Source: Pigmentiphaga aceris
GTDB lineage: Bacteria; Pseudomonadota; Gammaproteobacteria; Burkholderiales; Burkholderiaceae_B
DNA: 64,000 bases
Reading direction: 5' to 3'
NCBI RefSeq assembly: GCF_008119665.1
Contig: NZ_CP043046.1
Coordinates: 1,922,001-1,986,000 of the forward strand
How positions within the stretch are numbered: position 1 is the first letter of the stretch; the number at the start of each line of letters is the position of its first letter. Position numbers and translations under genes: made by a program. Positions 1-64,000 of the stretch are shown here, one piece after another. The notes under the pieces were generated by a model that did not search any database, had not been told where the DNA came from, and worked only from the letters and a program-made list of their open reading frames with translations.

Positions 1-583
1 ATCGCTTGAGGATGCCTGGGATGACATCAAGATGGTCATTGCAGGCGTTGACGCGGGCGAGCAGGGTGTCGAGTTGGTCGGCGATGCGGGTTTGCTCTGC
101 CTCCGGTGCTAAGGGAATAATCAATGAACGCAATTTCTCCTGAGGGATGTTGCGCATCGACATTTGATTTCCGGTGGAAGCCGCCTGAATAGCCTGCCGC
201 AATCGAGGCGTCTTCAACGCAAAGTTGATCCACCGCTTTGCTGGCTCATCGACTACCAGCCTCAATACCTTGTCGCTCAGGTACAGACGCTTCTTGATCG
301 GTCCGACAATTACGCTGGCACCAACGAGTTCGATGGTGTTAGCACGCGAGATCAAGAGATCGCCAGAGCAGATCCGGTTTCGCTCGCTGACCGGCACGTT
401 TTTGGGCAGCGTCTTGCTCGCTTCCTCGTTGAATCGGCCCCAAGTCACTGCGCTGATCTTGACGAGCCCGGCTTCATCTTCTATCGGCGGCCGCTCCTCG
501 CATTTCACATTCTGCCCTGCTTCAATTGCACGCAGTAGCTTCCCAAGGGTGGTGAAGTCCCACCCAGTCGGCAGATCACTCAT
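1..583 (-). CDS. hsdS: Type I restriction-modification specificity subunit HsdS (partial, C-terminus beyond window)
   Basis: This is the N-terminal 194 residues of the DNA-recognition subunit that directs the HsdM/HsdR complex to its target. Reading the minus strand from the ATG at 583 gives MSDLPTGWDFTTLGKLL, a standard HsdS opening, followed by one target-recognition domain. It then runs into the conserved-region helix with IPLAPEAEQTRIADQLDTLL, a hallmark of HsdS. A full HsdS normally has two such halves of about 200 residues, so the second recognition domain should lie outside the window. The start codon overlaps the stop of the upstream DUF1016 gene by 8 bases (ATGAGTGA), which indicates translational coupling. 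The identification is firm; the target sequence cannot be read from this. Confidence 0.9.
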   Translation of the reverse strand, partial: MSDLPTGWDFTTLGKLLRAIEAGQNVKCEERPPIEDEAGLVKISAVTWGRFNEEASKTLPKNVPVSERNRICSGDLLISRANTIELVGASVIVGPIKKRLYLSDKVLRLVVDEPAKRWINFALKTPRLRQAIQAASTGNQMSMRNIPQEKLRSLIIPLAPEAEQTRIADQLDTLLARVNACNDHLDVIPGILKR

Positions 584-1628
584 CTTTGCTCTTCTTTTCC
601 AACAGCACACCACGCCGCGCCAGCCGCTCGTGCGCCTCCAGCAACGCCTGATGCAATTGCCGCTCCAGCTCATCCTTGGGCGGCAGCTCGGTCCAATACT
701 CAGCCACCGTGATGCCGTCTTTGTGCATCTGCAGCAGCTCCACTTGCTCGCGGCTGGATTCCGCGCAAAGAATCAACCCGATGGGTGCTTCCTCACCGGG
801 CTGGCGCTCATGCCTGTCCAGCCATTTCAGGTACAACTCCATCTGACCTTTGTGCGCAGCCTTGAAGCGGCCGAGCTTCAGCTCAATGGCGACCAATCGA
901 CGCAGGCGCCGATGGTAGAACAGCAAATCCAGGTAGAAGTCGTCGCCGTCGATGACCATGCGCTTCTGACGTTCAACGAAGGCAAAGCCTCGGCCAAGTT
1001 CCAGGATGAAGGCTTCGAGCTGGCGCAGGATGGCGGCTTCAAGGTCAGTCTCGTCATGCCCTTGGTGCAGACCCAGAAAGTCCAGGAAGTAGGGGTCTTT
1101 GAAGATCTGGTTTGGCGCTTGGCCTTCCGCAGACAAGGGCGCTGCAGGCACCTGTGCGCTTGCGATTTCGCTGCGCTCGAAGACTTTGCGTTCAATCTGC
1201 TTGGCCAGTTCGCGCACGCTCCAGCCATCCTGCGCCGCCCGCCAAGCGTAGAACTGGCGAGCTTGCGGGGGTTTGAGCGCAACGATGGCTACCAGATGAC
1301 TCCAGCTCAATTTTGCCGACAGTGTCGTCACAATCTCGGCGTCCCGGAAAGCCTGTGCAAACTTCACCATGCGACGCAGGTTGCGGGCCTCGAAGCCGCG
1401 TCCAAACTCGTGGGATAACTGTTGCCCAAGTTGGTCAAGCAGGGCTGTGCCGTAGCTGGCACGTTCGCCGCCCAGCACTTCGACATCCAACCGCTGGCCG
1501 ATGGTCCAGTACAGGCGCGTCAGCTCCGCATTCACGGCGCCAGCCAGTCGTTGGCGGCTGCTGGCGATGAGGGCCCGCAGTTCGGCGTGTAGGCTGTCCG
1601 CGCCCGTTGTGGCAGGCACTTGGCTCAT
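576..1628 (-). CDS. DUF1016/YhcG-like PDDEXK nuclease domain protein
   Basis: The 350-residue protein has the two-part DUF1016 layout. An N-terminal helical domain (about 15-165, with the family-typical LYWTIGQRL and GRGFEARNLRRMVKFAQ) is followed by a C-terminal YhcG-type nuclease fold (about 185-340). The nuclease motif is visible in FVERQKRMVIDGDDFYLDLL followed by LVAIELKLGRF, where D and E-x-K would be the metal-binding residues. Its ATG overlaps the hsdM stop by 4 bases and its stop overlaps hsdS by 8 bases, so it is a true member of the restriction operon. Proteins of this family often sit inside type I systems, but their role there is not established. I infer an accessory nuclease or defence function. 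Confidence 0.85.
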   Translation of the reverse strand: MSQVPATTGADSLHAELRALIASSRQRLAGAVNAELTRLYWTIGQRLDVEVLGGERASYGTALLDQLGQQLSHEFGRGFEARNLRRMVKFAQAFRDAEIVTTLSAKLSWSHLVAIVALKPPQARQFYAWRAAQDGWSVRELAKQIERKVFERSEIASAQVPAAPLSAEGQAPNQIFKDPYFLDFLGLHQGHDETDLEAAILRQLEAFILELGRGFAFVERQKRMVIDGDDFYLDLLFYHRRLRRLVAIELKLGRFKAAHKGQMELYLKWLDRHERQPGEEAPIGLILCAESSREQVELLQMHKDGITVAEYWTELPPKDELERQLHQALLEAHERLARRGVLLEKKSKDE

Positions 1629-3238
1629 GCCGATGTTCCCTGCACCGTGTTGTCGGCGTCCGGGCTTGTCATATCGTCGGGCAGCAATGCTTCCAGCTCG
1701 GCATCCGGGTCTTCGCCCAGCAATTCCACCAAGGCACGTAGTTCTGTCAGCGCGGCCTGCATCTCGCTCATGGCCAGGCGAGCCAGCATGGCGGGTTCTT
1801 CGCCTTGCTGCTGTGCGGTGTCGGCGCTGTCGTCCTTGAGCCAGGCCAGATCCAGGTTGTCGCCGCGCTCGGCGATTTGTTCTCGAGTAAATTTGCGCCA
1901 GCGGCCAGTGTCACCTGCGTCCACACGCTGAGCCAGCGCCTCCGGGCCACCCTTGGGGTCGGTGCCGAACACGTCTTCGAACTTGTCGCGGGACGCGCTG
2001 ACCTCTGCATCGGCCAATGTGCGGAAGTAGTCGCGCGTGAAGGGGGTGCGCTTGCCGAATTGAGGCATATTGGCGCGCATGTCGTACACCCACACTTCTT
2101 TGGTATTGCCCTTGTCGGTCTTCTCGCCCTTGGTAAAGAAGAGCACGTTGGTCTTGACGCCCTGGGCGTAGAAGATGCCTGTAGGCAGGCGCAGGATGGT
2201 GTGCAGATTGCACTTGTCCATCAGGTCGCGGCGGATGCTGGTGCCGATGTTGCTCTCGAACAGCACGTTGTCGGGCAGCACGACGGCCGCACGGCCACCC
2301 AGTTTCAGGTTGCGATAGATGTGCTGCAGGAAGGCGAACTGCTTGTTGCTGGTCTCGAAGGTCAGGTCCTTGCGGGTGGGCAAACCACCGCCCTTCTTTG
2401 TGCCGAATGGAGGATTGGAGAGGATGAGCGTAGCGGACGGAAGTTGCGTTCCTTCATCGCCCAGCGTGTCGCCGTAGGCGACCCCGCCCTCAATGCCGTG
2501 CAACAGCATGTTCATCAGTGCCAGGCGGTGCGTGTCCTGCACCAGCTCCATGCCGTAAAAGGTGCTCTGGCGGTAGCGGCGCTGCGCGGACTCTTCCAGG
2601 CTGTCGAAGTCGTTGTTGGCGCGCAGGTAGTTGTTGGCTGCAATCAGGAAGCCGCACGTGCCCGCAGCCGGGTCCTGAATCACATCGCTCAACTGCGGCT
2701 TCATCACAGCCACAATGCTGTCGATCAGATGACGAGGCGTGAAGTACTGGCCGGCGCCGCTTTTCTTCTCGGTGGCGTTGCGTTCCAGCAAGTCTTCGTA
2801 GAGATCGCCCAGGTCGTCGCGCTGCACGCTGTACCAGTCGAGCGCGTCGATGTCGGTCACCAGCTTGCTGAGGGTGACTGGCTTAGTAATGAAGGTGTTG
2901 GCATTGGCGTAGATCTGCAGTACCGCGCCTTGACCATGCAAGCCGTAATCCAAAAGCATTTCTTTGTACGTATCGAGCCGCTCCGGCGCGGGCGCGTTCA
3001 GCAGATCGTCCCAAAGTATGCCGGCCTGTTCGACCTTGGGCGCACCTTTCTGGCGCTCAAGGGCCTTCCAAACCTTGAGCCGATCTTCCTGTCCCGTCTC
3101 TTTCATCATCTTCAGAAAGAGCAGGTAGGTCAGTTCGCTCAGGTATTGGTGGTAGGTGACGCCGTCGTCACGCAGCACATTGCACAGTGACCAAAGTTTG
3201 GCACCGATATCATGTGCGACTTGCGAGGTTTTAGACAT
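1625..3238 (-). CDS. hsdM: Type I restriction-modification DNA methyltransferase subunit HsdM
   Basis: HsdM transfers a methyl group from S-adenosylmethionine to adenine N6 in the site chosen by HsdS, and is required for both modification and restriction. The 537-residue protein has the helical HsdM N-terminal domain (about 1-145). The N6-methyltransferase core follows, with motif I DPAAGTCGF at 189-197 for AdoMet binding and the catalytic motif IV NPPFG at 275-279; GAGQYFTPRHL just before is also typical. The C-terminus is acidic and alanine-rich. The gene begins 12 bases after hsdR stops and overlaps the DUF1016 gene by 4 bases. All key residues are present, so it should be active. Confidence 0.95.
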   Translation of the reverse strand: MSKTSQVAHDIGAKLWSLCNVLRDDGVTYHQYLSELTYLLFLKMMKETGQEDRLKVWKALERQKGAPKVEQAGILWDDLLNAPAPERLDTYKEMLLDYGLHGQGAVLQIYANANTFITKPVTLSKLVTDIDALDWYSVQRDDLGDLYEDLLERNATEKKSGAGQYFTPRHLIDSIVAVMKPQLSDVIQDPAAGTCGFLIAANNYLRANNDFDSLEESAQRRYRQSTFYGMELVQDTHRLALMNMLLHGIEGGVAYGDTLGDEGTQLPSATLILSNPPFGTKKGGGLPTRKDLTFETSNKQFAFLQHIYRNLKLGGRAAVVLPDNVLFESNIGTSIRRDLMDKCNLHTILRLPTGIFYAQGVKTNVLFFTKGEKTDKGNTKEVWVYDMRANMPQFGKRTPFTRDYFRTLADAEVSASRDKFEDVFGTDPKGGPEALAQRVDAGDTGRWRKFTREQIAERGDNLDLAWLKDDSADTAQQQGEEPAMLARLAMSEMQAALTELRALVELLGEDPDAELEALLPDDMTSPDADNTVQGTSA

Positions 3239-3250
3239 GAAACTGCTACA

Positions 3251-6200
3251 TCATGCACTTCGGGCCGGCTGCGCCCAAAGTGCGTCGTTGAAAGCGTCCA
3301 GCACCGGTTGGAGCTGGCCGTTGAAAAGTCTGTCGAGGCGGTTGAAGCCACCGCCTTCGCGCTTGAAAAGCAGGTCTGGGTCGTCGAGCGCCTCGCGATC
3401 CACCAGCAGATTGGTCTTGGTCTGCGCAGCAATCCGCTTGAGCCAACTACGCTGAGGGTCGGTCCAAGGCTTGCCCGCTGGCGAATTCGCCAGCAAGGTT
3501 TGCAGCGCACGGTCCACGCGCTCGCTGTAGGGCAGCAGGGCGTCGCCCAGTGCCGCCTGACGAATGTAGCCGACGATACGTGCTGCGATGTCCTGGTTGC
3601 TTGTCTCGCGCCATGCGGTGGCAAGCCGAGCTTCGCTGAACCCTGCCTGGTCCAATGCAAGCACCAATTCCTTGAGCTGCTTGCGTGTCAGGTCTCGGGG
3701 CTTGGTCAGGACCGCCATCAATGCCGGTAGCTCGTTGCTATTGCTGCTGATGAATTGCTTGAACTCGTCCAGATAGTCTTCCGGCTTGGTGGCTTTGCCG
3801 TAGCCTCGCTCGGCGCGCAGAAATTCGTCTGGGTGCTCTGATACGTAAATGGGCTGCCCACCGCCGTTTGCTTTGCGATCGAGGATTTCGCCCAGGTCGG
3901 GGTGCTGTGTGAACCACGTTGCAATCTCGCTCAGGCCAAGCGTCTTGAGCTTCTGGATGAACGTGTCCGGTGGCATGCCCGCTTTGGTCTCGAAGTCCTG
4001 GGCGTCATTGTCCGATAGATGGCGCTTCTTGACCTGAAGCTTGGCCACGAACTGCTCACGCAGTAATTCCAGTGCATCAGTGGATTGGACTTCGGTGAAT
4101 TCACGTTCAAGTTGTTTGAACGTGATCTTCGGGTTCACCACGACAGGCTTCATCTCTGTCATGTCGCCGACGGCTTCGAAGAGGCGAACGGCGTCGAACA
4201 CGCGGAACGCATCTTTGGCTTCGCCATCGAAATCGCACAAGCGGGTGGCGCGGCCCAGCATCTGGTCGAACAGGATGCGGCTATTGACCTGTCGCAGAAA
4301 GACCAAGTTGCATATCTCGGGCACATCGATACCCGTGGTAAGCAAATCGACGGTAACCGCTACGTTCGGCAAACGTTCGTTCTTGAATCGCCGGATGAGT
4401 TCCAGAGGCTTGTCGGCATTGCCTGTTATCTTGATGACTGCATCGTCTTCCACTGCGCCGTATTGTGTTTCCAGGGCTGCTTTCAACACATCGACCACCA
4501 AGTCGGCATGGTCGCTGCTCACGCAAAAGATCAAAGTTTTGCGTCGTCCGCTGGGATCGATCTCCTGAGCGAGATAGCTGCAAACGGCTTCGTTGAACGC
4601 CCGTGTGATGACTTTACGGTTGAAGTCGTCGACCTTCAGCTTGATTTCGTCCGGCGTCTTGAACAGGTCCAGCTTGTTATGTTGAGCGTTGTAGACCTGC
4701 ACCTCTTCACCGATCTTCCAGGTCATGCCCTGGTCGGATAGCTGCGTGTGAATTTGAATGGGCGGTTCGTAATCAACGAGGAACCCGTCCACCACTGCTT
4801 CTCGATAGCTATAGCTGAAAATCGGCGCGCCGAAAATCTGGGTGGTATGCAGGGCGGGGGTGGCAGTCAGGCCGATCTTGACCGCATCGAAGTAGTCCAA
4901 CACGCGCCGGTACTTGGATATGTAGTCGTCGAAACCGCGAAAGCTGAGTTCCGTGTCCGACATCTCCCGATCCAGGGTATAGCCGCGATGACATTCATCG
5001 ATGATGACGCAGTCGTACTGATCGACCGTCGGCGGCACTACGTCTTCCGCTGGAAAGAGCACGCGGTGCATCATGCCTTGCACGGTGGCGATGTGGACTG
5101 CCGTGTCGGCATCGGGCGCTGGCGTACCCAACTCCTTGATGCCGAACGTATCAGCGAACGTCTGTAGCCGCTCCATCCGCGTGTCTTTGAACGAGTCTGC
5201 AGCTTGTTCACCCAGCGCTGAGCGATCCACCAGGAACAAGATACGGCGGAAGCGCTGTGCCTTCAGCAGGCGGTAAATCAGGGCGATGCAGGTCTTCGTC
5301 TTGCCCGTTCCGGTCGCCATTGCCAGCAGGATCTCACGCTGTCCTTGAGCAATACTGCTTTCAGTGGCGAGGATGGCTGCCTGCTGATAAGGGCGAAGCG
5401 AAATTCCATAATTGAACGGCGTATTCGCAAGCTCGGCATGGGCCTTTTCTTCATCTTGGCGAAGCAGGGCGTGCAGGACGTCTGGCGTATACCAGCCGTC
5501 CAGCGCTGTGCTGCGAATTTCGGGGTGGCGGAGGTCGCCAAACCAAATGCCACTCTTGGTGGCTAGCTGACGCAGGTAAGGGCGCCCATTCGTAGCAAAA
5601 ACAAATGGGATACGGAACTCCGAATTGCTGCCCCAGTTTTGAGGATGCAACTGAGTCTCGGCACTGCCTGCGAAGGTTCTGCTGTACCGTTTGCTCTGCT
5701 GTAGGTTGGCAGATACATCCATGCTGCTTCGCTTGGCTTCGACCACCGCCATCGGCACCAATCCTCGGAACAACACATAGTCAGCGGAATATTTGGTGCA
5801 TGGCCATTCGGCAATAGCAAGGTTGCGCCCTCTTTCTGGACGCGTACCTTTGCTGTACTTAAGGACCTCGCTGTCTGCCTCCCAGCCTGCTTGACGAAGT
5901 TGTGCGTCAATGAGGCGTCGGGTCTCTGACTCATCAAGGTCAACAAGTAGCGCAGCTTTGTTCGCCGAGGCCACCAGCTTGGCCAGGTTGTCAGAAGGTG
6001 CTGCCTGAGCCTGCGCTTGCAACTGCGCCAGCTGATTCGCAAGCCGTGCTTTGGCTTGGTCGGCCTCCGTGGCGATCTGCTCCCAAACCGCTTTCTCTTC
6101 GCTCAGCGCCGTCAACTGAGTCTGTGCCGCTTGCAAGGCCGACGCCGCGTTCTCATGCTTGGCTTGATAGTCAGCCACTGCTTGGCGGTATTCGGCCAGT

Positions 6201-6655
6201 TTTTGCTTTAATTCCTGTGACTCGTCAGCCGGCGGTGCTGGCGGCAGGAAAGGGCCGGAGCGGAAGTCAGGTTGTTTGAATGTCCGATGGAACCAGACAC
6301 TCAATTGCCATGACAACTTTAGTGTTGACAGCGCGTTGGCATGGTCACCCGCCAAAGCATGGTTGGCAGCATTTCCTGTGACCCGAACTTGGTCAAATAC
6401 TTGTTTGACCTCCCGCGGCAGCAGGTTTTCGTTCTGCAGTCGGCGGATCAGTTCATATTGACTTTCTTCCTGCGCGGTGTACAAGCCTCCGCGTGCCGCG
6501 AGCGACTGTGCCAGCAGCTCGGCGAACTGCCGGAGTTTGAGCAGGCAGGTGTTTGGATCTTCGGCGAAGTAGCGTTCAGCAAGTGCACCAAGGCGCCACA
6601 ACTGAGGCTCGTAAGTCTGCAACATGTCGAAATTCGAGCGGATGTTCTGCTGCAT
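3251..6655 (-). CDS. hsdR: Type I restriction endonuclease/translocase subunit HsdR (EcoEI type)
   Basis: HsdR is the ATP-driven DNA translocase and nuclease of the type I complex. In the 1134-residue protein, residues 1-135 resemble a DUF4145 domain and about 145-220 form a coiled coil. A PD-(D/E)xK nuclease follows with D292 and VVEAK (306-308 region). The SF2 helicase has Walker A MATGTGKT at 446-453 and a DECH box (IIDECHRGY, near 555). The C-terminus matches the EcoEI-type HsdR tail. The ATG at 6655 is preceded by a strong GGGGGAA ribosome binding site. It is the first gene of the operon. An AT-rich inverted repeat lies about 50-77 bases upstream. No disabling change is visible. Confidence 0.95.
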   Translation of the reverse strand: MQQNIRSNFDMLQTYEPQLWRLGALAERYFAEDPNTCLLKLRQFAELLAQSLAARGGLYTAQEESQYELIRRLQNENLLPREVKQVFDQVRVTGNAANHALAGDHANALSTLKLSWQLSVWFHRTFKQPDFRSGPFLPPAPPADESQELKQKLAEYRQAVADYQAKHENAASALQAAQTQLTALSEEKAVWEQIATEADQAKARLANQLAQLQAQAQAAPSDNLAKLVASANKAALLVDLDESETRRLIDAQLRQAGWEADSEVLKYSKGTRPERGRNLAIAEWPCTKYSADYVLFRGLVPMAVVEAKRSSMDVSANLQQSKRYSRTFAGSAETQLHPQNWGSNSEFRIPFVFATNGRPYLRQLATKSGIWFGDLRHPEIRSTALDGWYTPDVLHALLRQDEEKAHAELANTPFNYGISLRPYQQAAILATESSIAQGQREILLAMATGTGKTKTCIALIYRLLKAQRFRRILFLVDRSALGEQAADSFKDTRMERLQTFADTFGIKELGTPAPDADTAVHIATVQGMMHRVLFPAEDVVPPTVDQYDCVIIDECHRGYTLDREMSDTELSFRGFDDYISKYRRVLDYFDAVKIGLTATPALHTTQIFGAPIFSYSYREAVVDGFLVDYEPPIQIHTQLSDQGMTWKIGEEVQVYNAQHNKLDLFKTPDEIKLKVDDFNRKVITRAFNEAVCSYLAQEIDPSGRRKTLIFCVSSDHADLVVDVLKAALETQYGAVEDDAVIKITGNADKPLELIRRFKNERLPNVAVTVDLLTTGIDVPEICNLVFLRQVNSRILFDQMLGRATRLCDFDGEAKDAFRVFDAVRLFEAVGDMTEMKPVVVNPKITFKQLEREFTEVQSTDALELLREQFVAKLQVKKRHLSDNDAQDFETKAGMPPDTFIQKLKTLGLSEIATWFTQHPDLGEILDRKANGGGQPIYVSEHPDEFLRAERGYGKATKPEDYLDEFKQFISSNSNELPALMAVLTKPRDLTRKQLKELVLALDQAGFSEARLATAWRETSNQDIAARIVGYIRQAALGDALLPYSERVDRALQTLLANSPAGKPWTDPQRSWLKRIAAQTKTNLLVDREALDDPDLLFKREGGGFNRLDRLFNGQLQPVLDAFNDALWAQPARSA

Positions 6656-6705
6656 GCTTCCCCCGTTTGCTAACCCGAGGGCAATCCGCCCCTCACCGAA
6701 ATTAA

Positions 6706-6732
6706 TCTAGATGTTACTAAAAAGTATCTAGA
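6706..6732. promoter_or_regulatory. AT-rich imperfect palindrome upstream of hsdR
   Basis: TCTAGAT (6706-6712) and ATCTAGA (6726-6732) face each other across an AT-rich centre, in an otherwise GC-rich neighbourhood. It lies in the hsdR leader and is suitably placed for a restriction-operon operator or promoter element. No controller protein is visible nearby, so the role is inferred. Confidence 0.35.
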
Positions 6733-6798
6733 AAAGTGCTTTGTCCAGCCGTTTGAGGGCAAATGTGCAGCAGTCAGGGGGGATGACTTGCTGCGCCA

Positions 6799-7704
6799 TC
6801 ACTCGATATTCTGCGCCTGTTCCCGCATCTGCTCGATCAGCAGCTTCAGATCCATCGCCGCCCGCGTCACTTCCAACCCACCTGCCTTCGACCCCAGCGT
6901 ATTGGCTTCACGATTCATTTCCTGGAAAAGGAAATCCAAGCGTTTCCCCGCGCCACGATCCGCGCCCTTTCCACCTAACAGCCGATCAAGCTCGGTCAGG
7001 TGCGAACGCAGGCGCGACAATTCTTCCGCCACGTCGATGCGCAGACCGAACAAGGTGGCTTCATGTGCCAGGCGTTCAGACAATTCAGAACCGGTGATCT
7101 GCTGGAATCCACCCGGAAACGCTGCATCCATGGTTTCGCGTAGTTTGCGCGCCAGGCGTTCGCGGTAATCGCTTACCAACTGGGGCAAGTGCTTTTCGAC
7201 TTGCGTGACCACGCCCAGCACACCCGCCGCACGTTCCGCGATCATCACACCCAGGCGCTGGCCTTCGCGTTCGCGGGCGCGCTGCAATTGGCCCAGGGCT
7301 TCGGTGGCGGCGGTCAGGGCGGCTTCGGCCCAGATGGATTCGCCTTCGTCTTCAGACTGCACGCCAGGCCAGGCCAGCAGTTCGGACAGGCGCGGGGGCG
7401 GGGTGTCGGGCAGCACTGCGCGCACCTTGGCGTACAGGGCGGCCGCCTGTTCCAGCGCGCTTACGTTGATAGCGTCGGGGTCGCTGCGTTGGCGGCGGGT
7501 GATGCTGCCGCGGATTTCGACTTTGCCGCGGCCCAGATTGGCCGTCAGCAGTTCGCGCAGCGGCATTTCGCTTTGGCGAAGTTCGTCGGGAATGCGGAAG
7601 TGCAGATCAAGGAAACGGCTGTTGACGCTGCGCAGCTCGATCGACACGGATCCGTGGGGGGTGTCGGCGCGCGCTGCGCCGAAGGCGGTCATGCTTCGGA
7701 TCAT
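6799..7704 (-). CDS. yicC: YicC family endoribonuclease-like protein
   Basis: The protein has 301 residues. It opens MIRSMTAFG, the nearly invariant start of the YicC family, and ends with the DUF1732 C-terminal domain ([18 protein letters not shown] then an [20 protein letters not shown] end). E. coli YicC is reported to act as an endoribonuclease affecting small RNA stability; the exact role here is unknown. A longer open frame to 7791 exists, but the conserved start at 7704 is clearly preferred. The gene is divergent from rph across 177 bases, an arrangement common in proteobacteria, where yicC and rph are often neighbours. Confidence 0.93.
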
Positions 7705-7881
7705 GGGGGCTTGCCTGCTCGTACAATGGAGATCGGCACAGCAGAACGGCGCGTGAAAAGCGGGCTGGCTGCTGTGGTGGTTCCGCATCATACGGCCCAG
7801 CTCGCGTCTCGGCCATTACGCGTATCGGTCATGGGCTTGTTGCCTTGTTTGCCGCATCACGCGCCCCAGGAGTTTTCTCGC

Positions 7882-8646
7882 ATGTCATCCAATTCCGCCG
7901 CGCCCTGGAGCCGGCCTTCGGGCCGCGTTGCCTCCGCCCTCCGTTCGGTGTCTTTGCAGCGTGGTTTTACGCGTTATGCCGAGGGTTCGGTGCTGGTCAC
8001 CTTTGGTCAGACCCAGGTCATCTGCACTGCCAGTGTCGAGGAAAAAGTCCCCGGTTTCATGAAGGGCAAGGGCCGTGGCTGGGTGACGGCCGAATACGGC
8101 ATGCTGCCCCGCGCCACCCACACACGCGGTGACCGTGAAGCCGCACGCGGCAAGCAAAGCGGCCGTACCCAGGAAATCCAGCGTCTGATCGGCCGCAGCC
8201 TGCGCGCGGTGTTCGATCTTGAAAAGCTGGGCGAACGGTCGATTCACGTGGATTGCGACGTGATCCAGGCCGACGGTGGCACGCGTTGTGCCAGCATTAC
8301 CGGGGCGTTTGTTGCCGTGCAAGATGCCGTCAACGGTCTGTTGGCACGTGGCTTGATCACCGAGTCGCCGATTCGTGATGCGGTGGCGGCCGTGTCGGTC
8401 GGCATGTACGAAGGCCAGCCTGTGCTGGACTTGGACTACCCGGAAGATTCCAGCTGCGATACCGACATGAACGTGGTGATGACCGGCGCGGGCAATTTTG
8501 TCGAAGTGCAGGGCACCGCAGAAGGCGTGCCGTTCTCGCGCGCCGACATGAATGAGTTGCTGGCGCTGGCAGAGCAGGGCATTGCCGAACTGGTGCGCTT
8601 GCAGCGCGAGGCGCTGGCCCAGCCTTTGCCCGAACAGACCGCCTGA
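7882..8646 (+). CDS. rph: Ribonuclease PH
   Basis: RNase PH trims the 3' ends of tRNA precursors by phosphorolysis. The 254-residue protein contains the family signatures [38 protein letters not shown] and [18 protein letters not shown], and the active-site region [12 protein letters not shown]. The ATG at 7882 follows AGGAG by 9 bases; an upstream frame extension to 7189 is antisense to yicC and rejected. Residues 1-15 are a little longer than in E. coli. The stop TGA shares a base with the next possible start, so rph, rdgB and hemW probably form one transcript. Confidence 0.95.
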
Positions 8647-8711
8647 TGAATCAGGCAGCAGAACAAGATCAGGCAATAGAACAAAATCAAGCAGCAGAAC
8701 AAGGCAGCACG

Positions 8712-9305
8712 ATGAAAAAACTGGTCCTCGCCTCAAACAACGCCGGCAAGCTGAAAGAGTTCGCCGCCTTGTTGGCACCGCTGGGCATCGAGGTGGTCAC
8801 CCAGGGCAGCCTGGGTGTGCCGGAATGCCCCGAACCGCACGTTACCTTCATTGAAAATGCGCTGGCCAAGGCACGCCATGCCAGTGCGATCACGGGCTTG
8901 CCGGCGCTGGCCGACGATTCCGGCATTTGTGCGCCGGCACTGGGCGGTGCGCCCGGTGTGTTGTCGGCTCGCTTTGCTGCCGTCGACGGGCAACCCCGTT
9001 CCGACGATGCCAACAACCGCCTGCTGGTCGAACGCCTGCGTGCCTTCGATGACAAGCGCGCCTGTTATTACGCCGCGCTGGTGTTGGTGCGCCACGCCGA
9101 TGATCCCTTGCCGCTGATTGGCGAAGGAACCTGGTGGGGCGAGGTGATCGATACCCCGCGCGGTGAGGGCGGCTTCGGCTACGACCCGTATTTCCTGCTG
9201 CCGGCGCTGGGCAAGACCGCTGCCGAGCTTGGCGCAGAAAAGAACCGGATCAGCCATCGGGCGCTTGCGCTGGCCGCGTTGCTGCCCAAATTGTCAGGGC
9301 TGTAA
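8712..9305 (+). CDS. rdgB: dITP/XTP pyrophosphatase (RdgB/HAM1)
   Basis: The enzyme hydrolyses non-canonical purine triphosphates (dITP, XTP) to keep them out of DNA and RNA. MKKLVLASNNAGKLKEF is the classic start, with the substrate-binding SNN-x-GK motif. ALADDSGI and GEGGFGYDPYF carry the metal and base-recognition residues, and KNRISHRALAL ends the core. Starting at 8712 gives 197 residues, the same as E. coli RdgB. An in-frame ATG at 8646 would add 22 residues rich in Q, E, A and N without a ribosome binding site. That stretch looks like repeated intergenic sequence, so the shorter form is preferred but not proven. Confidence 0.93.
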   Translation: MKKLVLASNNAGKLKEFAALLAPLGIEVVTQGSLGVPECPEPHVTFIENALAKARHASAITGLPALADDSGICAPALGGAPGVLSARFAAVDGQPRSDDANNRLLVERLRAFDDKRACYYAALVLVRHADDPLPLIGEGTWWGEVIDTPRGEGGFGYDPYFLLPALGKTAAELGAEKNRISHRALALAALLPKLSGL

Positions 9306-9309
9306 GACG

Positions 9310-10548
9310 GTGGCTCGTACCATTCCCATTCAGCTGGCCGTGGGCGCTCACACGCCAAAGGGCCTGATCACGCCCTTTGCGCAGGCCGGCGAGTCGCAGC
9401 TGACCAGCTTGCCGCCTTTGTCGCTGTATGTGCATGTGCCGTGGTGTGTGCGCAAATGCCCGTACTGCGACTTCAATTCGCACGCGGCCCCCGGCGAGAT
9501 TCCCGAGGAGCGTTATCTGGCGGCGCTGACTGCCGATCTGGACCAGGCTGTGCCGCTGGTCTGGGGGCGCACGGTCAATACGGTCTTCATCGGCGGCGGC
9601 ACGCCCAGCCTGTTGTCGGCGGGAGCATTGGACCAACTGTTGGGCTTGCTGCGGTCGCGCCTGAACTTGTTGCCGGATGCGGAAATCACGCTCGAAGCCA
9701 ACCCGGGCACCGTCGAAGCGGCACGGTTCAAGGAGTATGCGGCCAGCGGCGTCAACCGCATTTCACTTGGCATCCAGAGTTTCGACGACGCGAGTTTGAA
9801 AGCGCTGGGCCGGATCCACGATTCGCGTGAAGCACGCGACGCCATCGAGATCGCGCAGAAGTACGTCAGCCGCGTCAACCTGGACCTGATGTATGCCTTG
9901 CCCGGGCAGACGCTGGAAGGCTGTCTGCACGACATCGACAGTGCGCTGTCTTTTGGCACCGGGCACTTGTCGATGTATCACCTGACGCTTGAACCCAACA
10001 CGGTGTTTGCACGATTTCCGCCGGCCTTGCCCGACGAAGACCTGGCCTATGACATGCAGGATGCCGTGGCCGAACGGCTGGGGGCCGCAGGCTTCGAGCA
10101 GTACGAGATTTCGGCTTACGCCCGGCCGGGTCAGCGCAGCAAGCACAACGTGAACTACTGGGAGTTCGGCGACTACCTGGGCATCGGCCCTGGTGCGCAC
10201 GGAAAACTGTCGTTCCACGACCGTATCGTGCGCGAAGCCCGTCTGCGCAGTCCCGAGTCATGGATGAGCCAGGCCGATTCTGGCGCACACATCTCGGAAT
10301 CGCGCCGGGTGACGGCGGCCGATCTGCCCTTCGAATTCATGCTGAATGCCTTGCGGCTGGTCGACGGCGTGGCCACCACCAGTTTCAGCGAACGTACCGG
10401 CCTGTCGCTGGCGGTAATCGCGCCGGAATTGCGAGCAGCGACTGAGCGTGGCTTGCTTGATCCGGACCCGACCCGGATTCGTGCAACGCCGCTTGGCCGG
10501 CGTTTCCTGAATGACCTGCAGGGCATGTTCTTGCGCGACGAATCGTAG
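9310..10548 (+). CDS. hemW: HemW-like radical SAM heme chaperone (HemN-related)
   Basis: This is a radical SAM protein with the cluster motif CVRKCPYCDF near residue 48 and the family signatures FIGGGTPSLL and GVNRISLGIQSF. It carries the C-terminal HemN domain (PFEFMLNALRL). HemW proteins were long called oxygen-independent coproporphyrinogen oxidase but lack an HemN-type N-terminus and are thought to hand heme to target enzymes. The best start is the GTG at 9310, 4 bases after the rdgB stop, giving 412 residues; the frame upstream is inside rdgB. Order rdgB-hemW is common in proteobacteria, supporting co-transcription. The first 35 residues before the core are variable, so the start could be later. 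Confidence 0.92.
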   Translation: MARTIPIQLAVGAHTPKGLITPFAQAGESQLTSLPPLSLYVHVPWCVRKCPYCDFNSHAAPGEIPEERYLAALTADLDQAVPLVWGRTVNTVFIGGGTPSLLSAGALDQLLGLLRSRLNLLPDAEITLEANPGTVEAARFKEYAASGVNRISLGIQSFDDASLKALGRIHDSREARDAIEIAQKYVSRVNLDLMYALPGQTLEGCLHDIDSALSFGTGHLSMYHLTLEPNTVFARFPPALPDEDLAYDMQDAVAERLGAAGFEQYEISAYARPGQRSKHNVNYWEFGDYLGIGPGAHGKLSFHDRIVREARLRSPESWMSQADSGAHISESRRVTAADLPFEFMLNALRLVDGVATTSFSERTGLSLAVIAPELRAATERGLLDPDPTRIRATPLGRRFLNDLQGMFLRDES

Positions 10549-10551
10549 CAA

Positions 10552-10568
10552 TGCACTGTTAAGGTGCG
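10552..10568 (+). promoter_or_regulatory. NtrC-binding site 1 upstream of glnA
   Basis: TGCACTGTTAAGGTGCG matches the NtrC consensus TGCACC-N5-GGTGCA in both half sites with one or two mismatches. It lies about 170 bases upstream of the predicted sigma-54 promoter, a normal enhancer distance. Confidence 0.75.
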
Positions 10569-10588
10569 TTTTCGGGTGTTTTTCCGAA

Positions 10589-10605
10589 TGCATTATTTTG
10601 GTGCA
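10589..10605 (+). promoter_or_regulatory. NtrC-binding site 2 upstream of glnA
   Basis: TGCATTATTTTGGTGCA is a second near-consensus NtrC dyad, 37 bases (three to four helical turns) from the first. A weaker half-site TGCACT follows at 10623. Tandem sites allow the NtrC oligomer to form. Confidence 0.78.
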
Positions 10606-10725
10606 TCAAACCGGCTCGAAAATGCACTTTGTTGGGGCGTTAGGCGCAAGCGGCGCACCGCTGCTTGTGTCAAAATTCCCTCCGACATGGCATCTGACGG
10701 TGTCATGCATCATTGTGGCGTGGAG

Positions 10726-10743
10726 TTGGCACAGAACCTGCAT
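10726..10743 (+). promoter_or_regulatory. Sigma-54 promoter of glnA
   Basis: TTGGCACAGAACCTGCAT has GG at 10728-10729 and GC at 10740-10741, separated by exactly 10 bases, as sigma-54 promoters require. Transcription would begin near 10752, leaving a leader of about 117 bases before glnA. With the NtrC sites upstream this gives nitrogen control of glutamine synthetase by the ntrBC genes downstream. Confidence 0.82.
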
Positions 10744-10868
10744 TACACGCTGCATCAAGTCGTGGCGTCCTGGCTGTTGCCGGTGCGTAACGCGGCGCCC
10801 CACTTTTCGGCTTGAAGTCGGCTACCCATGCCGGCAACACCCTTTACAGCAAGATATCTGGAGCCCTC

Positions 10869-12281
10869 ATGGCAACGCCCAAAGACGTTCTGAAACTGAT
10901 TGCGGACAATGAAGTTCGCTTTGTCGATCTGCGCTTCACCGACACGAAGGGCAAGGAACAGCACGTGTCGCTGCCGTCGCATCAAGTCGACGAAGACAAG
11001 TTCGAATCGGGTCAGGCGTTCGACGGCTCTTCGATCGCCGGTTGGAAGGGCATCGAAGCCTCGGACATGCTGCTGATTCCCGATCCCGCGACCGCTCGCC
11101 TGGACCCGTTCCGCGAAGAGTCGACCCTGATCCTGACCTGCGATGTGGTCGAGCCGTCTGACGGCAAGGGTTACGACCGCGACCCGCGTTCGCTGGCCAA
11201 GCGCGCAGAAGCCTATCTGAAGTCCTCGGGCTTCGGCGACACCGCCTTCTTCGGCCCGGAACCCGAATTCTTCGTCTTCGACGGCATCACCTGGGGCGTC
11301 GACATGTCGGGCTGCTTCGTGAAGGTCAAGTCCGAAGAAGCACCGTGGTCCACCGGCATCGAATACGAAGGTGGCAACATGGGTCACCGTCCCGGCGTGA
11401 AGGGTGGTTACTTCCCCGTGCCGCCGGTCGACACCTTCCAAGACCTGCGTTCGGAAATGTGCCTGTTGCTGGAACAGCAAGGCGTGCCGGTCGAAGTGCA
11501 CCACCACGAAGTGGCAGCACCGGGCCAGCTGGAAATCGGTACCAAGTTCTCGACGCTGGTTCAGCGCGCTGACTGGAACCAGATCATGAAGTACACGATC
11601 TGGAACGTCGCCGCCGCTTACGGCAAGACCGCTACCTTCATGCCCAAGCCCATCGTTGGCGACAACGGTTCCGGCATGCACGTTCACCAGTCGATCTGGA
11701 AAGACGGCCAAAACCTGTTCGCAGGCAACGGCTACGCTGGCCTGTCTGATTTCGCCCTGTACTACATCGGCGGCATCATCAAGCACGCACGTGCACTGAA
11801 CGCCATCACCAACCCGGGCACCAACTCGTACAAGCGTCTGGTTCCGCACTACGAAGCACCGGTGAAGCTGGCTTACTCGGCACGCAACCGCTCGGCATCG
11901 ATCCGTATTCCTTACGTCGGCAACCCGAAGGGCCGTCGTATCGAAACCCGCTTCCCGGATCCGCTGGCCAATCCGTACCTGGCATTCTCGGCCCTGATGA
12001 TGGCCGGCCTGGACGGCGTTGCCAACAAGATCCACCCGGGCGATCCGGCCGACAAGAACCTGTACGACCTGCCGCCGGAAGAAGATGCAAAGATCCCGAC
12101 CGTGTGCTCGTCGCTGGATCAAGCACTGGAAGCCCTGGACAAGGATCGCGAGTTCCTGACCCGTGGCGGCGTGTTCAGCAACGCCATGCTGGATGCCTAC
12201 ATCGCACTGAAGTCGGACGAAGTCGACCGTATGCGTGTCACCACGCACCCGGTTGAATTCGACATGTACTACTCGTCGTAA
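10869..12281 (+). CDS. glnA: Type I glutamine synthetase
   Basis: The enzyme makes glutamine from glutamate, ammonia and ATP and is the main entry for ammonium. The 470-residue protein starts [16 protein letters not shown]. It contains the GS signatures [12 protein letters not shown], the ATP-binding [16 protein letters not shown], the [17 protein letters not shown] active-site loop, and the adenylylation loop NLYDLPPEE with Tyr399. It is therefore a GlnE-regulated GSI-beta enzyme. The ATG follows a GGAG box by 5-6 bases. Control by NtrC is supported by the sites upstream, and a terminator separates it from ntrB. Confidence 0.97.
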
Positions 12282-12319
12282 TTCTCGCGAGTATTGCCGC
12301 GTCCTACGCAGGCAAGAAC

Positions 12320-12349
12320 AACGGGGCGGAACATCGCCCCGTTTTTTTT
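12320..12349 (+). terminator. Rho-independent terminator between glnA and ntrB
   Basis: ACGGGGCG and CGCCCCGT form an 8-bp GC-rich stem with a 6-base loop, followed by eight T. It would end most glnA transcripts and let only some read through into ntrBC, as in the enteric glnA-glnL-glnG operon. Confidence 0.9.
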
Positions 12350-12407
12350 CGCCAAACGTTTGTGATGCGGTGTCTTTTCCTGCGATGTTCTTCCTGGATT
12401 GCGCCCC

Positions 12408-13499
12408 ATGAATGCTTTTATTTCACGTGCGCGCGAGACCCCGCCAGTGCCGGATCTGATGGCGCTGGAACTGCTGGCAAGCGCAGTGCTGGTTCTCGAC
12501 GCGAAGGGGATCATCAGATTTGCCAACGCGGCTGCTGAAGATTTGTTCGAAATATCCGTGCGCCAGTTGGTTGGCGTGCATGCAAGTTCCTTGTTCGGCC
12601 ACGGCGAAGAGTTGCAACGCTCGCTGGCCGAGGCGATGACCAATCAGTTCGCGGCCAAGCGCCAATTGATGGACATCGAGCGTGCCGGACGTGATCCGGT
12701 GCAAGTCAGCCTGACCGTGGTGGCGATTCACGGCCAGCCCTGGCCGGTGTTGCTTGAGCTGCGAGAGATCGAGCAGCAACTGAAAGTCGATCGCGAAGAA
12801 CGCCTGCTGGATCAGGCGCAAGCCAATCGCGAACTGCTGCGCAATCTGGCGCACGAGATCAAGAATCCGCTGGGTGGCCTGCGTGGTGCCGCCCAGTTGC
12901 TGGAAGCCGAGCTGCCCGATCCTTCGCTGAAGGAATACACCCAAGTCATCATTCAGGAAGCAGATCGCCTGCAAACCCTGGTTGATCGTCTGCTGGCTCC
13001 GCACCGTGCGCCGCACATCGTTGGCGACGTGAACATTCATGAAGTCTGCGAGCGCGTGCGTTCCCTGGTGCTGGCCGAACACCCGCGTGGCCTGAAGATC
13101 ATTCGGGACTACGACATTTCATTGCCCGAATTCCGCGGCGACAAAGTTCAGCTGATCCAAGCCATGCTGAACATCGTGCGCAATGCTGCCCAAGCCTTGA
13201 AACCGCAGATCAAGGAGGGCGATGCGCAGATCACCATCCAGACACGTGTCACCCGTCAAGTCACGCTGGCAAAGCGACGCTACAAGCTGGCACTGGAATT
13301 GCATGTGTCGGACAACGGACCCGGCGTTCCGCCGGAAATCCGTGACCGCATCTTCCATCCGCTGGTATCGGGACGGGAGGGGGGCAGCGGCCTGGGGCTG
13401 ACACTGGCACAGACCTTTGTGCAGCAGCACGAAGGACTTATCGAGTGTGAGAGTCGCCCTGGGTGCACGGTCTTCCGCATCTTGCTGCCCCTGCTTTGA
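12408..13499 (+). CDS. ntrB: Nitrogen regulation sensor kinase/phosphatase NtrB
   Basis: NtrB phosphorylates NtrC when nitrogen is short and dephosphorylates it when PII signals plenty. The 363-residue soluble protein has a PAS domain (about 15-125), the phosphoacceptor helix LAHEIKNPLGGLRGAA with His149, and an ATPase domain with N box NIVRNAAQAL, G1 box VSDNGPGVP and G2 box GGSGLGL. It has no membrane segment, as expected for NtrB. The ATG at 12408 is chosen because it precedes MNAFIS in the conserved frame; a TTG 9 bases upstream is less likely. It is followed 41 bases later by ntrC. Confidence 0.95.
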   Translation: MNAFISRARETPPVPDLMALELLASAVLVLDAKGIIRFANAAAEDLFEISVRQLVGVHASSLFGHGEELQRSLAEAMTNQFAAKRQLMDIERAGRDPVQVSLTVVAIHGQPWPVLLELREIEQQLKVDREERLLDQAQANRELLRNLAHEIKNPLGGLRGAAQLLEAELPDPSLKEYTQVIIQEADRLQTLVDRLLAPHRAPHIVGDVNIHEVCERVRSLVLAEHPRGLKIIRDYDISLPEFRGDKVQLIQAMLNIVRNAAQALKPQIKEGDAQITIQTRVTRQVTLAKRRYKLALELHVSDNGPGVPPEIRDRIFHPLVSGREGGSGLGLTLAQTFVQQHEGLIECESRPGCTVFRILLPLL

Positions 13500-13540
13500 A
13501 TCGGGCCTTCGGGCCTTAAAGAATCTGTTTGGGAAAACGT

Positions 13541-15061
13541 ATGAAGCCGATCTGGATTGTGGACGATGACCGCTCGATTCGTTGGGTGCTGGAAAAGGCG
13601 CTGACGCGGGCCAACCTGCCGTGCCGCAGTTTCCCATCGGCCAGCGAGGCGCTGGCGGCGCTGGACAACGAGACGCCGCAGGCCTTGGTGTCCGACATTC
13701 GCATGCCGGGCGCAAGTGGCATCGAACTGTTGCAAGAGGTGAAGTCACGTCATCCCGCGCTGCCGGTGATCGTGATGACGGCGTATTCAGACCTGGAAAG
13801 TGCGGTGTCCGCCTTCCAGGGCGGCGCTTTCGAATACTTGCCCAAACCGTTCGATGTGGACGCTGCGGTGGCGCTGGTTCGTCGCGCCATCGAAGAAAGT
13901 CTGCGTGAAGACCAGGTTGATGAAAGCGTGCTTGGCTCGCCCGAAATTCTGGGCCAGGCGCCGGCAATGCAGGAAGTGTTCCGCGCCATCGGTCGCCTGT
14001 CGCAATCGCAGGTCACGGTGATGATCACGGGCGAGTCCGGTAGCGGCAAGGAACTGGTCGCACGCGCGCTGCACAAGCACAGCCCGCGTGCGCAGGGACC
14101 GTTCGTGGCGATCAACACCGCAGCGATTCCGCGCGATCTGCTGGAGTCGGAATTGTTCGGCCATGAGCGCGGTGCGTTCACCGGTGCGCAGAACATGCGT
14201 CGCGGTCGCTTCGAGCAAGCCGACGGCGGCACGCTGTTCCTGGATGAAATCGGCGACATGCCGTCCGAGCTGCAGACGCGATTGCTGCGTGTGCTATCAG
14301 ATGGCACCTTTTATCGTGTCGGCGGCCACAGCGCGGTGCGTGCCAATGTGCGTGTGATCGCGGCCACGCACCAGCCGCTGGAAGAGCGTGTGAAGCAGGG
14401 TATGTTCCGCGAGGACTTGTTCCACCGCCTGAATGTGATCCGTCTGCGCCTGCCTGCGCTGCGCGAACGTTCCGAAGACATTCCGCTGTTGGCCAAGCAC
14501 TTCCTGGCGCGTAGTGCGCGTGACCTGGGGGTTGAGCCTAAGCGCCTGACGCCGGCGTCCCTGGACGTCCTGTCGCGCTTCCGCTTCCCGGGCAATGTCC
14601 GGCAACTGGAAAACGTCTGCCACTGGCTGGCGGTGATGGCACCCACCCAGACCATCGACGTGCAGGACTTGCCGCCGGAGCTGCTGGATTCGCTGTCGCG
14701 CGATGCGCTGGCAAACGACGTGGTAGCGTCCGAGCCTGCGCTGTCGGGTGGTTTCGAGCGTGGCACGGGCGCGACTGACGCGCCTCGTGCATTCGGTGCT
14801 GCCGACCAAGCCGGCTTGCGCACCACCAGCGATGCGGGTGTGTGGCAAAACAGCCTGCAGACCGAAGTCGAACGTCAGCTTGCCCGTGGCGACGCCGATC
14901 TGATGCACAACCTGACGCAGCAGTTCGAAAGGGTTCTGATCGCCAGTGCCTTGCGTGCCACTCGTGGTCGTCGTATCGAGGCGGCCAGCCGCCTTGGGAT
15001 CGGACGCAACACGATCACGCGCAAGATCCAGGAATTGGGCATGGAGGATGAAGCTGGCTGA
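13541..15061 (+). CDS. ntrC: Nitrogen regulation response regulator NtrC (sigma-54 activator)
   Basis: NtrC is the enhancer-binding activator of sigma-54 promoters. The 506-residue protein has a receiver domain with phosphorylated Asp52 (SDIRMPG) and an AAA+ domain with Walker A GESGSGKE. Its sigma-54 contact loop GAFTGA is at 211-216, and Walker B is in GGTLFLDEIGDM. A linker of about 90 residues rich in A, D and S leads to a Fis-type helix-turn-helix (ASRLGIGRNTITRKIQELGM). It probably acts at the two dyads upstream of glnA in this same window. The start at 13541 gives MKPIWIVDDD; a TTG four codons upstream is less likely. Confidence 0.96.
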   Translation: MKPIWIVDDDRSIRWVLEKALTRANLPCRSFPSASEALAALDNETPQALVSDIRMPGASGIELLQEVKSRHPALPVIVMTAYSDLESAVSAFQGGAFEYLPKPFDVDAAVALVRRAIEESLREDQVDESVLGSPEILGQAPAMQEVFRAIGRLSQSQVTVMITGESGSGKELVARALHKHSPRAQGPFVAINTAAIPRDLLESELFGHERGAFTGAQNMRRGRFEQADGGTLFLDEIGDMPSELQTRLLRVLSDGTFYRVGGHSAVRANVRVIAATHQPLEERVKQGMFREDLFHRLNVIRLRLPALRERSEDIPLLAKHFLARSARDLGVEPKRLTPASLDVLSRFRFPGNVRQLENVCHWLAVMAPTQTIDVQDLPPELLDSLSRDALANDVVASEPALSGGFERGTGATDAPRAFGAADQAGLRTTSDAGVWQNSLQTEVERQLARGDADLMHNLTQQFERVLIASALRATRGRRIEAASRLGIGRNTITRKIQELGMEDEAG

Positions 15062-15127
15062 GCGTAGCCAACTGAACGAAGCCCGTTCGTAAAACTGGCC
15101 GAACGAAGTCAATTCAGCGGGTTCGAT

Positions 15128-15152
15128 CGGGGCTGGCATCGTGCCAGCCCCG
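15128..15152 (+). terminator. Perfect hairpin after ntrC, no U tract
   Basis: CGGGGCTGGCA and TGCCAGCCCCG form an 11-bp perfect stem around TCG, 66 bases past the ntrC stop. No T run follows, so it may be a weak or Rho-assisted terminator or an mRNA-stabilising hairpin. A second smaller stem (GCGTCC/GGACGC) follows at 15160-15178. Confidence 0.5.
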
Positions 15153-15178
15153 ACAGGCAGCGTCCTGCAATGGGACGC

Positions 15179-15715
15179 ATGCAGCACAGCAGCGCTGCTT
15201 GCCAACGCATGCATGCATTCGGCATATGAGCCCTCAGCGGTTTCAGGCCCAGATCATCCACAACATGGCGTAATCGAAATTTCCAATATCGCGGTAGAGC
15301 ACGGTTTTCAGGGGTTCTGACTTCTGCTGTTATTCCCATATGGAACAATAATCAGAAATATCTGCGCAGAAAAAGCAAATCGTCTGCAGTAGAAAACCGC
15401 GTTACTCAGGCCACTTAAGTCCGGGTTTTACCTTCCGCTGAACAGATTAGTCCCTCGTATATTTTCTATACGGAAGAAACCTCATGTGTCTGAAGCGCAC
15501 TTGTCAGCAAGCTGAGACGTAGACTCGCCTCCTTGCCGATTTGTTCCGCACGGAATCAAACTGGCCATACAGGTAGCGTACAGGCCGGTGCAGAGACGGT
15601 CTGCCGTTACCGCGTATGCACTGTTTCGGATCGTGCCTTTGCACAGCATCCGCCCATCGGAGAGTTCGGGGCCTTCAGCTTGCGGCAGCCCCGGCCGCAC
15701 GACTAGGACAAGATC
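15179..15715. other. Long non-coding leader region before the RTX protein gene
   Basis: About 540 bases without a convincing gene. The middle part (15340-15480) is AT-richer than its surroundings and holds the dyad CGTATA-TTTTC-TATACG at 15456-15472, a possible operator or small hairpin. The promoter of the gene at 15716 is probably here. I could not place -35/-10 boxes with confidence, and I recognise no riboswitch class. Confidence 0.4.
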
Positions 15716-17899
15716 ATGTTTAACGTGGATACCGCTTCGCTCAAGAAGATCAATGGCGCACTGACCGCGGCAGATGGCGGTGCAGTTCAGATTACCGATG
15801 TCAGTGGCGATGGTCGCTACGTGCTGTACACCGGCGGTCTGGGCAGCAAGCAATTGTTCATGCGCGACACGCAGCTCGGTATCACGACACAACTGACGTC
15901 CGGCTCGGGTGCTACGTCACAAGGTCGTCTGTCGGGCGACGGCAAGACGGTTGTCTTCACCAGCGCAGCAGACAACCTGGTTGGCGGCGACACGGCAGGC
16001 AAAGACGATATCTTTGTGCTGAACCTGGAGACCAAGGCCGTTACGCGATTGATGGCGGCAAGCGGTGCCCAAGGCAACGGCGACGCAAGCTACCCGGTCA
16101 TTACGCCCGACGGCAAATTCATTGCCTACGCCAGCGAGTCGACCAACATCGTCAATGGCGAAGGCGGCGTACTGCGCGACATTTTCCTGTTCAACACGCA
16201 GACTGGTGCCACCACCGCCGTCAGCGCCGGAATGCCGCAAAGCAGCTACAAGTACAACCCGATCATCTCCCCGGATGGCCGCTACGTGACCTACATCGGT
16301 CAAGTCGCCGGCAACGCCATGCCTGCGGTGATCGTTCGCTTTGACTCGGTGACTGGCACATCGACCGCGCTGGCCGTGCCGTCGAGCGGGCAGAACGATA
16401 ACCTGCTGCTGGATGACGCTACCCCCGATGGCCGCTACGTGGTGTTCGAAAGCCGTCAGAACAATCTGGTGGCCAACGACAGCAACAGCAGCTCGGATGT
16501 GTTCCGCTATGACACGGTGACCGGTGAAACCGTCCGCGTATCGGTGTCGACCGGTGGGGTCGAAGGCAACGGCGATTCCAGCACTGCGTCGATCTCCAAC
16601 AATGGCCGGTATGTTGCATTCGTCAGCGACGCAACCAACCTGGTGCCAGGCGATACCAATCGCGGCACGGGGGGAACGGGCCGCGATGTCTTCGTGCGCG
16701 ACATGGAAACCGGTGTGACGATCCGTGCGTCGGTGCAGGCGTCGGGCCAGGAATTCAGCTATCCGATGTTCCGCTACGCGCAGATTTCGGACGACGGCAC
16801 CTCGATTGCGTTCAGTGAAGTGGATGGCGTCTACAAGATTTCGCTGACTGGTATCAATGAGGTCGTGGGTCGCACGGTAGTGGGCGGCAGCGGCAACGAC
16901 GTGCTGCAGGGCGGGGCAGGGGACGACATTCTGCAAGGCTTGGGTGGCAATGACGTGCTGATCGACAGCGCCGGCAACGACACCCTGGACGGTGGCGACG
17001 GCTTCGATATCGCCCAGTTCAGCACCGGCCTGCGTGGTGCCACCATCACCAATAGCGGCGGTAACCGTATCGTCACGCACAACAACCAGACCGACACGCT
17101 GATCTCGATCGAAGAAATTCACTTCGCCGACGGCCGTATGGTCTACAACCCGCAAGACGGCATTGCCCAGGTCGTGCGCCTGTTCAACGCCGCCTTGGGG
17201 CGTGAACCCGATCAAGCCGGCCTGAACTTCTGGGCCAGCGCGATCAAGAATGGCGTGTCGCTCACCACCTTGGCAGACGGCTTCCTGAGCAGCCCGGAAT
17301 TCGCCCAGCGCTATGGCTCGAACCTGAGCAACGAAGCCTTCGTCACGGCCGTCTACAAGAACACCTTGGGGCGTGACCCGGATGCCGAGGGACTGGGCTT
17401 CTGGGTATCTGCACTGAATGCAGGCAGCAGCCGCGGCCAGGTATTGCGCGACTTCTCGGAAAGCAACGAGAACGTGCAGAAGACCTCTGGCCTCATTGCG
17501 GCAGGCATCTGGGATGTCGACGACCAGGCCGTGCAGGTTGCGCGCCTGTACGACACCGTATTCGCCCGCAAACCGGATCTGGAAGGCACCGTGTTCTGGA
17601 AGAACGCCATGCAAAACGGAGCGGCCAATCTGTTGAGCGTGGCCAACGCCTTCACGGGTTCGGTGGAATTCCAGCAGAAGTACGGCGCGCTGAGCAATCG
17701 CGATTTCGTGTCCGCCATGTACCAGAACGCCTTGCACCGCGCCCCGGATGCAGACGGGCTCAACTTCTGGACGGGTGCGCTGGATGGCGGCACCAGCCGT
17801 GCGCAGCTGGTGGTCGACTTGTCGGAAAGCAACGAACACGTGCAACTGACGCTGGCTGGCACCATGAGCGCCACCACGCCTGGTATTGCGTTCGCGTAA
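15716..17899 (+). CDS. Beta-propeller / RTX calcium-repeat / DUF4214 secreted protein
   Basis: The 727-residue protein has three parts. Residues about 20-380 hold TolB/PD40-like propeller repeats ([48 protein letters not shown]). Residues about 390-435 carry hemolysin-type nonapeptide repeats ([38 protein letters not shown]), which bind calcium. Residues about 480-720 hold four DUF4214 units, each with an [17 protein letters not shown] core. There is no N-terminal signal peptide. The RTX repeats suggest export by a type I system, yet no such transporter is in the window. The ATG follows AGGA by 7 bases. Function is unknown; an extracellular or surface role is inferred. Confidence 0.85.
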
Positions 17900-17972
17900 G
17901 CGTCTGCACAGGGCCAGGTACCACGCTTTAAGCAAGACCTTGAGCAACGCCTTTGGAGCAAGACCTGTGAAA

Positions 17973-18000
17973 CTGCGGCGTCATCCCCCTGACGCCGCAG
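17973..18000 (+). terminator. Perfect hairpin after the RTX gene, no U tract
   Basis: CTGCGGCGTCA and TGACGCCGCAG form an 11-bp perfect stem with a 6-base loop, 74 bases past the stop codon. It lacks a T run, like the stem that follows ntrC. Confidence 0.5.
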
Positions 18001-18103
18001 GGCCCTGGCTGCGTCAAGACATGGCCCGTGATCCACGCAAGCAGAACACGAGACCGGTCTGCTGTGCTTGAATAGGCGATTCGTTTTTTCGAGGATCCAT
18101 TCC

Positions 18104-19084
18104 ATGCGTGCAAGCTGGTACGAAAAGAACGGCGAGGCCCGTGACGTCATGCAGATCGGCGACTTGCCGACCCCTACCGCCGGTCCTGGCGAAGTTCGCG
18201 TGCGTCTGGCGGTCTCGGGCTTGAACCCTTCGGACGTCAAGTCACGACGCAGCCGCCCGCTGGCCGACGCGCTGTGCGTGCCGAACAGCGACGGCGCGGG
18301 TCGCATCGACCAGGTTGGTCCCGGTGTCGATGCCAGCCGTATTGGTGAGCGCGTGTGGGTTTGGAACGGTCAGTGGCAGCGTCCGCTGGGCACCACGGCC
18401 GAGTACATCGTGCTGCCGCAAGACCAGGCAGTGCTGCTGCCTGACACGACCGAATTCGCAGCGGGTGCCTGCCTGGGCATCCCTGCGCTGACCGCGTATC
18501 GCGCTGTGGAACTGCTGGGCGACATCGCGGGCAAGACGATCGTGGTGATCGGTGCTGGCTCGGCAGTGGCGCACTATGCCGCGCAGTTGGCCATCATCAA
18601 AGGTGCACGGGTAATCGGCACGGTTGGCAGTGTCGAGAAGGCACGTCATGCGGCCGCGGTTGGCGTTACGCAGACCATCAACTACAAGACCGAATCGGTG
18701 CTGGACCGGGTGCTGGAACTGACCGGTGGCAAGGGTGCAGACGGCCTGATCGACATGGACTTTTCCACCACCGCAGCCTTGCTTGGCAAGGGCCTGGTGG
18801 CGCGTCACGGCGTGGTGTCGTGCTATGGCTCGAACGTGATGGGGGAGACACCATTCCCGTTCCGCGACGTGATGTTCAGGTCAATCACACTGCACTTTGT
18901 GGTGGTGTACGACCTGCTGCCCGCCGACCGCAGCCGGGCCATTGAAACGCTGACGCACCTGCTGGCCGAGAACCGCCTGACGCATACGATTGGCGCACAC
19001 TTTGCACTGGACGATATCGTCGCCGCGCATGAGGCGGTAGAGGGCGGGAAGGTGCTGGGTAATGTGGTGATCGATCTGCAGTAA
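18104..19084 (+). CDS. MDR family NADPH:quinone reductase-like oxidoreductase
   Basis: The 326-residue medium-chain dehydrogenase/reductase belongs to the zinc-free quinone reductase branch. It has an N-terminal GroES-like fold (GPGEVRVRLAVSGLNPSDVKSR) and a Rossmann domain whose nucleotide loop reads VVIGAGSAVAHYAAQLA, followed by GARVIGTVGS. It lacks the catalytic cysteine/histidine zinc ligands of alcohol dehydrogenases. Likely reaction: NADPH-dependent reduction of quinones or conjugated carbonyls; the substrate is unknown. The ATG at 18104 has GAGG nine bases upstream; a TTG at 18068 in the same frame is not used in the family. It stands alone between two hairpins. Confidence 0.88.
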   Translation: MRASWYEKNGEARDVMQIGDLPTPTAGPGEVRVRLAVSGLNPSDVKSRRSRPLADALCVPNSDGAGRIDQVGPGVDASRIGERVWVWNGQWQRPLGTTAEYIVLPQDQAVLLPDTTEFAAGACLGIPALTAYRAVELLGDIAGKTIVVIGAGSAVAHYAAQLAIIKGARVIGTVGSVEKARHAAAVGVTQTINYKTESVLDRVLELTGGKGADGLIDMDFSTTAALLGKGLVARHGVVSCYGSNVMGETPFPFRDVMFRSITLHFVVVYDLLPADRSRAIETLTHLLAENRLTHTIGAHFALDDIVAAHEAVEGGKVLGNVVIDLQ

Positions 19085-19146
19085 GGCTGCTGGTTTGATC
19101 TGCGGTTTCTGCTCTGTGCCGCGATCGGCATAAAGCTGTAGCAGAT

Positions 19147-19181
19147 AAAAAAATTCAGGCTGCGTTTTCGCAGCCTGAATT
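19147..19181 (-). terminator. Rho-independent terminator of the glycine-zipper gene
   Basis: AATTCAGGCTGCG and CGCAGCCTGAATT form a 13-bp stem around TTTT. The seven-A run at 19147-19153 becomes a U tract on the minus strand. It lies about 30 bases past the stop of the gene at 19213, and may also stop plus-strand transcripts less efficiently. Confidence 0.9.
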
Positions 19182-19212
19182 GTTTGATCGGTCTGGTTTT
19201 GATTTTCGAATA

Positions 19213-19434
19213 TCAGCGCTTGCCGAGCTGATCGCCGATCACACCACCAATCGCGGCACCGCCCACTGTACCCAACACGCCACCGGTAACCACCGCGCCG
19301 GCCACGCCACCGATACCGGCACCCGTGACCATGCTCTTCGAGCGTGACGACATCTGATTCCAGCTGGCGCAGCCCGCCGAGGACAAGACAATCACAGCGG
19401 TGGCGGCCAGGGTGGCAATACGGGAATAGTTCAT
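19213..19434 (-). CDS. Glycine-zipper lipoprotein (OsmB-like)
   Basis: This 73-residue protein has a lipoprotein signal peptide ending in the lipobox LSSAGC (cysteine about residue 22). It is followed by a glycine-rich membrane hairpin, TGAGIGGVAGAVVTGG then GTVGGAAIGGVIGDQLGKR. That pattern is typical of small YMGG/OsmB-like outer membrane lipoproteins, which are usually stress-induced. GGAG lies 7 bases before the ATG at 19434 but only 1 base before the ATG at 19440, so the shorter start is chosen. A palindrome at 19551-19573 and a strong terminator frame it as a single-gene unit. Confidence 0.82.
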   Translation of the reverse strand: MNYSRIATLAATAVIVLSSAGCASWNQMSSRSKSMVTGAGIGGVAGAVVTGGVLGTVGGAAIGGVIGDQLGKR

Positions 19435-19550
19435 GGTCATGCTCCAAAACTCAGGTGTTGGCGGACCATCGAAAAGCTGACGGACGCGCGCTGAGCGAAC
19501 GATCCCAGAACTGGTGAACGCTGTCTGTGACCGCCCAAGCCTGACTGCGT

Positions 19551-19573
19551 CAATGTGTAAACCCTACACAGTG
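19551..19573. promoter_or_regulatory. Interrupted palindrome upstream of the glycine-zipper gene
   Basis: TGTGTA (19554-19559) and TACACA (19565-19570) are perfect inverted half-sites with a 5-base spacer, extended outward by CA and TG. It lies about 120 bases upstream of the lipoprotein start. It looks like a dimeric regulator site; the regulator is unknown. The rest of 19435-19761 holds no convincing gene. Confidence 0.4.
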
Positions 19574-19761
19574 AACAAGCTGGAGCACGTAAAACAGGGA
19601 TACAAACTGGCGGATCAGGGGGCGTGTGTCTGCCAGCGATTTGCACGCACCACTGTGGCGCAAATCTGCCGGTTTAAGGCGGTTTTCAGGCCTGTTGCTG
19701 GCCTGATTCAAGGTTGAATCCGGGCTGATCAAAGGCCAGACAGGAATCGTGATGCGACGAC

Positions 19762-20298
19762 TCAAGCTCGTGGAGCCAGCCACGCATGCGTATTCGCGTC
19801 TGACTGATTCGGCTCCCAATTGCCCAGCTTGGTGGCAAACGGAGTCAGCTTCCTGTCCACGCTTTCCTCATCAAGCTCGTGCTTTGCAATCGCCAGCTCG
19901 GCCACCGGCCGGCGATTCGTCAGGCGAGTGATTTCAGCCAAGGCATTGGGTGCACCGCGCTTGCCCATCACCGACACCACAGCAAGCTGACGCAACTGTA
20001 CACGGTGCTCGGCCAGAAAGCTGCGCATCGGTCCGGCCAGGCGATACAACCAGATCGGTGACACCGTCACCACAATATCGAATTCAGCGGGGCGAGGGCC
20101 GTCATAACGAATGGGCGGTTCGCGTCGCCGCCAGGAATCAAGCAAGCATTGCCAGGTGCCCCGCTTGGATGCGCGCGACGGGGACGCGTCCGCATCACTG
20201 ATCTCGCCCAACGGCCACCCTTGCTGTCGACTCAAGCGCGTAGCCAAACCACGGCAAGTGCCCGTGCGGGAATACATTACGATCAGAATCTTGCTCAT
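19762..20298 (-). CDS. Flavodoxin family protein
   Basis: The 178-residue protein starts MSKILIVMYSRTGTCRGLA. The SRTGTC loop is the FMN phosphate-binding site of flavodoxins. VVTVSPIWLYRLAGPMRSFL corresponds to the second FMN loop, with W and Y where flavodoxins stack against the isoalloxazine ring. It is longer than simple flavodoxins at the C-terminus. The start at 20298 is chosen because GGGAG lies 7 bases upstream; a GTG two codons earlier is too close. The redox partner is unknown. The gene lies downstream of xth on the same strand. Confidence 0.82.
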   Translation of the reverse strand: MSKILIVMYSRTGTCRGLATRLSRQQGWPLGEISDADASPSRASKRGTWQCLLDSWRRREPPIRYDGPRPAEFDIVVTVSPIWLYRLAGPMRSFLAEHRVQLRQLAVVSVMGKRGAPNALAEITRLTNRRPVAELAIAKHELDEESVDRKLTPFATKLGNWEPNQSDANTHAWLAPRA

Positions 20299-20346
20299 GG
20301 CCACGCTCCCGAAACAGTGGGCCGCACCATGAAAAGAAAGCCGGGT

Positions 20347-20499
20347 TTACGTTTCGTCTAGCTTCCGGTCCAGCACCCGGCTGATCTTTCGCATGGCAGG
20401 CGGCCGGCAGCAATCTGCCGTCGCCTTGACCATACGCCCGCACATCGCCAGAAGACGGGCGCGCGCAGTGTCCTTCCGCTTATCGGTGCCCGCAAGCAC
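20347..20499 (-). CDS. Small hypothetical ORF between xth and the flavodoxin gene
   Basis: Reading from a GTG at 20499 gives 50 residues with a basic, cysteine-containing sequence (MCGRMVKATADCCRPPAMRK in the middle) and a stop at 20347. It fits the gap between xth (28 bases upstream) and the flavodoxin gene (48 bases downstream) on the same strand, and its codon use resembles its neighbours. I do not recognise a family and there is no clear ribosome binding site, so it may be chance. Confidence 0.3.
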   Translation of the reverse strand: MLAGTDKRKDTARARLLAMCGRMVKATADCCRPPAMRKISRVLDRKLDET

Positions 20500-20526
20500 A
20501 TGTTCAACGCCGAACGGTCACAGCCC

Positions 20527-21306
20527 TCAAAGCGCCAGCGTGGCAACCACTGGAGCGTGGTCAGAGGGCTGCTCCAGCTTGCGGGGAGCCTTGTCGACGA
20601 TAGACGCCGTGCAAGTGCTGGCCAGCGGCGCGGACAGCAGAATGTGGTCAATGCGCAGGCCTGCATTGCGCCGGAACGCAAACTGGCGGTAGTCCCACCA
20701 GCTGAAAATCTTCTCGGGCTGTTCGAACAGACGGAACGAATCCGACAAGCCCAAGTCCAGCAACGCTTGAAACGCCGCCCGCTCTGGCGGCGACACCAGA
20801 ATGTCGCCCGCCCACTTGGCCGGATCGTGCACGTCGCGATCATCCGGCGCAATGTTGTAGTCACCCAGCACCGCCATGCGCGGCGAGGCGGCCAGCGTGT
20901 TCTTCAAATACTCGGTGAACGCCGCGTACCAGCCCAGCTTGTAGACATACTTGTCGCTGTCTACCGCCTGTCCATTCGGACAGTAGGCGTTCACCAACCG
21001 AACGTCGCCCTGCGGCGAGTCCAGGGTGACCGCAATCACACGCTTCTGCGGGTCTTCATAACCAGGAATGCCGCACACCACATCGCGCACCGGCAAACGC
21101 GACAGCACCGCCACGCCGTTGTAGGTCTTCTGACCCGAGAACACCGCGTGATAACCCGCCTCCTGGATCGCCGCCAAGGGGAAGACTTCGTCGGTCATCT
21201 TGAGCTCTTGCAGGCACAGGGCGTCGACGGGGTTGGCGGCCAGCCAGTCCAGCACTTGCGGCAGGCGGACTTTTAGGGAGTTGACGTTCCAGGCGGCAAT
21301 TTGCAT
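20527..21306 (-). CDS. xth: Exonuclease III family AP endonuclease
   Basis: This DNA repair enzyme cuts the backbone 5' to abasic sites and removes 3' blocking groups. The 259-residue protein begins MQIAAWNVNSLKVRL and has the conserved metal-ligand motif LQELK. It also has the catalytic YNGVAVLSR and NAYCPNG segments, GDYNIAPDDRDVHDP with the active-site Asp/Asn pair, and the final SDHAPV box. It is slightly shorter than E. coli XthA. All catalytic motifs are present. Confidence 0.94.
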   Translation of the reverse strand: MQIAAWNVNSLKVRLPQVLDWLAANPVDALCLQELKMTDEVFPLAAIQEAGYHAVFSGQKTYNGVAVLSRLPVRDVVCGIPGYEDPQKRVIAVTLDSPQGDVRLVNAYCPNGQAVDSDKYVYKLGWYAAFTEYLKNTLAASPRMAVLGDYNIAPDDRDVHDPAKWAGDILVSPPERAAFQALLDLGLSDSFRLFEQPEKIFSWWDYRQFAFRRNAGLRIDHILLSAPLASTCTASIVDKAPRKLEQPSDHAPVVATLAL

Positions 21307-21398
21307 GGGGGTAATATTCCGACATTGATGAAAGCGACGCGTGATGGTGGATCAAGAACGCCCTGAGCATCCAACAATCGCGTATTCGACCGCGCATA

Positions 21399-21614
21399 TT
21401 ATCCGCGCGTCATCCCAGTCACCAAGATCGCCAGGTCTGATCGCTGATATGCCCAACCGGGCCGGCGTTTGCACACCCGAATTTGCTGGCGTAGCGTCCA
21501 ATCCGGGCTTACATCAACCCCGCAATCCTCATGCATCCGATGTACGTGGTTACACGTATGGATCTCGTTACCGACCAGCAGCACTTGCCAACCCGGTTTT
21601 GTGTTCTCGTCCAT
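21399..21614 (-). CDS. Small hypothetical protein, divergent from the ORF at 21648
   Basis: A 71-residue frame runs from ATG 21614 to a stop at 21399. It opens MDENTKPGWQVLLVGNEI and contains several His and Cys residues (HTCNHVHRMHEDCGVD) and tryptophans. Codon choice is reasonably like real genes here, but there is only a weak GAGA before the start. I do not recognise a family. It would be divergent from the ORF at 21648 with 33 bases between them. Confidence 0.35.
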   Translation of the reverse strand: MDENTKPGWQVLLVGNEIHTCNHVHRMHEDCGVDVSPDWTLRQQIRVCKRRPGWAYQRSDLAILVTGMTRG

Positions 21615-21647
21615 TGAGCATCTCATGCATTTGAATGGTATTGCGAC

Positions 21648-21857
21648 ATGTCGATCTCTTACTCTGCTTGCCGTCCGGTGGACGGATGGACTTCCTACGA
21701 TGTGCTGATTGCCCGCAACGGCAATGCGGAAAAGGTCGCGCACATTTGTTATGACAAATGGACGGCCAAGTGGGCGTTGTTGCACAACAGCGGATTGATC
21801 GAGAAATTCGATACGCTGCTTGGCGCGCGCGCTGGCGTAAGCACGTTTTACGGCTAG
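21648..21857 (+). CDS. Small hypothetical protein (69 aa)
   Basis: The frame reads MSISYSACRPVDGWTSYDVL and ends in GVSTFYG. It is aromatic-rich, with no signal peptide or membrane segment. The ribosome binding site is weak. It lies 34 bases from the convergent end of the sensor kinase gene. I do not recognise it; it is probably a real small gene, judged by codon use alone. Confidence 0.45.
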   Translation: MSISYSACRPVDGWTSYDVLIARNGNAEKVAHICYDKWTAKWALLHNSGLIEKFDTLLGARAGVSTFYG

Positions 21858-21891
21858 TGCCGGTCTGCACGAACGAGAAGGCTTAGCCCAG

Positions 21892-23259
21892 TCAGACCGG
21901 GGTCGCCGGCTGAGACTGCGGAAGTGCCAGACCAATGGCGGTGCCACGCACGTCAGACTGCGCCCAGGTTTTCCCCCCGTGCATACGCGCGATAGCCGCG
22001 ACGATCGACAGGCCCAGACCGCAATGCATGCCCGCCTGGTAGGACCGTGATGCGTCCACTTGGTAAAGACGGTCGAACAGGCGCGGCAGATTTTCCGCTG
22101 TGATGACGGGGCCTTGATTGGATACCCCGACATAAGACACGCCGTGCCGGGTTTCCAGCGTGACGCTTATCGTGCTGCCGGTTGTGGCGTAGCGGGTGGC
22201 GTTGCTGATCAGGTTGGACAGCGCCCGCAGAAACAGCGGTTCGTCTACGGCGACCACCAGATCACCTTCTACGGCCAGCTTCAGGTTGCGTTCGCTGGCG
22301 GCCAGTTCGTGATATTCCAGCATGTCGAGGATGAGCGCGCGCAAACTCGTCGGTTCGCCCAGGCGGGCAGGTTCCCCGCCGTCGGCCCGCGCCAGAAAAA
22401 GCATGTCGTTGACAAGCGCACCCATGCGTCGCAAGGACGCCAGATTGGACACCAGGGTGTCTGTCAGGTCCTCGGTTGAACGCGGTCGCGACAGGGCCAG
22501 TTCGGTCTTGCCGATCAGTGAGGTCAATGGCGTGCGCAGCTCGTGTGCCACGTCGGCGTTGAATGCTTCCAGTCGGGCATGACTGGCGCTTACATGGTCC
22601 ATCAGGTGGTTGAACTGGTCCACCAGGGGTGTCAGTTCCCGAATCTGCTGTGTCGGCACCAGATGCCGTGGGCTTGCCTCGCGGGCCATGTCTTCGGTCT
22701 GTGTGGCAAGCCGGTACAGGGGCCGCAGCCCGTGGCGCACGGCAAGCACTGCCAGACTGCCTGCAAGCACGGCACCGATCAGGGTGGCCAGCAGCAGTAT
22801 GCGGCCCAGGGCGTCGAGCAGTTGTGTGTCCTGATCGATGTCGATGGTGAAGGTACCTTGCAGGGCAAGGGTGCCGTCTGTGCCACGCAGCACAAAACCA
22901 CGGCTGCGCTGCTGGGCGGACAGGCGGTGTGCGTCGTCGTAGGGGTCTGCATAGAACGCAGTCCCGTCGTTGCGTGCGATCTCCAGTCGGGTGCCTGGGC
23001 GCTTGGCGGCATTGGCTTGCAGCAGCTGCAAAAATCGGTCGTCGCCGTCGCGCAGCAGCAGTTCGGATGTCTCTGTAAGTTTGTTGACCTTGAGCGTCAG
23101 CAGGCGCTCCTGCGCGCGAAGATGCAGCGATGCGGTGGCCAGGTAGACGCAGATCGACAAAACGCCCAGCAGCGCGGCCGCCAACAGCGCCAGCCGCACC
23201 GACAGGGTGGAAACAATCGAAGAAACCTTCTGGCTGTCAGCTGCGATCTTCAAGGACAT
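21892..23259 (-). CDS. Heavy-metal/redox type sensor histidine kinase (CusS/IrlS/HprS family)
   Basis: This 455-residue inner membrane kinase has a first membrane helix at about 22-42 and a small periplasmic sensor domain (43-150). A second helix spans about 152-173, followed by a HAMP linker, the HisKA phosphoacceptor DVAHELRTPLTSL with His239, and an ATPase domain with N box LSNLISNATRYA and G2 box GLGLSIVAAI. The short periplasmic loop and DVAHELRTPL are typical of the CusS/IrlS/HprS group, which senses copper, other metals or oxidants. The gene overlaps its response regulator by 23 bases. The true signal cannot be read from the sequence. Confidence 0.9.
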   Translation of the reverse strand: MSLKIAADSQKVSSIVSTLSVRLALLAAALLGVLSICVYLATASLHLRAQERLLTLKVNKLTETSELLLRDGDDRFLQLLQANAAKRPGTRLEIARNDGTAFYADPYDDAHRLSAQQRSRGFVLRGTDGTLALQGTFTIDIDQDTQLLDALGRILLLATLIGAVLAGSLAVLAVRHGLRPLYRLATQTEDMAREASPRHLVPTQQIRELTPLVDQFNHLMDHVSASHARLEAFNADVAHELRTPLTSLIGKTELALSRPRSTEDLTDTLVSNLASLRRMGALVNDMLFLARADGGEPARLGEPTSLRALILDMLEYHELAASERNLKLAVEGDLVVAVDEPLFLRALSNLISNATRYATTGSTISVTLETRHGVSYVGVSNQGPVITAENLPRLFDRLYQVDASRSYQAGMHCGLGLSIVAAIARMHGGKTWAQSDVRGTAIGLALPQSQPATPV

Positions 23260-23917
23260 AACCGACGCCGCGTATGGTGTGTAGAAGCTTCAGGCGGAAT
23301 GCGTCGTCGATCTTGGCGCGCAGCCGTCGCACGGCCACTTCGACCATGTTCGACTCTGTGTCGAAATGGATATTCCACACCCGTTCGGCCAAGGTGGTGC
23401 GTGTGAGCACTTGCCCCTTGCGTCGAATCAACAGCGACAGCAACTGAAATTCCTTCAGGGTCAGGTCGATCCGTTTGCCGCCTCGGCGCACTTTGTGCGC
23501 GGGCAGGTCCACTTCCAGATCGGACAGCCGCAGCACAGTCTGTTCGGCAAGCAGGGAGTGTCCGCGCCGGATCAAGGCCGCAACGCGTGCCTGCAGTTCA
23601 GAAAACGCAAACGGCTTGACCAGATAATCGTCGGCACCGGCGCTCAGGCCTTTGACCCGATCGTCGATGCGGTCGCGGGCGGTGAGCATCAGCACCGCCG
23701 TGTTGTCATGTTCGCGAATGCGTCTGAGCACTTCAAAGCCATCCATGCCAGGCAGCATCACATCGAGCAGGATCACCTCGTACGCGCCCATCGCGGCCAT
23801 GGCGTGACCATCCGGGCCGGTGCGCGCCACGTCGACGGCATAGCCGCTTTCCATCAGGCCCTGGCGCAGATAGTCGGCTACGCCTGCATCGTCTTCAATC
23901 ACCAGCAACTTGTGCAT
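23237..23917 (-). CDS. OmpR-family response regulator (CusR/IrlR/HprR-like)
   Basis: The 226-residue regulator begins MHKLLVIEDDAGVADYLRQGL. The receiver domain has Asp52 in LLDVMLPGMDG and the conserved VKPFAFSEL. The winged helix carries the CusR-like VRRGGKRIDLTLKEFQLL and TESNMVEVAVRRLRAKID segments. A 47-residue upstream extension of the frame is not conserved and is rejected. It is the first gene of the two-component operon and is divergent from two exported aldo/keto reductase genes, which are its likely targets. The dyad at 23970 lies in the shared promoter region. Confidence 0.93.
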   Translation of the reverse strand: MHKLLVIEDDAGVADYLRQGLMESGYAVDVARTGPDGHAMAAMGAYEVILLDVMLPGMDGFEVLRRIREHDNTAVLMLTARDRIDDRVKGLSAGADDYLVKPFAFSELQARVAALIRRGHSLLAEQTVLRLSDLEVDLPAHKVRRGGKRIDLTLKEFQLLSLLIRRKGQVLTRTTLAERVWNIHFDTESNMVEVAVRRLRAKIDDAFRLKLLHTIRGVGYVLEDRS

Positions 23918-23969
23918 CACCGCTCCACATTCCTGGTTCGTATTGTCCCGTGAGGCTGCGCATCTGAAC

Positions 23970-23985
23970 ATTACAAAACGGTAAT
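23970..23985. promoter_or_regulatory. ATTAC-N6-GTAAT dyad in the divergent promoter region
   Basis: ATTAC (23970-23974) and GTAAT (23981-23985) are perfect inverted half-sites separated by AAAACG, in the 180-base gap between the response regulator and the exported aldo/keto reductase gene. TTAC/GTAA half-sites are usual for OmpR-type metal regulators, so it is a good candidate for the binding site of the adjacent regulator. Confidence 0.55.
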
Positions 23986-24097
23986 CTGCGCGAGCGGGAT
24001 TGGTTATCCCCGTCTGAAAAGATAGGTCACGTCGTGCGGAGATGCCTGGTTCGGGCACCGCACCCTATCTTTTCTCTGACCAGCCGGGAGCCTGCCC

Positions 24098-25234
24098 ATG
24101 CCGCTTCAATCTTTGCCCGATGGTGATGATCGACCGCTTGATCGGTTGATTGCCTCACCGCTTGATCGCCGCCATTTTCTGCAGCGCAGCCTGGGTGCCG
24201 GCGCTGCCCTTGCTGCGTATCCCTGGACACTCGCGCACGGGCAGACGGCTGCAACGCCGGTTGCCGATCCGCGTTTTGCGGCGGCTGCGCCGGGGCTGAT
24301 CACCAAGCGTGTCGAACGTACTGGGGACATATTGCCAGCGCTTGGCCTGGGCACCTTCCTGACCTTCGATCTTTTGCCCGGCGCACCGCGCACGCATCTG
24401 GCCGACGTTGCCCGGCGTTACTGGGAAGCTGGCGTAAGGGTGCTGGACACGTCTCCGCTGTATGGCAGCGCCGAAGTCACGGTTGGTGATCTGGCCAGCG
24501 CGTCGAACATGAACGAACAGTTGTTCATCGCCAACAAACTATGGGTGACGGGTGACTTCCTGGCGGACGACAGCCACGCCTTGCGCAGCCTGCAGGAATC
24601 GCAACTGCGCTTGTGGCGCAAGCGTTTTGACGTGATGCAGTGTCATAGCCTGGTCAATGTGGATGTGGCCGTGCCCCTGATGAACCTGTGGAAGAAGGAA
24701 GGGTTCACACGACTGGTGGGTGTGACGCACCACGAGAACGCCTATCACGAGGTGTTGGCCAAGTGGGTGCAGCAGGGGTCGGTCGACTTCGTGCACGTCA
24801 ATTATTCGATCGCCAATCGACATGCCGAACAGACGGTGCTGGCGGCGGCGCAGCAACGGGGTGTGTCAGTGCTGGTCAATATGGCGATGGAGAAGGGCAG
24901 GCTGCACAAGGCGATCGGCAACCAGCCGCTACCGGACTTTGCGCGAGAACTCGGCATTGCGAACTGGGCGCAGTATTTCCTGAAGTTCGTCATGTCGCAT
25001 CCTGCCGTCACTTGCTGCCTGAGTTCCACGGCCAACCCGGCCCATGCCGAAGAAAACCTGGGCGCGCTGCGCGGACCGCTTCCCGATGCCGACATGCGTG
25101 AACGCATGGCGCGCTATGTCCAGGGTCTGCCCGGTTTCAGCCAGGTGGCAACGCTGCCCTGGTATCCCGACAAACAGCAGCAGTACCAAGGCCTGATCCG
25201 TCGTGCGCAAGCCGCACAACGGGCGCGCACCTGA
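24098..25234 (+). CDS. Tat-exported aldo/keto reductase 1
   Basis: The 378-residue protein carries a twin-arginine signal (DRRHFLQRS, then GAGAALAAY, cleaved near residue 50), so it should be folded with its cofactor and exported to the periplasm. The body is an aldo/keto reductase-like barrel: ALGLGTFLTFD, RVLDTSPLYGSAEV with the catalytic D and Y, FIANKLWV with the Lys, and DVMQCHSLVNVD with a His. GGGAG lies 7 bases before the ATG. It is divergent from a CusRS/HprRS-like two-component system and followed by a second exported aldo/keto reductase. A periplasmic role in handling reactive carbonyls or oxidant damage is inferred; the electron donor is unclear. Confidence 0.85.
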   Translation: MPLQSLPDGDDRPLDRLIASPLDRRHFLQRSLGAGAALAAYPWTLAHGQTAATPVADPRFAAAAPGLITKRVERTGDILPALGLGTFLTFDLLPGAPRTHLADVARRYWEAGVRVLDTSPLYGSAEVTVGDLASASNMNEQLFIANKLWVTGDFLADDSHALRSLQESQLRLWRKRFDVMQCHSLVNVDVAVPLMNLWKKEGFTRLVGVTHHENAYHEVLAKWVQQGSVDFVHVNYSIANRHAEQTVLAAAQQRGVSVLVNMAMEKGRLHKAIGNQPLPDFARELGIANWAQYFLKFVMSHPAVTCCLSSTANPAHAEENLGALRGPLPDADMRERMARYVQGLPGFSQVATLPWYPDKQQQYQGLIRRAQAAQRART

Positions 25235-25308
25235 TCGGTCGCACGCGGCGGGTGGACCAAGGTCCGACGCCGTCCTGTGCGCTCGGAATCTCAATCAAGG
25301 AAATGCAT

Positions 25309-26493
25309 ATGCAACGTAGAAATTTTCTGGCGGCTGCCAGCGCCGCAGTCGGCGCATTGGCAGTCAGTTCCAAGGCGCTTGCGCAGGCTGGAAGCAGCGG
25401 ATCGACACTGCCACAGGGCTTGACGGCACGCGGCTCGGTCATGCCCACGCGTGGACGCATCGTGCGCGACAGCCTGCCGCGCAACGAACCACTGGCGGGC
25501 ATGCGTTATCGCACGCCATTTCGTTTCGGCCTGGGTGGTACCCAGATCGGCAATATTTTCGAGCCCATCAGCGAGGCACAGGCTCAAAGTGTGCTGCAGG
25601 CTGCGTGGGATTCAGGGGTACGCTATTTCGATACGTCCCCGTTCTACGGGTATGGCTTGAGCGAGTACCGTTTAGGCCAGTTCCTGCGTACCCAGCGACC
25701 GGGCAGCTATGTCGTGTCCACCAAGGTGGGTCGGGTGCTCAGAGCATCCAAGGGCAGCTTGCCGAATGCGTCGCTCTGGCCATCTCCTGCACCGTTTTCC
25801 TATACCTATGACTTCAGCGCTGCCGGTACGCGGCGGTCGGTTGAAGACAGCCTTCAGCGCATGGGCATCCCGCAGATCGATATGGTCTTCATCCATGATC
25901 TTTCCCCGGACAACACCGAGCTGGACCGCCCCTGGCAGGAACATTTTGCGGTCGCCGCGCAAGGTGCAATGGTCGAACTGACGCGCATGCGTGAAGAAGG
26001 CCTGATCGGAGGCTGGGGCTTTGGCATCAACACACCCAATGCTGCCGTGCTGGCGGCGACATCGAACGTGCCGACGCCCGACATCGTGCTGCTGGCCTGC
26101 CAATACTCCTTGCTGGATCACGCCGACACCCTCGACAAGACCTTCCCCGCCTTGCAGAACAAGGGCATCTCCGTGGTGATTGGCACGCCGCTGAACGACG
26201 GTTTCCTGGGTGGCCGCAGCCGTTACCATTTCAGCGATCAGATTCCAGCCGGCGCGGTGGAAAAGCGCGCGCGCTTGATGGAAGTGGCAGACCGGTTCGG
26301 GATCGACATTCGCACTGCCGCGTTGCAGTTCGCAGCGGCACCGCCGATTGTGTCCGCAGTGATCCCGGGGGCGCGGGTAGCTGCCCAGGTGCGCGCGAAT
26401 GTCGAATCGATGAAGGTCGAGATTCCAGCCGATTTCTGGGCCGAACTGCGCCGCCTGGGCTTGATCACCGCGCAGGCACCTGTCCCCGCCTGA
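25309..26493 (+). CDS. Tat-exported aldo/keto reductase 2
   Basis: The 394-residue protein starts MQRRNFLAAASAAVGALAVS, a short twin-arginine-type signal peptide cleaved after SKALAQA. The body is an AKR barrel of the D-threo-aldose/pyridoxal dehydrogenase type: FGLGGTQIGN, VRYFDTSPFYGYGLSEYRLG with catalytic D and Y, VVSTKVGRVL with Lys, and DMVFIHDL with His. The ATG at 25309 is chosen because AAGG is 8 bases upstream, while the ATG at 25303 is too close. It follows the first exported reductase by 74 bases. Two exported enzymes of this family side by side are unusual. Confidence 0.85.
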   Translation: MQRRNFLAAASAAVGALAVSSKALAQAGSSGSTLPQGLTARGSVMPTRGRIVRDSLPRNEPLAGMRYRTPFRFGLGGTQIGNIFEPISEAQAQSVLQAAWDSGVRYFDTSPFYGYGLSEYRLGQFLRTQRPGSYVVSTKVGRVLRASKGSLPNASLWPSPAPFSYTYDFSAAGTRRSVEDSLQRMGIPQIDMVFIHDLSPDNTELDRPWQEHFAVAAQGAMVELTRMREEGLIGGWGFGINTPNAAVLAATSNVPTPDIVLLACQYSLLDHADTLDKTFPALQNKGISVVIGTPLNDGFLGGRSRYHFSDQIPAGAVEKRARLMEVADRFGIDIRTAALQFAAAPPIVSAVIPGARVAAQVRANVESMKVEIPADFWAELRRLGLITAQAPVPA

Positions 26494-26536
26494 GTCTTCA
26501 CCTGACCTGGCTGCCTGACGTGGTGTGACCCCCTGT

Positions 26537-27376
26537 TCAAAGTTCGGTGCGCAGTCGCCAAATCTCGGGGAACAGCACTACGTCCAGCATCTTGCGCAGA
26601 TAGCTCACGCCCCCGGTGCCACCAGTGCCGCGCTTGAAGCCGATCACGCGTTCCACGGTCGTCACGTGGCGAAAGCGCCAGAGCCGGAAAGCGTCTTCGA
26701 TGTCAGTGAGCTTTTCGCCTAACTGGTACAGGTCCCAGTGTTGCTTCGGGTTGCGGTAGACGGCGAGCCAGGCTTGCTCCACCACGTCGCTCGCCACATA
26801 AGGCTGTGTCCAGTCGCGTTCTACGTATTCCGACGGTATGGCCAGGCCGCTGCGCGCCAGCAGGCGCAGCGCTTCATCGTAGAGCGATGGGGCACAGTAG
26901 GCCGCTTCTACCTGTGCGAGCAGATCGGCACGGTGCGCGTGGGGCTTGAGCATCGCCGCGTTCTTGTTGCCCAGCGAGAACTCGATGCAACGGTACTGCG
27001 CGCTCTGGAAGCCGCTCGAACTCGCGAGGTAAGGCCGCATTGCGCTGTACTCGGGCGGCGTCATGGTCGATAGCACCGTCCATGCGTTCACGAGCTGTTC
27101 CATGATGCGCGTTACGCGGGACAGCATCTTGAAGGCATCGGGCAACTGCTCGGTGGCGATGCAGTGCGTGGCTGCGGTCAGCTCGTGCAGCATGAGCTTC
27201 ATCCACAGCTCGCTGGTTTGATGCTGCACGATGAAAAGCATCTCGTCGTGCGCCGGTGATAGCGGATGCTGCGCGTTCAGGATCTGGTCCAGGTGCAGGT
27301 AGTCGCCGTAGCTCATCGACTGGCTGAAGTCGAGTTGCGCCTTTTCGTCCTGAACAATTTTCTCGGTCTGATGCAT
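26537..27376 (-). CDS. kynA: Tryptophan 2,3-dioxygenase
   Basis: This heme enzyme opens the tryptophan indole ring to N-formylkynurenine. The 279-residue protein has the conserved blocks [31 protein letters not shown] (heme pocket histidine), [14 protein letters not shown], and the C-terminal [20 protein letters not shown] that contains the proximal heme His region. Length matches the family. It is the last gene of kynB-kynU-kynA and starts one base after the kynU stop. Confidence 0.95.
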
Positions 27377-27377
27377 C

Positions 27378-28694
27378 TCAGGTCACCGCGTTTTTCTGAT
27401 TGAACTCGGGGCGCCGCCACTCTTCTTTTTCCAGCACTTGCACGAAGTGTTCGACCGAATGCCAGACGTCCTCGAAGCTCAGGTACAGCGGCGTGAAACC
27501 GAAGCGCAGGATATGCGGCGTCTGCGCGTCGCCAGCGCGGAAGTCACCAATTACCCCGCGGGCAATGAGCGCCTGCACGATGGCGTACGCCGCATTGCCC
27601 TGCGCTTCGGCGGCATCGGCCATCGCCAGGCACACCTGCGATCCGCGCTGGCCGTGTTCACGTGGCGTGACGAGCGTGAAGCGGCCAGGGCAGCGTGCCT
27701 CGATCAGGGCGATGAAGGCGTCGGTCAGCGCGAGCGACTTGATGCGCAGCGCTGACATCGGCTCGCCGTCGGCGTTGAAGGGCTCAGCGGCCAGCACGGT
27801 GTCGAGTCCGCATTCAAGCGCCGACAGGCTGATGATCGGTTGCGTGCCGCACAGGTAGCGCGCCGCGCCCGGTGCGGGCTGGTAATGCGGCGTGAACGCG
27901 AAAGGTGCGGCGTGGCCAAACCAGCCAGACAGCGGCTGCTCGAAGCGGCTCGCATGGCGCGCGTTCACCCACACGAAGGCAGGCGCGCCGGGGCCACCGT
28001 TCAAATACTTGTAGCCACAGCCGATCGCGAAGTCGGCATTGCATGCGTTGAGCTTGACCGGTACTGCGCCCGCGCTGTGCGCCAGGTCCCACACGGTGAG
28101 TGCACCGGCGGCGTGTGCCGCTTCTGTCAACGCGGCCATGTCGTGCATGACGCCGGTGCGGTAGTTGACGTGCGTAAGCATCAGCACCGCAACCTCAGGC
28201 GTGAGCGCGGCGGGAATATCCTCGACGCGTTCCACCAGCTTAAGCGTGAAGCCGCGTTCGCGACAGAGCGATTCGGCGATGTACAGGTCGGTCGGGAAGT
28301 TGCTGCGCTCGCTCACGACGGTGCGGCGTTGCGGCTCGCCGCTGTCGATCGCCTGGCTCATGGCGGCGAACAGCACTTTGTAGAGGTTGATCGAGGTGCT
28401 GTCGGTACACATCACTTCGTCCGGCGCGGCACCGATCAGCCGAGCCAACTTGTTGCCCAGGCGCTGCGGCATGTCGATCCAACTGGCGGTGTTCCAGGAG
28501 CGGATCAGGCCATTGCCCCATTCCTGCGCCACCACGTCGGCGACGCGCGCGGGGGTGGCGGTCGGCATCACGCCGAGCGAGTTGCCGTCGAGGTAGATCA
28601 CGCCGTCGGGCAGGGTGAACAGGTCGCGCAGTTCGCGCAGCGGGTCGGCGTGATCGAGAGCGCGGCAATCGTCGAGGGTCATGTCACTGTCCAT
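27378..28694 (-). CDS. kynU: Kynureninase
   Basis: This PLP enzyme splits kynurenine into anthranilate and alanine. The protein has 438 residues from the ATG at 28694; the ATG at 28682 ([14 protein letters not shown]) has a better spaced GGA and is an equally likely start. Signatures are [30 protein letters not shown], the PLP Asp region in [13 protein letters not shown], and the Schiff-base lysine in [14 protein letters not shown]. It is the middle gene of kynBUA. The pathway as coded ends at anthranilate; no anthranilate degradation genes are in the window. Confidence 0.95.
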
Positions 28695-28753
28695 GAGTTT
28701 GATGCAGGTTGGCGGGGCACATCGTGGAACCGGCTTTGTCGGGCCATTGGTTA

Positions 28754-28800
28754 TTCCCCCGAGAGGGGGCAGCGCAATACGAAGCGCTAGTACGGGGGAA
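28754..28800. repeat. Nested GC-rich palindromic repeat between kynB and kynU
   Basis: The stretch TTCCCCC-GAGA-GGGGG (28754-28769) is followed by AGCGC and GCGCT around AATACGAA, and then by GGGGGAA (28794-28800). CCCCC can pair with either G run. From memory, such motifs (C5, G5 and AGCGC/GCGCT around ACGAA) are frequent between genes in Comamonadaceae; I see no other copy in this window. Confidence 0.5.
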
Positions 28801-28803
28801 AGT

Positions 28804-29430
28804 TCATAGACTGCGCAGCACTGCGCGAACGGGGGAAGCGTCGGCGCTCACCAGCTTCAGCGGCAGTGCGATGAGTTCGTAGTCGCCTTCGGGCACATCG
28901 TCGAGCACGAGGTTTTCGAGCACGCGCAGGTTCATGCGGCGGATGACCTGGTGGCTGTCGAGCGTCTTGCTGTCGGCTGGGTCGATGCTGGCGGTGTCGA
29001 TGCCGATCAGCGTCACGCCGAGCGCGGCAAGGCGTTCGATAGTGGCCGGTGCGTAGGCGGCAAGGGCACCGTCCCATTCGACAGGTGCGCGCTGGTAGGT
29101 ACGCACCAGCACGCGCGACGGGAGATCTTTGATGGCATGCGCGATGTGCGCCCACTCGATCAACGGCCCACACGCGATGGCGTGAATCACGCGGCAAGGG
29201 CCGAGGAAGGGCGTGAGGTCGATGTCGCCGATCGTGGTGCCGTCGGGGGCGTAGTGCAGGGGCGCATCGGCGTGCGCACCGACGTGCGGCGACAGCGTGA
29301 TCTCGCTGACGTTCACGGGGCAACCCGGGCCTATGCTTGCGGCCCAGCGCTGCTGGTAGGGCGTGTCGCCGGGAAAGACCGGAGAGCCTTCGTGCACAGG
29401 TGGGGAGATATCCCAGATTCGTTTTGTCAT
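28804..29430 (-). CDS. kynB: Kynurenine formamidase (arylformamidase, cyclase family)
   Basis: The enzyme hydrolyses N-formylkynurenine to kynurenine and formate. The 208-residue protein starts [25 protein letters not shown] and carries the metal-binding motif [12 protein letters not shown], which matches H-x-G-x-H-x-D-x-P-x-H of bacterial Kyn[16 protein letters not shown] is also conserved. It is the first gene of kynB-kynU-kynA, and 109-121 bases with a palindromic repeat separate it from kynU. The promoter should lie in 29431-29610; no Lrp-type kynR regulator is adjacent, unlike in some relatives. Confidence 0.94.
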
Positions 29431-29616
29431 GCTGCCAAATTAGCGTTGGGCGGTAGCGCGTGGTGTCGCTTATTTCCAACGGCCGCATGAAAAGCGTTCT
29501 GCAAGGCAGACCGTTGCGACAGCAGCAGGGCGCATGCCCTGCTTTGCTTGCGGCCTTGGGCGCGCGACCTGATGCGTCCAGGTAGTGCGACGGGCGCTTG
29601 CCCACTGCCCGCAGGT

Positions 29617-29622
29617 TAATAT
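29617..29622 (+). promoter_or_regulatory. Putative -10 box for the TPP-riboswitch operon
   Basis: TAATAT lies 8 bases before the first paired base of the riboswitch, so transcription from about 29629 would begin right at the aptamer. No good -35 box is seen at the usual distance. Confidence 0.5.
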
Positions 29623-29629
29623 CGTGGTC

Positions 29630-29702
29630 GCTCCGGGGTGCACATCAGTGCTGAGATCCAGACCCGTGAACTTGAACCGGTTAATCCCGGCGGAAGAAGA
29701 GC
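29630..29702 (+). ncRNA. TPP (thiamine pyrophosphate) riboswitch, THI element
   Basis: All conserved THI-box parts are present in order. P1 is closed by GCTC (29630-29633) and GAGC (29699-29702). P2 pairs GGGT (29636-29639) with ACCC (29662-29665). P3 is GCAC-ATCA-GTGC (29640-29651). CTGAGA (29651-29656) recognises the pyrimidine ring. GAACTTGA follows, and P5 is CCGG-TTAATC-CCGG (29677-29690) with the UAAU loop and GCG that contact the pyrophosphate. It directly precedes a LuxE-LuxC-ABC-SDR operon, which should therefore be repressed when TPP is plentiful. Confidence 0.93.
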
Positions 29703-29718
29703 ATTCACCTTGATGTGA

Positions 29719-29744
29719 CGGCACGCCCAAATAGGAGCGTGCCG
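29719..29744 (+). promoter_or_regulatory. Hairpin in the riboswitch expression platform
   Basis: CGGCACGC and GCGTGCCG form an 8-bp perfect stem with a 10-base loop, 16 bases after the aptamer and about 35 bases before the ribosome binding site. There is no following T run, so it is not a simple intrinsic terminator. It may belong to a switch acting on translation or on Rho access. Confidence 0.5.
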
Positions 29745-29791
29745 CATGGGGAGCCTTCGGAGCATCGTTGCACAGCTCAGGAAGGACGTTC

Positions 29792-30874
29792 ATGGATAAG
29801 CTCGCCCCGCTGGTCGCGGACATTCTCGACTTCATTGCGGCGGACGGCTGCTCGGACGATCAGTTCGATGCCCTCGCGCTTCGCCTGTTTGCCCATCAAT
29901 TTGCCGCCAATGCGCCGTATCGCAGCTTCTGCCAGCAGCGTGGGGTGACCACGCGCAAGGTCAACACCTGGCGGGATATTCCGGCGGTGCCTATCGATGC
30001 GTTCAAGGCAACGGAATTGCGCTGTGCGCCGCCGTCTGAGCAGGAACGCGTTTTCATGACCAGCGGCACGACACGTGCCGATACGCGCGGACGTCACTTT
30101 CATCCGCTGCTGGATGTCTACGACCTTTCGATGATCCGCAATTTTGCGCAGCGCTTCATGCGTGGCGACGCGCGAATGCCCATGGGCGTGTTGTTCCCCG
30201 ACGAAGTGGCCATGCCGAATTCATCGCTCGCGCATTATCTGGCGCTGGCGAAGTCGACATTCGGGTCGGACGACAGCCGCTATTTCATGACGCCGCAGGG
30301 CATTGACCTGCCCGCGCTGTGGCAGACCCTGGACGCTGCCGTTGCGCGCGGTGAGCCGTATGCGCTGCTGGGCGCGAGCTACAGCATTGTCCACGTGCTG
30401 GATGCCTTGCAGGCGCAGGGCAAGCGTTTCCAGCTGCCTGCGGGAAGCCGCATTCTGGACACCGGCGGCTACAAGGGGCAGTCACGCGAGTTGCCGCTTG
30501 AGACCTTCTATGCTTCGCTGTCGGACCTGCTGGGCGTGCCGCGTACGCACTGCATCAACATGTACGGTATGACTGAACTGAGCACGCAGTTCTATGACGA
30601 CGGCAATGCCGAGGTGCCGTCGGTCAAGTCTGGGCCGCACTGGATTCGTTCGCGCCTGGTAGACCCGGTTTCCGGGCAGGACGTAGCCCCCGGCGAACGC
30701 GGCATTCTGGTGCATTGCGACCTGGCCAATTTCAATTCGGTCACGACCATCCTGACCGAAGATGTCGGTGTGGCGCGCGGGGCAGGGTTCCTGCTGCTGG
30801 GACGTGCCGAAGGCGTGGACGCCAAGGGATGTTCGCTGGCGGTGGAAGAGTTCCTGCGGGCAACTTCGGCATGA
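29792..30874 (+). CDS. LuxE-like acyl-protein synthetase (carboxylate activating)
   Basis: The 360-residue protein belongs to the LuxE/acyl-protein synthetase group of the adenylate-forming superfamily. The AMP-binding loop FMTSGTTRADTRG is at about 88, INMYGMTELSTQFYDD is the adenylation core, and GCS with Cys347 near the C-terminus (DAKGCSLAVEEF) matches the acyl-accepting cysteine of LuxE. Known LuxE uses ATP to form an acyl-AMP and transfers the acyl group to its own cysteine, for reduction by LuxC. AGGAAGG lies 6 bases before the ATG. It is the first gene behind a TPP riboswitch and overlaps the LuxC gene by 4 bases. The acid substrate is unknown; a thiamine-related carboxylate is inferred. 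Confidence 0.85.
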   Translation: MDKLAPLVADILDFIAADGCSDDQFDALALRLFAHQFAANAPYRSFCQQRGVTTRKVNTWRDIPAVPIDAFKATELRCAPPSEQERVFMTSGTTRADTRGRHFHPLLDVYDLSMIRNFAQRFMRGDARMPMGVLFPDEVAMPNSSLAHYLALAKSTFGSDDSRYFMTPQGIDLPALWQTLDAAVARGEPYALLGASYSIVHVLDALQAQGKRFQLPAGSRILDTGGYKGQSRELPLETFYASLSDLLGVPRTHCINMYGMTELSTQFYDDGNAEVPSVKSGPHWIRSRLVDPVSGQDVAPGERGILVHCDLANFNSVTTILTEDVGVARGAGFLLLGRAEGVDAKGCSLAVEEFLRATSA

Positions 30875-32337
30875 CGACGCACACGGTCCAGGCCGGGTAC
30901 CTGCCCGGACTGACGGCGGATGAAGTCGCATGGCAGCAGTTGAGCTTCTCGCAACATGGCACGCGCGTGGACGTGGCCGTGCCCATGCTGACCGCGTTGC
31001 AGATGAATGCGCTGGCCGAGCGCGTGCGCCGCGCCAGTGCCTTGCATCTGAAGACCATGAGCGTGTCGGACATCATTGGCGTGATCGACCGCGCAATGGC
31101 CCGTCTGCTGGATCGCGACGATCCGTTCCGGCAACAGGCAGACCAGTGGTTGCCGGTGGTCACGGGCTTCGACGCCGACATGGTGCGCCTGGGGCTGACA
31201 GCATTTTTCAAGACGTTCCGCGCACCCCAGTTGCACCGTTTCGTGGCCGAGGATTTTGCGAATCCCAAGGTGCTGGATGGTTTTCAGCCGACGCCCAAGG
31301 GCGGGGCGGTTCGTGCCTTCGGCCCGGACTTGCTGGTGCACAGCTGGGCCGGCAATGTCCCGGCGCTGGCCTTATGGAGCTTTGTCTGCGGCCTGTTGGT
31401 GAAGGCTGGCAATATCGGCAAATTGCCCAGCGCCGAGCCGCTTTTCGCCGGGTGGTTCGCGCGTTTGCTGGCCGAGGTGCATCCGCCTTGGGTGGAGTGC
31501 ATGGCGGTGGTGTGGTGGCGCGGTGCGGGCGACGACGGCGCGGCCGAGTTGTATGCGCAGGCCGACACCGTGGTGGCCTATGGCGGCAATGATTCGCTGG
31601 ACGCCATTCGCAAGCGCTTGCCGGTGACCACCCGCTTTTTGCCTCACGGCCACAAGCTAGGCGTCGGCCTGATTGGCGTGTCGGCGCTCGACACTTTGAA
31701 AGCACCGCCACTGGCGCGCCTGGCCGCCTGGGACGTGATGCGTTATGACCAGCAAGGGTGTTATTCGCCCCACGTCTTTTACGTGGAACGGGGCGGCGCG
31801 GTTACGCCACGTGCCTTTGCCGATTACCTGGCAGCGGAATTGGCCAACTTGCATCGGCGCTTCCCGCGTCGGGCACAGGGTCTTGATGATGCCGCTGCGG
31901 TGGCCAAGTGGCAGCAGGCATTCGAGTGGAAGTTGCTTGCCGCCGAGCACAGGCAGGACGCCTTGATCGGCGGGCCGACCACTGCCTGGCAAGTGGCATA
32001 CCGCGACCAGCTTCAGCCGTTGGCACCCACGGCGCTTCAACGCAGCATTCAGGTGGTGGCGGTTGACGCGCTGGAATCGGTGATGCCCGTCATCGGCGCA
32101 CAGCGCCGGTATCTTCAGACTGCCGGGGTCGCCGCGTCGCCAGAAGCGCTTTATCGCTTGGCCGATATGCTGGGCGCGGCCGGTGTGACGCGGATCAGTG
32201 CCATCGGCGCGATGAGTGCGCCGGAAGCAGGCTGGCACCACGATGGCCGCTTCAACCTGCTGGACCTGGTGCGCATGACCGAAATCGAGAACTCAGCCGA
32301 AATGGCTGCGCAGCCGCTGGCGCGATATGCAGATTGA
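30871..32337 (+). CDS. LuxC-like acyl reductase
   Basis: The 488-residue protein is a LuxC family NADPH-dependent acyl reductase with an aldehyde-dehydrogenase-like fold. The catalytic cysteine is Cys297 in DQQGCYSPHVFYVERGG. VHSWAGNVPALALWSF and VVAYGGNDSLDAIR fit the nucleotide-binding and core regions. LuxC receives an acyl group from LuxE and releases it as an aldehyde. The ATG overlaps the luxE-like stop (ATGA), strong evidence for a stoichiometric pair. LuxD, LuxA and LuxB are absent, so this is not bioluminescence. Under TPP control the aldehyde is likely a thiamine-pathway intermediate. Confidence 0.87.
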   Translation: MTTHTVQAGYLPGLTADEVAWQQLSFSQHGTRVDVAVPMLTALQMNALAERVRRASALHLKTMSVSDIIGVIDRAMARLLDRDDPFRQQADQWLPVVTGFDADMVRLGLTAFFKTFRAPQLHRFVAEDFANPKVLDGFQPTPKGGAVRAFGPDLLVHSWAGNVPALALWSFVCGLLVKAGNIGKLPSAEPLFAGWFARLLAEVHPPWVECMAVVWWRGAGDDGAAELYAQADTVVAYGGNDSLDAIRKRLPVTTRFLPHGHKLGVGLIGVSALDTLKAPPLARLAAWDVMRYDQQGCYSPHVFYVERGGAVTPRAFADYLAAELANLHRRFPRRAQGLDDAAAVAKWQQAFEWKLLAAEHRQDALIGGPTTAWQVAYRDQLQPLAPTALQRSIQVVAVDALESVMPVIGAQRRYLQTAGVAASPEALYRLADMLGAAGVTRISAIGAMSAPEAGWHHDGRFNLLDLVRMTEIENSAEMAAQPLARYAD

Positions 32338-32367
32338 ATCTCACGCATCCCCGCAGGCGTTCTTGTC

Positions 32368-33147
32368 ATGAGTTTCATGGACATCCAGAACGTGGTGTTC
32401 ACCTACCCGGGCAGACCGCCCGTGGTGGACGGCATCGACTGGCAGATCGAGGCGGGTGAGATCCACTGCCTGGTGGGACGCAGCGGCTGTGGCAAGACCA
32501 CGCTGCTGAAGTTGGCGGCAGGGTTGCTGCGTCCGCAATCGGGCCGGATTCTGCTGCGTGACGGCGAGCTGGTGTCGCCCGGGCCACAGATCGGGTTCAT
32601 GTTCCAGGCCCCCGTGCTGCTGGAGTGGCATCGGGTCATCGACAACGTGTTGCTGCCGGTGTCCTTGCAGCGTCGGCCAGATGCCAGGGACCGAGCGCGC
32701 GCGCTTGCGCTGCTGGACACGCTGGGCTTGGCTGCTCATGCTCAGCATCATCCTCGTGCCTTGTCCGGCGGTCAGCAAAGCCGGGTGGCACTGGCGCGCG
32801 CGCTCATTCTCGACCCCGCCTTGCTGCTGTTGGACGAACCGTTCGCCGCCCTTGACGCCATTACCCGCTCAGACCTGCAAGACGATTTGCTGGCTATGTG
32901 CCGACAGCGTGGCACCACAGTACTGTTCGTGACGCACGACATTGCGGAGGCCGTTTACTTGGGCGATCGGATTGCCGTGATGCATGGCGGGCGCATCGTC
33001 GATGCCTTGCAAGTAGGCCTACCCACGCCCCGAACCCAGACGCTGCGCCACGGCGTGCCCTTCAATCAATATTGCGCGCGTGTACACGCTGCGATGGATC
33101 AGGCTCGTCATGCGGGCGCGCAGACTACGACGGTGGGGGCAGCATGA
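32368..33147 (+). CDS. ABC transporter ATP-binding protein (ThiZ/SsuB/TauB-like)
   Basis: The 259-residue ATPase has Walker A GRSGCGKTT, Q loop FMFQAPVLLEWHRV, signature ALSGGQQSRVALARAL, Walker B LLLLDEPFAALDA and the H loop FVTHDIAEAVYL. It belongs to the nitrate/taurine/THI5 importer class. It begins 30 bases after the luxC-like gene and its stop overlaps the permease start (ATGA). A second ATG three codons in (MDIQNVVFTY) is an alternative start. Linkage to a THI5/NMT1-type binding protein and a TPP riboswitch points to uptake of a thiamine precursor or breakdown product. Confidence 0.9.
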   Translation: MSFMDIQNVVFTYPGRPPVVDGIDWQIEAGEIHCLVGRSGCGKTTLLKLAAGLLRPQSGRILLRDGELVSPGPQIGFMFQAPVLLEWHRVIDNVLLPVSLQRRPDARDRARALALLDTLGLAAHAQHHPRALSGGQQSRVALARALILDPALLLLDEPFAALDAITRSDLQDDLLAMCRQRGTTVLFVTHDIAEAVYLGDRIAVMHGGRIVDALQVGLPTPRTQTLRHGVPFNQYCARVHAAMDQARHAGAQTTTVGAA

Positions 33148-33911
33148 CGGCGAGTTCGCGTCAGGCCCGCGTGCTGGCCTGTGTCGTGTTCCTGGTGCTG
33201 GTCTGCGCCTGGGAACTGGTCGCGCGCCGATCGGGATTGTCTGCGCTGGTGTTGCCCGCGCCTTCAGCCATTGCCGCGAGCTTGTGGACGCAATTGAGCA
33301 ACGGCTATTTCTGGCCACATCTGCGCGCCACCTTGTTCACCTTGGTGTCTGGCCTGGCGCTTGGCAGTGTCGTCGGGTTGTTGATGGGCATTGCCCTGGC
33401 GGAATCCTCCTTGCTGGAACGGGTGTTCAGGCCCTATGTGATCGTCAGCCAGGTGGTGCCCAAGCTGGCGCTGGCACCGCTGTTCGTGTTGTGGTTCGGC
33501 TTCGGGGCCACATCTGTGGTGCTGATCACTGCGCTGATCTGTTTTTTCCCCTTGATGGAAAACACGCTGACGGCCTTGAAGCAGGTGGATGCACAGCGTT
33601 TGCAGCTGTTCCAGATGCTGGGCGCTACCCGCATGCAGACCCTGCTGCGCCTGAAACTTCCCACCGGCATGCCGGGCATTCTGGCGGGGCTGCGCGTGGC
33701 CGTGGTGCTGGCTTTGGTGGGTGCCGTGGTGGGCGAATTCATTGGTGCCAGCCAAGGCCTGGGTGCCGTCATCATTGCGTCGCAGGGCATGATGGACACC
33801 TCGCTGATGTTCGCCGCGCTGATCCTCATCGCCGTGATTGGTCTACTTTTCTATCAAGCCACGCTGTTGCTTGAGCGCGTGCTGTTGCGTTCCTATACCG
33901 ACCGTCCCTGA
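33144..33911 (+). CDS. ABC transporter permease (ThiX/SsuC-like)
   Basis: The 255-residue inner membrane permease has about six helices. The cytoplasmic EAA-type loop reads LFQMLGATRMQTLLRLKLPTGMPGILAGLRVAVVLA, where the Glu of EAA is replaced by a Met-Leu-Gly-Ala variant common in this class. AWELVARRSGLSALVLPAP at the N-terminus is typical of nitrate/taurine/pyrimidine-precursor permeases. The start at 33144 overlaps the ATPase stop; a longer frame from 32898 is antisense-free but inside the ATPase gene and rejected. Two bases separate its stop (33911) from the binding-protein start. Confidence 0.9.
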   Translation: MTASSRQARVLACVVFLVLVCAWELVARRSGLSALVLPAPSAIAASLWTQLSNGYFWPHLRATLFTLVSGLALGSVVGLLMGIALAESSLLERVFRPYVIVSQVVPKLALAPLFVLWFGFGATSVVLITALICFFPLMENTLTALKQVDAQRLQLFQMLGATRMQTLLRLKLPTGMPGILAGLRVAVVLALVGAVVGEFIGASQGLGAVIIASQGMMDTSLMFAALILIAVIGLLFYQATLLLERVLLRSYTDRP

Positions 33912-33912
33912 C

Positions 33913-34944
33913 ATGACCTCAGATACCTTGCACCGTCTGCTTTCCCGCCGCCGCTTCCTTGCCACGACCGCCGCCATGGCGGCCCTTGCGGCACCGCCGT
34001 TCGCCGCCTTCGGGCAGAACCCGCCGACCGCTCCGACGCTCGGCAAGGTCACCGTGGCGGGCTGGAGCAAGCCCATCAGCGAGATCACCAATCTGCTGGT
34101 CGAGCCGGAAAAAGGGTTCTTCAAGGCGCAGGGGGTGGAACTGGCTTACCTGCCGGGCGCGGGCGGTGGCGATGCCATTCGCAATCTGCTGAGCGGTCAG
34201 GCCGACGTGGCGTTCACCGATCCGGGGTCGTTCTTCATGGCGCTGGACAAGGGTGAAAAGCTCGTCGCCATCTACGACATCTACCCGCGCAATGTCTTCA
34301 ACGTGGTGTCGCTGAAGTCGGCCAACATCACACGGCCGGCGGATCTCAAGGGTAAGAAGATCGGCGTCTACAGCCTGTCCAGCGGCACGCGGCAGAACCT
34401 GTTGGTGATGTTGCACCAGGCCGGTCTGAAAGAGTCTGATGTCAGCATCGTGGTGACTGGCTTGCTCAACTTCGCACCGCTGTTGCAAGGCCAGGTCGAT
34501 GCCACGGCGGCAACCGATACCGGGCTGGTGGTTGGCCAACGAAAGGGCATTGGCGAAGTCAACGTGATGCCGGTCAGCGACTATCTGAACGTGTCCAGCG
34601 ACTTGTTCGTGGTGCGCGAATCGGTCTATCGGGAAAAGAAGGAATTGCTGAAGGCGTTCCTCAAAGGCTATCGCGACAGCGCGGCCTGGATGATCGCCCA
34701 GCCAGATGAAGCCGCAACCCTGGCAGGCAAGTACGCCATCGACGGCACCAACCGCGACATCAATCTTGAGGTCATCCGCTTGCGCAACGCATCGTCATTG
34801 TCGGCTGGCGGGGTGGGCAGCCTGGGTGCCTTCGATCTGGATGCCTTGCAGAAGGGCGCTGACGCGTTCCGCGCCTTGGGCCTGATCACGCGTCAGATCA
34901 AGGTGTCTGACGTGGTGGACACCAGCTTGTTGCCAGCCCGATAA
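33913..34944 (+). CDS. ABC transporter substrate-binding protein, NMT1/THI5-like
   Basis: The 343-residue periplasmic protein has a twin-arginine-like signal (LLSRRRFLATTAAMAALAAP, cleaved after FAAFGQ). The mature part is an NMT1/THI5-like fold: VTVAGWSKPISEITNLLVEPEKGFF, YLPGAGGGDAIRNLLSGQADVAF, and DLKGKKIGVYSLSSGTRQN. ThiY and THI5-like proteins of this family bind hydroxymethylpyrimidine-type compounds, but the family also binds nitrate and sulfonates, so family alone does not name the ligand. The TPP riboswitch makes a thiamine-related ligand the best guess. It is followed 11 bases later by the dehydrogenase. Confidence 0.88.
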   Translation: MTSDTLHRLLSRRRFLATTAAMAALAAPPFAAFGQNPPTAPTLGKVTVAGWSKPISEITNLLVEPEKGFFKAQGVELAYLPGAGGGDAIRNLLSGQADVAFTDPGSFFMALDKGEKLVAIYDIYPRNVFNVVSLKSANITRPADLKGKKIGVYSLSSGTRQNLLVMLHQAGLKESDVSIVVTGLLNFAPLLQGQVDATAATDTGLVVGQRKGIGEVNVMPVSDYLNVSSDLFVVRESVYREKKELLKAFLKGYRDSAAWMIAQPDEAATLAGKYAIDGTNRDINLEVIRLRNASSLSAGGVGSLGAFDLDALQKGADAFRALGLITRQIKVSDVVDTSLLPAR

Positions 34945-34955
34945 AAGGCCGCCAC

Positions 34956-35723
34956 ATGAAATTCCAGGACAAGGTAGTGCTGGTGACTGGCGCAAGCCGT
35001 GGCATCGGGGCGGCAATCGCGCTTGCGTTCGCGCGCGAGGGGGCCTCGGTGGTGGTCAACTACCTGTCGAACGACACTGCGGCTGCCGAGGTGGTTGCCG
35101 CATGTCAGGCAGCAGGCGGTGACGCCTGGGCGGTCAAGGCCGATGTCGGGTCGGACGATGCGGTGCGCACCATGATCGATGGCATCGTGAGTGAGTTCGG
35201 GCACATCGACATCGTGGTGAACAACGCCTTCAGTCCGTACTTGTTTGACCCAAAGAACAGAACCCGCTTCGACGACTTGAACTGGCACGACTACCAGTCG
35301 CAGTTCGACGGCACTGTGGGCGCGACTTTCCGGGTGTGCCAGGCCGTGCTGCCGATTTTCCGCAAACGGGCACAAGGCAGCATCGTCAATATCGTCAGCA
35401 ACCTGGTTGAACACCCGGTGGTGGCGTATCACGACTACACGACTGCCAAGGCCGGGCTGGTGGCCTTCAGCCGCAATCTGGCAAGCGAGCTTGGCCCGCT
35501 TGGCATCCGCGTCAACTGCGTGGCACCGGGCCTGGTGTATCCCACCCAGGCCAGTCAGGCCACCCAGGAATCGTTCCGTGAATCGCTGATGGCGGCCACG
35601 CCCTTGCGGCGCATTGCGCGGCCGGAAGACGTGGCGGGGCCGGTGCTGTTCCTGGCGTCGGACTGGGCCGGTTTCATGACCGGGCAGGTCTTGTTCGTGG
35701 ACGGCGGACTGGTGATGAAATAA
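34956..35723 (+). CDS. Short-chain dehydrogenase/reductase (SDR), last gene of TPP operon
   Basis: The 255-residue classical SDR has the cofactor motif TGASRGIG, the NNAF segment, the catalytic Tyr161-x-x-x-Lys165 (DYTTAK), and the C-terminal FLASDWAGFMTGQVLFVDGG. It resembles FabG-type reductases, but the substrate is not defined by sequence. It begins 11 bases after the binding-protein gene in the TPP-riboswitch operon, so it is a natural candidate for reducing the aldehyde made by the LuxC-like enzyme to an alcohol. Fatty acid synthesis is an unlikely role in this setting. Confidence 0.88.
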   Translation: MKFQDKVVLVTGASRGIGAAIALAFAREGASVVVNYLSNDTAAAEVVAACQAAGGDAWAVKADVGSDDAVRTMIDGIVSEFGHIDIVVNNAFSPYLFDPKNRTRFDDLNWHDYQSQFDGTVGATFRVCQAVLPIFRKRAQGSIVNIVSNLVEHPVVAYHDYTTAKAGLVAFSRNLASELGPLGIRVNCVAPGLVYPTQASQATQESFRESLMAATPLRRIARPEDVAGPVLFLASDWAGFMTGQVLFVDGGLVMK

Positions 35724-35762
35724 GGCCGGCGCAAAGGCCGGGTATCCGGTCCGCCAGTCTGA

Positions 35763-36536
35763 TTACTTTACCGGCGCGCGCAACATGATGCCCGCATTTT
35801 CCAAAGCACTACGCAGGCCCTGAGCAAAGGCCAGTGCACCCGGCTGGTCGCCATGCACACACAAAGTATCGGCTTGCAGCGGCACTTCCTTGCCCGACAC
35901 GGCACGCACATAACCGTGTTGCACCATCGCCAGCACCTGGTCGATGGACTGCTGCAGGTCGGTAATCATGGCCCCCGGCTGGCGGCGCGAGGTCAGCGAA
36001 CCATCGTCCTGGTAGCTGCGGTCGGCGAACACTTCGCTGGCCACGCGCAGGCCCATGTCGCGGGCCACATCCACCGTCACGCTGCCCGCCAGCGCAAACA
36101 CCACCAAGGACGCATCCACATCGTGCACGGCGCGGCAGATGGCTTTCGACAGGCCTGCATCGCGTGCGGCCATGTTGTAGAGCGCACCGTGCGCTTTCAC
36201 ATGGCGCAGCGGCACACCGGCGGCATCCGTGAAGCCCTTCAGCGCGCCGATCTGATACACCACCATTTCGTAGGCCTCGTCGGCTGAAACGGCCATTTCA
36301 CGGCGTCCGAAGCCTTGCAGGTCGGGCAGACTGGGGTGCGCGCCAATCGACACGTCGCGGGCAATGGCAGCTTTCACGGTTGCCGCCATCGAGCGCGGAT
36401 CGCCTGCGTGGAAACCGCAGGCGATGTTAGCCGAGGTGACCGAGCCCAGCAGCCCCAGATCGTCGCCGGCCTGGTAGATGCTGAAGCCTTCGCCCATGTC
36501 ACAGTTGAGATCGAGTTCGCGCATGTTCATGTCCAT
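35763..36536 (-). CDS. pxpA: 5-oxoprolinase subunit A (LamB/YcsF family)
   Basis: PxpA works with PxpB and PxpC to cleave 5-oxoproline, a glutamine and glutathione by-product, using ATP. The protein (257 residues from 36536) has the family core LDLNCDMGEGFSIYQ, SANIACGFHAGDP, IGAHPSLPDLQGFGRR and VKAHGALYNMA. Three ATGs (36536, 36530, 36524) lie close together. The last has GGA at the best distance, giving MRELDLNCD. No pxpB or pxpC is adjacent, which is unusual but not rare. It is convergent with the SDR gene and divergent from the diguanylate cyclase. Confidence 0.92.
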   Translation of the reverse strand: MDMNMRELDLNCDMGEGFSIYQAGDDLGLLGSVTSANIACGFHAGDPRSMAATVKAAIARDVSIGAHPSLPDLQGFGRREMAVSADEAYEMVVYQIGALKGFTDAAGVPLRHVKAHGALYNMAARDAGLSKAICRAVHDVDASLVVFALAGSVTVDVARDMGLRVASEVFADRSYQDDGSLTSRRQPGAMITDLQQSIDQVLAMVQHGYVRAVSGKEVPLQADTLCVHGDQPGALAFAQGLRSALENAGIMLRAPVK

Positions 36537-36659
36537 AATTGGTGGGAGAGGGGCGCGGCGTGATGACCAGGCCAGCGCGCAGGGTGACAGGATATCGCCC
36601 TCGCAGGCTTGCGTCAGTACGCAAGTTCGTGTCTTCATTCAGGATTGGTATAGTCGGGC

Positions 36660-38177
36660 TTGAACCAGCCGTCGCCGACGGTTGCGCTTTATGTCGGGGT
36701 CATTATTTTCTCCACGCCAGGTGGTTTGCTGCGAGCACTCAATGTCCTGACACTCCTGATCACGATGGGGCTGTTGGCCATCGCCTTCGCCGCGCTGTGG
36801 ATCGATCGGGAAAAGACCTGGGAGGGCGCGGCAAACAGTGCACGCAACGTGCTTGCCTTGCTGGAAGGCGATATCTCTCGCACGATTCGCGGCTATGACC
36901 TGTCGCTCAGTGGCGTGATCGACGGCATGAGCGCGCCGGGCATCGACACCTTGTCGCCCGACATGCGCCAGCGTGTGCTCTTCGATGGGGCCGCTGCAGC
37001 CGAGCACCTGGGTTCCTTGCTGGTGATCGATGCACTGGGCAACGTGGTGCACGATTCCGCATCGACGCGCCCGCGTCAGGGAAATTTTGCCGATCGCGAT
37101 TACTTCAGGGCACATCGTGACCGGGCCGATGTGGGCTTGTTCATCAGCGCCCCGTTTCGCAGCCGCCTGCGCGGCGGTGACCCCAGCATTGCCCTCAGCC
37201 GCCGCCTGTCTGCACCGGACGGCAGTTTCGCGGGCGTGGTCAGCGGCACCTTGCGGCTGAGTTATTTTCGCGACCTGTTCCAGCGCCTGAAACTGGGCAC
37301 CGATGACTCCATCACCTTGTTGCGTGACGATGGCATCGTGTTGATGCGCGACCCCTACGCCGAAGGCATTCCGGGCACCAACCTGCGCGCCAGCCCGGTC
37401 ATCAGCCGTTTTCTCGATCGTGGTGAATCCGGGTTTGTGGGTAAGGCTACGCTTGATGGCGTCAGCCGTTACTACAACTTCGCGCGCCTGCAGGGGCTGC
37501 CGCTGTTCATGAACGTCAACATCTCGCCAGACGGTTTCCTGAAACCTTGGCGACAGCGCTCGTGGGTCATCAGCATCACCACCTTGCTGTTGTGCGCGGC
37601 GGTGATGACACTGACACTGCTGTTTCAGCGCGAACTGCGCAGACGTCAGCAGGTAGAGCGGAAACTGGAATTGCTGGCGCAGACCGACGGCTTGACGGGG
37701 CTGGTCAACCGCCGTGCATTCGATCTGGCCTTGCAGACCGAGTTTGACGACGCCCGCCGCACGGGCGCACTGATGTCCTTGCTGTTTGTCGACGCCGATC
37801 GCTTCAAATACTTCAATGATCGATACGGGCACCAGGCCGGTGACGAGGTGCTGCGGCGTATTGGTGATGTGCTGCGTGAGCATGCGCGACGGCCTCGCGA
37901 TGTGGCGGCGCGTTATGGCGGGGAAGAGTTCGTGTTGCTGTTGCCCGCAACCGGGGCTGCCCAGGCGGTCGAGATCGCAGAGCGCCTCCGCACCGCCGTC
38001 ATGGCTTTGAGCTTGCCCCACGATGGCTTGCCGGGCGGTGTTTGTACGGTGAGTGTCGGTGTTGCAAGTGGTGTATCGGCAGGGTCAGAAGATCGTGCCG
38101 CCATGCTGATGCGCGCCGACGCAGCGCTTTACCGTGCCAAGCAGGCGGGTAGAAACCGGACGGAATTGGCAGCTTGA
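36660..38177 (+). CDS. Membrane diguanylate cyclase with periplasmic dCache-like sensor
   Basis: The product makes cyclic di-GMP from two GTP. From a TTG at 36660 it is 505 residues: a membrane helix (about 27-48), a periplasmic sensor of PDC/dCache type (about 55-295, with NFADRDYFRAHRD and GVVSGTLRLSYF), a second helix (about 300-322), and a GGDEF domain with active site GGEEF at 420-424. An I site RPRD precedes it by five residues, so product inhibition is expected. The start is uncertain: other non-ATG codons just upstream of the first helix are possible. The signal is unknown. It is divergent from pxpA. Confidence 0.9.
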   Translation: MNQPSPTVALYVGVIIFSTPGGLLRALNVLTLLITMGLLAIAFAALWIDREKTWEGAANSARNVLALLEGDISRTIRGYDLSLSGVIDGMSAPGIDTLSPDMRQRVLFDGAAAAEHLGSLLVIDALGNVVHDSASTRPRQGNFADRDYFRAHRDRADVGLFISAPFRSRLRGGDPSIALSRRLSAPDGSFAGVVSGTLRLSYFRDLFQRLKLGTDDSITLLRDDGIVLMRDPYAEGIPGTNLRASPVISRFLDRGESGFVGKATLDGVSRYYNFARLQGLPLFMNVNISPDGFLKPWRQRSWVISITTLLLCAAVMTLTLLFQRELRRRQQVERKLELLAQTDGLTGLVNRRAFDLALQTEFDDARRTGALMSLLFVDADRFKYFNDRYGHQAGDEVLRRIGDVLREHARRPRDVAARYGGEEFVLLLPATGAAQAVEIAERLRTAVMALSLPHDGLPGGVCTVSVGVASGVSAGSEDRAAMLMRADAALYRAKQAGRNRTELAA

Positions 38178-38252
38178 TCGCGGCGTGGCGATGCTGGTTT
38201 TCGCTGGTGTCAGTGAATGATTCAGTTATCGATCTTGCTCATCAACGCTCAA

Positions 38253-39161
38253 TCAGCTGGCGTTTTTCAGCCGATCATTTTTCAACCGTTCGATGAACCA
38301 GCGCCCGGCCGGTCCGGGCAGCGCATCTTTGCGATGTACTGCAGACATCGCAATTGCCAATGGGTGCTGCCGGTAGGCTTCCAGCTCGATGCGTACCAGC
38401 AGGCCGCTATCCACATCGGCCTGCACCATGGCTTGTGGCATGTGGCCCCAGCCAAAGCCGGCGCGCAGAAATGCATGTTTTGCACCCAGGTCTGCCAGCC
38501 GCCAGGTCAGCGGTGAAAACACGGCAAAAGTGCTGCCGCTGGTCAGGTTTGTGCGATCGGTGAGTACGAGTTGAACGTGGCGTTCCAGGTCGCGGTCACG
38601 CACTGCCCCGGTGTGTTCCGTCAACGGGTGGCCGGGTGCCACCACGGTGATCATCGGTACATCAAGCAGTCGTTCGGTGTCGATGCTGTCAGGCACCACC
38701 GGCATGGAACCGATCACCCCGATACGACATACGCCGTCCAGCACCGGCTGTACGACGGCTCCGAGCGCTTCGACATAAAGCCGCAGGGGCGTATTGGGAA
38801 ATGCACCGCGAAAGGCACCCACCGCTTCGGTCAGTGAGGCCATCGGGTACATCACGTCCACCACCACCGACAGCTCGGGTTCCAGCCCTTCAGACAGCGT
38901 TCGTGCGCGGGCCTTGAAGGTATCCATGCCGTTGACCACCGTGCGCGCCTCGCTCAGCAATGCCTGGCCTTGTTCCGTCAGACGGGGGTAGCGCGCGCTG
39001 CGGTCGAACAGCTGCGTGTTGATCTGGCCTTCCAAGTTGGCCAGCGTCTGGCTGATGACGGACTGCGCCCGGTTCAGCTTGCGGCCTGCCGCCGAAAAAC
39101 TACCTTCATCTGCCGCCGCAATGAAGGTGCGCAACTGGTCCATGGAAACGCCGTCAAGCAT
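38253..39161 (-). CDS. LysR family regulator divergent from doxX
   Basis: This 302-residue LysR regulator has an N-terminal winged helix (MDQLRTFIAAADEGSFSAAGRKLNRAQSVISQTLANLE, shown here by its first residues MDQLRTF at about position 7) and a C-terminal effector-binding domain. The ATG at 39161 has a GGA 7 bases upstream; an ATG at 39143 directly before DQLRTF is the main alternative. It is divergent from the DoxX gene across 138 bases, the usual arrangement for a LysR regulator and its target. The effector is unknown. Confidence 0.9.
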   Translation of the reverse strand: MLDGVSMDQLRTFIAAADEGSFSAAGRKLNRAQSVISQTLANLEGQINTQLFDRSARYPRLTEQGQALLSEARTVVNGMDTFKARARTLSEGLEPELSVVVDVMYPMASLTEAVGAFRGAFPNTPLRLYVEALGAVVQPVLDGVCRIGVIGSMPVVPDSIDTERLLDVPMITVVAPGHPLTEHTGAVRDRDLERHVQLVLTDRTNLTSGSTFAVFSPLTWRLADLGAKHAFLRAGFGWGHMPQAMVQADVDSGLLVRIELEAYRQHPLAIAMSAVHRKDALPGPAGRWFIERLKNDRLKNAS

Positions 39162-39299
39162 GTGTCGGTCCAGGCATATATCGGTCCTGTAGATGGATTC
39201 CATCGAAAAATATAGGCTTCCAGCATGGATGTCCAGTGCCTAAGATTCGTTCCATCAACTCGATTCAGCGATCCAAGCGATCCAACCAAGGCAGACATC

Positions 39300-39746
39300 A
39301 TGAGCACCACCATCACCGCTTCGCGTATTTCCTCCACCTCGGCCACCTCGACCAACGGCGCGTTGTCGGCAACGATTCCGCTGATTGCCCGCCTGATGCT
39401 GGCGGCGATTTTCATCGTCAGCGGTGCGGGCAAGATCGCTGAACCCGCCGGCACGCTGGGTTACATCACGTCGGTCGGTCTGCCGGTCCCCATGCTGGCT
39501 TACATTGCCGCGTTGGCGGTTGAAATCGTGGGTGGCTTGCTGCTGGTCGTGGGCTACCGCACCCGCGTCGTTGCTGCCGTATTGGCCGTGTTCTCGGTGA
39601 TCTCGGCACTGGCCTTCCACCACGCCCTGGGCGACCAGAACCAGCTCTTCCACTTCTTGAAGAACATTGCGTTGGCCGGTGGTCTGCTGCAAGTCGTGGC
39701 CTTCGGTGCCGGTACCCTGAGCCTTGACGCCCGTCGCGGTGAATGA
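39300..39746 (+). CDS. DoxX family membrane protein
   Basis: The 148-residue inner membrane protein has four helices, with the DoxX signature LIARLMLAAIFIVSGAGKI in the first, followed by GYITSVGLPVPMLAYIAA and FHHALGDQNQLFHFLKNIALAGG. DoxX proteins are linked to respiration and oxidative stress in some bacteria, but this group has no single proven function. The ATG at 39300 has AAGG 8 bases upstream. The first 25 residues are Ser/Thr-rich and likely cytoplasmic. Control by the divergent LysR protein is inferred. Confidence 0.9.
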   Translation: MSTTITASRISSTSATSTNGALSATIPLIARLMLAAIFIVSGAGKIAEPAGTLGYITSVGLPVPMLAYIAALAVEIVGGLLLVVGYRTRVVAAVLAVFSVISALAFHHALGDQNQLFHFLKNIALAGGLLQVVAFGAGTLSLDARRGE

Positions 39747-39823
39747 TCGATCGGGGTCACGACACCGAACTGATCTGATGTGGCAAGCAGGTCGCAACAC
39801 CGTGACCTGCCACCATGAAAAAC

Positions 39824-39866
39824 ACCCCAGGCATCGGATAAGCATCCGTTACCTGGGGTAATTTTC
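39824..39866. terminator. Bidirectional terminator between doxX and the gene at 39887
   Basis: ACCCCAGG (39824-39831) and CCTGGGGT (39852-39859) enclose an inner CGGAT/ATCCG stem. A T run follows on the plus strand (ATTTT) and an A run precedes it, giving TTTTT on the minus strand. It serves the two convergent genes. Confidence 0.8.
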
Positions 39867-39886
39867 CGTGCCTGCTGCGGTCTGGC

Positions 39887-40195
39887 TCAGTCCTGGGGCG
39901 CAGCCATCGACAGACGCCATGCGGCGGCCTGTAGCTGTGCGGCGCTGAAAATCGGTGCGAAGTCAGGTTGCAGCATGACTGCTTCCAGGGTCAGTTCCCG
40001 GTGGCCGGCTCTGACCAGGTCTTTCATGCTGCTGTGGATGTCACCGGACAGCATCAGTTTCTTTGCAAGCGTCGCGGCGTGTTGAGCGCGCAGCATCTGT
40101 TCCAACCGGACGGGTGCGAGGCCCAATTCCCGCGCCTGGTCGCAGGCTTGCTGGACACGGTCGGCGAATTCGGCTTCAAGCTGTTTGAGATCCAT
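39887..40195 (-). CDS. Small hypothetical helical protein
   Basis: The 102-residue protein starts MDLKQLEAEFADRVQQACDQARE and is predicted to be mostly alpha-helical and charged, with no signal or membrane segment. Codon use matches its neighbours and it ends at a shared terminator, which supports a real gene. I do not recognise a family or function. There is no good ribosome binding site at the ATG at 40195. Confidence 0.6.
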   Translation of the reverse strand: MDLKQLEAEFADRVQQACDQARELGLAPVRLEQMLRAQHAATLAKKLMLSGDIHSSMKDLVRAGHRELTLEAVMLQPDFAPIFSAAQLQAAAWRLSMAAPQD

Positions 40196-40386
40196 GGGTT
40201 CTACGAAGGCTCGTAAATCTGAAAAGAGCGGCAGTTTAAGCCCGCGCCGCCTGCTCTGTGACGCCCTGAGCGCTGCCAGGCGCGACTTGTTGTGCGGACG
40301 GCACGGCAGAATCTGGCTGTACGCACTTACCGCATGTCACAACACCCGAGCTATAGTCCCCGTTGACCTGATCTACGGCGAATCAA

Positions 40387-40773
40387 TTGTTCAAATTTTC
40401 ATGTGCGGCGCTGATGGCGCTTTTGCTGCTGACTGGGTGCGGGCCCAGTGAGGCGGAACTTGCTGCCCAAGCCAAAGCGTATGCCGACGCAGAGCGTGCC
40501 ATGCACAAACAGAAGCTGCGCTCGGTGATCGAACGCACCTTGCTCGATCCCTATACGGTGCAATATCGCAATGACTGGGTGACGACGGCAGGCGCGCTGT
40601 GCGGCGAAGTCAATGGCAAGAACAGTTTTGGTGAATATGTGGGCTTCACCCGTTTTGTCGTGAATCCGCAAGGCAGGGGCTATATGGCCAGCGATCCGGC
40701 GTCAGCCGAGTACAAGGTGTTCGAGCTTGACTGGCTCGCCTACTGCCTGACCCCGCGACCAGCTGTGCCCTGA
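40387..40773 (+). CDS. Small lipoprotein of unknown function
   Basis: The 128-residue product begins with a lipoprotein signal, MFKFSCAALMALLLLTGC, with the lipidated cysteine at residue 18. A short coiled region (SEAELAAQAKAYADAERAMHKQ) is followed by a domain with YTVQYRNDWVTTAGALCGEVNGKNSFGEY. That part resembles small periplasmic proteins often found as phage- or plasmid-linked unknowns. It uses a TTG start at 40387, and an in-frame ATG at 40414 would give a shorter signal. TATAGT at about 40353 could be its -10 box. Confidence 0.65.
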   Translation: MFKFSCAALMALLLLTGCGPSEAELAAQAKAYADAERAMHKQKLRSVIERTLLDPYTVQYRNDWVTTAGALCGEVNGKNSFGEYVGFTRFVVNPQGRGYMASDPASAEYKVFELDWLAYCLTPRPAVP

Positions 40774-40927
40774 ATTCGTAGACAGGTAAACCATTCCCAT
40801 CGGTAGATATAAGGCCGTCACATGTAGTTACTCGTGGCTTTGGCCTGAGTATCGGCTGTTAGCCTAGCTGGATAGTCGGGTACTGCAGTCTTCGTTGCGG
40901 CCCGAGCCGATCTCTACCGAGGAATTC

Positions 40928-41686
40928 ATGAGCAAGTCACTGATGTCGTTCACCCCCGGCGGATACGCCTATGCGCCCGGAGGCTTTGCGTATTCGCAAG
41001 GCGTCGTGGCCTTGCCGGGGTTTTCGATGTTGCATTGCCGGTTCGCAGCACCCGTACCCTTCGCCAAAGCACTGGCAAGAATTTCTCGTCTGCTGACCGA
41101 CAGCGGTCGCCCGATGGCGGCGCTCTGCTCACTGGAACTGCGCTTGCCGCGTCCCCTGGGCTTCGATGAGTTCGGTGCCATCAACCTGGACTACGTCGAT
41201 GCGCTGGTGGCCGCCGGTGTGCCGATCGTAGGTGCCAGCCCGATTGCGCGCTCCAACGTGGCGCCGCTGGTCAATGCGCCGTCAGAGCTGAGCGTGCACG
41301 GCTTCACCTTCACCGTGCCCAGCGTCGACGAGCAGCCTTGCTTTGTGGTGTCGGGCAGCTCTGAATGGCCGCAGGACGGCCGTTTCCCCGAAGACATCCA
41401 CCGCTACGGCGAGACGTCCGACGCCGCATTGCACGACAAGGCGATGTGGACCATTGCCGCTGTCGAAGTGCGCATGGCCATGCTGGGCGTCGACTGGTCG
41501 CATGCGACCATGACGCAATCGTATTCCGCACACAATGTGTTCCCCGCCATGGCAGCGCTGATCGAGCGCCAGCAGACGGGCGCGCAAGGCGTTGTCTGGC
41601 ACCTGAGCCGCCCGCCGGTGCAGGGCTGGGAATACGAGATGGACGTGAAGGGTGTGGCTGGCGTGCGCTTCTTGTCAGCGTCCTGA
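40928..41686 (+). CDS. CnbZ-like 2-aminomuconate deaminase family protein
   Basis: The 252-residue protein resembles the family of 2-amino-5-chloromuconate deaminase CnbZ. Shared features I recall are the PGGYAYAPGGFAYSQGVVALPG start, ARISRLLTDSGRPMAALCSLELR, and the NPIARSNV-like segment, here SPIARSNVAPL. CnbZ removes the amino group from 2-aminomuconates in nitrobenzene/aminophenol degradation. GAGGA lies 6 bases before the ATG. There are no other ring-cleavage genes here; a strong terminator separates it from the flavin reductase. The family match is from memory, so the reaction is tentative. Confidence 0.6.
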   Translation: MSKSLMSFTPGGYAYAPGGFAYSQGVVALPGFSMLHCRFAAPVPFAKALARISRLLTDSGRPMAALCSLELRLPRPLGFDEFGAINLDYVDALVAAGVPIVGASPIARSNVAPLVNAPSELSVHGFTFTVPSVDEQPCFVVSGSSEWPQDGRFPEDIHRYGETSDAALHDKAMWTIAAVEVRMAMLGVDWSHATMTQSYSAHNVFPAMAALIERQQTGAQGVVWHLSRPPVQGWEYEMDVKGVAGVRFLSAS

Positions 41687-41715
41687 TACAGCCGCCCGCA
41701 GTACCTGAAAGATCG

Positions 41716-41776
41716 ATGCGGGCATGCAGGCCCGGCTTATCCGTGAGATAAGCTGGCCTGCATGCCCGCATTTTTG
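41716..41776 (+). terminator. Strong terminator after the CnbZ-like gene
   Basis: A 17-bp perfect stem (41716-41732 with 41755-41771) encloses a second stem GCTTATC/GATAAGC, and TTTTT follows at 41771-41775. It should end transcription efficiently, so the next gene needs its own promoter or lies in its shadow. Confidence 0.9.
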
Positions 41777-41795
41777 CTTTCAGGAAACGTTCACG

Positions 41796-42395
41796 ATGGA
41801 AGTCGACTTCGACCTGCTTACGCCGTACCAGCGCTACAAACTGATGACCGGCCTGATCGTGCCACGTCCGATTGCACTGGTCACCACCATCAACGCGCAA
41901 GGCGTGGTCAACGCCGCCCCGTTCAGCCTGTTCAACATGATCGGCGAAGAACCACCGCTGGTGCTGATCAGCCTGAACCGCTCGGCTGCCGGGTCCTTGA
42001 AAGACACGGCGGTGAACATCCTTGCCAACGAACAGTTTGTGGTCCACATTGCCGACGAGGCAATGGCGCAGGCCATGCACGATTGCGGCACGGCCTTGCC
42101 GCCGGATCAGAGCGAGATCGATCTGGTGGGCCTGAGCACCACACCATCAAGTGCCGTGGCTCCGCCGCGCATTGTCGAAGCCCCGGTGGCGTTCGAATGC
42201 CAGCTGTCCGAGAAGATGGAAACAGAAAGCCGTCATATCTTTATTGGTCGGGTATTGCGCCTGCATGCACGAGACGGGCTGCTGGATATGGACAAGCACC
42301 ACGTTCGCCTGGATGACTATCTTCCGGTCGCGCGTTTTGGGTCGGACTTGTATGTGCGGACCCGGGATCGGTTCAAGATGGAAGGCAAAAAATAA
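41796..42395 (+). CDS. Flavin reductase family protein (FMN-binding)
   Basis: The 199-residue protein is a split-barrel flavin reductase-like enzyme. MTGLIVPRPIALVTTINAQGVVNAAPFSLFNMI is the usual flavin-binding start (shown by TGLIVPRPIALVTT and NAAPFSLF), and ESRHIFIGRVL is a second signature. Members reduce FMN or FAD with NAD(P)H or bind flavin for other reductions; the partner is unknown. AGGAA lies 9 bases before the ATG. It starts 20 bases after a terminator, so its promoter must overlap that region or read-through occurs. Confidence 0.85.
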   Translation: MEVDFDLLTPYQRYKLMTGLIVPRPIALVTTINAQGVVNAAPFSLFNMIGEEPPLVLISLNRSAAGSLKDTAVNILANEQFVVHIADEAMAQAMHDCGTALPPDQSEIDLVGLSTTPSSAVAPPRIVEAPVAFECQLSEKMETESRHIFIGRVLRLHARDGLLDMDKHHVRLDDYLPVARFGSDLYVRTRDRFKMEGKK

Positions 42396-42486
42396 TATTT
42401 CGCAGGTCATGGAATAAAGCGGTGGGGGGATACGTCTATCCCTGTGTAGCCCCCTCATCAGCCCCTTTATTCTTCAAGGAACGTCC

Positions 42487-42864
42487 ATGACCACTCGATT
42501 GCTTGCCACGCTGATTTTCTCCCTGGGCGCAACGCTGGCCGGTACCGCCCACGCTGCGGCTCCCGTCAGCACCGCCAACGGCATGCTTGTCGATGCCAAA
42601 GGCATGACGCTCTACACCTTCGACAAAGACGAGGCCGGCAGCGGCAAAAGCACCTGCAACGATCCCTGCGCCACCTTGTGGCCGCCCGTCATGGCGGCAG
42701 CGGACGCCAAGCCGGAAGGCAACATGACGATCATCACGCGTGATGACGGCAGCAAGCAGTGGGCGTACAAAGGTAAACCGGTCTACCTGTACAAGTCGGA
42801 CATGAAGGCTGGCGACAAGACCGGCGACAACTTCAAGGACGTCTGGCACGTCATCAAGCCCTGA
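42487..42864 (+). CDS. Secreted-repeat protein (COG4315, YxFxxD motif)
   Basis: The 125-residue protein has a signal peptide (cleaved after GTAHA, about residue 22) and two short secreted repeats. The first is TLYTFDKDEAGSGKSTCNDPCATLWPP (motif YTFDKD) and the second contains VYLYKSD. This repeat family of unknown function is common in periplasmic proteins placed next to ECF sigma factors. AAGGA lies 8 bases before the ATG. It starts the cluster with the sigma and anti-sigma genes, 30 bases before the sigma gene. Confidence 0.88.
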   Translation: MTTRLLATLIFSLGATLAGTAHAAAPVSTANGMLVDAKGMTLYTFDKDEAGSGKSTCNDPCATLWPPVMAAADAKPEGNMTIITRDDGSKQWAYKGKPVYLYKSDMKAGDKTGDNFKDVWHVIKP

Positions 42865-42894
42865 CCTGGAACCGCCCCGCTGAAGCATCTCTTC

Positions 42895-43551
42895 GTGCGT
42901 GCCCGCTACGAGGCACTGATTGTGGCCTGCATTCCCAGCTTGCGTCGCTATGCGCGCGGGCTGGTGTCCGACCCTGCGCGGGCGGATGACCTGGTGCAGG
43001 ACACGCTGGAGCGCGCCTGGAGCCGCTTTTCTCTGTGGCAACGGCGGGGCGATATGCGTGCGTGGATGTTCGGCATCATGCACAACCATTTTGTCGATGG
43101 GGTGCGGGCTGGCCGCAGTCGGCCCGAGGACAGTGTGGGCGACGACTTGCCGGAAGTCAGCCAGCGAGGTACCCAGTCTGACCTCATCGAGGTCAGCGAT
43201 CTGGATCGGGCCTTGCAACGTTTGCCTGCCCAGCAGCGTGAAGTGCTGCTGCTCGTCACGGTCGAGGAATTCAGCTACACCGAGGCCGCAACGGTGTTGG
43301 GCGTTCCGCTTGGCACCGTCATGTCGCGCCTGGCGCGTGCGCGCGAGCGCTTGCGGGTGGAACTGCAAGGCGCAGCACCCTTGGTGGCGGCTGTCTCCCA
43401 GGTGGCTCCTTTAGAGGTTTCTTCTGCGGCGGCGACCACGTCAGACGCTAACCCGTCAGCGTTACCTCCTGCGGTTCCTGCTGCGTCTGTGGTTGCCCCA
43501 TCCGTGGCTGCTCCTGCGGCGGCTGTACCCCCGCTAAGTCGGATCAAATAG
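42895..43551 (+). CDS. ECF RNA polymerase sigma factor
   Basis: The 218-residue protein has sigma region 2 (ARGLVSDPARADDLVQDTLERAW) and region 4 (LPAQQREVLLLVTVEEFSYTEAATVLGV then GTVMSRLARARERL). A low-complexity tail of about 55 residues is rich in A, P, S and V (ASVVAPSVAAPAAAVPP), which is uncommon for ECF factors. The GTG start at 42895 is the first usable one. It is followed after 1 base by an anti-sigma gene and preceded by the secreted-repeat gene, so the three likely form one operon. Confidence 0.9.
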   Translation: MRARYEALIVACIPSLRRYARGLVSDPARADDLVQDTLERAWSRFSLWQRRGDMRAWMFGIMHNHFVDGVRAGRSRPEDSVGDDLPEVSQRGTQSDLIEVSDLDRALQRLPAQQREVLLLVTVEEFSYTEAATVLGVPLGTVMSRLARARERLRVELQGAAPLVAAVSQVAPLEVSSAAATTSDANPSALPPAVPAASVVAPSVAAPAAAVPPLSRIK

Positions 43552-43552
43552 C

Positions 43553-44419
43553 ATGGCTCCCTCTCACCTGAAACCTGTTGCCAACGACGGCGAACGCGCC
43601 GTCACCGAGGCCGAGCTGCATGCGTTTGTCGATGGACAGCTGCCGCCCGAGCAGCGCGACGCGATCGAGGATTTCCTGGCGACTCATCCCGCTGTGCGGA
43701 AGCAAGTCGAGGATTGGCGTGCGCAGAATCGGGCGATGAAACGCCTGCTTGATCCGGTGATGGATGAGCCAGTGCCACCGCGTCTTGCTCAGGCTGCAGT
43801 GGCCCCGTCCTGGCCCTGGCGCGGCATTGCTGCGGGATTCGCACTGGTGCTGGTCAGTGCCGGATCAGCCTGGTGGGCGAGGGGTGTCGTAGATGGCGAT
43901 GCCGTGCGTCTGGCCACCGCGCGGGCAACTGTGATCGCGAGTGCCAGTCCATCGCCGGTGCGTACCAGCCAAGCTGAAAGCTTGCCCGGATTTGCGCAGC
44001 GGGCGGCGGTGGCGCATGCGGTCTACAGCTCGGAAGTTCGCCGGCCGGTCGAGGTCGGTGCCGACCAAGAGCAGGCGCTGGTCACCTGGCTGACCCGCCG
44101 CATGGACGCCACGGTGCCGGTGCGTCCGCCTGACCTGCGTGGACTGGGTTACAGCCTGATCGGCGGGCGTCTGCTGCCGGGTGAGAAAAAGCCGGTCGCG
44201 CAGTTCATGTTCGGCGCAGAGGGCGGGCAGCGGCTGACCTTGTATGTGAGCCGCGAGGATGCAGGCAGCGAGACATCGTTTCGCTTCGGCCAGGACGGTG
44301 CCGTCAACGTGTTCTATTGGGTGGACAAGGACTTCGGCTACGCGATTTCGGCAGGGGCCGATCGCGAGGAATTGTTGCGGGTATCGCAAGCGGTCTACGA
44401 CCAGTTGTCGCCACGCTGA
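43553..44419 (+). CDS. Transmembrane anti-sigma factor (RsiW-like)
   Basis: The 288-residue protein has a short N-terminal anti-sigma domain (EAELHAFVDGQLPPEQRDAIEDFLATHP). A single membrane helix lies at about 88-108 (IAAGFALVLVSAGSAWW), and a periplasmic domain of about 180 residues follows. It is expected to hold the sigma factor at the membrane until a periplasmic signal arrives. The zinc-binding HxxxCxxC is absent from the N-terminal domain, so it is a non-zinc anti-sigma type. It begins 1 base after the sigma stop. Confidence 0.85.
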   Translation: MAPSHLKPVANDGERAVTEAELHAFVDGQLPPEQRDAIEDFLATHPAVRKQVEDWRAQNRAMKRLLDPVMDEPVPPRLAQAAVAPSWPWRGIAAGFALVLVSAGSAWWARGVVDGDAVRLATARATVIASASPSPVRTSQAESLPGFAQRAAVAHAVYSSEVRRPVEVGADQEQALVTWLTRRMDATVPVRPPDLRGLGYSLIGGRLLPGEKKPVAQFMFGAEGGQRLTLYVSREDAGSETSFRFGQDGAVNVFYWVDKDFGYAISAGADREELLRVSQAVYDQLSPR

Positions 44420-44527
44420 GCCTGCGTGTACTGAGCTGCTCAATAAGCCGCTCAGCAAACCATCCGGCAGCAAGCAGGCAAGCGCCGGGGCAAACCACCC
44501 ATCAAACAATCTGAAAACCGCGCACCA

Positions 44528-45433
44528 TCACCCCGCCGCTGTCGACCCTTCCTGGCAGCTCCACATCCGCGCACACTGTTCCCGAATATAGGTCGTCACA
44601 TCTTGCCGTGCATGATCGCTGCGCTCGATCATGCCAATGCTTCGATGCGGCGTGCGCACGTGTTCCGGCAGCGCGATCACACGCAGCTTCGGGTTGTCCG
44701 CCCACAGCGCATCGCGCAGACGCGGCACCACGGTCACGCCAAAGCCCTGTTCCACGAGCGCCGCCAGTTCGGTGATCGAGTTCAATTCCATGAAGGCTTC
44801 GATCGACACGCCCATCTCGCGCAAGGTGCGTTCGGCCAGCGCCCCGGTTCGCTGAGACGCGTCGAAACGCAGATAGGGATTGCCGGTCAAGACCGACACG
44901 GCATCGTCACCGTGCGCATCGGCATGGGCCAGGATCACCAGCGGTTCACGGTACATGGGCAGCCAGCTGAGCGCTGGTGACAGGTGACTGCACTCCACCA
45001 CGAACGCCGCATCAAGTTCACCGGCCAACACCCGTGCAGCCAAGCCATTGGTCTGCCCATGCAGCACCCGCACGTCCAGCCCCGGGTGATCCATTTTCAA
45101 CCGCGACACCACGTGCAGCAGGGTGGACATGCAAGACACCAAGGCCCCCACGGTAACGGACCCGACCAGCTCGCCCGTCTTGCCACGCGGCTTGCGAATG
45201 CGTTCCCAGGCGTTCAACAGGCTTTCGACTTCCGGCACCAGTTCACGCGCTTCGGCATTCAGGATGGCCAGCCGTCCGCTGCGGTCGAACAGCTTGCGGC
45301 CCAGCTCGGTTTCCAGCGAACGCATCTGGAAGCTCACGGCGGCCTGGGTGACGCCAACCTGCTCGGCAGCTTCCGAGAAAGAACCGTGCCGGGCCACTGC
45401 GACGAAGGTGCGCAGGAAGTGCAAGCCATTCAT
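44528..45433 (-). CDS. LysR family regulator divergent from the GGT/Gsi operon
   Basis: The 301-residue regulator starts MNGLHFLRTFVAVARHGSFSEAAEQVGVTQAAVSFQM (winged helix, shown by MNGLHFLRTFVAVARHG) and has a LysR effector domain. AAGG lies 6 bases before the ATG at 45433, which supports that start over the one at 45466. It is divergent from the gamma-glutamyltransferase gene across 104 bases with a dyad at 45462. That makes it the likely regulator of the peptide-uptake operon. The effector may be glutathione or a related thiol compound; this is not shown. Confidence 0.9.
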   Translation of the reverse strand: MNGLHFLRTFVAVARHGSFSEAAEQVGVTQAAVSFQMRSLETELGRKLFDRSGRLAILNAEARELVPEVESLLNAWERIRKPRGKTGELVGSVTVGALVSCMSTLLHVVSRLKMDHPGLDVRVLHGQTNGLAARVLAGELDAAFVVECSHLSPALSWLPMYREPLVILAHADAHGDDAVSVLTGNPYLRFDASQRTGALAERTLREMGVSIEAFMELNSITELAALVEQGFGVTVVPRLRDALWADNPKLRVIALPEHVRTPHRSIGMIERSDHARQDVTTYIREQCARMWSCQEGSTAAG

Positions 45434-45461
45434 AAAAAACCTTTGCCCAAAAAACAAATGG

Positions 45462-45472
45462 ATCAAATTGAT
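45462..45472. promoter_or_regulatory. ATCAA-A-TTGAT dyad in the LysR/GGT intergenic region
   Basis: A perfect 11-base palindrome sits in the 104-base divergent promoter. The AT-rich half-sites (extended by AAAT and ATTT on the outside) fit a LysR T-N11-A type box. A second AT-rich stretch with AATCATTTAATCAAAT (45512-45527) lies just before the GGT start. Confidence 0.5.
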
Positions 45473-45537
45473 TTGGCCAGTCTGGGTCCGTAAATTGGCC
45501 TGAATCTTGCTTAATCATTTAATCAAATCTGGGTGTC

Positions 45538-47163
45538 ATGAAACCGTTCAACTGGCGCAATCCGTACCCGTCCACTCGCATTCCCGTCTTCGCACGCAAT
45601 GTCGTGTCGACCTCGCATCCCCTGGCCGCGCAAGCGGGCCTGCGCATCATGCAGCAGGGCGGCAATGCGGTTGACGCTGCCATTGCCACAGCAGCCTGCA
45701 TGGTGTTGGTCGAACCCGTGTCCAACGGACTGGGCAGCGACTGCTTTGCCATCGTATGGGATGGCAAGGAACTGCATGGCCTGAACGCCTCGGGCGTGGC
45801 CCCGGCTGCGTGGAGCCGAGCTTACTTCGAAACCCGATATGGCATTGGTGGCGACGGGTTTGCCAAGCAGCCCAAGCGTGGCTGGGATAGCGTGACCGTA
45901 CCCGGTGCGGTGGCCGGCTGGGCCGCCTTGCACGGCAAGCTCGGACGCCTGCCGTTTGCCCAGTTGTTCGAACCCGCGATTGAAATCGCTGAACGTGGCT
46001 ACGTGGTGCCGCCCGTCGTGGCCCACAAGTGGTCGGCTGCGGCCGACGAGCTGCGCAGCCAGCCTGGCTTTGCCGACACCTTCCTGCCCCACGGTCGTGC
46101 ACCGGAAGTGGGCGAGTTGTTCCGTTTGCGTGCGGCGGCGGACACGTTCCGGCGCATCGGGGCCAGCGGCGGCCGCGACTTCTACGAAGGCGAACTCGCT
46201 GCGAAGATCGTGGCCTTCAGCCAAGCCTGCGGCGGCTCGATGACGGCCGAGGACTTGCGCGCGTATCAGCCCGAGTGGATCAAGCCGATCTCGAAGAAAT
46301 ACCGGGGTTATGAACTGCATGAAATTCCGCCGAACGGGCAGGGCATTGCCGCGCTGATCGCGCTTGGCCTGCTGGACCGTTTCGACGTGGCCGGTTTGCC
46401 GGTGGATTCCGTGCGCTCGCAGCATCTGCAGATCGAAGCCATGAAGCTGGCATTCGCTGACGTCTATCAATACGTGGCCGACCCGTCGAGCATGGAAGTC
46501 ACGCCCGAACAGATGCTGGACGACGCGTATCTGGACCAGCGCGCCCGTTTGATCGACCCAGATCGTGCCACCCATTTCGCGGCTGGCCGACCGGCTGCTG
46601 GCGGCACCATTTACCTGACCGCCGCCGACGAACAAGGGATGATGATCTCCTTCATCCAGTCCAATTACATGGGCTTTGGATCGGGTGTGGTCGTGCCGGG
46701 CACCGGCATCAGCTTGCAGAACCGGGGCGTCGGGTTCTCGATGGACCCGAAATCGGCCAACGTGGTCGAAGGCGGCAAGCGACCGTTCCACACCATCATC
46801 CCCGGCTTCCTGACACGCGATGGCGCTCCGGTAATGAGCTTTGGTGTGATGGGCGGCGACATGCAGCCGCAAGGACACTTGCAGACCGTGGTGCGAATGG
46901 TCGACTATGACCAGCAGCCGCAGGCGGCATGTGACGCACCGCGCTGGAAGGTCAATCGAGATTTCTCGCTCGACGTGGAATCGACGATGGACCCGGCAGC
47001 CGTGGCTGGGTTGCAAGACTTGGGTCACACGCTGAAGTCGGTCGACGATCCGTACATGGACTTCGGCGCAGGCCAGTTCATCTGGCGTCTGTCGGACGAT
47101 AAGGAACATGGATATGCGGCGGCCAGCGACAGCCGCCGCGATGGCCAGGCAGTGGGTTTCTGA
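45538..47163 (+). CDS. Gamma-glutamyltransferase family protein (cytoplasmic)
   Basis: The 541-residue protein is a GGT family Ntn hydrolase. It has the entry motif NVVSTSHPLAAQAGLRIMQQGGNAVDAA and the catalytic Thr357 in AAGGTIYLTAADEQG, the residue that becomes the new N-terminus after self-cleavage. It also has FGVMGGDMQPQGHLQ, a GGD-like binding loop. It has no signal peptide, unlike the periplasmic E. coli GGT, so it should act in the cytoplasm on imported gamma-glutamyl peptides. It is followed 35 bases later by a Gsi-like importer operon. Confidence 0.88.
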   Translation: MKPFNWRNPYPSTRIPVFARNVVSTSHPLAAQAGLRIMQQGGNAVDAAIATAACMVLVEPVSNGLGSDCFAIVWDGKELHGLNASGVAPAAWSRAYFETRYGIGGDGFAKQPKRGWDSVTVPGAVAGWAALHGKLGRLPFAQLFEPAIEIAERGYVVPPVVAHKWSAAADELRSQPGFADTFLPHGRAPEVGELFRLRAAADTFRRIGASGGRDFYEGELAAKIVAFSQACGGSMTAEDLRAYQPEWIKPISKKYRGYELHEIPPNGQGIAALIALGLLDRFDVAGLPVDSVRSQHLQIEAMKLAFADVYQYVADPSSMEVTPEQMLDDAYLDQRARLIDPDRATHFAAGRPAAGGTIYLTAADEQGMMISFIQSNYMGFGSGVVVPGTGISLQNRGVGFSMDPKSANVVEGGKRPFHTIIPGFLTRDGAPVMSFGVMGGDMQPQGHLQTVVRMVDYDQQPQAACDAPRWKVNRDFSLDVESTMDPAAVAGLQDLGHTLKSVDDPYMDFGAGQFIWRLSDDKEHGYAAASDSRRDGQAVGF

Positions 47164-47198
47164 TTCCAAAACATCTGAAAAAGAGTGGGGAGACATCG

Positions 47199-48707
47199 AT
47201 GAAAAACATGAAGCGCAATATGCTGGCGGCGTCGCTGGCCTTGATGGCGGGCAGCGTCATGGCACAGGATTTCCGTATTGGTCTGCAAGAAGATCCGGAC
47301 ATGCTGGACCCGCACCGTGCACGCACTTACGTGGGCCGCATTGTGTTCACGTCGCTGTGCGACAAGCTGGTCGACATCGATCAGAAGCTGCAGATCACGC
47401 CGCAGTTGGCAACGTCATGGGCCTGGAGCGCGGACAACAAGGTACTGACCTTCAAGCTGCGTGAAGGCGTGACCTTCCACGACGGAAAGCCCTTCGATGC
47501 TGCTGCCGCCAAGGCCAACATCGAACGCGCGCTGACCTTGAAGGACAGCATGCGTCGCAGCGAAATGTCGTCCATTGAAAGCGCCGAGGCTCCCGATGCG
47601 CAAACGCTGGTGCTCAAGCTCAAGCAGCCCGACGCCACCTTGCTGGCTGCGCTGACCGACCGCGCCGGCATGATGCTGTCGCCGGCAACTTTCACTGACG
47701 ACACGGCTGCGGTGGCGCGCAGCCCGGTGTGCTCGGGCCCGTACAAGTTCGTGTCGCGGGTGCAGAACGACCGCATCGTGCTGGAAAAGTATGACCAGTA
47801 TTACGACGCGAAAAACTACGCGTTCAAGCGCATCATCTTCCGCCCGATTCCCGACACCACCGTGCGCCTGTCCAACCTGCGTGCGGGCGATCTGGACATT
47901 CTCGAACGTTTGAATCCGTCTGACGTCACGCAGGTCAAGGGTGACAAGAGCGTGCAGTTCATGCCGGTGTCGGGTCTGGGTTACGTGCGCTTCATGTTCA
48001 ATATCGGCAACAGCGAGCGCGCCAAGGCCAATCCGTTCAATGACAAGCTGGTGCGCCAGGCCTTTGCATTGGCGGTTGATCGCAACGTGATCAACCAGGT
48101 GGTTGGCGAGAACACCTTCGTGCCTGCACAGACCGCGTACCCGGCCGCCAGCCCCTTCCATGACGAGAAGAAATTCCCGGTCACGGGCCGTGACGTGGCC
48201 AAGGCCAAAGCGCTGCTGAAGCAGGCCGGCAAGCCGACGGTCAAGGCTGAACTGGTCTACGGCAACAACACGACGACCTCGGCGATTGCCGAAATGGTGC
48301 AGGCCATGGCGGCCGAAGCAGGCTTCCAACTGAGCCTGCGTCCGACCGAATACGCGGCCATGCTGAAGGAGTCCACCTCGGGCAACTTCGATGTGCAGCT
48401 GCAGGGCTGGTCGGGTCGCCCCGACCCGGACGGCAACGTGCACACCTTCCTGACCTGCAAGGGTGCGCAGAACGACGGCCGTTACTGCAATCCGGAAGTC
48501 GACAAGCTGCTTGACCAAGCCCGTGTCGTGACCGATCTGGCTGCGCGCAAGGATCTTTACGACCGTGCCGAAACCATCATGCAAGACGAGATGCCCGGTT
48601 CGTACATCTACTACCAACCGTGGCTGTTCGTGGCCAGCACCAAGGTGCAGGGCTTCACGCCTTCGCCGGACGGCATGATCCGCTTGAAGGGCGTCAGCCT
48701 GAAGTAA
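47199..48707 (+). CDS. Peptide/glutathione ABC transporter substrate-binding protein (GsiB/DppA-like)
   Basis: The 502-residue periplasmic protein has a signal peptide (MKNMKRNMLAASLALMAG, cleaved after SVMA) and a SBP_bac_5 peptide-binding fold. LREGVTFHDGKPFDAAAAKANIERAL and LRVGDLDI-like segments are typical, and the YLLDQARVV type ending fits. GsiB, DppA and OppA all share this fold. A strong GGGGAG precedes the ATG. It is followed after 249 bases by the permease pair, with a hairpin between that may limit downstream expression. Confidence 0.9.
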   Translation: MKNMKRNMLAASLALMAGSVMAQDFRIGLQEDPDMLDPHRARTYVGRIVFTSLCDKLVDIDQKLQITPQLATSWAWSADNKVLTFKLREGVTFHDGKPFDAAAAKANIERALTLKDSMRRSEMSSIESAEAPDAQTLVLKLKQPDATLLAALTDRAGMMLSPATFTDDTAAVARSPVCSGPYKFVSRVQNDRIVLEKYDQYYDAKNYAFKRIIFRPIPDTTVRLSNLRAGDLDILERLNPSDVTQVKGDKSVQFMPVSGLGYVRFMFNIGNSERAKANPFNDKLVRQAFALAVDRNVINQVVGENTFVPAQTAYPAASPFHDEKKFPVTGRDVAKAKALLKQAGKPTVKAELVYGNNTTTSAIAEMVQAMAAEAGFQLSLRPTEYAAMLKESTSGNFDVQLQGWSGRPDPDGNVHTFLTCKGAQNDGRYCNPEVDKLLDQARVVTDLAARKDLYDRAETIMQDEMPGSYIYYQPWLFVASTKVQGFTPSPDGMIRLKGVSLK

Positions 48708-48811
48708 TACTGGCTTGAAGTAATGCCGGCTTGCACGAGGGGTTGCGCAAGTCTGGGCAACTCCATACGTCTGCCTGAATCCAGGCAGACCGTTGGCGCG
48801 CACGCTGATAT

Positions 48812-48834
48812 GCCCGGCCGCAGTTGGGCCGGGC
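48812..48834 (+). terminator. Hairpin between the binding protein and permease genes
   Basis: GCCCGGCC (48812-48819) and GGCCGGGC (48827-48834) form an 8-bp stem with a 7-base loop, 105 bases past the binding-protein stop. There is no T run. It may stabilise the binding-protein mRNA or attenuate read-through, so that the binding protein is made in excess. Confidence 0.5.
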
Positions 48835-48956
48835 GACTGCTGTCTGTATTCAGTCTGGAATGTCGTGCTCCACGTCATTCATCACCTTGTTCTTCACGTC
48901 GATCGCACCGCTGTTCTCGTCGCTGTTCTCGTTCTACCTACGCAGGAATTCCGACC

Positions 48957-49901
48957 ATGCTGGCACTGTTGCTACGTCGCATCCTGGTGGCGATCCCGAC
49001 CCTGATTCTGGTGTCGATGATCGTCTTCATGCTGCAAAAAATCATGCCGGGTGATCCGGTGCTGGCGCTGGCTGGCGAAGAGCGCGACCCGGTTGTGCTT
49101 GCTGCGCTGCGCGAAACCTATCGCCTGGATGATCCCTTGCCCATGCAATACGCCGCCTGGTTGGGGCAGGTGCTGCAAGGCGATCTGGGCAAGTCTCTGC
49201 GTACCGATGTGCCGGTGCTGGAACTGGTTGCGCAGAAGCTGCCCGTGACCCTGCAACTGGCCGTGATGTCGATCCTGTTTGCCGTGATGATCGGCATACC
49301 GGCCGGCATTCTGGCGGCGGTGCGCAAGGGCACTGCGGTGGAATGGGGGGCGAACATCGCTGCCTTGTCGGGCATGTCGATTCCGAATTTCTGGCTTGGC
49401 ATCGTGATGATCATGCTGGTGTCGGTGCAGTGGAAGTTGCTGCCGGCATCGGGCTACGTGCCGCCTACGGAAGACTTCTGGCTGTCCATGAAAACCATGG
49501 TGATGCCAGCTTTTGTGTTGTCCACAGGCATTGCTGCGTACTTGATGCGGCACACACGTTCAGCCGTGCTGGAAGCGCTGAATGCGGACTATGTGCGCAC
49601 GGCGCGCGCCAAGGGTGTGCCGGGGCGTCGGGTGGTCTTGCATCACGCGCTGCGCAATGCGCTGATGCCCATCATCACGCTGGTCACGCTGTTGTTCGGC
49701 GAGTTGCTTGCCGGTGCCGTGCTGACCGAACAGATTTTCACCTTGCCAGGTTTTGGCAAGCTCATTGTCGATGCGGTGTTCAACCGCGATTACGCGGTGG
49801 TGCAGGGCGTGGTGCTGTGTGTGGCAGTCGGGTTCATTTTGATGAACGTGCTGGCCGACATTCTGTACATCGTCGTCAACCCGCGTCTGCGTCATCCCTG
49901 A
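48957..49901 (+). CDS. ABC transporter permease 1 (GsiC/DppB-like)
   Basis: The 314-residue inner membrane permease starts MLALLLRRILVAIPTLILVSM, then FMLQKIMPGDPVLALAGEE, the usual DppB/GsiC N-terminal signature. The C-terminal EAA-type loop is NADYVRTARAKGVPGRRVVLHHALRNALMPIIT. AGGAA lies 9 bases before the ATG at 48957; a long upstream extension of the frame is not coding. It is followed 7 bases later by the second permease. Confidence 0.93.
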   Translation: MLALLLRRILVAIPTLILVSMIVFMLQKIMPGDPVLALAGEERDPVVLAALRETYRLDDPLPMQYAAWLGQVLQGDLGKSLRTDVPVLELVAQKLPVTLQLAVMSILFAVMIGIPAGILAAVRKGTAVEWGANIAALSGMSIPNFWLGIVMIMLVSVQWKLLPASGYVPPTEDFWLSMKTMVMPAFVLSTGIAAYLMRHTRSAVLEALNADYVRTARAKGVPGRRVVLHHALRNALMPIITLVTLLFGELLAGAVLTEQIFTLPGFGKLIVDAVFNRDYAVVQGVVLCVAVGFILMNVLADILYIVVNPRLRHP

Positions 49902-49908
49902 GGTCATC

Positions 49909-50790
49909 GTGAGCGCAAATACTGTGTCGATGGCCACCACGCCCACGCCGCCCGCGTCGGGCAGCCGGGCCTGGAAGAAATTCAAACGCAACCGCATGGC
50001 TTTGCTGGGCGGCGGCATCGTGCTGTTCTTTGTGATCGCGGCCTTGCTTGCCCCGTGGCTGGCCACACACGATCCGCTGAAGACCAGCTTCATGGCCATC
50101 CGCAAAGTGCCGTCTGCGGCCTACTGGCTGGGCAGCGACGAGCTGGGGCGCGATATCTTCAGCCGCCTGCTGTATGGCGCGCGTGCCTCGCTGATGGCGG
50201 GGCTGGTGTCGGTACTGATCGCCATGGTGGTGGGGGTGCCGTTTGGTCTGTTGGCGGGATATTTCGGCGGCTGGGTCGACAGCGTCATCTCCCGCTTCAC
50301 GGAAGCTTTGCTGGCAATCCCGTTCCTGATTCTGGCGATTGCGCTTGCCGCGTTCCTGGGCCCGAGCCTGACCAATGCCATGCTGGCCATCGGGATTTCT
50401 GCCGCGCCCTTGTTCATTCGCCTGGCGCGTGGGCAGGTGCTGGGTATCCGCAAGGAAGACTTCGTGACCAGCGCCAAGGCGCTCGGGGCGTCGCACACCC
50501 GCATCATTTTGAGCCACATCGTGCCCAACGTGATTCCGCCGCTGATCGTGCAAGCCACCATCACCATCGCCACGGCCATCATCGCCGAAGCCAGCCTGTC
50601 GTTCCTGGGCCTGGGCCTGCAACCGCCGAATCCGTCCTGGGGGTCGATGCTCAGCACGGCCAAGAATTTCATGGTGCAGGCACCGTGGATGTCGCTGTTC
50701 CCGGGGATCGCGATCTTCCTGGCGGTGTTCGGTTTCAACCTGCTGGGTGACGGTCTGCGTGACGCACTCGATCCGCGTCAGGAGCGATAA
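49909..50790 (+). CDS. ABC transporter permease 2 (GsiD/DppC-like)
   Basis: The 293-residue permease has a GTG start with GAGG 6 bases upstream. [20 protein letters not shown] is the first helix of DppC-type permeases, and [21 protein letters not shown] is the characteristic loop. The EAA loop reads [28 protein letters not shown], and the end [14 protein letters not shown] matches the family. It is five bases before the ATPase start. Confidence 0.93.
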
Positions 50791-50795
50791 GCAAG

Positions 50796-52760
<1,965 letters not shown>

Positions 52761-52935
52761 TCCGTTCCAAGACGGTCTGAATCCAGCAATCTGAACCTAC
52801 GCTGGCCATCCAGCAGCTACACGATGTCACGGCGGTGCATGCAACGGTGCACCCGCCGCGCACCCGTCAGACACCCGCCATGGATTCGGCAATGACTGCG
52901 CAACGCATCTTGCCGTGCATCCAGACGACGCCAGG

Positions 52936-52981
52936 CATCGTAAGACTCCCCAACGAGCACCTTTGTGTTTTTCTTACGATG
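52936..52981. repeat. Long inverted repeat in the 450-base gap after the importer operon
   Basis: CATCGTAAGA (52936-52945) and TCTTACGATG (52972-52981) are perfect 10-base inverted copies, 26 bases apart, with a T-rich stretch just before the second arm. It is a possible hairpin or an imperfect terminator. The rest of 52761-53208 holds no convincing gene. Confidence 0.4.
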
Positions 52982-53208
52982 TCAGGGACGAATACCGTTT
53001 CGTAACGTGCGTGATGGATCTATTCTTCAAGTTCAGTAAACGCGCTTCGTGTTGTTGCCTGGGGGCGCAGGGCGGTATGACAGAGGACGCCTGTATGCGT
53101 TAATAGCGGTGACGAAGTTCAGGGTTATCACTATGCTGAGATTGTGGTCACCTTCGCTTTTCGCAGTCAGCAGGTCAGTTTGCAGACCTGAACGCCGCTG
53201 GGTTTGTC

Positions 53209-53523
53209 ATGATTGATTGCGACGACACTAATGTTCGGAAGACCGATGCATGTGACGCAAAGCCTGTTTCTCCATCCACCGAAAGTGTGTATTTCAAACC
53301 ACCTCTGAACGATGCAACGCTGGATGCGCTGCATAAGCTCGTGGAGCGTGGAGGGGTGGCAGGCCAGGCGGCACAGGAAATGCTGGACGCCGAATTGCTG
53401 GGTGCTGATGCCCAGTACGCGGCCCGGCTTCGAGGCAAGCCCGACCCAGAACCAGAGGCGGAAACTGTGTCTTGGTGGTTCCGATGTCGGGAACAAGCAT
53501 CCAGCTGGTTCAAGAAAAAATGA
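53209..53523 (+). CDS. Hypothetical protein (104 aa)
   Basis: The frame starts MIDCDDTNVRKTDACDAKPVS and is acidic and helical in the middle (DATLDALHKLVERGGVAGQAAQEML), ending WWFRCREQASSWFKKK. There is no signal peptide or membrane segment. I do not recognise a family. Base use is less GC-biased than in nearby core genes, which may mean it was acquired later. It is probably real, given its length and its lone position in the same strand as the next small gene. Confidence 0.55.
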   Translation: MIDCDDTNVRKTDACDAKPVSPSTESVYFKPPLNDATLDALHKLVERGGVAGQAAQEMLDAELLGADAQYAARLRGKPDPEPEAETVSWWFRCREQASSWFKKK

Positions 53524-53551
53524 AACGACCGCGTTTTCTTTCGAGAAGGTG

Positions 53552-53579
53552 TTGAGTTAGCGTACGCTAATCTTAATAT
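53552..53579 (+). promoter_or_regulatory. Promoter with perfect palindrome in its spacer, before the gene at 53622
   Basis: TTGAGT (53552-53557) and TAATAT (53574-53579) are spaced by 16 bases, and transcription would begin near 53586. The perfect palindrome TTAGCGTACGCTAA (53557-53570) occupies the spacer, where repressors usually bind. Confidence 0.6.
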
Positions 53580-53621
53580 TCCATTAATACTCTTGAATCG
53601 TCGTTCACGACAGGCACCGTC

Positions 53622-53858
53622 ATGTTGTTATGTGAATCGTCTATTGCCGCGCTTTACACGGATTTCAAACAGGGCGGTGATAAGCACTTGCAGGTCCGCA
53701 ATGCCTTGGAACAAGAGCGTCTTGCCGTTCCACCAGAGTCTGAATACGCCCGTGAAATCGACTATGCGCTGAAAAGCCTGGCCGAGGCGTTTTCGCAGGA
53801 AGTTGTTTTCGATCAGGTCTTGAATCGAATGATCCGCTCGCGTAGTTCAAACGGATGA
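53622..53858 (+). CDS. Hypothetical protein (78 aa) behind an operator-like promoter
   Basis: The frame reads MLLCESSIAALYTDFKQGGDKHLQVRNALEQ and ends IRSRSSNG. It is helical and charged, with no signal or membrane segment. I do not recognise it. The clear promoter with a palindrome in its spacer supports a real, regulated gene. It is convergent with the MocR-type gene that ends at 53914. Confidence 0.55.
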   Translation: MLLCESSIAALYTDFKQGGDKHLQVRNALEQERLAVPPESEYAREIDYALKSLAEAFSQEVVFDQVLNRMIRSRSSNG

Positions 53859-53913
53859 TTATGTGGATGCATTGCTTATTCGCATTGCATCGCATCGATA
53901 TTATGACTGCCGG

Positions 53914-55392
53914 CTATGGATTTCTTGGCGATGGTTTTTTTGGCGATGACGTGCCCGCCGCCTGATCGGCCACGATATCGCCCAAACGACGGATTGCCCG
54001 TTCCACAGTAGGCGTTACCGCTTGCCCGGCGCTGATACGAAGAAAGTTCGAAAATCTTCCTGAGTTCGAGAACAGCGTTCCTGGCGCGACGCGTATCCCT
54101 TCCTGCAAGGCAAGTTCAAACACGCGGTCCGACGAGGTGCCAGGGGGCAGTTCTACCCATAGCACCAAGCCCCCGCGCGGCGGACTCAGTCGGGTGCCGG
54201 TCGGAAAACACTCGGCAATCGTATCGATCACCTGATTGCGCCATTGCAGCAGGCTGGCACGTAGCTTTTGCAAATGTCGGTCATAAAGTCGCGAGCCCAT
54301 GACTTCGGCGGCCGCAATTTGCACCACGCTGTCGTTTGGACGGGTGTTGGCATATTTGAGCATCTCCACACGGGCCCGCCAGCGGCCCGGCATCAGCCAG
54401 CCCAGACGCATGCCGGGCGCAAAAGTCTTGTGGGCCGATCCGCAATAAATCACATTGCCCGTCTGATCCCACGATTTCAGCGCGCGCGGCAGGTTTGGCT
54501 CGTCATGAAGACGGCCGTAGCTGTCGTCTTCGATCACGGGCACGGCATGTCGCGCACAAAGCGCGGCAATACGCGCCTTGTCTTCGTCGGGCATGACACT
54601 GCCCAAGGGGTTGTGATAATTGGGCACCAGCACCACCGCCTTGATGTCAGTGTGCGTATGCAAGGCAAGGCTGAGGGCCTCGACCGACATGCCGTGCTGC
54701 GGGCTGGCCGGAATTTCCAGTGCGCGCATCCCCAGGCTTTCAATAGCCTGCAAAATGCCGAAGTAGGTGGGGGATTCCACTGCAATGGTGTCGCCCGGTT
54801 GTGCCACGGCACGCAGCGCCAGATTCAGGGCTTCGGTGCAGCCGTAGGTCACGACAATTTCTTCTGGCGAGACTTGCAGTCCGACTTCAAGCGCGCGCTG
54901 CGCCAGCACTTGCCGAAAGCCCGGATCACCGTGAATGGGTACGGCGCGAACCAGCAGGCCGGGTTGGTGTTTCAGCACCCTGGCCATGGCGCGTTGCAGG
55001 GCTTCCATCGGATAGGCATCGGGCGTGGCAACGGCTCCGCCCAGGTTGATCGACACCGGGTGGGCCGCGCACTTGGCGACGTAGCTGGATATGCGATGGT
55101 GCATGCCCACGAAGTCGTCGGGATTGATCGCCACCAGTGATTCGGGTTCGGGCACCGGAGCAATCGTGCTGCGCGCGGGGCGTCTGACGAAATAACCAGA
55201 GCGCGGACGAGCCTCGACCCAACCCTGCTCTTCAAGCACCCGGCAGGCTTGCAAGGCGGTCGACAGACTGACGTCGTGGGTGCGCATCAGGTTGCGCACG
55301 GAAGGCAGCCGTTGGCTGGGCAGCAAGGTGCCGGATTCGATTGCCTGGCGATAGCGCCCGGCCAACTGGAGATAAAGCCGTGGTGTGTCCAT
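53914..55392 (-). CDS. MocR/GntR-type PLP-dependent transcription regulator
   Basis: The 492-residue protein is a MocR-type regulator: a GntR winged helix (MDTPRLYLQLAGRYRQAIESGTLLPSQRLPSVRNLMRTH, starting at residue 1) joined to an aminotransferase-like domain. The PLP lysine lies in VIYCGSAHKTFAPGMRLGW, with VLVPNYHNPLGSVMP and VIEDDSYGRLH as the classic aminotransferase I/II blocks. The start MDTPRLYLQ at 55392 is chosen because GGGGA lies 10 bases upstream; 63 extra upstream residues are not conserved. It is divergent from the gene at 55569, its probable target. Confidence 0.92.
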   Translation of the reverse strand: MDTPRLYLQLAGRYRQAIESGTLLPSQRLPSVRNLMRTHDVSLSTALQACRVLEEQGWVEARPRSGYFVRRPARSTIAPVPEPESLVAINPDDFVGMHHRISSYVAKCAAHPVSINLGGAVATPDAYPMEALQRAMARVLKHQPGLLVRAVPIHGDPGFRQVLAQRALEVGLQVSPEEIVVTYGCTEALNLALRAVAQPGDTIAVESPTYFGILQAIESLGMRALEIPASPQHGMSVEALSLALHTHTDIKAVVLVPNYHNPLGSVMPDEDKARIAALCARHAVPVIEDDSYGRLHDEPNLPRALKSWDQTGNVIYCGSAHKTFAPGMRLGWLMPGRWRARVEMLKYANTRPNDSVVQIAAAEVMGSRLYDRHLQKLRASLLQWRNQVIDTIAECFPTGTRLSPPRGGLVLWVELPPGTSSDRVFELALQEGIRVAPGTLFSNSGRFSNFLRISAGQAVTPTVERAIRRLGDIVADQAAGTSSPKKPSPRNP

Positions 55393-55568
55393 GCGTGCAT
55401 CATCCCCGGTACCGCGTGTGCGCGGCAGACACAGATAGTCGATTTCTGGACCATAACAGATGTTGTCTATGGGATCTGTTGCGATACAGATAGGCGTGGT
55501 CTGTGTCTGTTCTGGTCGTCGGCCAATCCGTAATCTGGCTACTCCATTTCTGTGTGCTGGAGCCAGCC

Positions 55569-55955
55569 GTGACCTATCCAACCGTCACTTACCCGATTAC
55601 CGATGAAGATACCCACAGCAGCCTGCTCGATATCGAGCGCCATCATGCTGATCGGCGCTGGTTGCGCGCGGGCACCACGATCGTGGCCCACGAAGGCATT
55701 TTTCATCTTGCCGAATCTGCGGTGCACTTGAACGGAGTGTCGATCCGCACGCAGAAGCTACTGCGTGAAGGGGATACGCATCAGGTCATGCAGACAGGAT
55801 GGGTCGAATTTGCGAGCAATCGAGGCGGGCGCGCGCTGTGCGTCGCGCGCCCGTCGGCATGGCACCGCGTGGTGCATGCCGTGCCGAACTTCCTGCGTCA
55901 GTGGCTGGAAGGCCCGGTCACCGTCGTGGCCAAGGGCTCGGACAAGCCGCTGTGA
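55569..55955 (+). CDS. DUF2917-like protein
   Basis: The 128-residue protein starts at GTG 55569, with GGAG 6 bases upstream. Its core WLRAGTTIVAHEGIFHLAESAVHL, followed by LLREGDTHQVMQTGWVEFASNRGGRALCVA, has the cupin-like pattern of the DUF2917 family. The function of that family is unknown. It is divergent from the MocR regulator, which probably controls it. Its last 58 bases overlap the end of the oppositely oriented oligopeptidase gene. Confidence 0.6.
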   Translation: MTYPTVTYPITDEDTHSSLLDIERHHADRRWLRAGTTIVAHEGIFHLAESAVHLNGVSIRTQKLLREGDTHQVMQTGWVEFASNRGGRALCVARPSAWHRVVHAVPNFLRQWLEGPVTVVAKGSDKPL

Positions 55956-58015
55956 CGCAGCAGTGCATCGATCTTGGGTTCGCGGCCGCGGAACGCCAGG
56001 AACGAATCGATGGCGGGCCGGCTGCCGCCCACGGCCAGGATTTCGCGCAGGAAGCGCTGGCCCACTTCCGGCAGCAAGGTGTCGCCGTCTTGCGCCACTT
56101 CTTCGAAGGCCGCGTAGGCATCCGCTGACAAGACCTCGGCCCACTTGTAGCTGTAATAGCCTGCGCCGTAGCCACCCGCAAAAATGTGCGAGAAGGTATG
56201 CGGCAGGCGATGCCAGGCAGGCGGATGCAGAACGGCGATTTCCTGACGCACCTCTTGCAGCAGGGCCAGCACTTGCGCCGTGTCGCCCGGGGTCGATTGC
56301 TGATGCAACAGCATGTCGAAGAGCGAAAACTCGATCTGACGAATCGTCTGCAGACCGCTCTGGAAGTTGCGGGCAGCCAGCATGCGCTCGTACAAGGCGC
56401 GGGGCAGGGCCTCGCCGGTATCGACGTGTGCCGTCATGGCCGACAACACATTCCATTCCCAGCAGAAGTTCTCCATGAACTGCGAGGGCAGTTCAACGGC
56501 ATCCCATTCCACGCTGGCGAACGGCGATGCACCCAGTTCGTCGACTTCGGACAGCACCAGGTGCAGCGCATGGCCCATTTCGTGGAACAGCGTGATCACG
56601 TCGTCGTGCGTCAGCAGCGACGGCTTGTCGCCGTTTGGCGGAGCGAAGTTGCAGGTCAGGAAGCCGACCGGGCTTTGCACTTTGCCGTGGCGCAGGCGAC
56701 GTGCGCGATCGGAATCGACCCAGGCTCCGCTTTGTTTGCCGGCGCGCGCATACAGGTCGAAGTACAGGTGGCCGATGGTGTCGCCCGTCTTGCCGGCATC
56801 GCTATCCGTTGCGCGTGCAATGCGCACCACGCGAACCGATTCGTGCCAGGTGGGGGCATCGACTGTTTCCAGGCGCACACCGAACAGACGTTCGACCACT
56901 TCGAACAAGCCTGCGATCACGCGAGGCTCGGTGAAGTACTGCTTCACTTCCTGGGCGGAGTATTCATAGCGCTGGGTGCGCAGGCGTTCCGATACAAACG
57001 CCAGGTCCCAGGGCTGCAGGTCGTGCAGATCGAAGTCCGATGCACCAATGGCACGCAGTTCTGCCACATCACGTTCAGCATGACCACGGGTACGCTGGGC
57101 CAGGTCGCGCAGGAAGGTCAGCACCTTTTCGGGCTCGCGCGCCATGCGTTCCTGCAGCTGCTTGTGCGCAAAGCTGGCAAAGCCAAGCAGGCCGGATTCT
57201 TCGGCGCGCAGGGCAAGCAGTTCGGTAATCAGCGGCGAGTTGTCGAATTTCGCATCACCCAGCTCTGAGGACCGCGTGCCGTAGGCGCGGTACAGCTTTG
57301 CACGCAGTTCACGGTTTTCGCAGTATTCCATCACCGGGATGTAGCTGGGCGCTTTCAGCGTGACCTTCCAGCCGGTCTTGCCATCGGCCTTGGCCGCATT
57401 GGCGAAGGCTTGCATCACGTCTTCAGGCACGCCTTTCAGTTCAGCTTCGTCTTCGATGTACAGCGCGAAGGCGTCGGTGGCGTCCAGCACGTTTTCAGAG
57501 AATTTTTGCGTGACTTCGGCTTCGCGTGCCGAGATGTCGGCAAAGCGTTCACGCTGGGCAGGCGGCAGTTCCACGCCGCTCAGACGGAAGCCGCGCAGGG
57601 CCAGGTCGACAATGCGCTTGCGGGTCGGCGACATGGCGGCGTATTCCGCCGATTCAGCCAGACGCTTGTATTGCAGATACAGGCCTTCATGCAGGCCAAC
57701 CCAGGTCCAGAACTCGGACACGGCGGGCAGGCTTTCGTTGTAGGCCTCGCGCAGTTCGGGGGTATTGACGACGGAATTCAGGTGGCCAGCGGCAGACCAG
57801 GCGCGCGACAGGCGCTCGCTGACGTCGTCGAGCGCATCGACGATGTTGTCCCAGGTCGGGGGCAGGGCCGGGTCTGCGGCGCGTTCGACCGCTGCACGGG
57901 TGCGCGCGATCAGTTCATTGATCGCCGGGGCGATGTGTTCGGGGCGGATTGCGTCGAAGGCCTGCAGGTCACGTTCAGCAAACAGGGGATTGTCGGCAAG
58001 GCTTGCGTCGGTCAT
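55898..58015 (-). CDS. prlC: Oligopeptidase A (M3 family zinc metallopeptidase)
   Basis: The 705-residue cytoplasmic peptidase has the zinc-binding HEMGH at 478-482 (LFHEMGHALHLVLSEV), and ASVEWDAVELPSQFMENFCW supplies the third ligand. KVQSPVGFLTCNF and AGGYGAGYYSYKWAEVLSADAY are typical of M3 peptidases. It degrades short peptides, including cleaved signal peptides. The start MTDASLADN at 58015 has a GGA 7 bases upstream. It overlaps the DUF2917-like gene by 58 bases tail to tail. folD lies 93 bases upstream on the same strand. Confidence 0.94.
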   Translation of the reverse strand: MTDASLADNPLFAERDLQAFDAIRPEHIAPAINELIARTRAAVERAADPALPPTWDNIVDALDDVSERLSRAWSAAGHLNSVVNTPELREAYNESLPAVSEFWTWVGLHEGLYLQYKRLAESAEYAAMSPTRKRIVDLALRGFRLSGVELPPAQRERFADISAREAEVTQKFSENVLDATDAFALYIEDEAELKGVPEDVMQAFANAAKADGKTGWKVTLKAPSYIPVMEYCENRELRAKLYRAYGTRSSELGDAKFDNSPLITELLALRAEESGLLGFASFAHKQLQERMAREPEKVLTFLRDLAQRTRGHAERDVAELRAIGASDFDLHDLQPWDLAFVSERLRTQRYEYSAQEVKQYFTEPRVIAGLFEVVERLFGVRLETVDAPTWHESVRVVRIARATDSDAGKTGDTIGHLYFDLYARAGKQSGAWVDSDRARRLRHGKVQSPVGFLTCNFAPPNGDKPSLLTHDDVITLFHEMGHALHLVLSEVDELGASPFASVEWDAVELPSQFMENFCWEWNVLSAMTAHVDTGEALPRALYERMLAARNFQSGLQTIRQIEFSLFDMLLHQQSTPGDTAQVLALLQEVRQEIAVLHPPAWHRLPHTFSHIFAGGYGAGYYSYKWAEVLSADAYAAFEEVAQDGDTLLPEVGQRFLREILAVGGSRPAIDSFLAFRGREPKIDALLRHSGLSEPLATTVTGPSSH

Positions 58016-58108
58016 CGTCTCATCCACAAAAAGTTCAGGTCGGGCGGGCGGCGTCCGGCTGGCGATCGATGGTTGCTGCGCGTGTGCACAGCCCCCATCG
58101 ATGCAGAA

Positions 58109-58969
58109 TCAGGCCGCAGCGTCAGCGGCGCGTTCAGCCGCCTCGACGGTATTGACCAGCAACATGGCGATGGTCATGGGGCCGACGCCGCCAGGAACCG
58201 GGCTGATCCAGCCTGCGGTTTCCGATACACCAGCGAAGTCCACGTCACCAGCCAGCTTGCCGGCCTCGTCGCGGTTGATACCCACGTCGATCACCAGCGC
58301 GCCCGGCTTGACCATGTCGGCGGTCAGCGTGTTGCGACGTCCGACGGCAGCGACCACCACGTCGGCCTGACGCGTGTGATACGCCAGATCCGGCGTCGCA
58401 CTATGGCAGATGGTGACGGTGGCATTGGCTTGCAAGAGCAGCAGGGCCATCGGCTTGCCGACAGTGTTGCTGCGGCCGATCACGACCGCGTGCTTGCCAC
58501 GCAGGTCCATGCCGGTGCTTTCGATCAGCTTCATGCAGCCATAGGGCGTGCAAGGACGGAAGCCCGGCAGGTTGGCAACCAGTTCGCCTGCGCTCAGGGT
58601 GGAATAGCCATCGACGTCTTTCTTGGTCGAGATCGCCTCGATCACCTTGCTGGGATCGATGTGACGGGGCAGGGGCATCTGCACCAGAATGCCGTGAATT
58701 TCAGGTGCGTTGTTCAGGTCGTCGATGCGGGCCAGCAGCTCGGCTTCCGTCATCGTGGCCGGGTAGGTTTCCATCACGGAATACAGACCGGCGTCGGCGC
58801 AGGCCTTGACCTTGTTGCGCACGTAGACCTGGGATGCCGGATCTTCACCCACCAGCACCACCCCCAGGCCGGGCCGATGGCCACGTGCGGTAAGCGCAGC
58901 GGTGCGTTCGGCAACCTCGGCACGAATGGTTCGGGACAATTGGGTTCCGTCGATGATGCGGGCAGTCAT
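58109..58969 (-). CDS. folD: Bifunctional methylenetetrahydrofolate dehydrogenase/cyclohydrolase
   Basis: FolD interconverts 5,10-methylene-, methenyl- and 10-formyl-tetrahydrofolate, supplying one-carbon units for purines. The 286-residue protein has [24 protein letters not shown] with the catalytic Lys. It also has [26 protein letters not shown] at the NADP site, and [14 protein letters not shown]. The ATG at 58969 gives MTARIIDG; a TTG three codons upstream is less likely. Length and all active-site motifs are normal. Confidence 0.96.
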
Positions 58970-59149
58970 GGCAGTCAAGCTCTACGTTGGTCGTGCGTGG
59001 GGTCTGAAGGGATAGAACGAATTCGGGGACGTGCAAGGGGGCAATGAGAGCGGTGCTGTCAAATGCCAGGGCAGCCAGGTGCCGGCAGTCGCCAGGATGC
59101 GCGGTTCGGATCGGCCGTCTGCGTGACGACAGATCCGAACCGCGCCATC

Positions 59150-59770
59150 TCAGGCGGCGGGCTTGTGCAGCGCAACCTTCATCAGGTCGGCCACGGTGGT
59201 GACTTGCAGCTTTTCCATGATGTTGGCGCGATGCGCTTCCACCGTCTTGATGCTGATGCCCAGGTCATCGGCGATCTGCTTGTTCAGGCGACCGGCAACG
59301 ATGCGTTCCAGCACTTGCTGTTCACGCACCGTCAGGCGTGCCAGCAGGGCTTCGTGACCACGGCGGGTGGCGTCTTCCGCAGCGCGGCTGACGGCTTGTT
59401 CCAGCATGTTGGCGATGATCTGGCGCAGATCGGCTTCGTTGAAGGGTTTCTCCAGGAAGTCGACTGCACCTTTCTTCATCGTCGACACCGCCATCGGCAC
59501 GTCGCCGTGGCCGGTGATGAACACGATCGGCAGCGACGAACGACGGGCGATCAGGTGTTCCTGCAACTCAAGCCCGCTCATACCGGGCATACGCACGTCG
59601 ACGATCAGCACGCCGACCAGGTTCGGGTCGTAGTCGGACAGGAACCGCTCCGCACTTTCGTAGCTGCGAACGCGATAACCGTTGGCTTCGAGCAGCCAAC
59701 GCAGCGAATCGCGTACGGCCTCGTCGTCGTCGACAATGAAAACCGTGCTGTTCTGCGGGGGGACACTCAT
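59150..59770 (-). CDS. FixJ/NarL-type response regulator
   Basis: The 206-residue regulator has a receiver domain with Asp58 (LIVDVRMPGMSGLEL) and the conserved FLEKPF. A LuxR/FixJ helix-turn-helix follows (LTVREQQVLERIVAGRLNKQIADDLGISIKTVEAHR). GGAG lies 8 bases before the ATG at 59770. It overlaps its sensor kinase by 4 bases (ATGA), so the two are made together. Both lie divergent from aceE, suggesting possible control of pyruvate dehydrogenase or central metabolism, which is not shown. Confidence 0.93.
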   Translation of the reverse strand: MSVPPQNSTVFIVDDDEAVRDSLRWLLEANGYRVRSYESAERFLSDYDPNLVGVLIVDVRMPGMSGLELQEHLIARRSSLPIVFITGHGDVPMAVSTMKKGAVDFLEKPFNEADLRQIIANMLEQAVSRAAEDATRRGHEALLARLTVREQQVLERIVAGRLNKQIADDLGISIKTVEAHRANIMEKLQVTTVADLMKVALHKPAA

Positions 59771-62142
59771 ACCGTTTGCTCCTGGGTGGGCGGGGTCGAT
59801 GCCGGGGGATGTACCGGTGCGATCCAAGGAAGGGTGAAGCGGAAGATCGTTCCGCCGGTCGGATTGGCTTCGGCCCAAAGCCGGCCGTGATGGAATTCGA
59901 TGATGGTGCGACAGATATTCAGCCCCATGCCCATGCCTTCGGGTTTGGTGCTGAAGAACGGTTCGAACAGTCTCGATGGGTCGATATCACCCAGTCCATG
60001 GCCCGCGTCGATCACGGCAACTTCCACGTGATCCTGACGCAGGCTGGCCATCACGGTCAGCTCGCGTTTGGCCGAATCCTGCATGGCTTCAAGGCCATTT
60101 TTTAGCAGGTTGAGCAGGACTTGCTCGATAAGAATCGGGTCGGCCTGTACATCGGGCAGCCATTCGGGAATGCGTTTGATGATGCCGATGCTGCGTTTTC
60201 GTGCATCGATTTCGGCAAAGCCTACCGCGTTGTCGACAATCGCGGGGATCGTCACCCGCTGGCGCTTGGGCTCGCTGCGTTTCACGAATTCACGAATGCG
60301 ACGAATGATCATGCCGGCACGTTCGGCCTGCGCGGTGGTCTTTTCCAGCGCGGGCAGCAACTGCGCCGGGTCGGTCATGCCTGCCCGCACGCGGGCAACC
60401 ACCCCCATGCTGTAGTTGGCGATCGCCGTCAGCGGCTGATTCAGCTCGTGCGCCAAGGACGAGGCCATTTCACCCATGGTGATCAGGCGGCTGGTCAGTT
60501 GAATCTTTTCCTGCTGCGCAATCGATGCTTCCTCCGACGCGCGACGCTCGGTGATGTCACGCGCCACCTGCATGCGCACGCGACGGCTGTCCACCCATTG
60601 CAAGGTGCGGTGGCGAACTTCGAACCAGCGCTGTACCGAAGCCGAGTACACCTCCACGGCTTCATCGGTGAAACGACCGCGACGACCCGCCGACAATTCA
60701 TCGTGGCCGGTGGCCTGTGAACTGAACACACGCCGATAGGTGCGGTTCGCAAACAGCAGTTCCGAGCCTTGCGGAGTGTCTGCCGTTACCGAGATGGCAT
60801 CGTCCAGGCCTTCCAACACTGTCATGAAACGCTCGTGGGCGGCAGCCAGCGCTTCACGGACCCGCTTGGGTTCCGTGATGTCGGTCATCGACGTCATCCA
60901 GCCGGTCTGCACACCACGCTGATCCAGCAGGGGCGATACATACAGGCGTGCGGTGAAGCGCGATCCATCGCGGCGTTGCGCGTCCATTTCCAGACCGCTG
61001 GTAGGCGTGCTGCCAGACAGCAGAATGTCCATCAGGCGTTTCTGGATGTCGTGCTGGTCGGGCGGCCAGTAGGGATACGGCGGGCTGCGGCCCAGCAGGT
61101 CGGACTCATCCCAGCCGATCATGCGACAGAAGGCCGGGTTCACATAGGTGATCTTGCCTTCCATGTCGATCACACGCATGCCGGTCAGCATGGAGTTTTC
61201 CATCGCGCGACGGAACGATGTCTCGGCGATCAGGGCTTCTTCGGCCTGCGAACGGAAGCGCGTGTGACGCCATAGCGCCAGCAGGCTCCACAGAATCACT
61301 GCCGACAGCGACACCACCACCCAGACCAGCATGGTCTGCGAGGTTTCCGTCTGCGTGCGGTACGCGTAAGCACGCACGATCATGCCATTGCCTGGCGGAT
61401 CGATCGGCAGTTCGTAGACGTGGCGCGCATCGCCCGCCGTGCGCGGCGAGGGCGTGGAGAGCTGACGGCCAGCGTCATCGAACAAGGACACGCGGTAGCG
61501 TCGCGCGGTTTCCTGCGGCACCAGTTGCTGCAGGATTTCATCCACGGAATACACCGCTGCAACCGTGCCCAGGAAACGATTGTTCTGGGTCACGGGGATG
61601 TGCAGATCGAAATACATGTCGCCGTCGAGCCCGCGGTAGGGCACCGAATACGCGCCCCGACGACTGTCGCGGGCGGTATCGAAGGCCTTGGCCGCGTCGT
61701 CTTCGCGCTGGCCGGGAGCTTCGAAATGCGATGACCTGACGCCACGACGCGTGGACGTTTCCGACCAGCGCGTCAGCTGGTTTTCATCCAGCCAGGCCAG
61801 CTGGACGATTTCCGGGTGTTCACCCAGCAGCGCACGGGCTTCATCGACAAACCGGTTTTCGGTCATGGTGGCGCGCGTGCCTTCGCGGGCCAGGCCACCC
61901 AGGCGATCGCGTGCTGCCAGCATGCGCAGCCGGACCGACTGCTGCGCCCAGTCCACATCGCGGACCAGGGTGCCGTAGCGTTGGGCGTCATCGCGGGCGT
62001 CGAGCCACCACAGGATGGAACCCATGACACAGACGAACAAGCCAAGCGCGATGGCTGGCGTCAGCCAGTACCAGTTGCGGCGGCGAAGGTTTACTTGTTC
62101 GCGGAAGGGGGCCGGAATATTCGGCGGGCTGACGTGAGACAT
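59767..62142 (-). CDS. PAS-domain sensor histidine kinase (FixL-like)
   Basis: The 791-residue kinase has a membrane helix at about 27-46, a periplasmic sensor (about 48-275), a second helix (about 277-297), and at least two PAS domains (about 310-545). These are followed by a HisKA domain with His565 (SLAHELNQPLTAIANY, the HELNQPL box of FixL/DctB-like kinases) and an ATPase domain with N box LLNLLKNGLEAM and G2 box GMGMGLNICR. It pairs with the FixJ-type regulator. The start MSHVSPPN at 62142 is preferred over the one at 62163. Confidence 0.9.
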   Translation of the reverse strand: MSHVSPPNIPAPFREQVNLRRRNWYWLTPAIALGLFVCVMGSILWWLDARDDAQRYGTLVRDVDWAQQSVRLRMLAARDRLGGLAREGTRATMTENRFVDEARALLGEHPEIVQLAWLDENQLTRWSETSTRRGVRSSHFEAPGQREDDAAKAFDTARDSRRGAYSVPYRGLDGDMYFDLHIPVTQNNRFLGTVAAVYSVDEILQQLVPQETARRYRVSLFDDAGRQLSTPSPRTAGDARHVYELPIDPPGNGMIVRAYAYRTQTETSQTMLVWVVVSLSAVILWSLLALWRHTRFRSQAEEALIAETSFRRAMENSMLTGMRVIDMEGKITYVNPAFCRMIGWDESDLLGRSPPYPYWPPDQHDIQKRLMDILLSGSTPTSGLEMDAQRRDGSRFTARLYVSPLLDQRGVQTGWMTSMTDITEPKRVREALAAAHERFMTVLEGLDDAISVTADTPQGSELLFANRTYRRVFSSQATGHDELSAGRRGRFTDEAVEVYSASVQRWFEVRHRTLQWVDSRRVRMQVARDITERRASEEASIAQQEKIQLTSRLITMGEMASSLAHELNQPLTAIANYSMGVVARVRAGMTDPAQLLPALEKTTAQAERAGMIIRRIREFVKRSEPKRQRVTIPAIVDNAVGFAEIDARKRSIGIIKRIPEWLPDVQADPILIEQVLLNLLKNGLEAMQDSAKRELTVMASLRQDHVEVAVIDAGHGLGDIDPSRLFEPFFSTKPEGMGMGLNICRTIIEFHHGRLWAEANPTGGTIFRFTLPWIAPVHPPASTPPTQEQTV

Positions 62143-62205
62143 GGGCGCTAAGTTTACGCACAATCACCCGGCCGACAGGGGGCTGGCAGGGCATGGATTA
62201 ACGCG

Positions 62206-62220
62206 GATCATGCCATGATC
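62206..62220. promoter_or_regulatory. Perfect palindrome GATCATG-C-CATGATC upstream of aceE
   Basis: A 15-base perfect palindrome lies in the 303-base gap between the sensor kinase and aceE, 49 bases upstream of the proposed aceE -35 box. It is a good operator candidate for either direction. The TACG-AAAAAA-CGTA dyad at about 62236-62249 is a second weaker candidate. Confidence 0.5.
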
Positions 62221-62268
62221 TGCAATATTTCACATTACGAAAAAACGTATCGCAACGCGAAATTTATA

Positions 62269-62297
62269 TTGCGGCTGCCTTTCGACGCTTTTAGAAT
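62269..62297 (+). promoter_or_regulatory. Sigma-70 promoter of aceE
   Basis: TTGCGG (62269-62274) and TAGAAT (62292-62297) are separated by exactly 17 bases. Transcription from about 62304 would leave a 142-base leader containing a GGGCCC-rich hairpin (GGGCCCCGCAAGGGTCCC, 62349-62366). Confidence 0.65.
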
Positions 62298-62445
62298 CCG
62301 AGCCGGGATCGTCCGGGCAGCTTTATGCGCCCGGCAATGATACAAAGAGGGCCCCGCAAGGGTCCCTTGCGTCGCACGACGACGCACCGAGATTCGCACC
62401 GTGCATCTGGCGGACGAAAAAGATTCAGAGCCACAGGAGACATTA

Positions 62446-64000
62446 ATGTCTGCTCTTCCTCACCCCGGTGCCGACGCTTCGTCGGCGGCTAACGACGACG
62501 ACACTCTAGAGACGCAAGAGTGGCTTGATGCCTTGGAGGCCGTGCTCGACCGCGAAGGTCCCGAGCGCGCGCACTACCTGCTTGAACGCTTGATCGACCA
62601 GGCTCGTCGCTCCGGCGCACATATTCCGTATTCCCCCAATACCGCCTACGTCAACACGATCCCGCCGCATCTCGAGACCCCGCATCCGGGCAACCTCGAA
62701 ATCGAAGAGCGCATCCGTTCGTACGTTCGCTGGAACGCCATGGCCATGGTGGTCAAGGCCAACAAGCTCAACCCGCCCGATGGCGGCGATCTGGGCGGCC
62801 ACATTGCCTCGTTCGCGTCGCTCGCGAACATGATCGGCATTGGTCAGAACCACTTCTGGCACGCTGACCGCGAAGGCCGTGGCGGTGACCTGGTGTACTT
62901 CCAAGGTCACTCGTCGCCCGGCATCTACGGTCGCGCCTACCTGGAAGGCCGTCTGTCGGAAGACCAGTTGCTGAACTTCCGTCAGGAAGTCGATGGCAAG
63001 GGCCTGTCGTCCTACCCGCATCCGAAGCTGATGCCCGAGTTCTGGCAGTTCCCGACCGTCTCGATGGGCCTGGGCCCGCTGATGGCGATCTATCAGGCGC
63101 GTTTCCTGAAGTACCTGCACGCCCGCGGCATTGCCGACACCAGCAACCGCAAGGTCTGGGTCTTCTGCGGCGACGGCGAAATGGACGAGCCGGAATCGCT
63201 GGGCGCAATCAGCCTGGCCTCGCGCGAGAAGCTCGACAACCTGGTGTTCGTGATCAACTGCAACCTGCAGCGTCTGGACGGCCCGGTGCGCGGCAACGGC
63301 AAGATCATCCAGGAACTGGAAGGCGAGTTCCGCGGTAGCGGCTGGAACGTCATCAAGCTGATCTGGGGTGGTTACTGGGACCCGCTGCTTGCCAAGGACA
63401 AGGAAGGCATTCTTCGCAAGATCATGGAAGACACCGTCGACGGCGAGTACCAGACGTACAAGGCCAATGACGGCAAGTTCGTGCGCGAGAACTTCTTCGG
63501 CAAGCACCCGAAGCTGCTGGAAATGGTCAGCCGCATGAGCGACGAAGACGTCTGGCGTCTGAACCGTGGCGGCCACGATCCGCACAAGGTGTACGCCGCC
63601 TTCGCCGCTGCCGACAAGACCGTTGGCCGTCCGACCGTGATTCTGGTCAAGACCGTCAAGGGCTACGGCATGGGCCGCGCCGGTGAGTCGCTGAACCCGA
63701 CCCACCAGCAGAAGAAGCTGGACATCGACACGATCCGCGAATTCCGCAACCGCTTCAACATCCCGGTGCCGGACGATCAGCTCGAAGCGCTGCCGTTCTT
63801 CAAGCCGGCCGACGACACGCCGGAAATGCAGTACCTGCACGAGCGTCGCAAGGCGCTGGGTGGGTTCCTGCCGTCGCGCCGCACGGTTGCCGAAGAGAAG
63901 CTGACTGCCCCCGCGCTGGACACCTTCAAGGCCGTGCTGGAGCCGACGACCGAAGGCCGCGAAATCTCGACCACGCAAGCCTTCGTGCGCATTCTCACGC
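62446..64000 (+). CDS. aceE: Pyruvate dehydrogenase E1 component, homodimeric (partial, C-terminus beyond window)
   Basis: AceE decarboxylates pyruvate with thiamine pyrophosphate in the pyruvate dehydrogenase complex. The visible 518 residues begin MSALPHPGADASSAANDDD. They include LGGHIASFASLANMIGIGQNHFWH, YFQGHSSPGIYGRAYLEGRL, and the TPP/Mg motif GDGEMDEPESLGAI with its partner NCNLQRLDGPVRGNG. AGGAG lies 8 bases before the ATG. The family length is about 890 residues, so roughly 40 percent is missing. It needs TPP, whose supply is controlled by riboswitches like the one at 29630. Confidence 0.96.
   Translation, partial: MSALPHPGADASSAANDDDTLETQEWLDALEAVLDREGPERAHYLLERLIDQARRSGAHIPYSPNTAYVNTIPPHLETPHPGNLEIEERIRSYVRWNAMAMVVKANKLNPPDGGDLGGHIASFASLANMIGIGQNHFWHADREGRGGDLVYFQGHSSPGIYGRAYLEGRLSEDQLLNFRQEVDGKGLSSYPHPKLMPEFWQFPTVSMGLGPLMAIYQARFLKYLHARGIADTSNRKVWVFCGDGEMDEPESLGAISLASREKLDNLVFVINCNLQRLDGPVRGNGKIIQELEGEFRGSGWNVIKLIWGGYWDPLLAKDKEGILRKIMEDTVDGEYQTYKANDGKFVRENFFGKHPKLLEMVSRMSDEDVWRLNRGGHDPHKVYAAFAAADKTVGRPTVILVKTVKGYGMGRAGESLNPTHQQKKLDIDTIREFRNRFNIPVPDDQLEALPFFKPADDTPEMQYLHERRKALGGFLPSRRTVAEEKLTAPALDTFKAVLEPTTEGREISTTQAFVRILT

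What the first reader, a model, noticed from the sequence alone, without database searches (positions are those of the whole stretch)
29617..35723. TPP-riboswitch operon combining LuxE/LuxC-like carboxylate reduction, a THI5-type ABC importer and an SDR
A textbook TPP riboswitch (29630-29702) heads six tightly spaced genes: LuxE-like synthetase, LuxC-like reductase (4-base overlap), ATPase, permease (4-base overlap), NMT1/THI5-type binding protein and SDR. LuxE keeps its C-terminal acyl-accepting Cys347 and LuxC its Cys297, but luxA, luxB and luxD are absent, so this is not light production. Seen: the gene order, motifs and riboswitch. Known: LuxE activates a carboxylic acid and LuxC reduces it to an aldehyde; THI5-type binding proteins can bind pyrimidine precursors. 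Inferred: a thiamine salvage route that imports an oxidised thiamine relative (for example the pyrimidine 5-carboxylate, or thiamine/thiazole acetic acid) and reduces acid to aldehyde to alcohol, giving back a usable precursor. I know of no described pathway with this set.
Basis: partly seen in the sequence, partly recalled or inferred. Interest (0 to 1): 0.92.

Follow-up and report, generated by a model that had tools for sequence, protein, structure and literature searches.

The report
Vitamin B1 pyrimidine-acid salvage operon
A set of genes controlled by a vitamin B1 sensor appears to let bacteria take up an oxidised fragment of vitamin B1 and turn it back into a usable building block, using enzymes related to those that make the fuel for bacterial light.

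Summary
A TPP riboswitch (29624-29715, 56.5 bits) heads luxE-luxC-ATPase-permease-SBP-SDR; both catalytic cysteines are invariant in the relatives aligned. The six-gene order recurs in betaproteobacteria, Bacillaceae, Azospirillum and a Desulfosporosinus MAG. A TPP aptamer precedes the module in 44 of 44, 19 of 20 and 9 of 10 chromosomal loci examined and in 6 of 6 plasmid loci. Leaders look like OFF switches. thi genes sit beside it in 22 of 80 loci; 13 read TPP-thiD-luxE, some ending thiO-thiS-thiG, with no thiC. In one 200-genome family sample, 7 of 11 ThiC-minus/ThiG-plus genomes carry it against 0 of 51 lacking both. In the window's own family it occurs only with ThiC (33 of 33), so there it supplements. 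Lactobacillus plasmids and a Niallia megaplasmid have a nucleobase-permease relative instead of the ABC importer. The SBP's closest solved structure binds formylaminopyrimidine. Best reading: uptake of a pyrimidine acid, probably 2-methyl-4-amino-5-pyrimidinecarboxylate (a known thiamine metabolite), ATP-activated by LuxE, reduced by LuxC to the aldehyde and by the SDR to HMP for ThiD. The pyrimidine side is well supported; the exact acid and every catalytic step are inferred.

The parts
29624..29715 (+). TPP riboswitch aptamer (THI element)
   Evidence: cmscan RF00059, 56.5 bits, E 2e-8; same place found in genome search
29754..29763 (+). CCTTCGGAGC element, putative anti-SD arm of the riboswitch expression platform: CCUUC can pair with the SD GGAAGG (29780-29785), and CGGAGC with GCUCCG in the 5' strand of the aptamer's P1
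   Evidence: read from sequence; an element of this kind in 32 of 32 betaproteobacterial leaders tested, window included; pairing and switching inferred
29792..30874 (+). LuxE-like acid-activating synthetase (adenylation plus C-terminal acyl-accepting Cys347)
   Evidence: PF04443; Cys347 and most of the MTSGTT loop invariant in 30 of 30; aligns with solved LuxE 7xc6_E
30871..32337 (+). LuxC-like acyl-thioester reductase (Cys297)
   Evidence: PF05893; Cys297 invariant in 31 of 31; aligns with 7xc6_A
32368..33147 (+). ABC importer ATPase
   Evidence: PF00005
33144..33911 (+). ABC importer permease
   Evidence: PF00528
33913..34944 (+). NMT1/THI5-type substrate-binding protein
34956..35723 (+). 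SDR oxidoreductase (Tyr161, Lys165), proposed aldehyde to alcohol step
   Evidence: PF13561; Y161 and K165 invariant in 27 of 27

Best explanation
A TPP-repressed salvage operon for the pyrimidine half of thiamine. When TPP is low the riboswitch lets the genes be made. [quoted passage not shown] The LuxE-like enzyme activates the carboxylate with ATP and carries the acyl group on Cys347. LuxC receives it on Cys297 and reduces it with NAD(P)H to the 5-aldehyde. [quoted passage not shown] In the window's genome, which has thiC and thiG, the route supplements synthesis; in some relatives it may stand in for the missing ThiC. Shown computationally: riboswitch, gene order, residues, thi linkage and gene-loss pattern. 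Inferred: ligand, direction and every catalytic step.
For: TPP aptamer upstream of the module in 44 of 44 genomes (mapped; 22 of the 44 over the gathering score, the other 22 at 46.7-54.0 bits), 19 of 20 further genomes, 9 of 10 further loci and 6 of 6 plasmid loci. OFF-type platforms: anti-SD-like element in 32 of 32 betaproteobacterial leaders, terminator in 8 of 11 Bacillota leaders. thi genes beside the operon in 22 of 80 loci, thiD in 21 (names checked); 13 loci read TPP-thiD-luxE. In 49 operon genomes plus the window's, ThiC is missing in 15 of 50; of these 15, 11 keep full-length ThiG, 1 has it in pieces, 3 lack it. In a 200-genome family sample the operon is in 7 of 11 ThiC-/ThiG+, 14 of 136 ThiC+/ThiG+, 0 of 2 ThiC+/ThiG-, 0 of 51 ThiC-/ThiG-. 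ThiC state changes at least 7 times on the LuxE tree. In Lactiplantibacillus and Levilactobacillus plasmids an NCS2-family permease replaces the ABC importer, and Niallia taxi has TPP-TPP-ThiW-NCS2 permease-luxE-luxC-SDR. The SBP model is closest to FAMP-binding 3ix1 and thiamin-bound 4nmy. The LuxE model is closest to aryl-acid adenylating PaaK. The acid is a known thiamine metabolite in rat urine (Neal and Pearson 1964, title seen in a reference list).
Against: In the window's own family the operon is in 33 of 200 genomes, all 33 with ThiC, and in none of the 22 without ThiC, although 16 of the 20 of these that I checked have ThiG: no general ThiC replacement. One genome (G032) has ThiC but no full ThiG, though thiM and thiW lie beside its operon. 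Three operon genomes lack both, two of them MAGs. Six of the 12 genomes that lack only ThiC are MAGs, where incompleteness could mimic loss. Pantoea, L073 and L077 have luxE-luxC-SDR without a linked importer. G117 has the operon without a TPP aptamer. The two alphaproteobacterial leaders tested showed neither platform element. The best profile of the NCS2 permeases is xanthine permease, below its cut-off, so a purine cargo is not excluded for them. Aryl-acid similarity of the LuxE model may be a trait of the LuxE fold in general. No enzyme or ligand data.
Confidence: 0.7

Rival explanations
1. Same operon logic, but the acid is the whole vitamin oxidised on its side chain (thiamine acetic acid), reduced straight back to thiamine.
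For: TPP control; a solved thiamin-bound SBP, 4nmy, is the second-best structural match of the SBP. Thiamine acetic acid as a known product is recalled, not from a call.
Against: ThiD and, in some loci, the thiazole genes are co-linear with the operon, and ThiG is mostly kept where ThiC is lost; a thiamine-returning route would need neither. A nucleobase-permease relative in lactobacilli and Niallia does not suit a thiamine-sized cation (inference).
Confidence: 0.08
2. The acid is on the thiazole side (4-methylthiazole-5-acetic acid), reduced to hydroxyethylthiazole for ThiM.
For: thiM next to the operon in 4 of 80 loci and thiW in 3, all Bacillaceae; one genome is ThiC-plus and ThiG-minus.
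Against: Among 50 genomes, losing only ThiC is seen 12 times (1 with ThiG in pieces), losing only ThiG once. In the family sample the operon is in 0 of 2 ThiC+/ThiG- genomes. ThiM is beside the operon in 4 of 80 loci, ThiD in 21. Where ThiW is present it could already bring in thiazole. The SBP resembles pyrimidine binders.
Confidence: 0.06
3. The module makes or remodels HMP from some other acid formed inside the cell (a ThiC-independent route), the importer serving a different molecule.
For: Pantoea and two alphaproteobacterial loci have luxE-luxC-SDR with no linked importer.
Against: ABC importer genes follow in 69 of 80 loci, and 9 of the other 11 end at the contig end within or just after luxC. 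An unlinked or unspecific importer explains the exceptions equally well.
Confidence: 0.08
4. The enzymes run in the other direction and oxidise or break down thiamine pyrimidines as nutrient or detoxification.
For: SDRs and LuxC-type dehydrogenases are reversible in principle (established knowledge).
Against: Switch anatomy indicates expression when TPP is scarce. LuxE spends ATP to activate an acid. Some genomes without ThiC keep the operon next to thiD, thiE or thiG.
Confidence: 0.03

Closest known systems
LuxC-LuxE fatty acid reductase of luminous bacteria (PDB 7xc6)
   Same: Same two protein families with both catalytic cysteines aligned; same proposed chemistry of ATP activation, thioester transfer and NADPH reduction.
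   Different: About 23% identity to a lux-reporter LuxE; far below the NCBIfam cut-offs for long-chain enzymes; no luxA, luxB or luxD in the operon; TPP riboswitch, small-molecule importer and SDR added. The TPP-linked LuxEs form one group apart from it.
ThiXYZ / YlmB / TenA salvage of formylaminopyrimidine (base-degraded thiamin)
   Same: TPP-controlled import of a thiamine pyrimidine by an NMT1/THI5-type ABC system, returning HMP to ThiD (described in PMC5627462, passages seen); SBP closest to 3ix1.
   Different: Chemistry is carboxylate reduction instead of deformylation and deamination; a different vitamer. Linkage to TenA or YlmB was not tested.
HMP uptake by ThiV-type carriers in ThiC-lacking bacteria
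   Same: Supplies the pyrimidine half where ThiC is missing (HMP auxotrophy and ThiV: PMC11452348, passages seen).
   Different: Those carriers take up HMP itself; here an oxidised relative is taken up and reduced.

Membership tests
TPP riboswitch (RF00059) | Covariance-model score over gathering threshold | tested here: met
   56.5 against 54.3 bits
TPP riboswitch (RF00059) | Binds TPP and represses | not testable with these tools
   OFF-type anatomy only
LuxE acyl-protein synthetase family (PF04443) | Pfam profile over cut-off and C-terminal acyl-accepting Cys | tested here: met
   71.4 against 24.9 bits; Cys347 aligned with 7xc6_E
Long-chain fatty acid LuxE and LuxC (NF052244, NF052251) | Equivalog score cut-offs | tested here: not met
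   68.2 against 550 and 84 against 750 bits
Long-chain fatty acid LuxE and LuxC (lux operon) | Linkage to luxD and luxAB | tested here: not met
   The operon holds none; genome-wide LuxD search had silent controls
LuxC reductase family (PF05893) | Pfam profile over cut-off and catalytic Cys | tested here: met
   271.6 against 21 bits; Cys297
ThiY / NMT1-THI5 pyrimidine-binding proteins | NMT1 profile and fold | tested here: met
   PF09084 175.9 bits; 3ix1 first of the PDB matches by Foldseek and by Z
ThiY / NMT1-THI5 pyrimidine-binding proteins | Binds a thiamine pyrimidine | not testable with these tools
   No ligand assay
TPP-controlled thiamine precursor salvage operon | TPP control and linkage to thi genes conserved among relatives | tested here: met
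   thi genes adjacent in 22 of 80 loci, not in the window itself
TPP-controlled thiamine precursor salvage operon | Supports growth on the precursor | not testable with these tools
   Needs growth test

The most novel reading that the evidence does not exclude
A carboxylated thiamine pyrimidine is an environmental B1 vitamer that is not being tracked, and a widely spread LuxE-LuxC-SDR pathway, with exchangeable importers (ABC, NCS2, or none linked) and carried on plasmids as small as 10 kb, recycles it to HMP by ATP-driven carboxylate reduction. In several lineages that have lost ThiC it stands in for it.
Probability: 0.6. Interest if true: 0.9.

Novelty: new variant of a known kind. Interest (0 to 1): 0.84.

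Why it matters
It would add a new reaction type (ATP-driven reduction of a heteroaromatic acid by LuxE/LuxC relatives) and probably a new vitamer to the vitamin B1 cycle. It could explain how some bacteria without ThiC but with an intact thiazole branch obtain the pyrimidine, so predictions of their needs from missing thiC would have to be revised. The claim is directly testable with one compound and one deletion strain.

Tried and rejected
Light production: rejected (no luxA, luxB or luxD in the operon; remote from lux LuxE). Long-chain fatty acid reduction: disfavoured by NCBIfam cut-offs and TPP control. The simple claim 'operon replaces ThiC' was tested as a bare ThiC-operon association and failed: 7 of 21 operon genomes lack ThiC against 55 of 179 without the operon in the family sample, and 0 of 22 ThiC-minus genomes have the operon in the window's family. 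Only the joint ThiC-minus/ThiG-plus pattern stands out, in one of the two families sampled. Genomes in these counts are related, so the Fisher values (6.7e-7 and 1.3e-5) are not independent-sample probabilities; (quick tree, 16 of 53 inner branches open) gives at least 7 changes of ThiC state for the set. The outputs do not list every genome without a match; I took those not listed as negatives, which fits their tallies. The four ThiC-minus/ThiG-plus genomes without the operon (G249, G272, G364, G402) have no strong LuxC match; their HMP source is unexplained. Other HMP routes (TenA, ThiV and the like) were not searched. My first ORF picker (longest ORF) failed in GC-rich loci and was replaced by a codon-usage one.

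Of 121 relatives the best 80 loci were kept. Of these 80, 44 were given to (plus the window's genome); the rest, largely short contigs and MAGs, were left out before counting. Ten of them (L026, L028, L030, L031, L033, L036, L043, L052, L055, L067) were later scanned for TPP: 9 of 10, L033 being cut off at the contig start. Of 32 plasmid records with a match, six TPP-bearing loci and two controls were opened. Literature: searches of the held library gave no paper in their listings on a TPP-controlled LuxE/LuxC operon or on reduction of a thiamine pyrimidine acid; the two tightest returned no paper at all. The founding TPP regulon survey (Rodionov 2002, recalled) is not held, so a mention there cannot be excluded. 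7xc6_E is not among the 50 rows shown for the LuxE model, although it is the only sequence match.
Full report
OBSERVATION. The TPP riboswitch is real: RF00059, 29624-29715 (+), 56.5 bits, the only gathering-level RNA family in the window. Six genes follow on the same strand: LuxE-like 29792-30874, LuxC-like 30871-32337, ABC ATPase 32368-33147, permease 33144-33911, NMT1/THI5-type binding protein 33913-34944, SDR 34956-35723. The genome (6.17 Mb, one contig) holds a second, weaker aptamer at 5314143-5314258 (48.9 bits), upstream of its only thiC at 5314829 and of thiG at 5316479. The host therefore keeps ThiC and ThiG, and these two aptamers are the only TPP matches found.

CONSERVATION. A scan of one genome per species with the LuxE protein found 121 relatives and kept 80 loci at 57-78% identity. 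The order luxE-luxC-ATPase-permease-SBP-SDR recurs in Alcaligenaceae, Comamonadaceae, Thauera, Bacillaceae and a Desulfosporosinus MAG. Plasmids add Azospirillum (full set), Pantoea (luxE-luxC-SDR) and small lactobacillus plasmids (permease-luxE-luxC-SDR). Forty-four of the 80 loci were given to a whole-genome TPP search; all 44 have an aptamer on the same strand 51-920 bases upstream of luxE (matched by coordinates, and in one genome, G026, two contigs fit). Of these, 22 exceed the gathering score and 22 lie at 46.7-54.0 bits. Ten of the remaining loci gave 9. Twenty further genomes from the family samples gave 19 of 20 (12 over the gathering score). The exception, G117, has all six genes and no aptamer in 18 kb. 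The six LuxE-bearing plasmid loci scanned have one, down to 39% LuxE identity, and a generic LuxE-family locus of Priestia (23%) has none. On a tree of 56 rows the TPP-linked LuxEs form one group away from the lux-reporter and Priestia LuxE.

REGULATION. In 32 of 32 betaproteobacterial leaders examined, window included, a CCTTCGGAGC-like element lies downstream of the aptamer. In the window it can pair with the SD or, alternatively, with the GCUCCG of the aptamer's 5' strand. In 8 of 11 Bacillota leaders a hairpin with a T run follows the aptamer; 2 alphaproteobacterial leaders showed neither. The patterns were written after seeing leaders, so the counts describe conservation and are not a blind test. 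Both layouts are usual for OFF switches, so expression is expected when TPP is low (inference).

WHICH HALF OF THIAMINE. thi genes lie beside the operon in 22 of 80 loci: ThiD 21, ThiE of either reference 15, ThiO 7, ThiG 6, ThiS 4, ThiM 4, ThiW 3. Family names were checked on examples by NCBIfam, where ThiO and the long-type ThiE are below their cut-offs; ThiG of L026 has no NCBIfam match and rests on PF05690. Thirteen loci (L026, L028, L030, L031, L032, L034, L036, L040, L041, L043, L052, L055, L067) read TPP-thiD-luxE. L026, L036 and L067 go on with thiO, thiS and thiG after the SDR, in L026 and L067 with thiE as well, and L032, L034, L040, L041 and L055 with thiE: thiamine operons with this module and no thiC. 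L026's genome has ThiC elsewhere; those of L032, L034, L036, L040, L041, L055 and L067 gave no ThiC. In the sample genome G429 the operon is followed by thiO, thiG and thiE (L099) and ThiC is missing. Of 50 operon genomes searched, 15 lack ThiC, 7 of them isolates by record title and 8 MAGs. ThiG is full-length in 11 of the 15, in pieces in 1, absent in 3. One genome (G032) lacks only ThiG; it has thiM and thiW at the operon.

BACKGROUND RATES. In 200 genomes of the family of Ramlibacter montanisoli (at least 95% completeness asked for) the operon is in 7 of 11 ThiC-/ThiG+, 14 of 136 ThiC+/ThiG+, 0 of 2 ThiC+/ThiG- and 0 of 51 ThiC-/ThiG- genomes (tabulated). ThiC loss alone is not associated with the operon (7 of 21 against 55 of 179). 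In 200 genomes of the window's own family the operon is in 33, all with ThiC, and in 0 of 22 without ThiC; 16 of the 20 of those that I checked have ThiG. The module thus looks like a ThiC bypass in some lineages and a supplement in others, and other HMP routes must exist. On the LuxE tree ThiC state changes at least 7 times.

CHEMISTRY. LuxE Cys347 is invariant in 30 of 30, LuxC Cys297 in 31 of 31, and the SDR Tyr161 and Lys165 in 27 of 27. The cysteines align with those of the solved LuxC and LuxE chains of 7xc6. The LuxE model (mean pLDDT 86.7) is closest to aryl-acid adenylating PaaK enzymes. [quoted passage not shown] only the title was seen, in the reference list of PMC7780320). The pyrimidine vitamers named in the passages that I saw of PMC5635689 and PMC10881298 are HMP, AmMP and FAMP, no pyrimidine acid.

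VERDICT. Confidence by layer (my judgement): TPP-controlled thiamine salvage about 0.95; pyrimidine side about 0.85; carboxylate reduction to HMP about 0.7. No substrate, enzyme activity or growth effect has been measured.

Noticed in passing
window 26537-29430 (-): Divergent kynurenine-type operon: tryptophan 2,3-dioxygenase, kynureninase and a putative cyclase (kynurenine formamidase type); it reads away from the riboswitch operon.
   Followed up: no
window 35763-39203: Downstream: LamB/YcsF family gene (-), a GGDEF protein with a Cache-like domain (+), and a LysR regulator (-); none of these three is a thi gene.
   Followed up: no
L105 1390-6321; L106 2947-7878: Two lactobacillus plasmids (10.3 kb and 21.2 kb) carry the same TPP riboswitch, NCS2 permease, LuxE, LuxC and SDR cassette, with the same protein accessions in both: a mobile vitamin-salvage cassette.
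   Followed up: partly
L109 5697-5993: Two tandem TPP aptamers (85.0 and 72.9 bits) ahead of ThiW, NCS2 permease, LuxE, LuxC and SDR on a Niallia taxi megaplasmid.
   Followed up: partly
L063, L076, L080: Alcaligenaceae MAGs with permease and SBP but no ATPase recognised in the operon.
   Followed up: no
L073, L077, L107: luxE-luxC-SDR under a TPP riboswitch without any linked importer in two alphaproteobacterial MAGs and Pantoea.
   Followed up: no
L133 8008-13807: G117 keeps all six genes at lower identity (LuxC 40%) but no TPP aptamer was found in 18 kb.
   Followed up: partly
L061; L110: LuxC appears as two ORFs in the Hylemonella MAG L061, and LuxE and LuxC are fragmented on the Pseudomonas silvicola plasmid: decaying copies or sequencing errors.
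   Followed up: no
G249, G272, G364, G402: ThiC-minus/ThiG-plus genomes without the operon and without a strong LuxC match: HMP source unexplained.
   Followed up: partly
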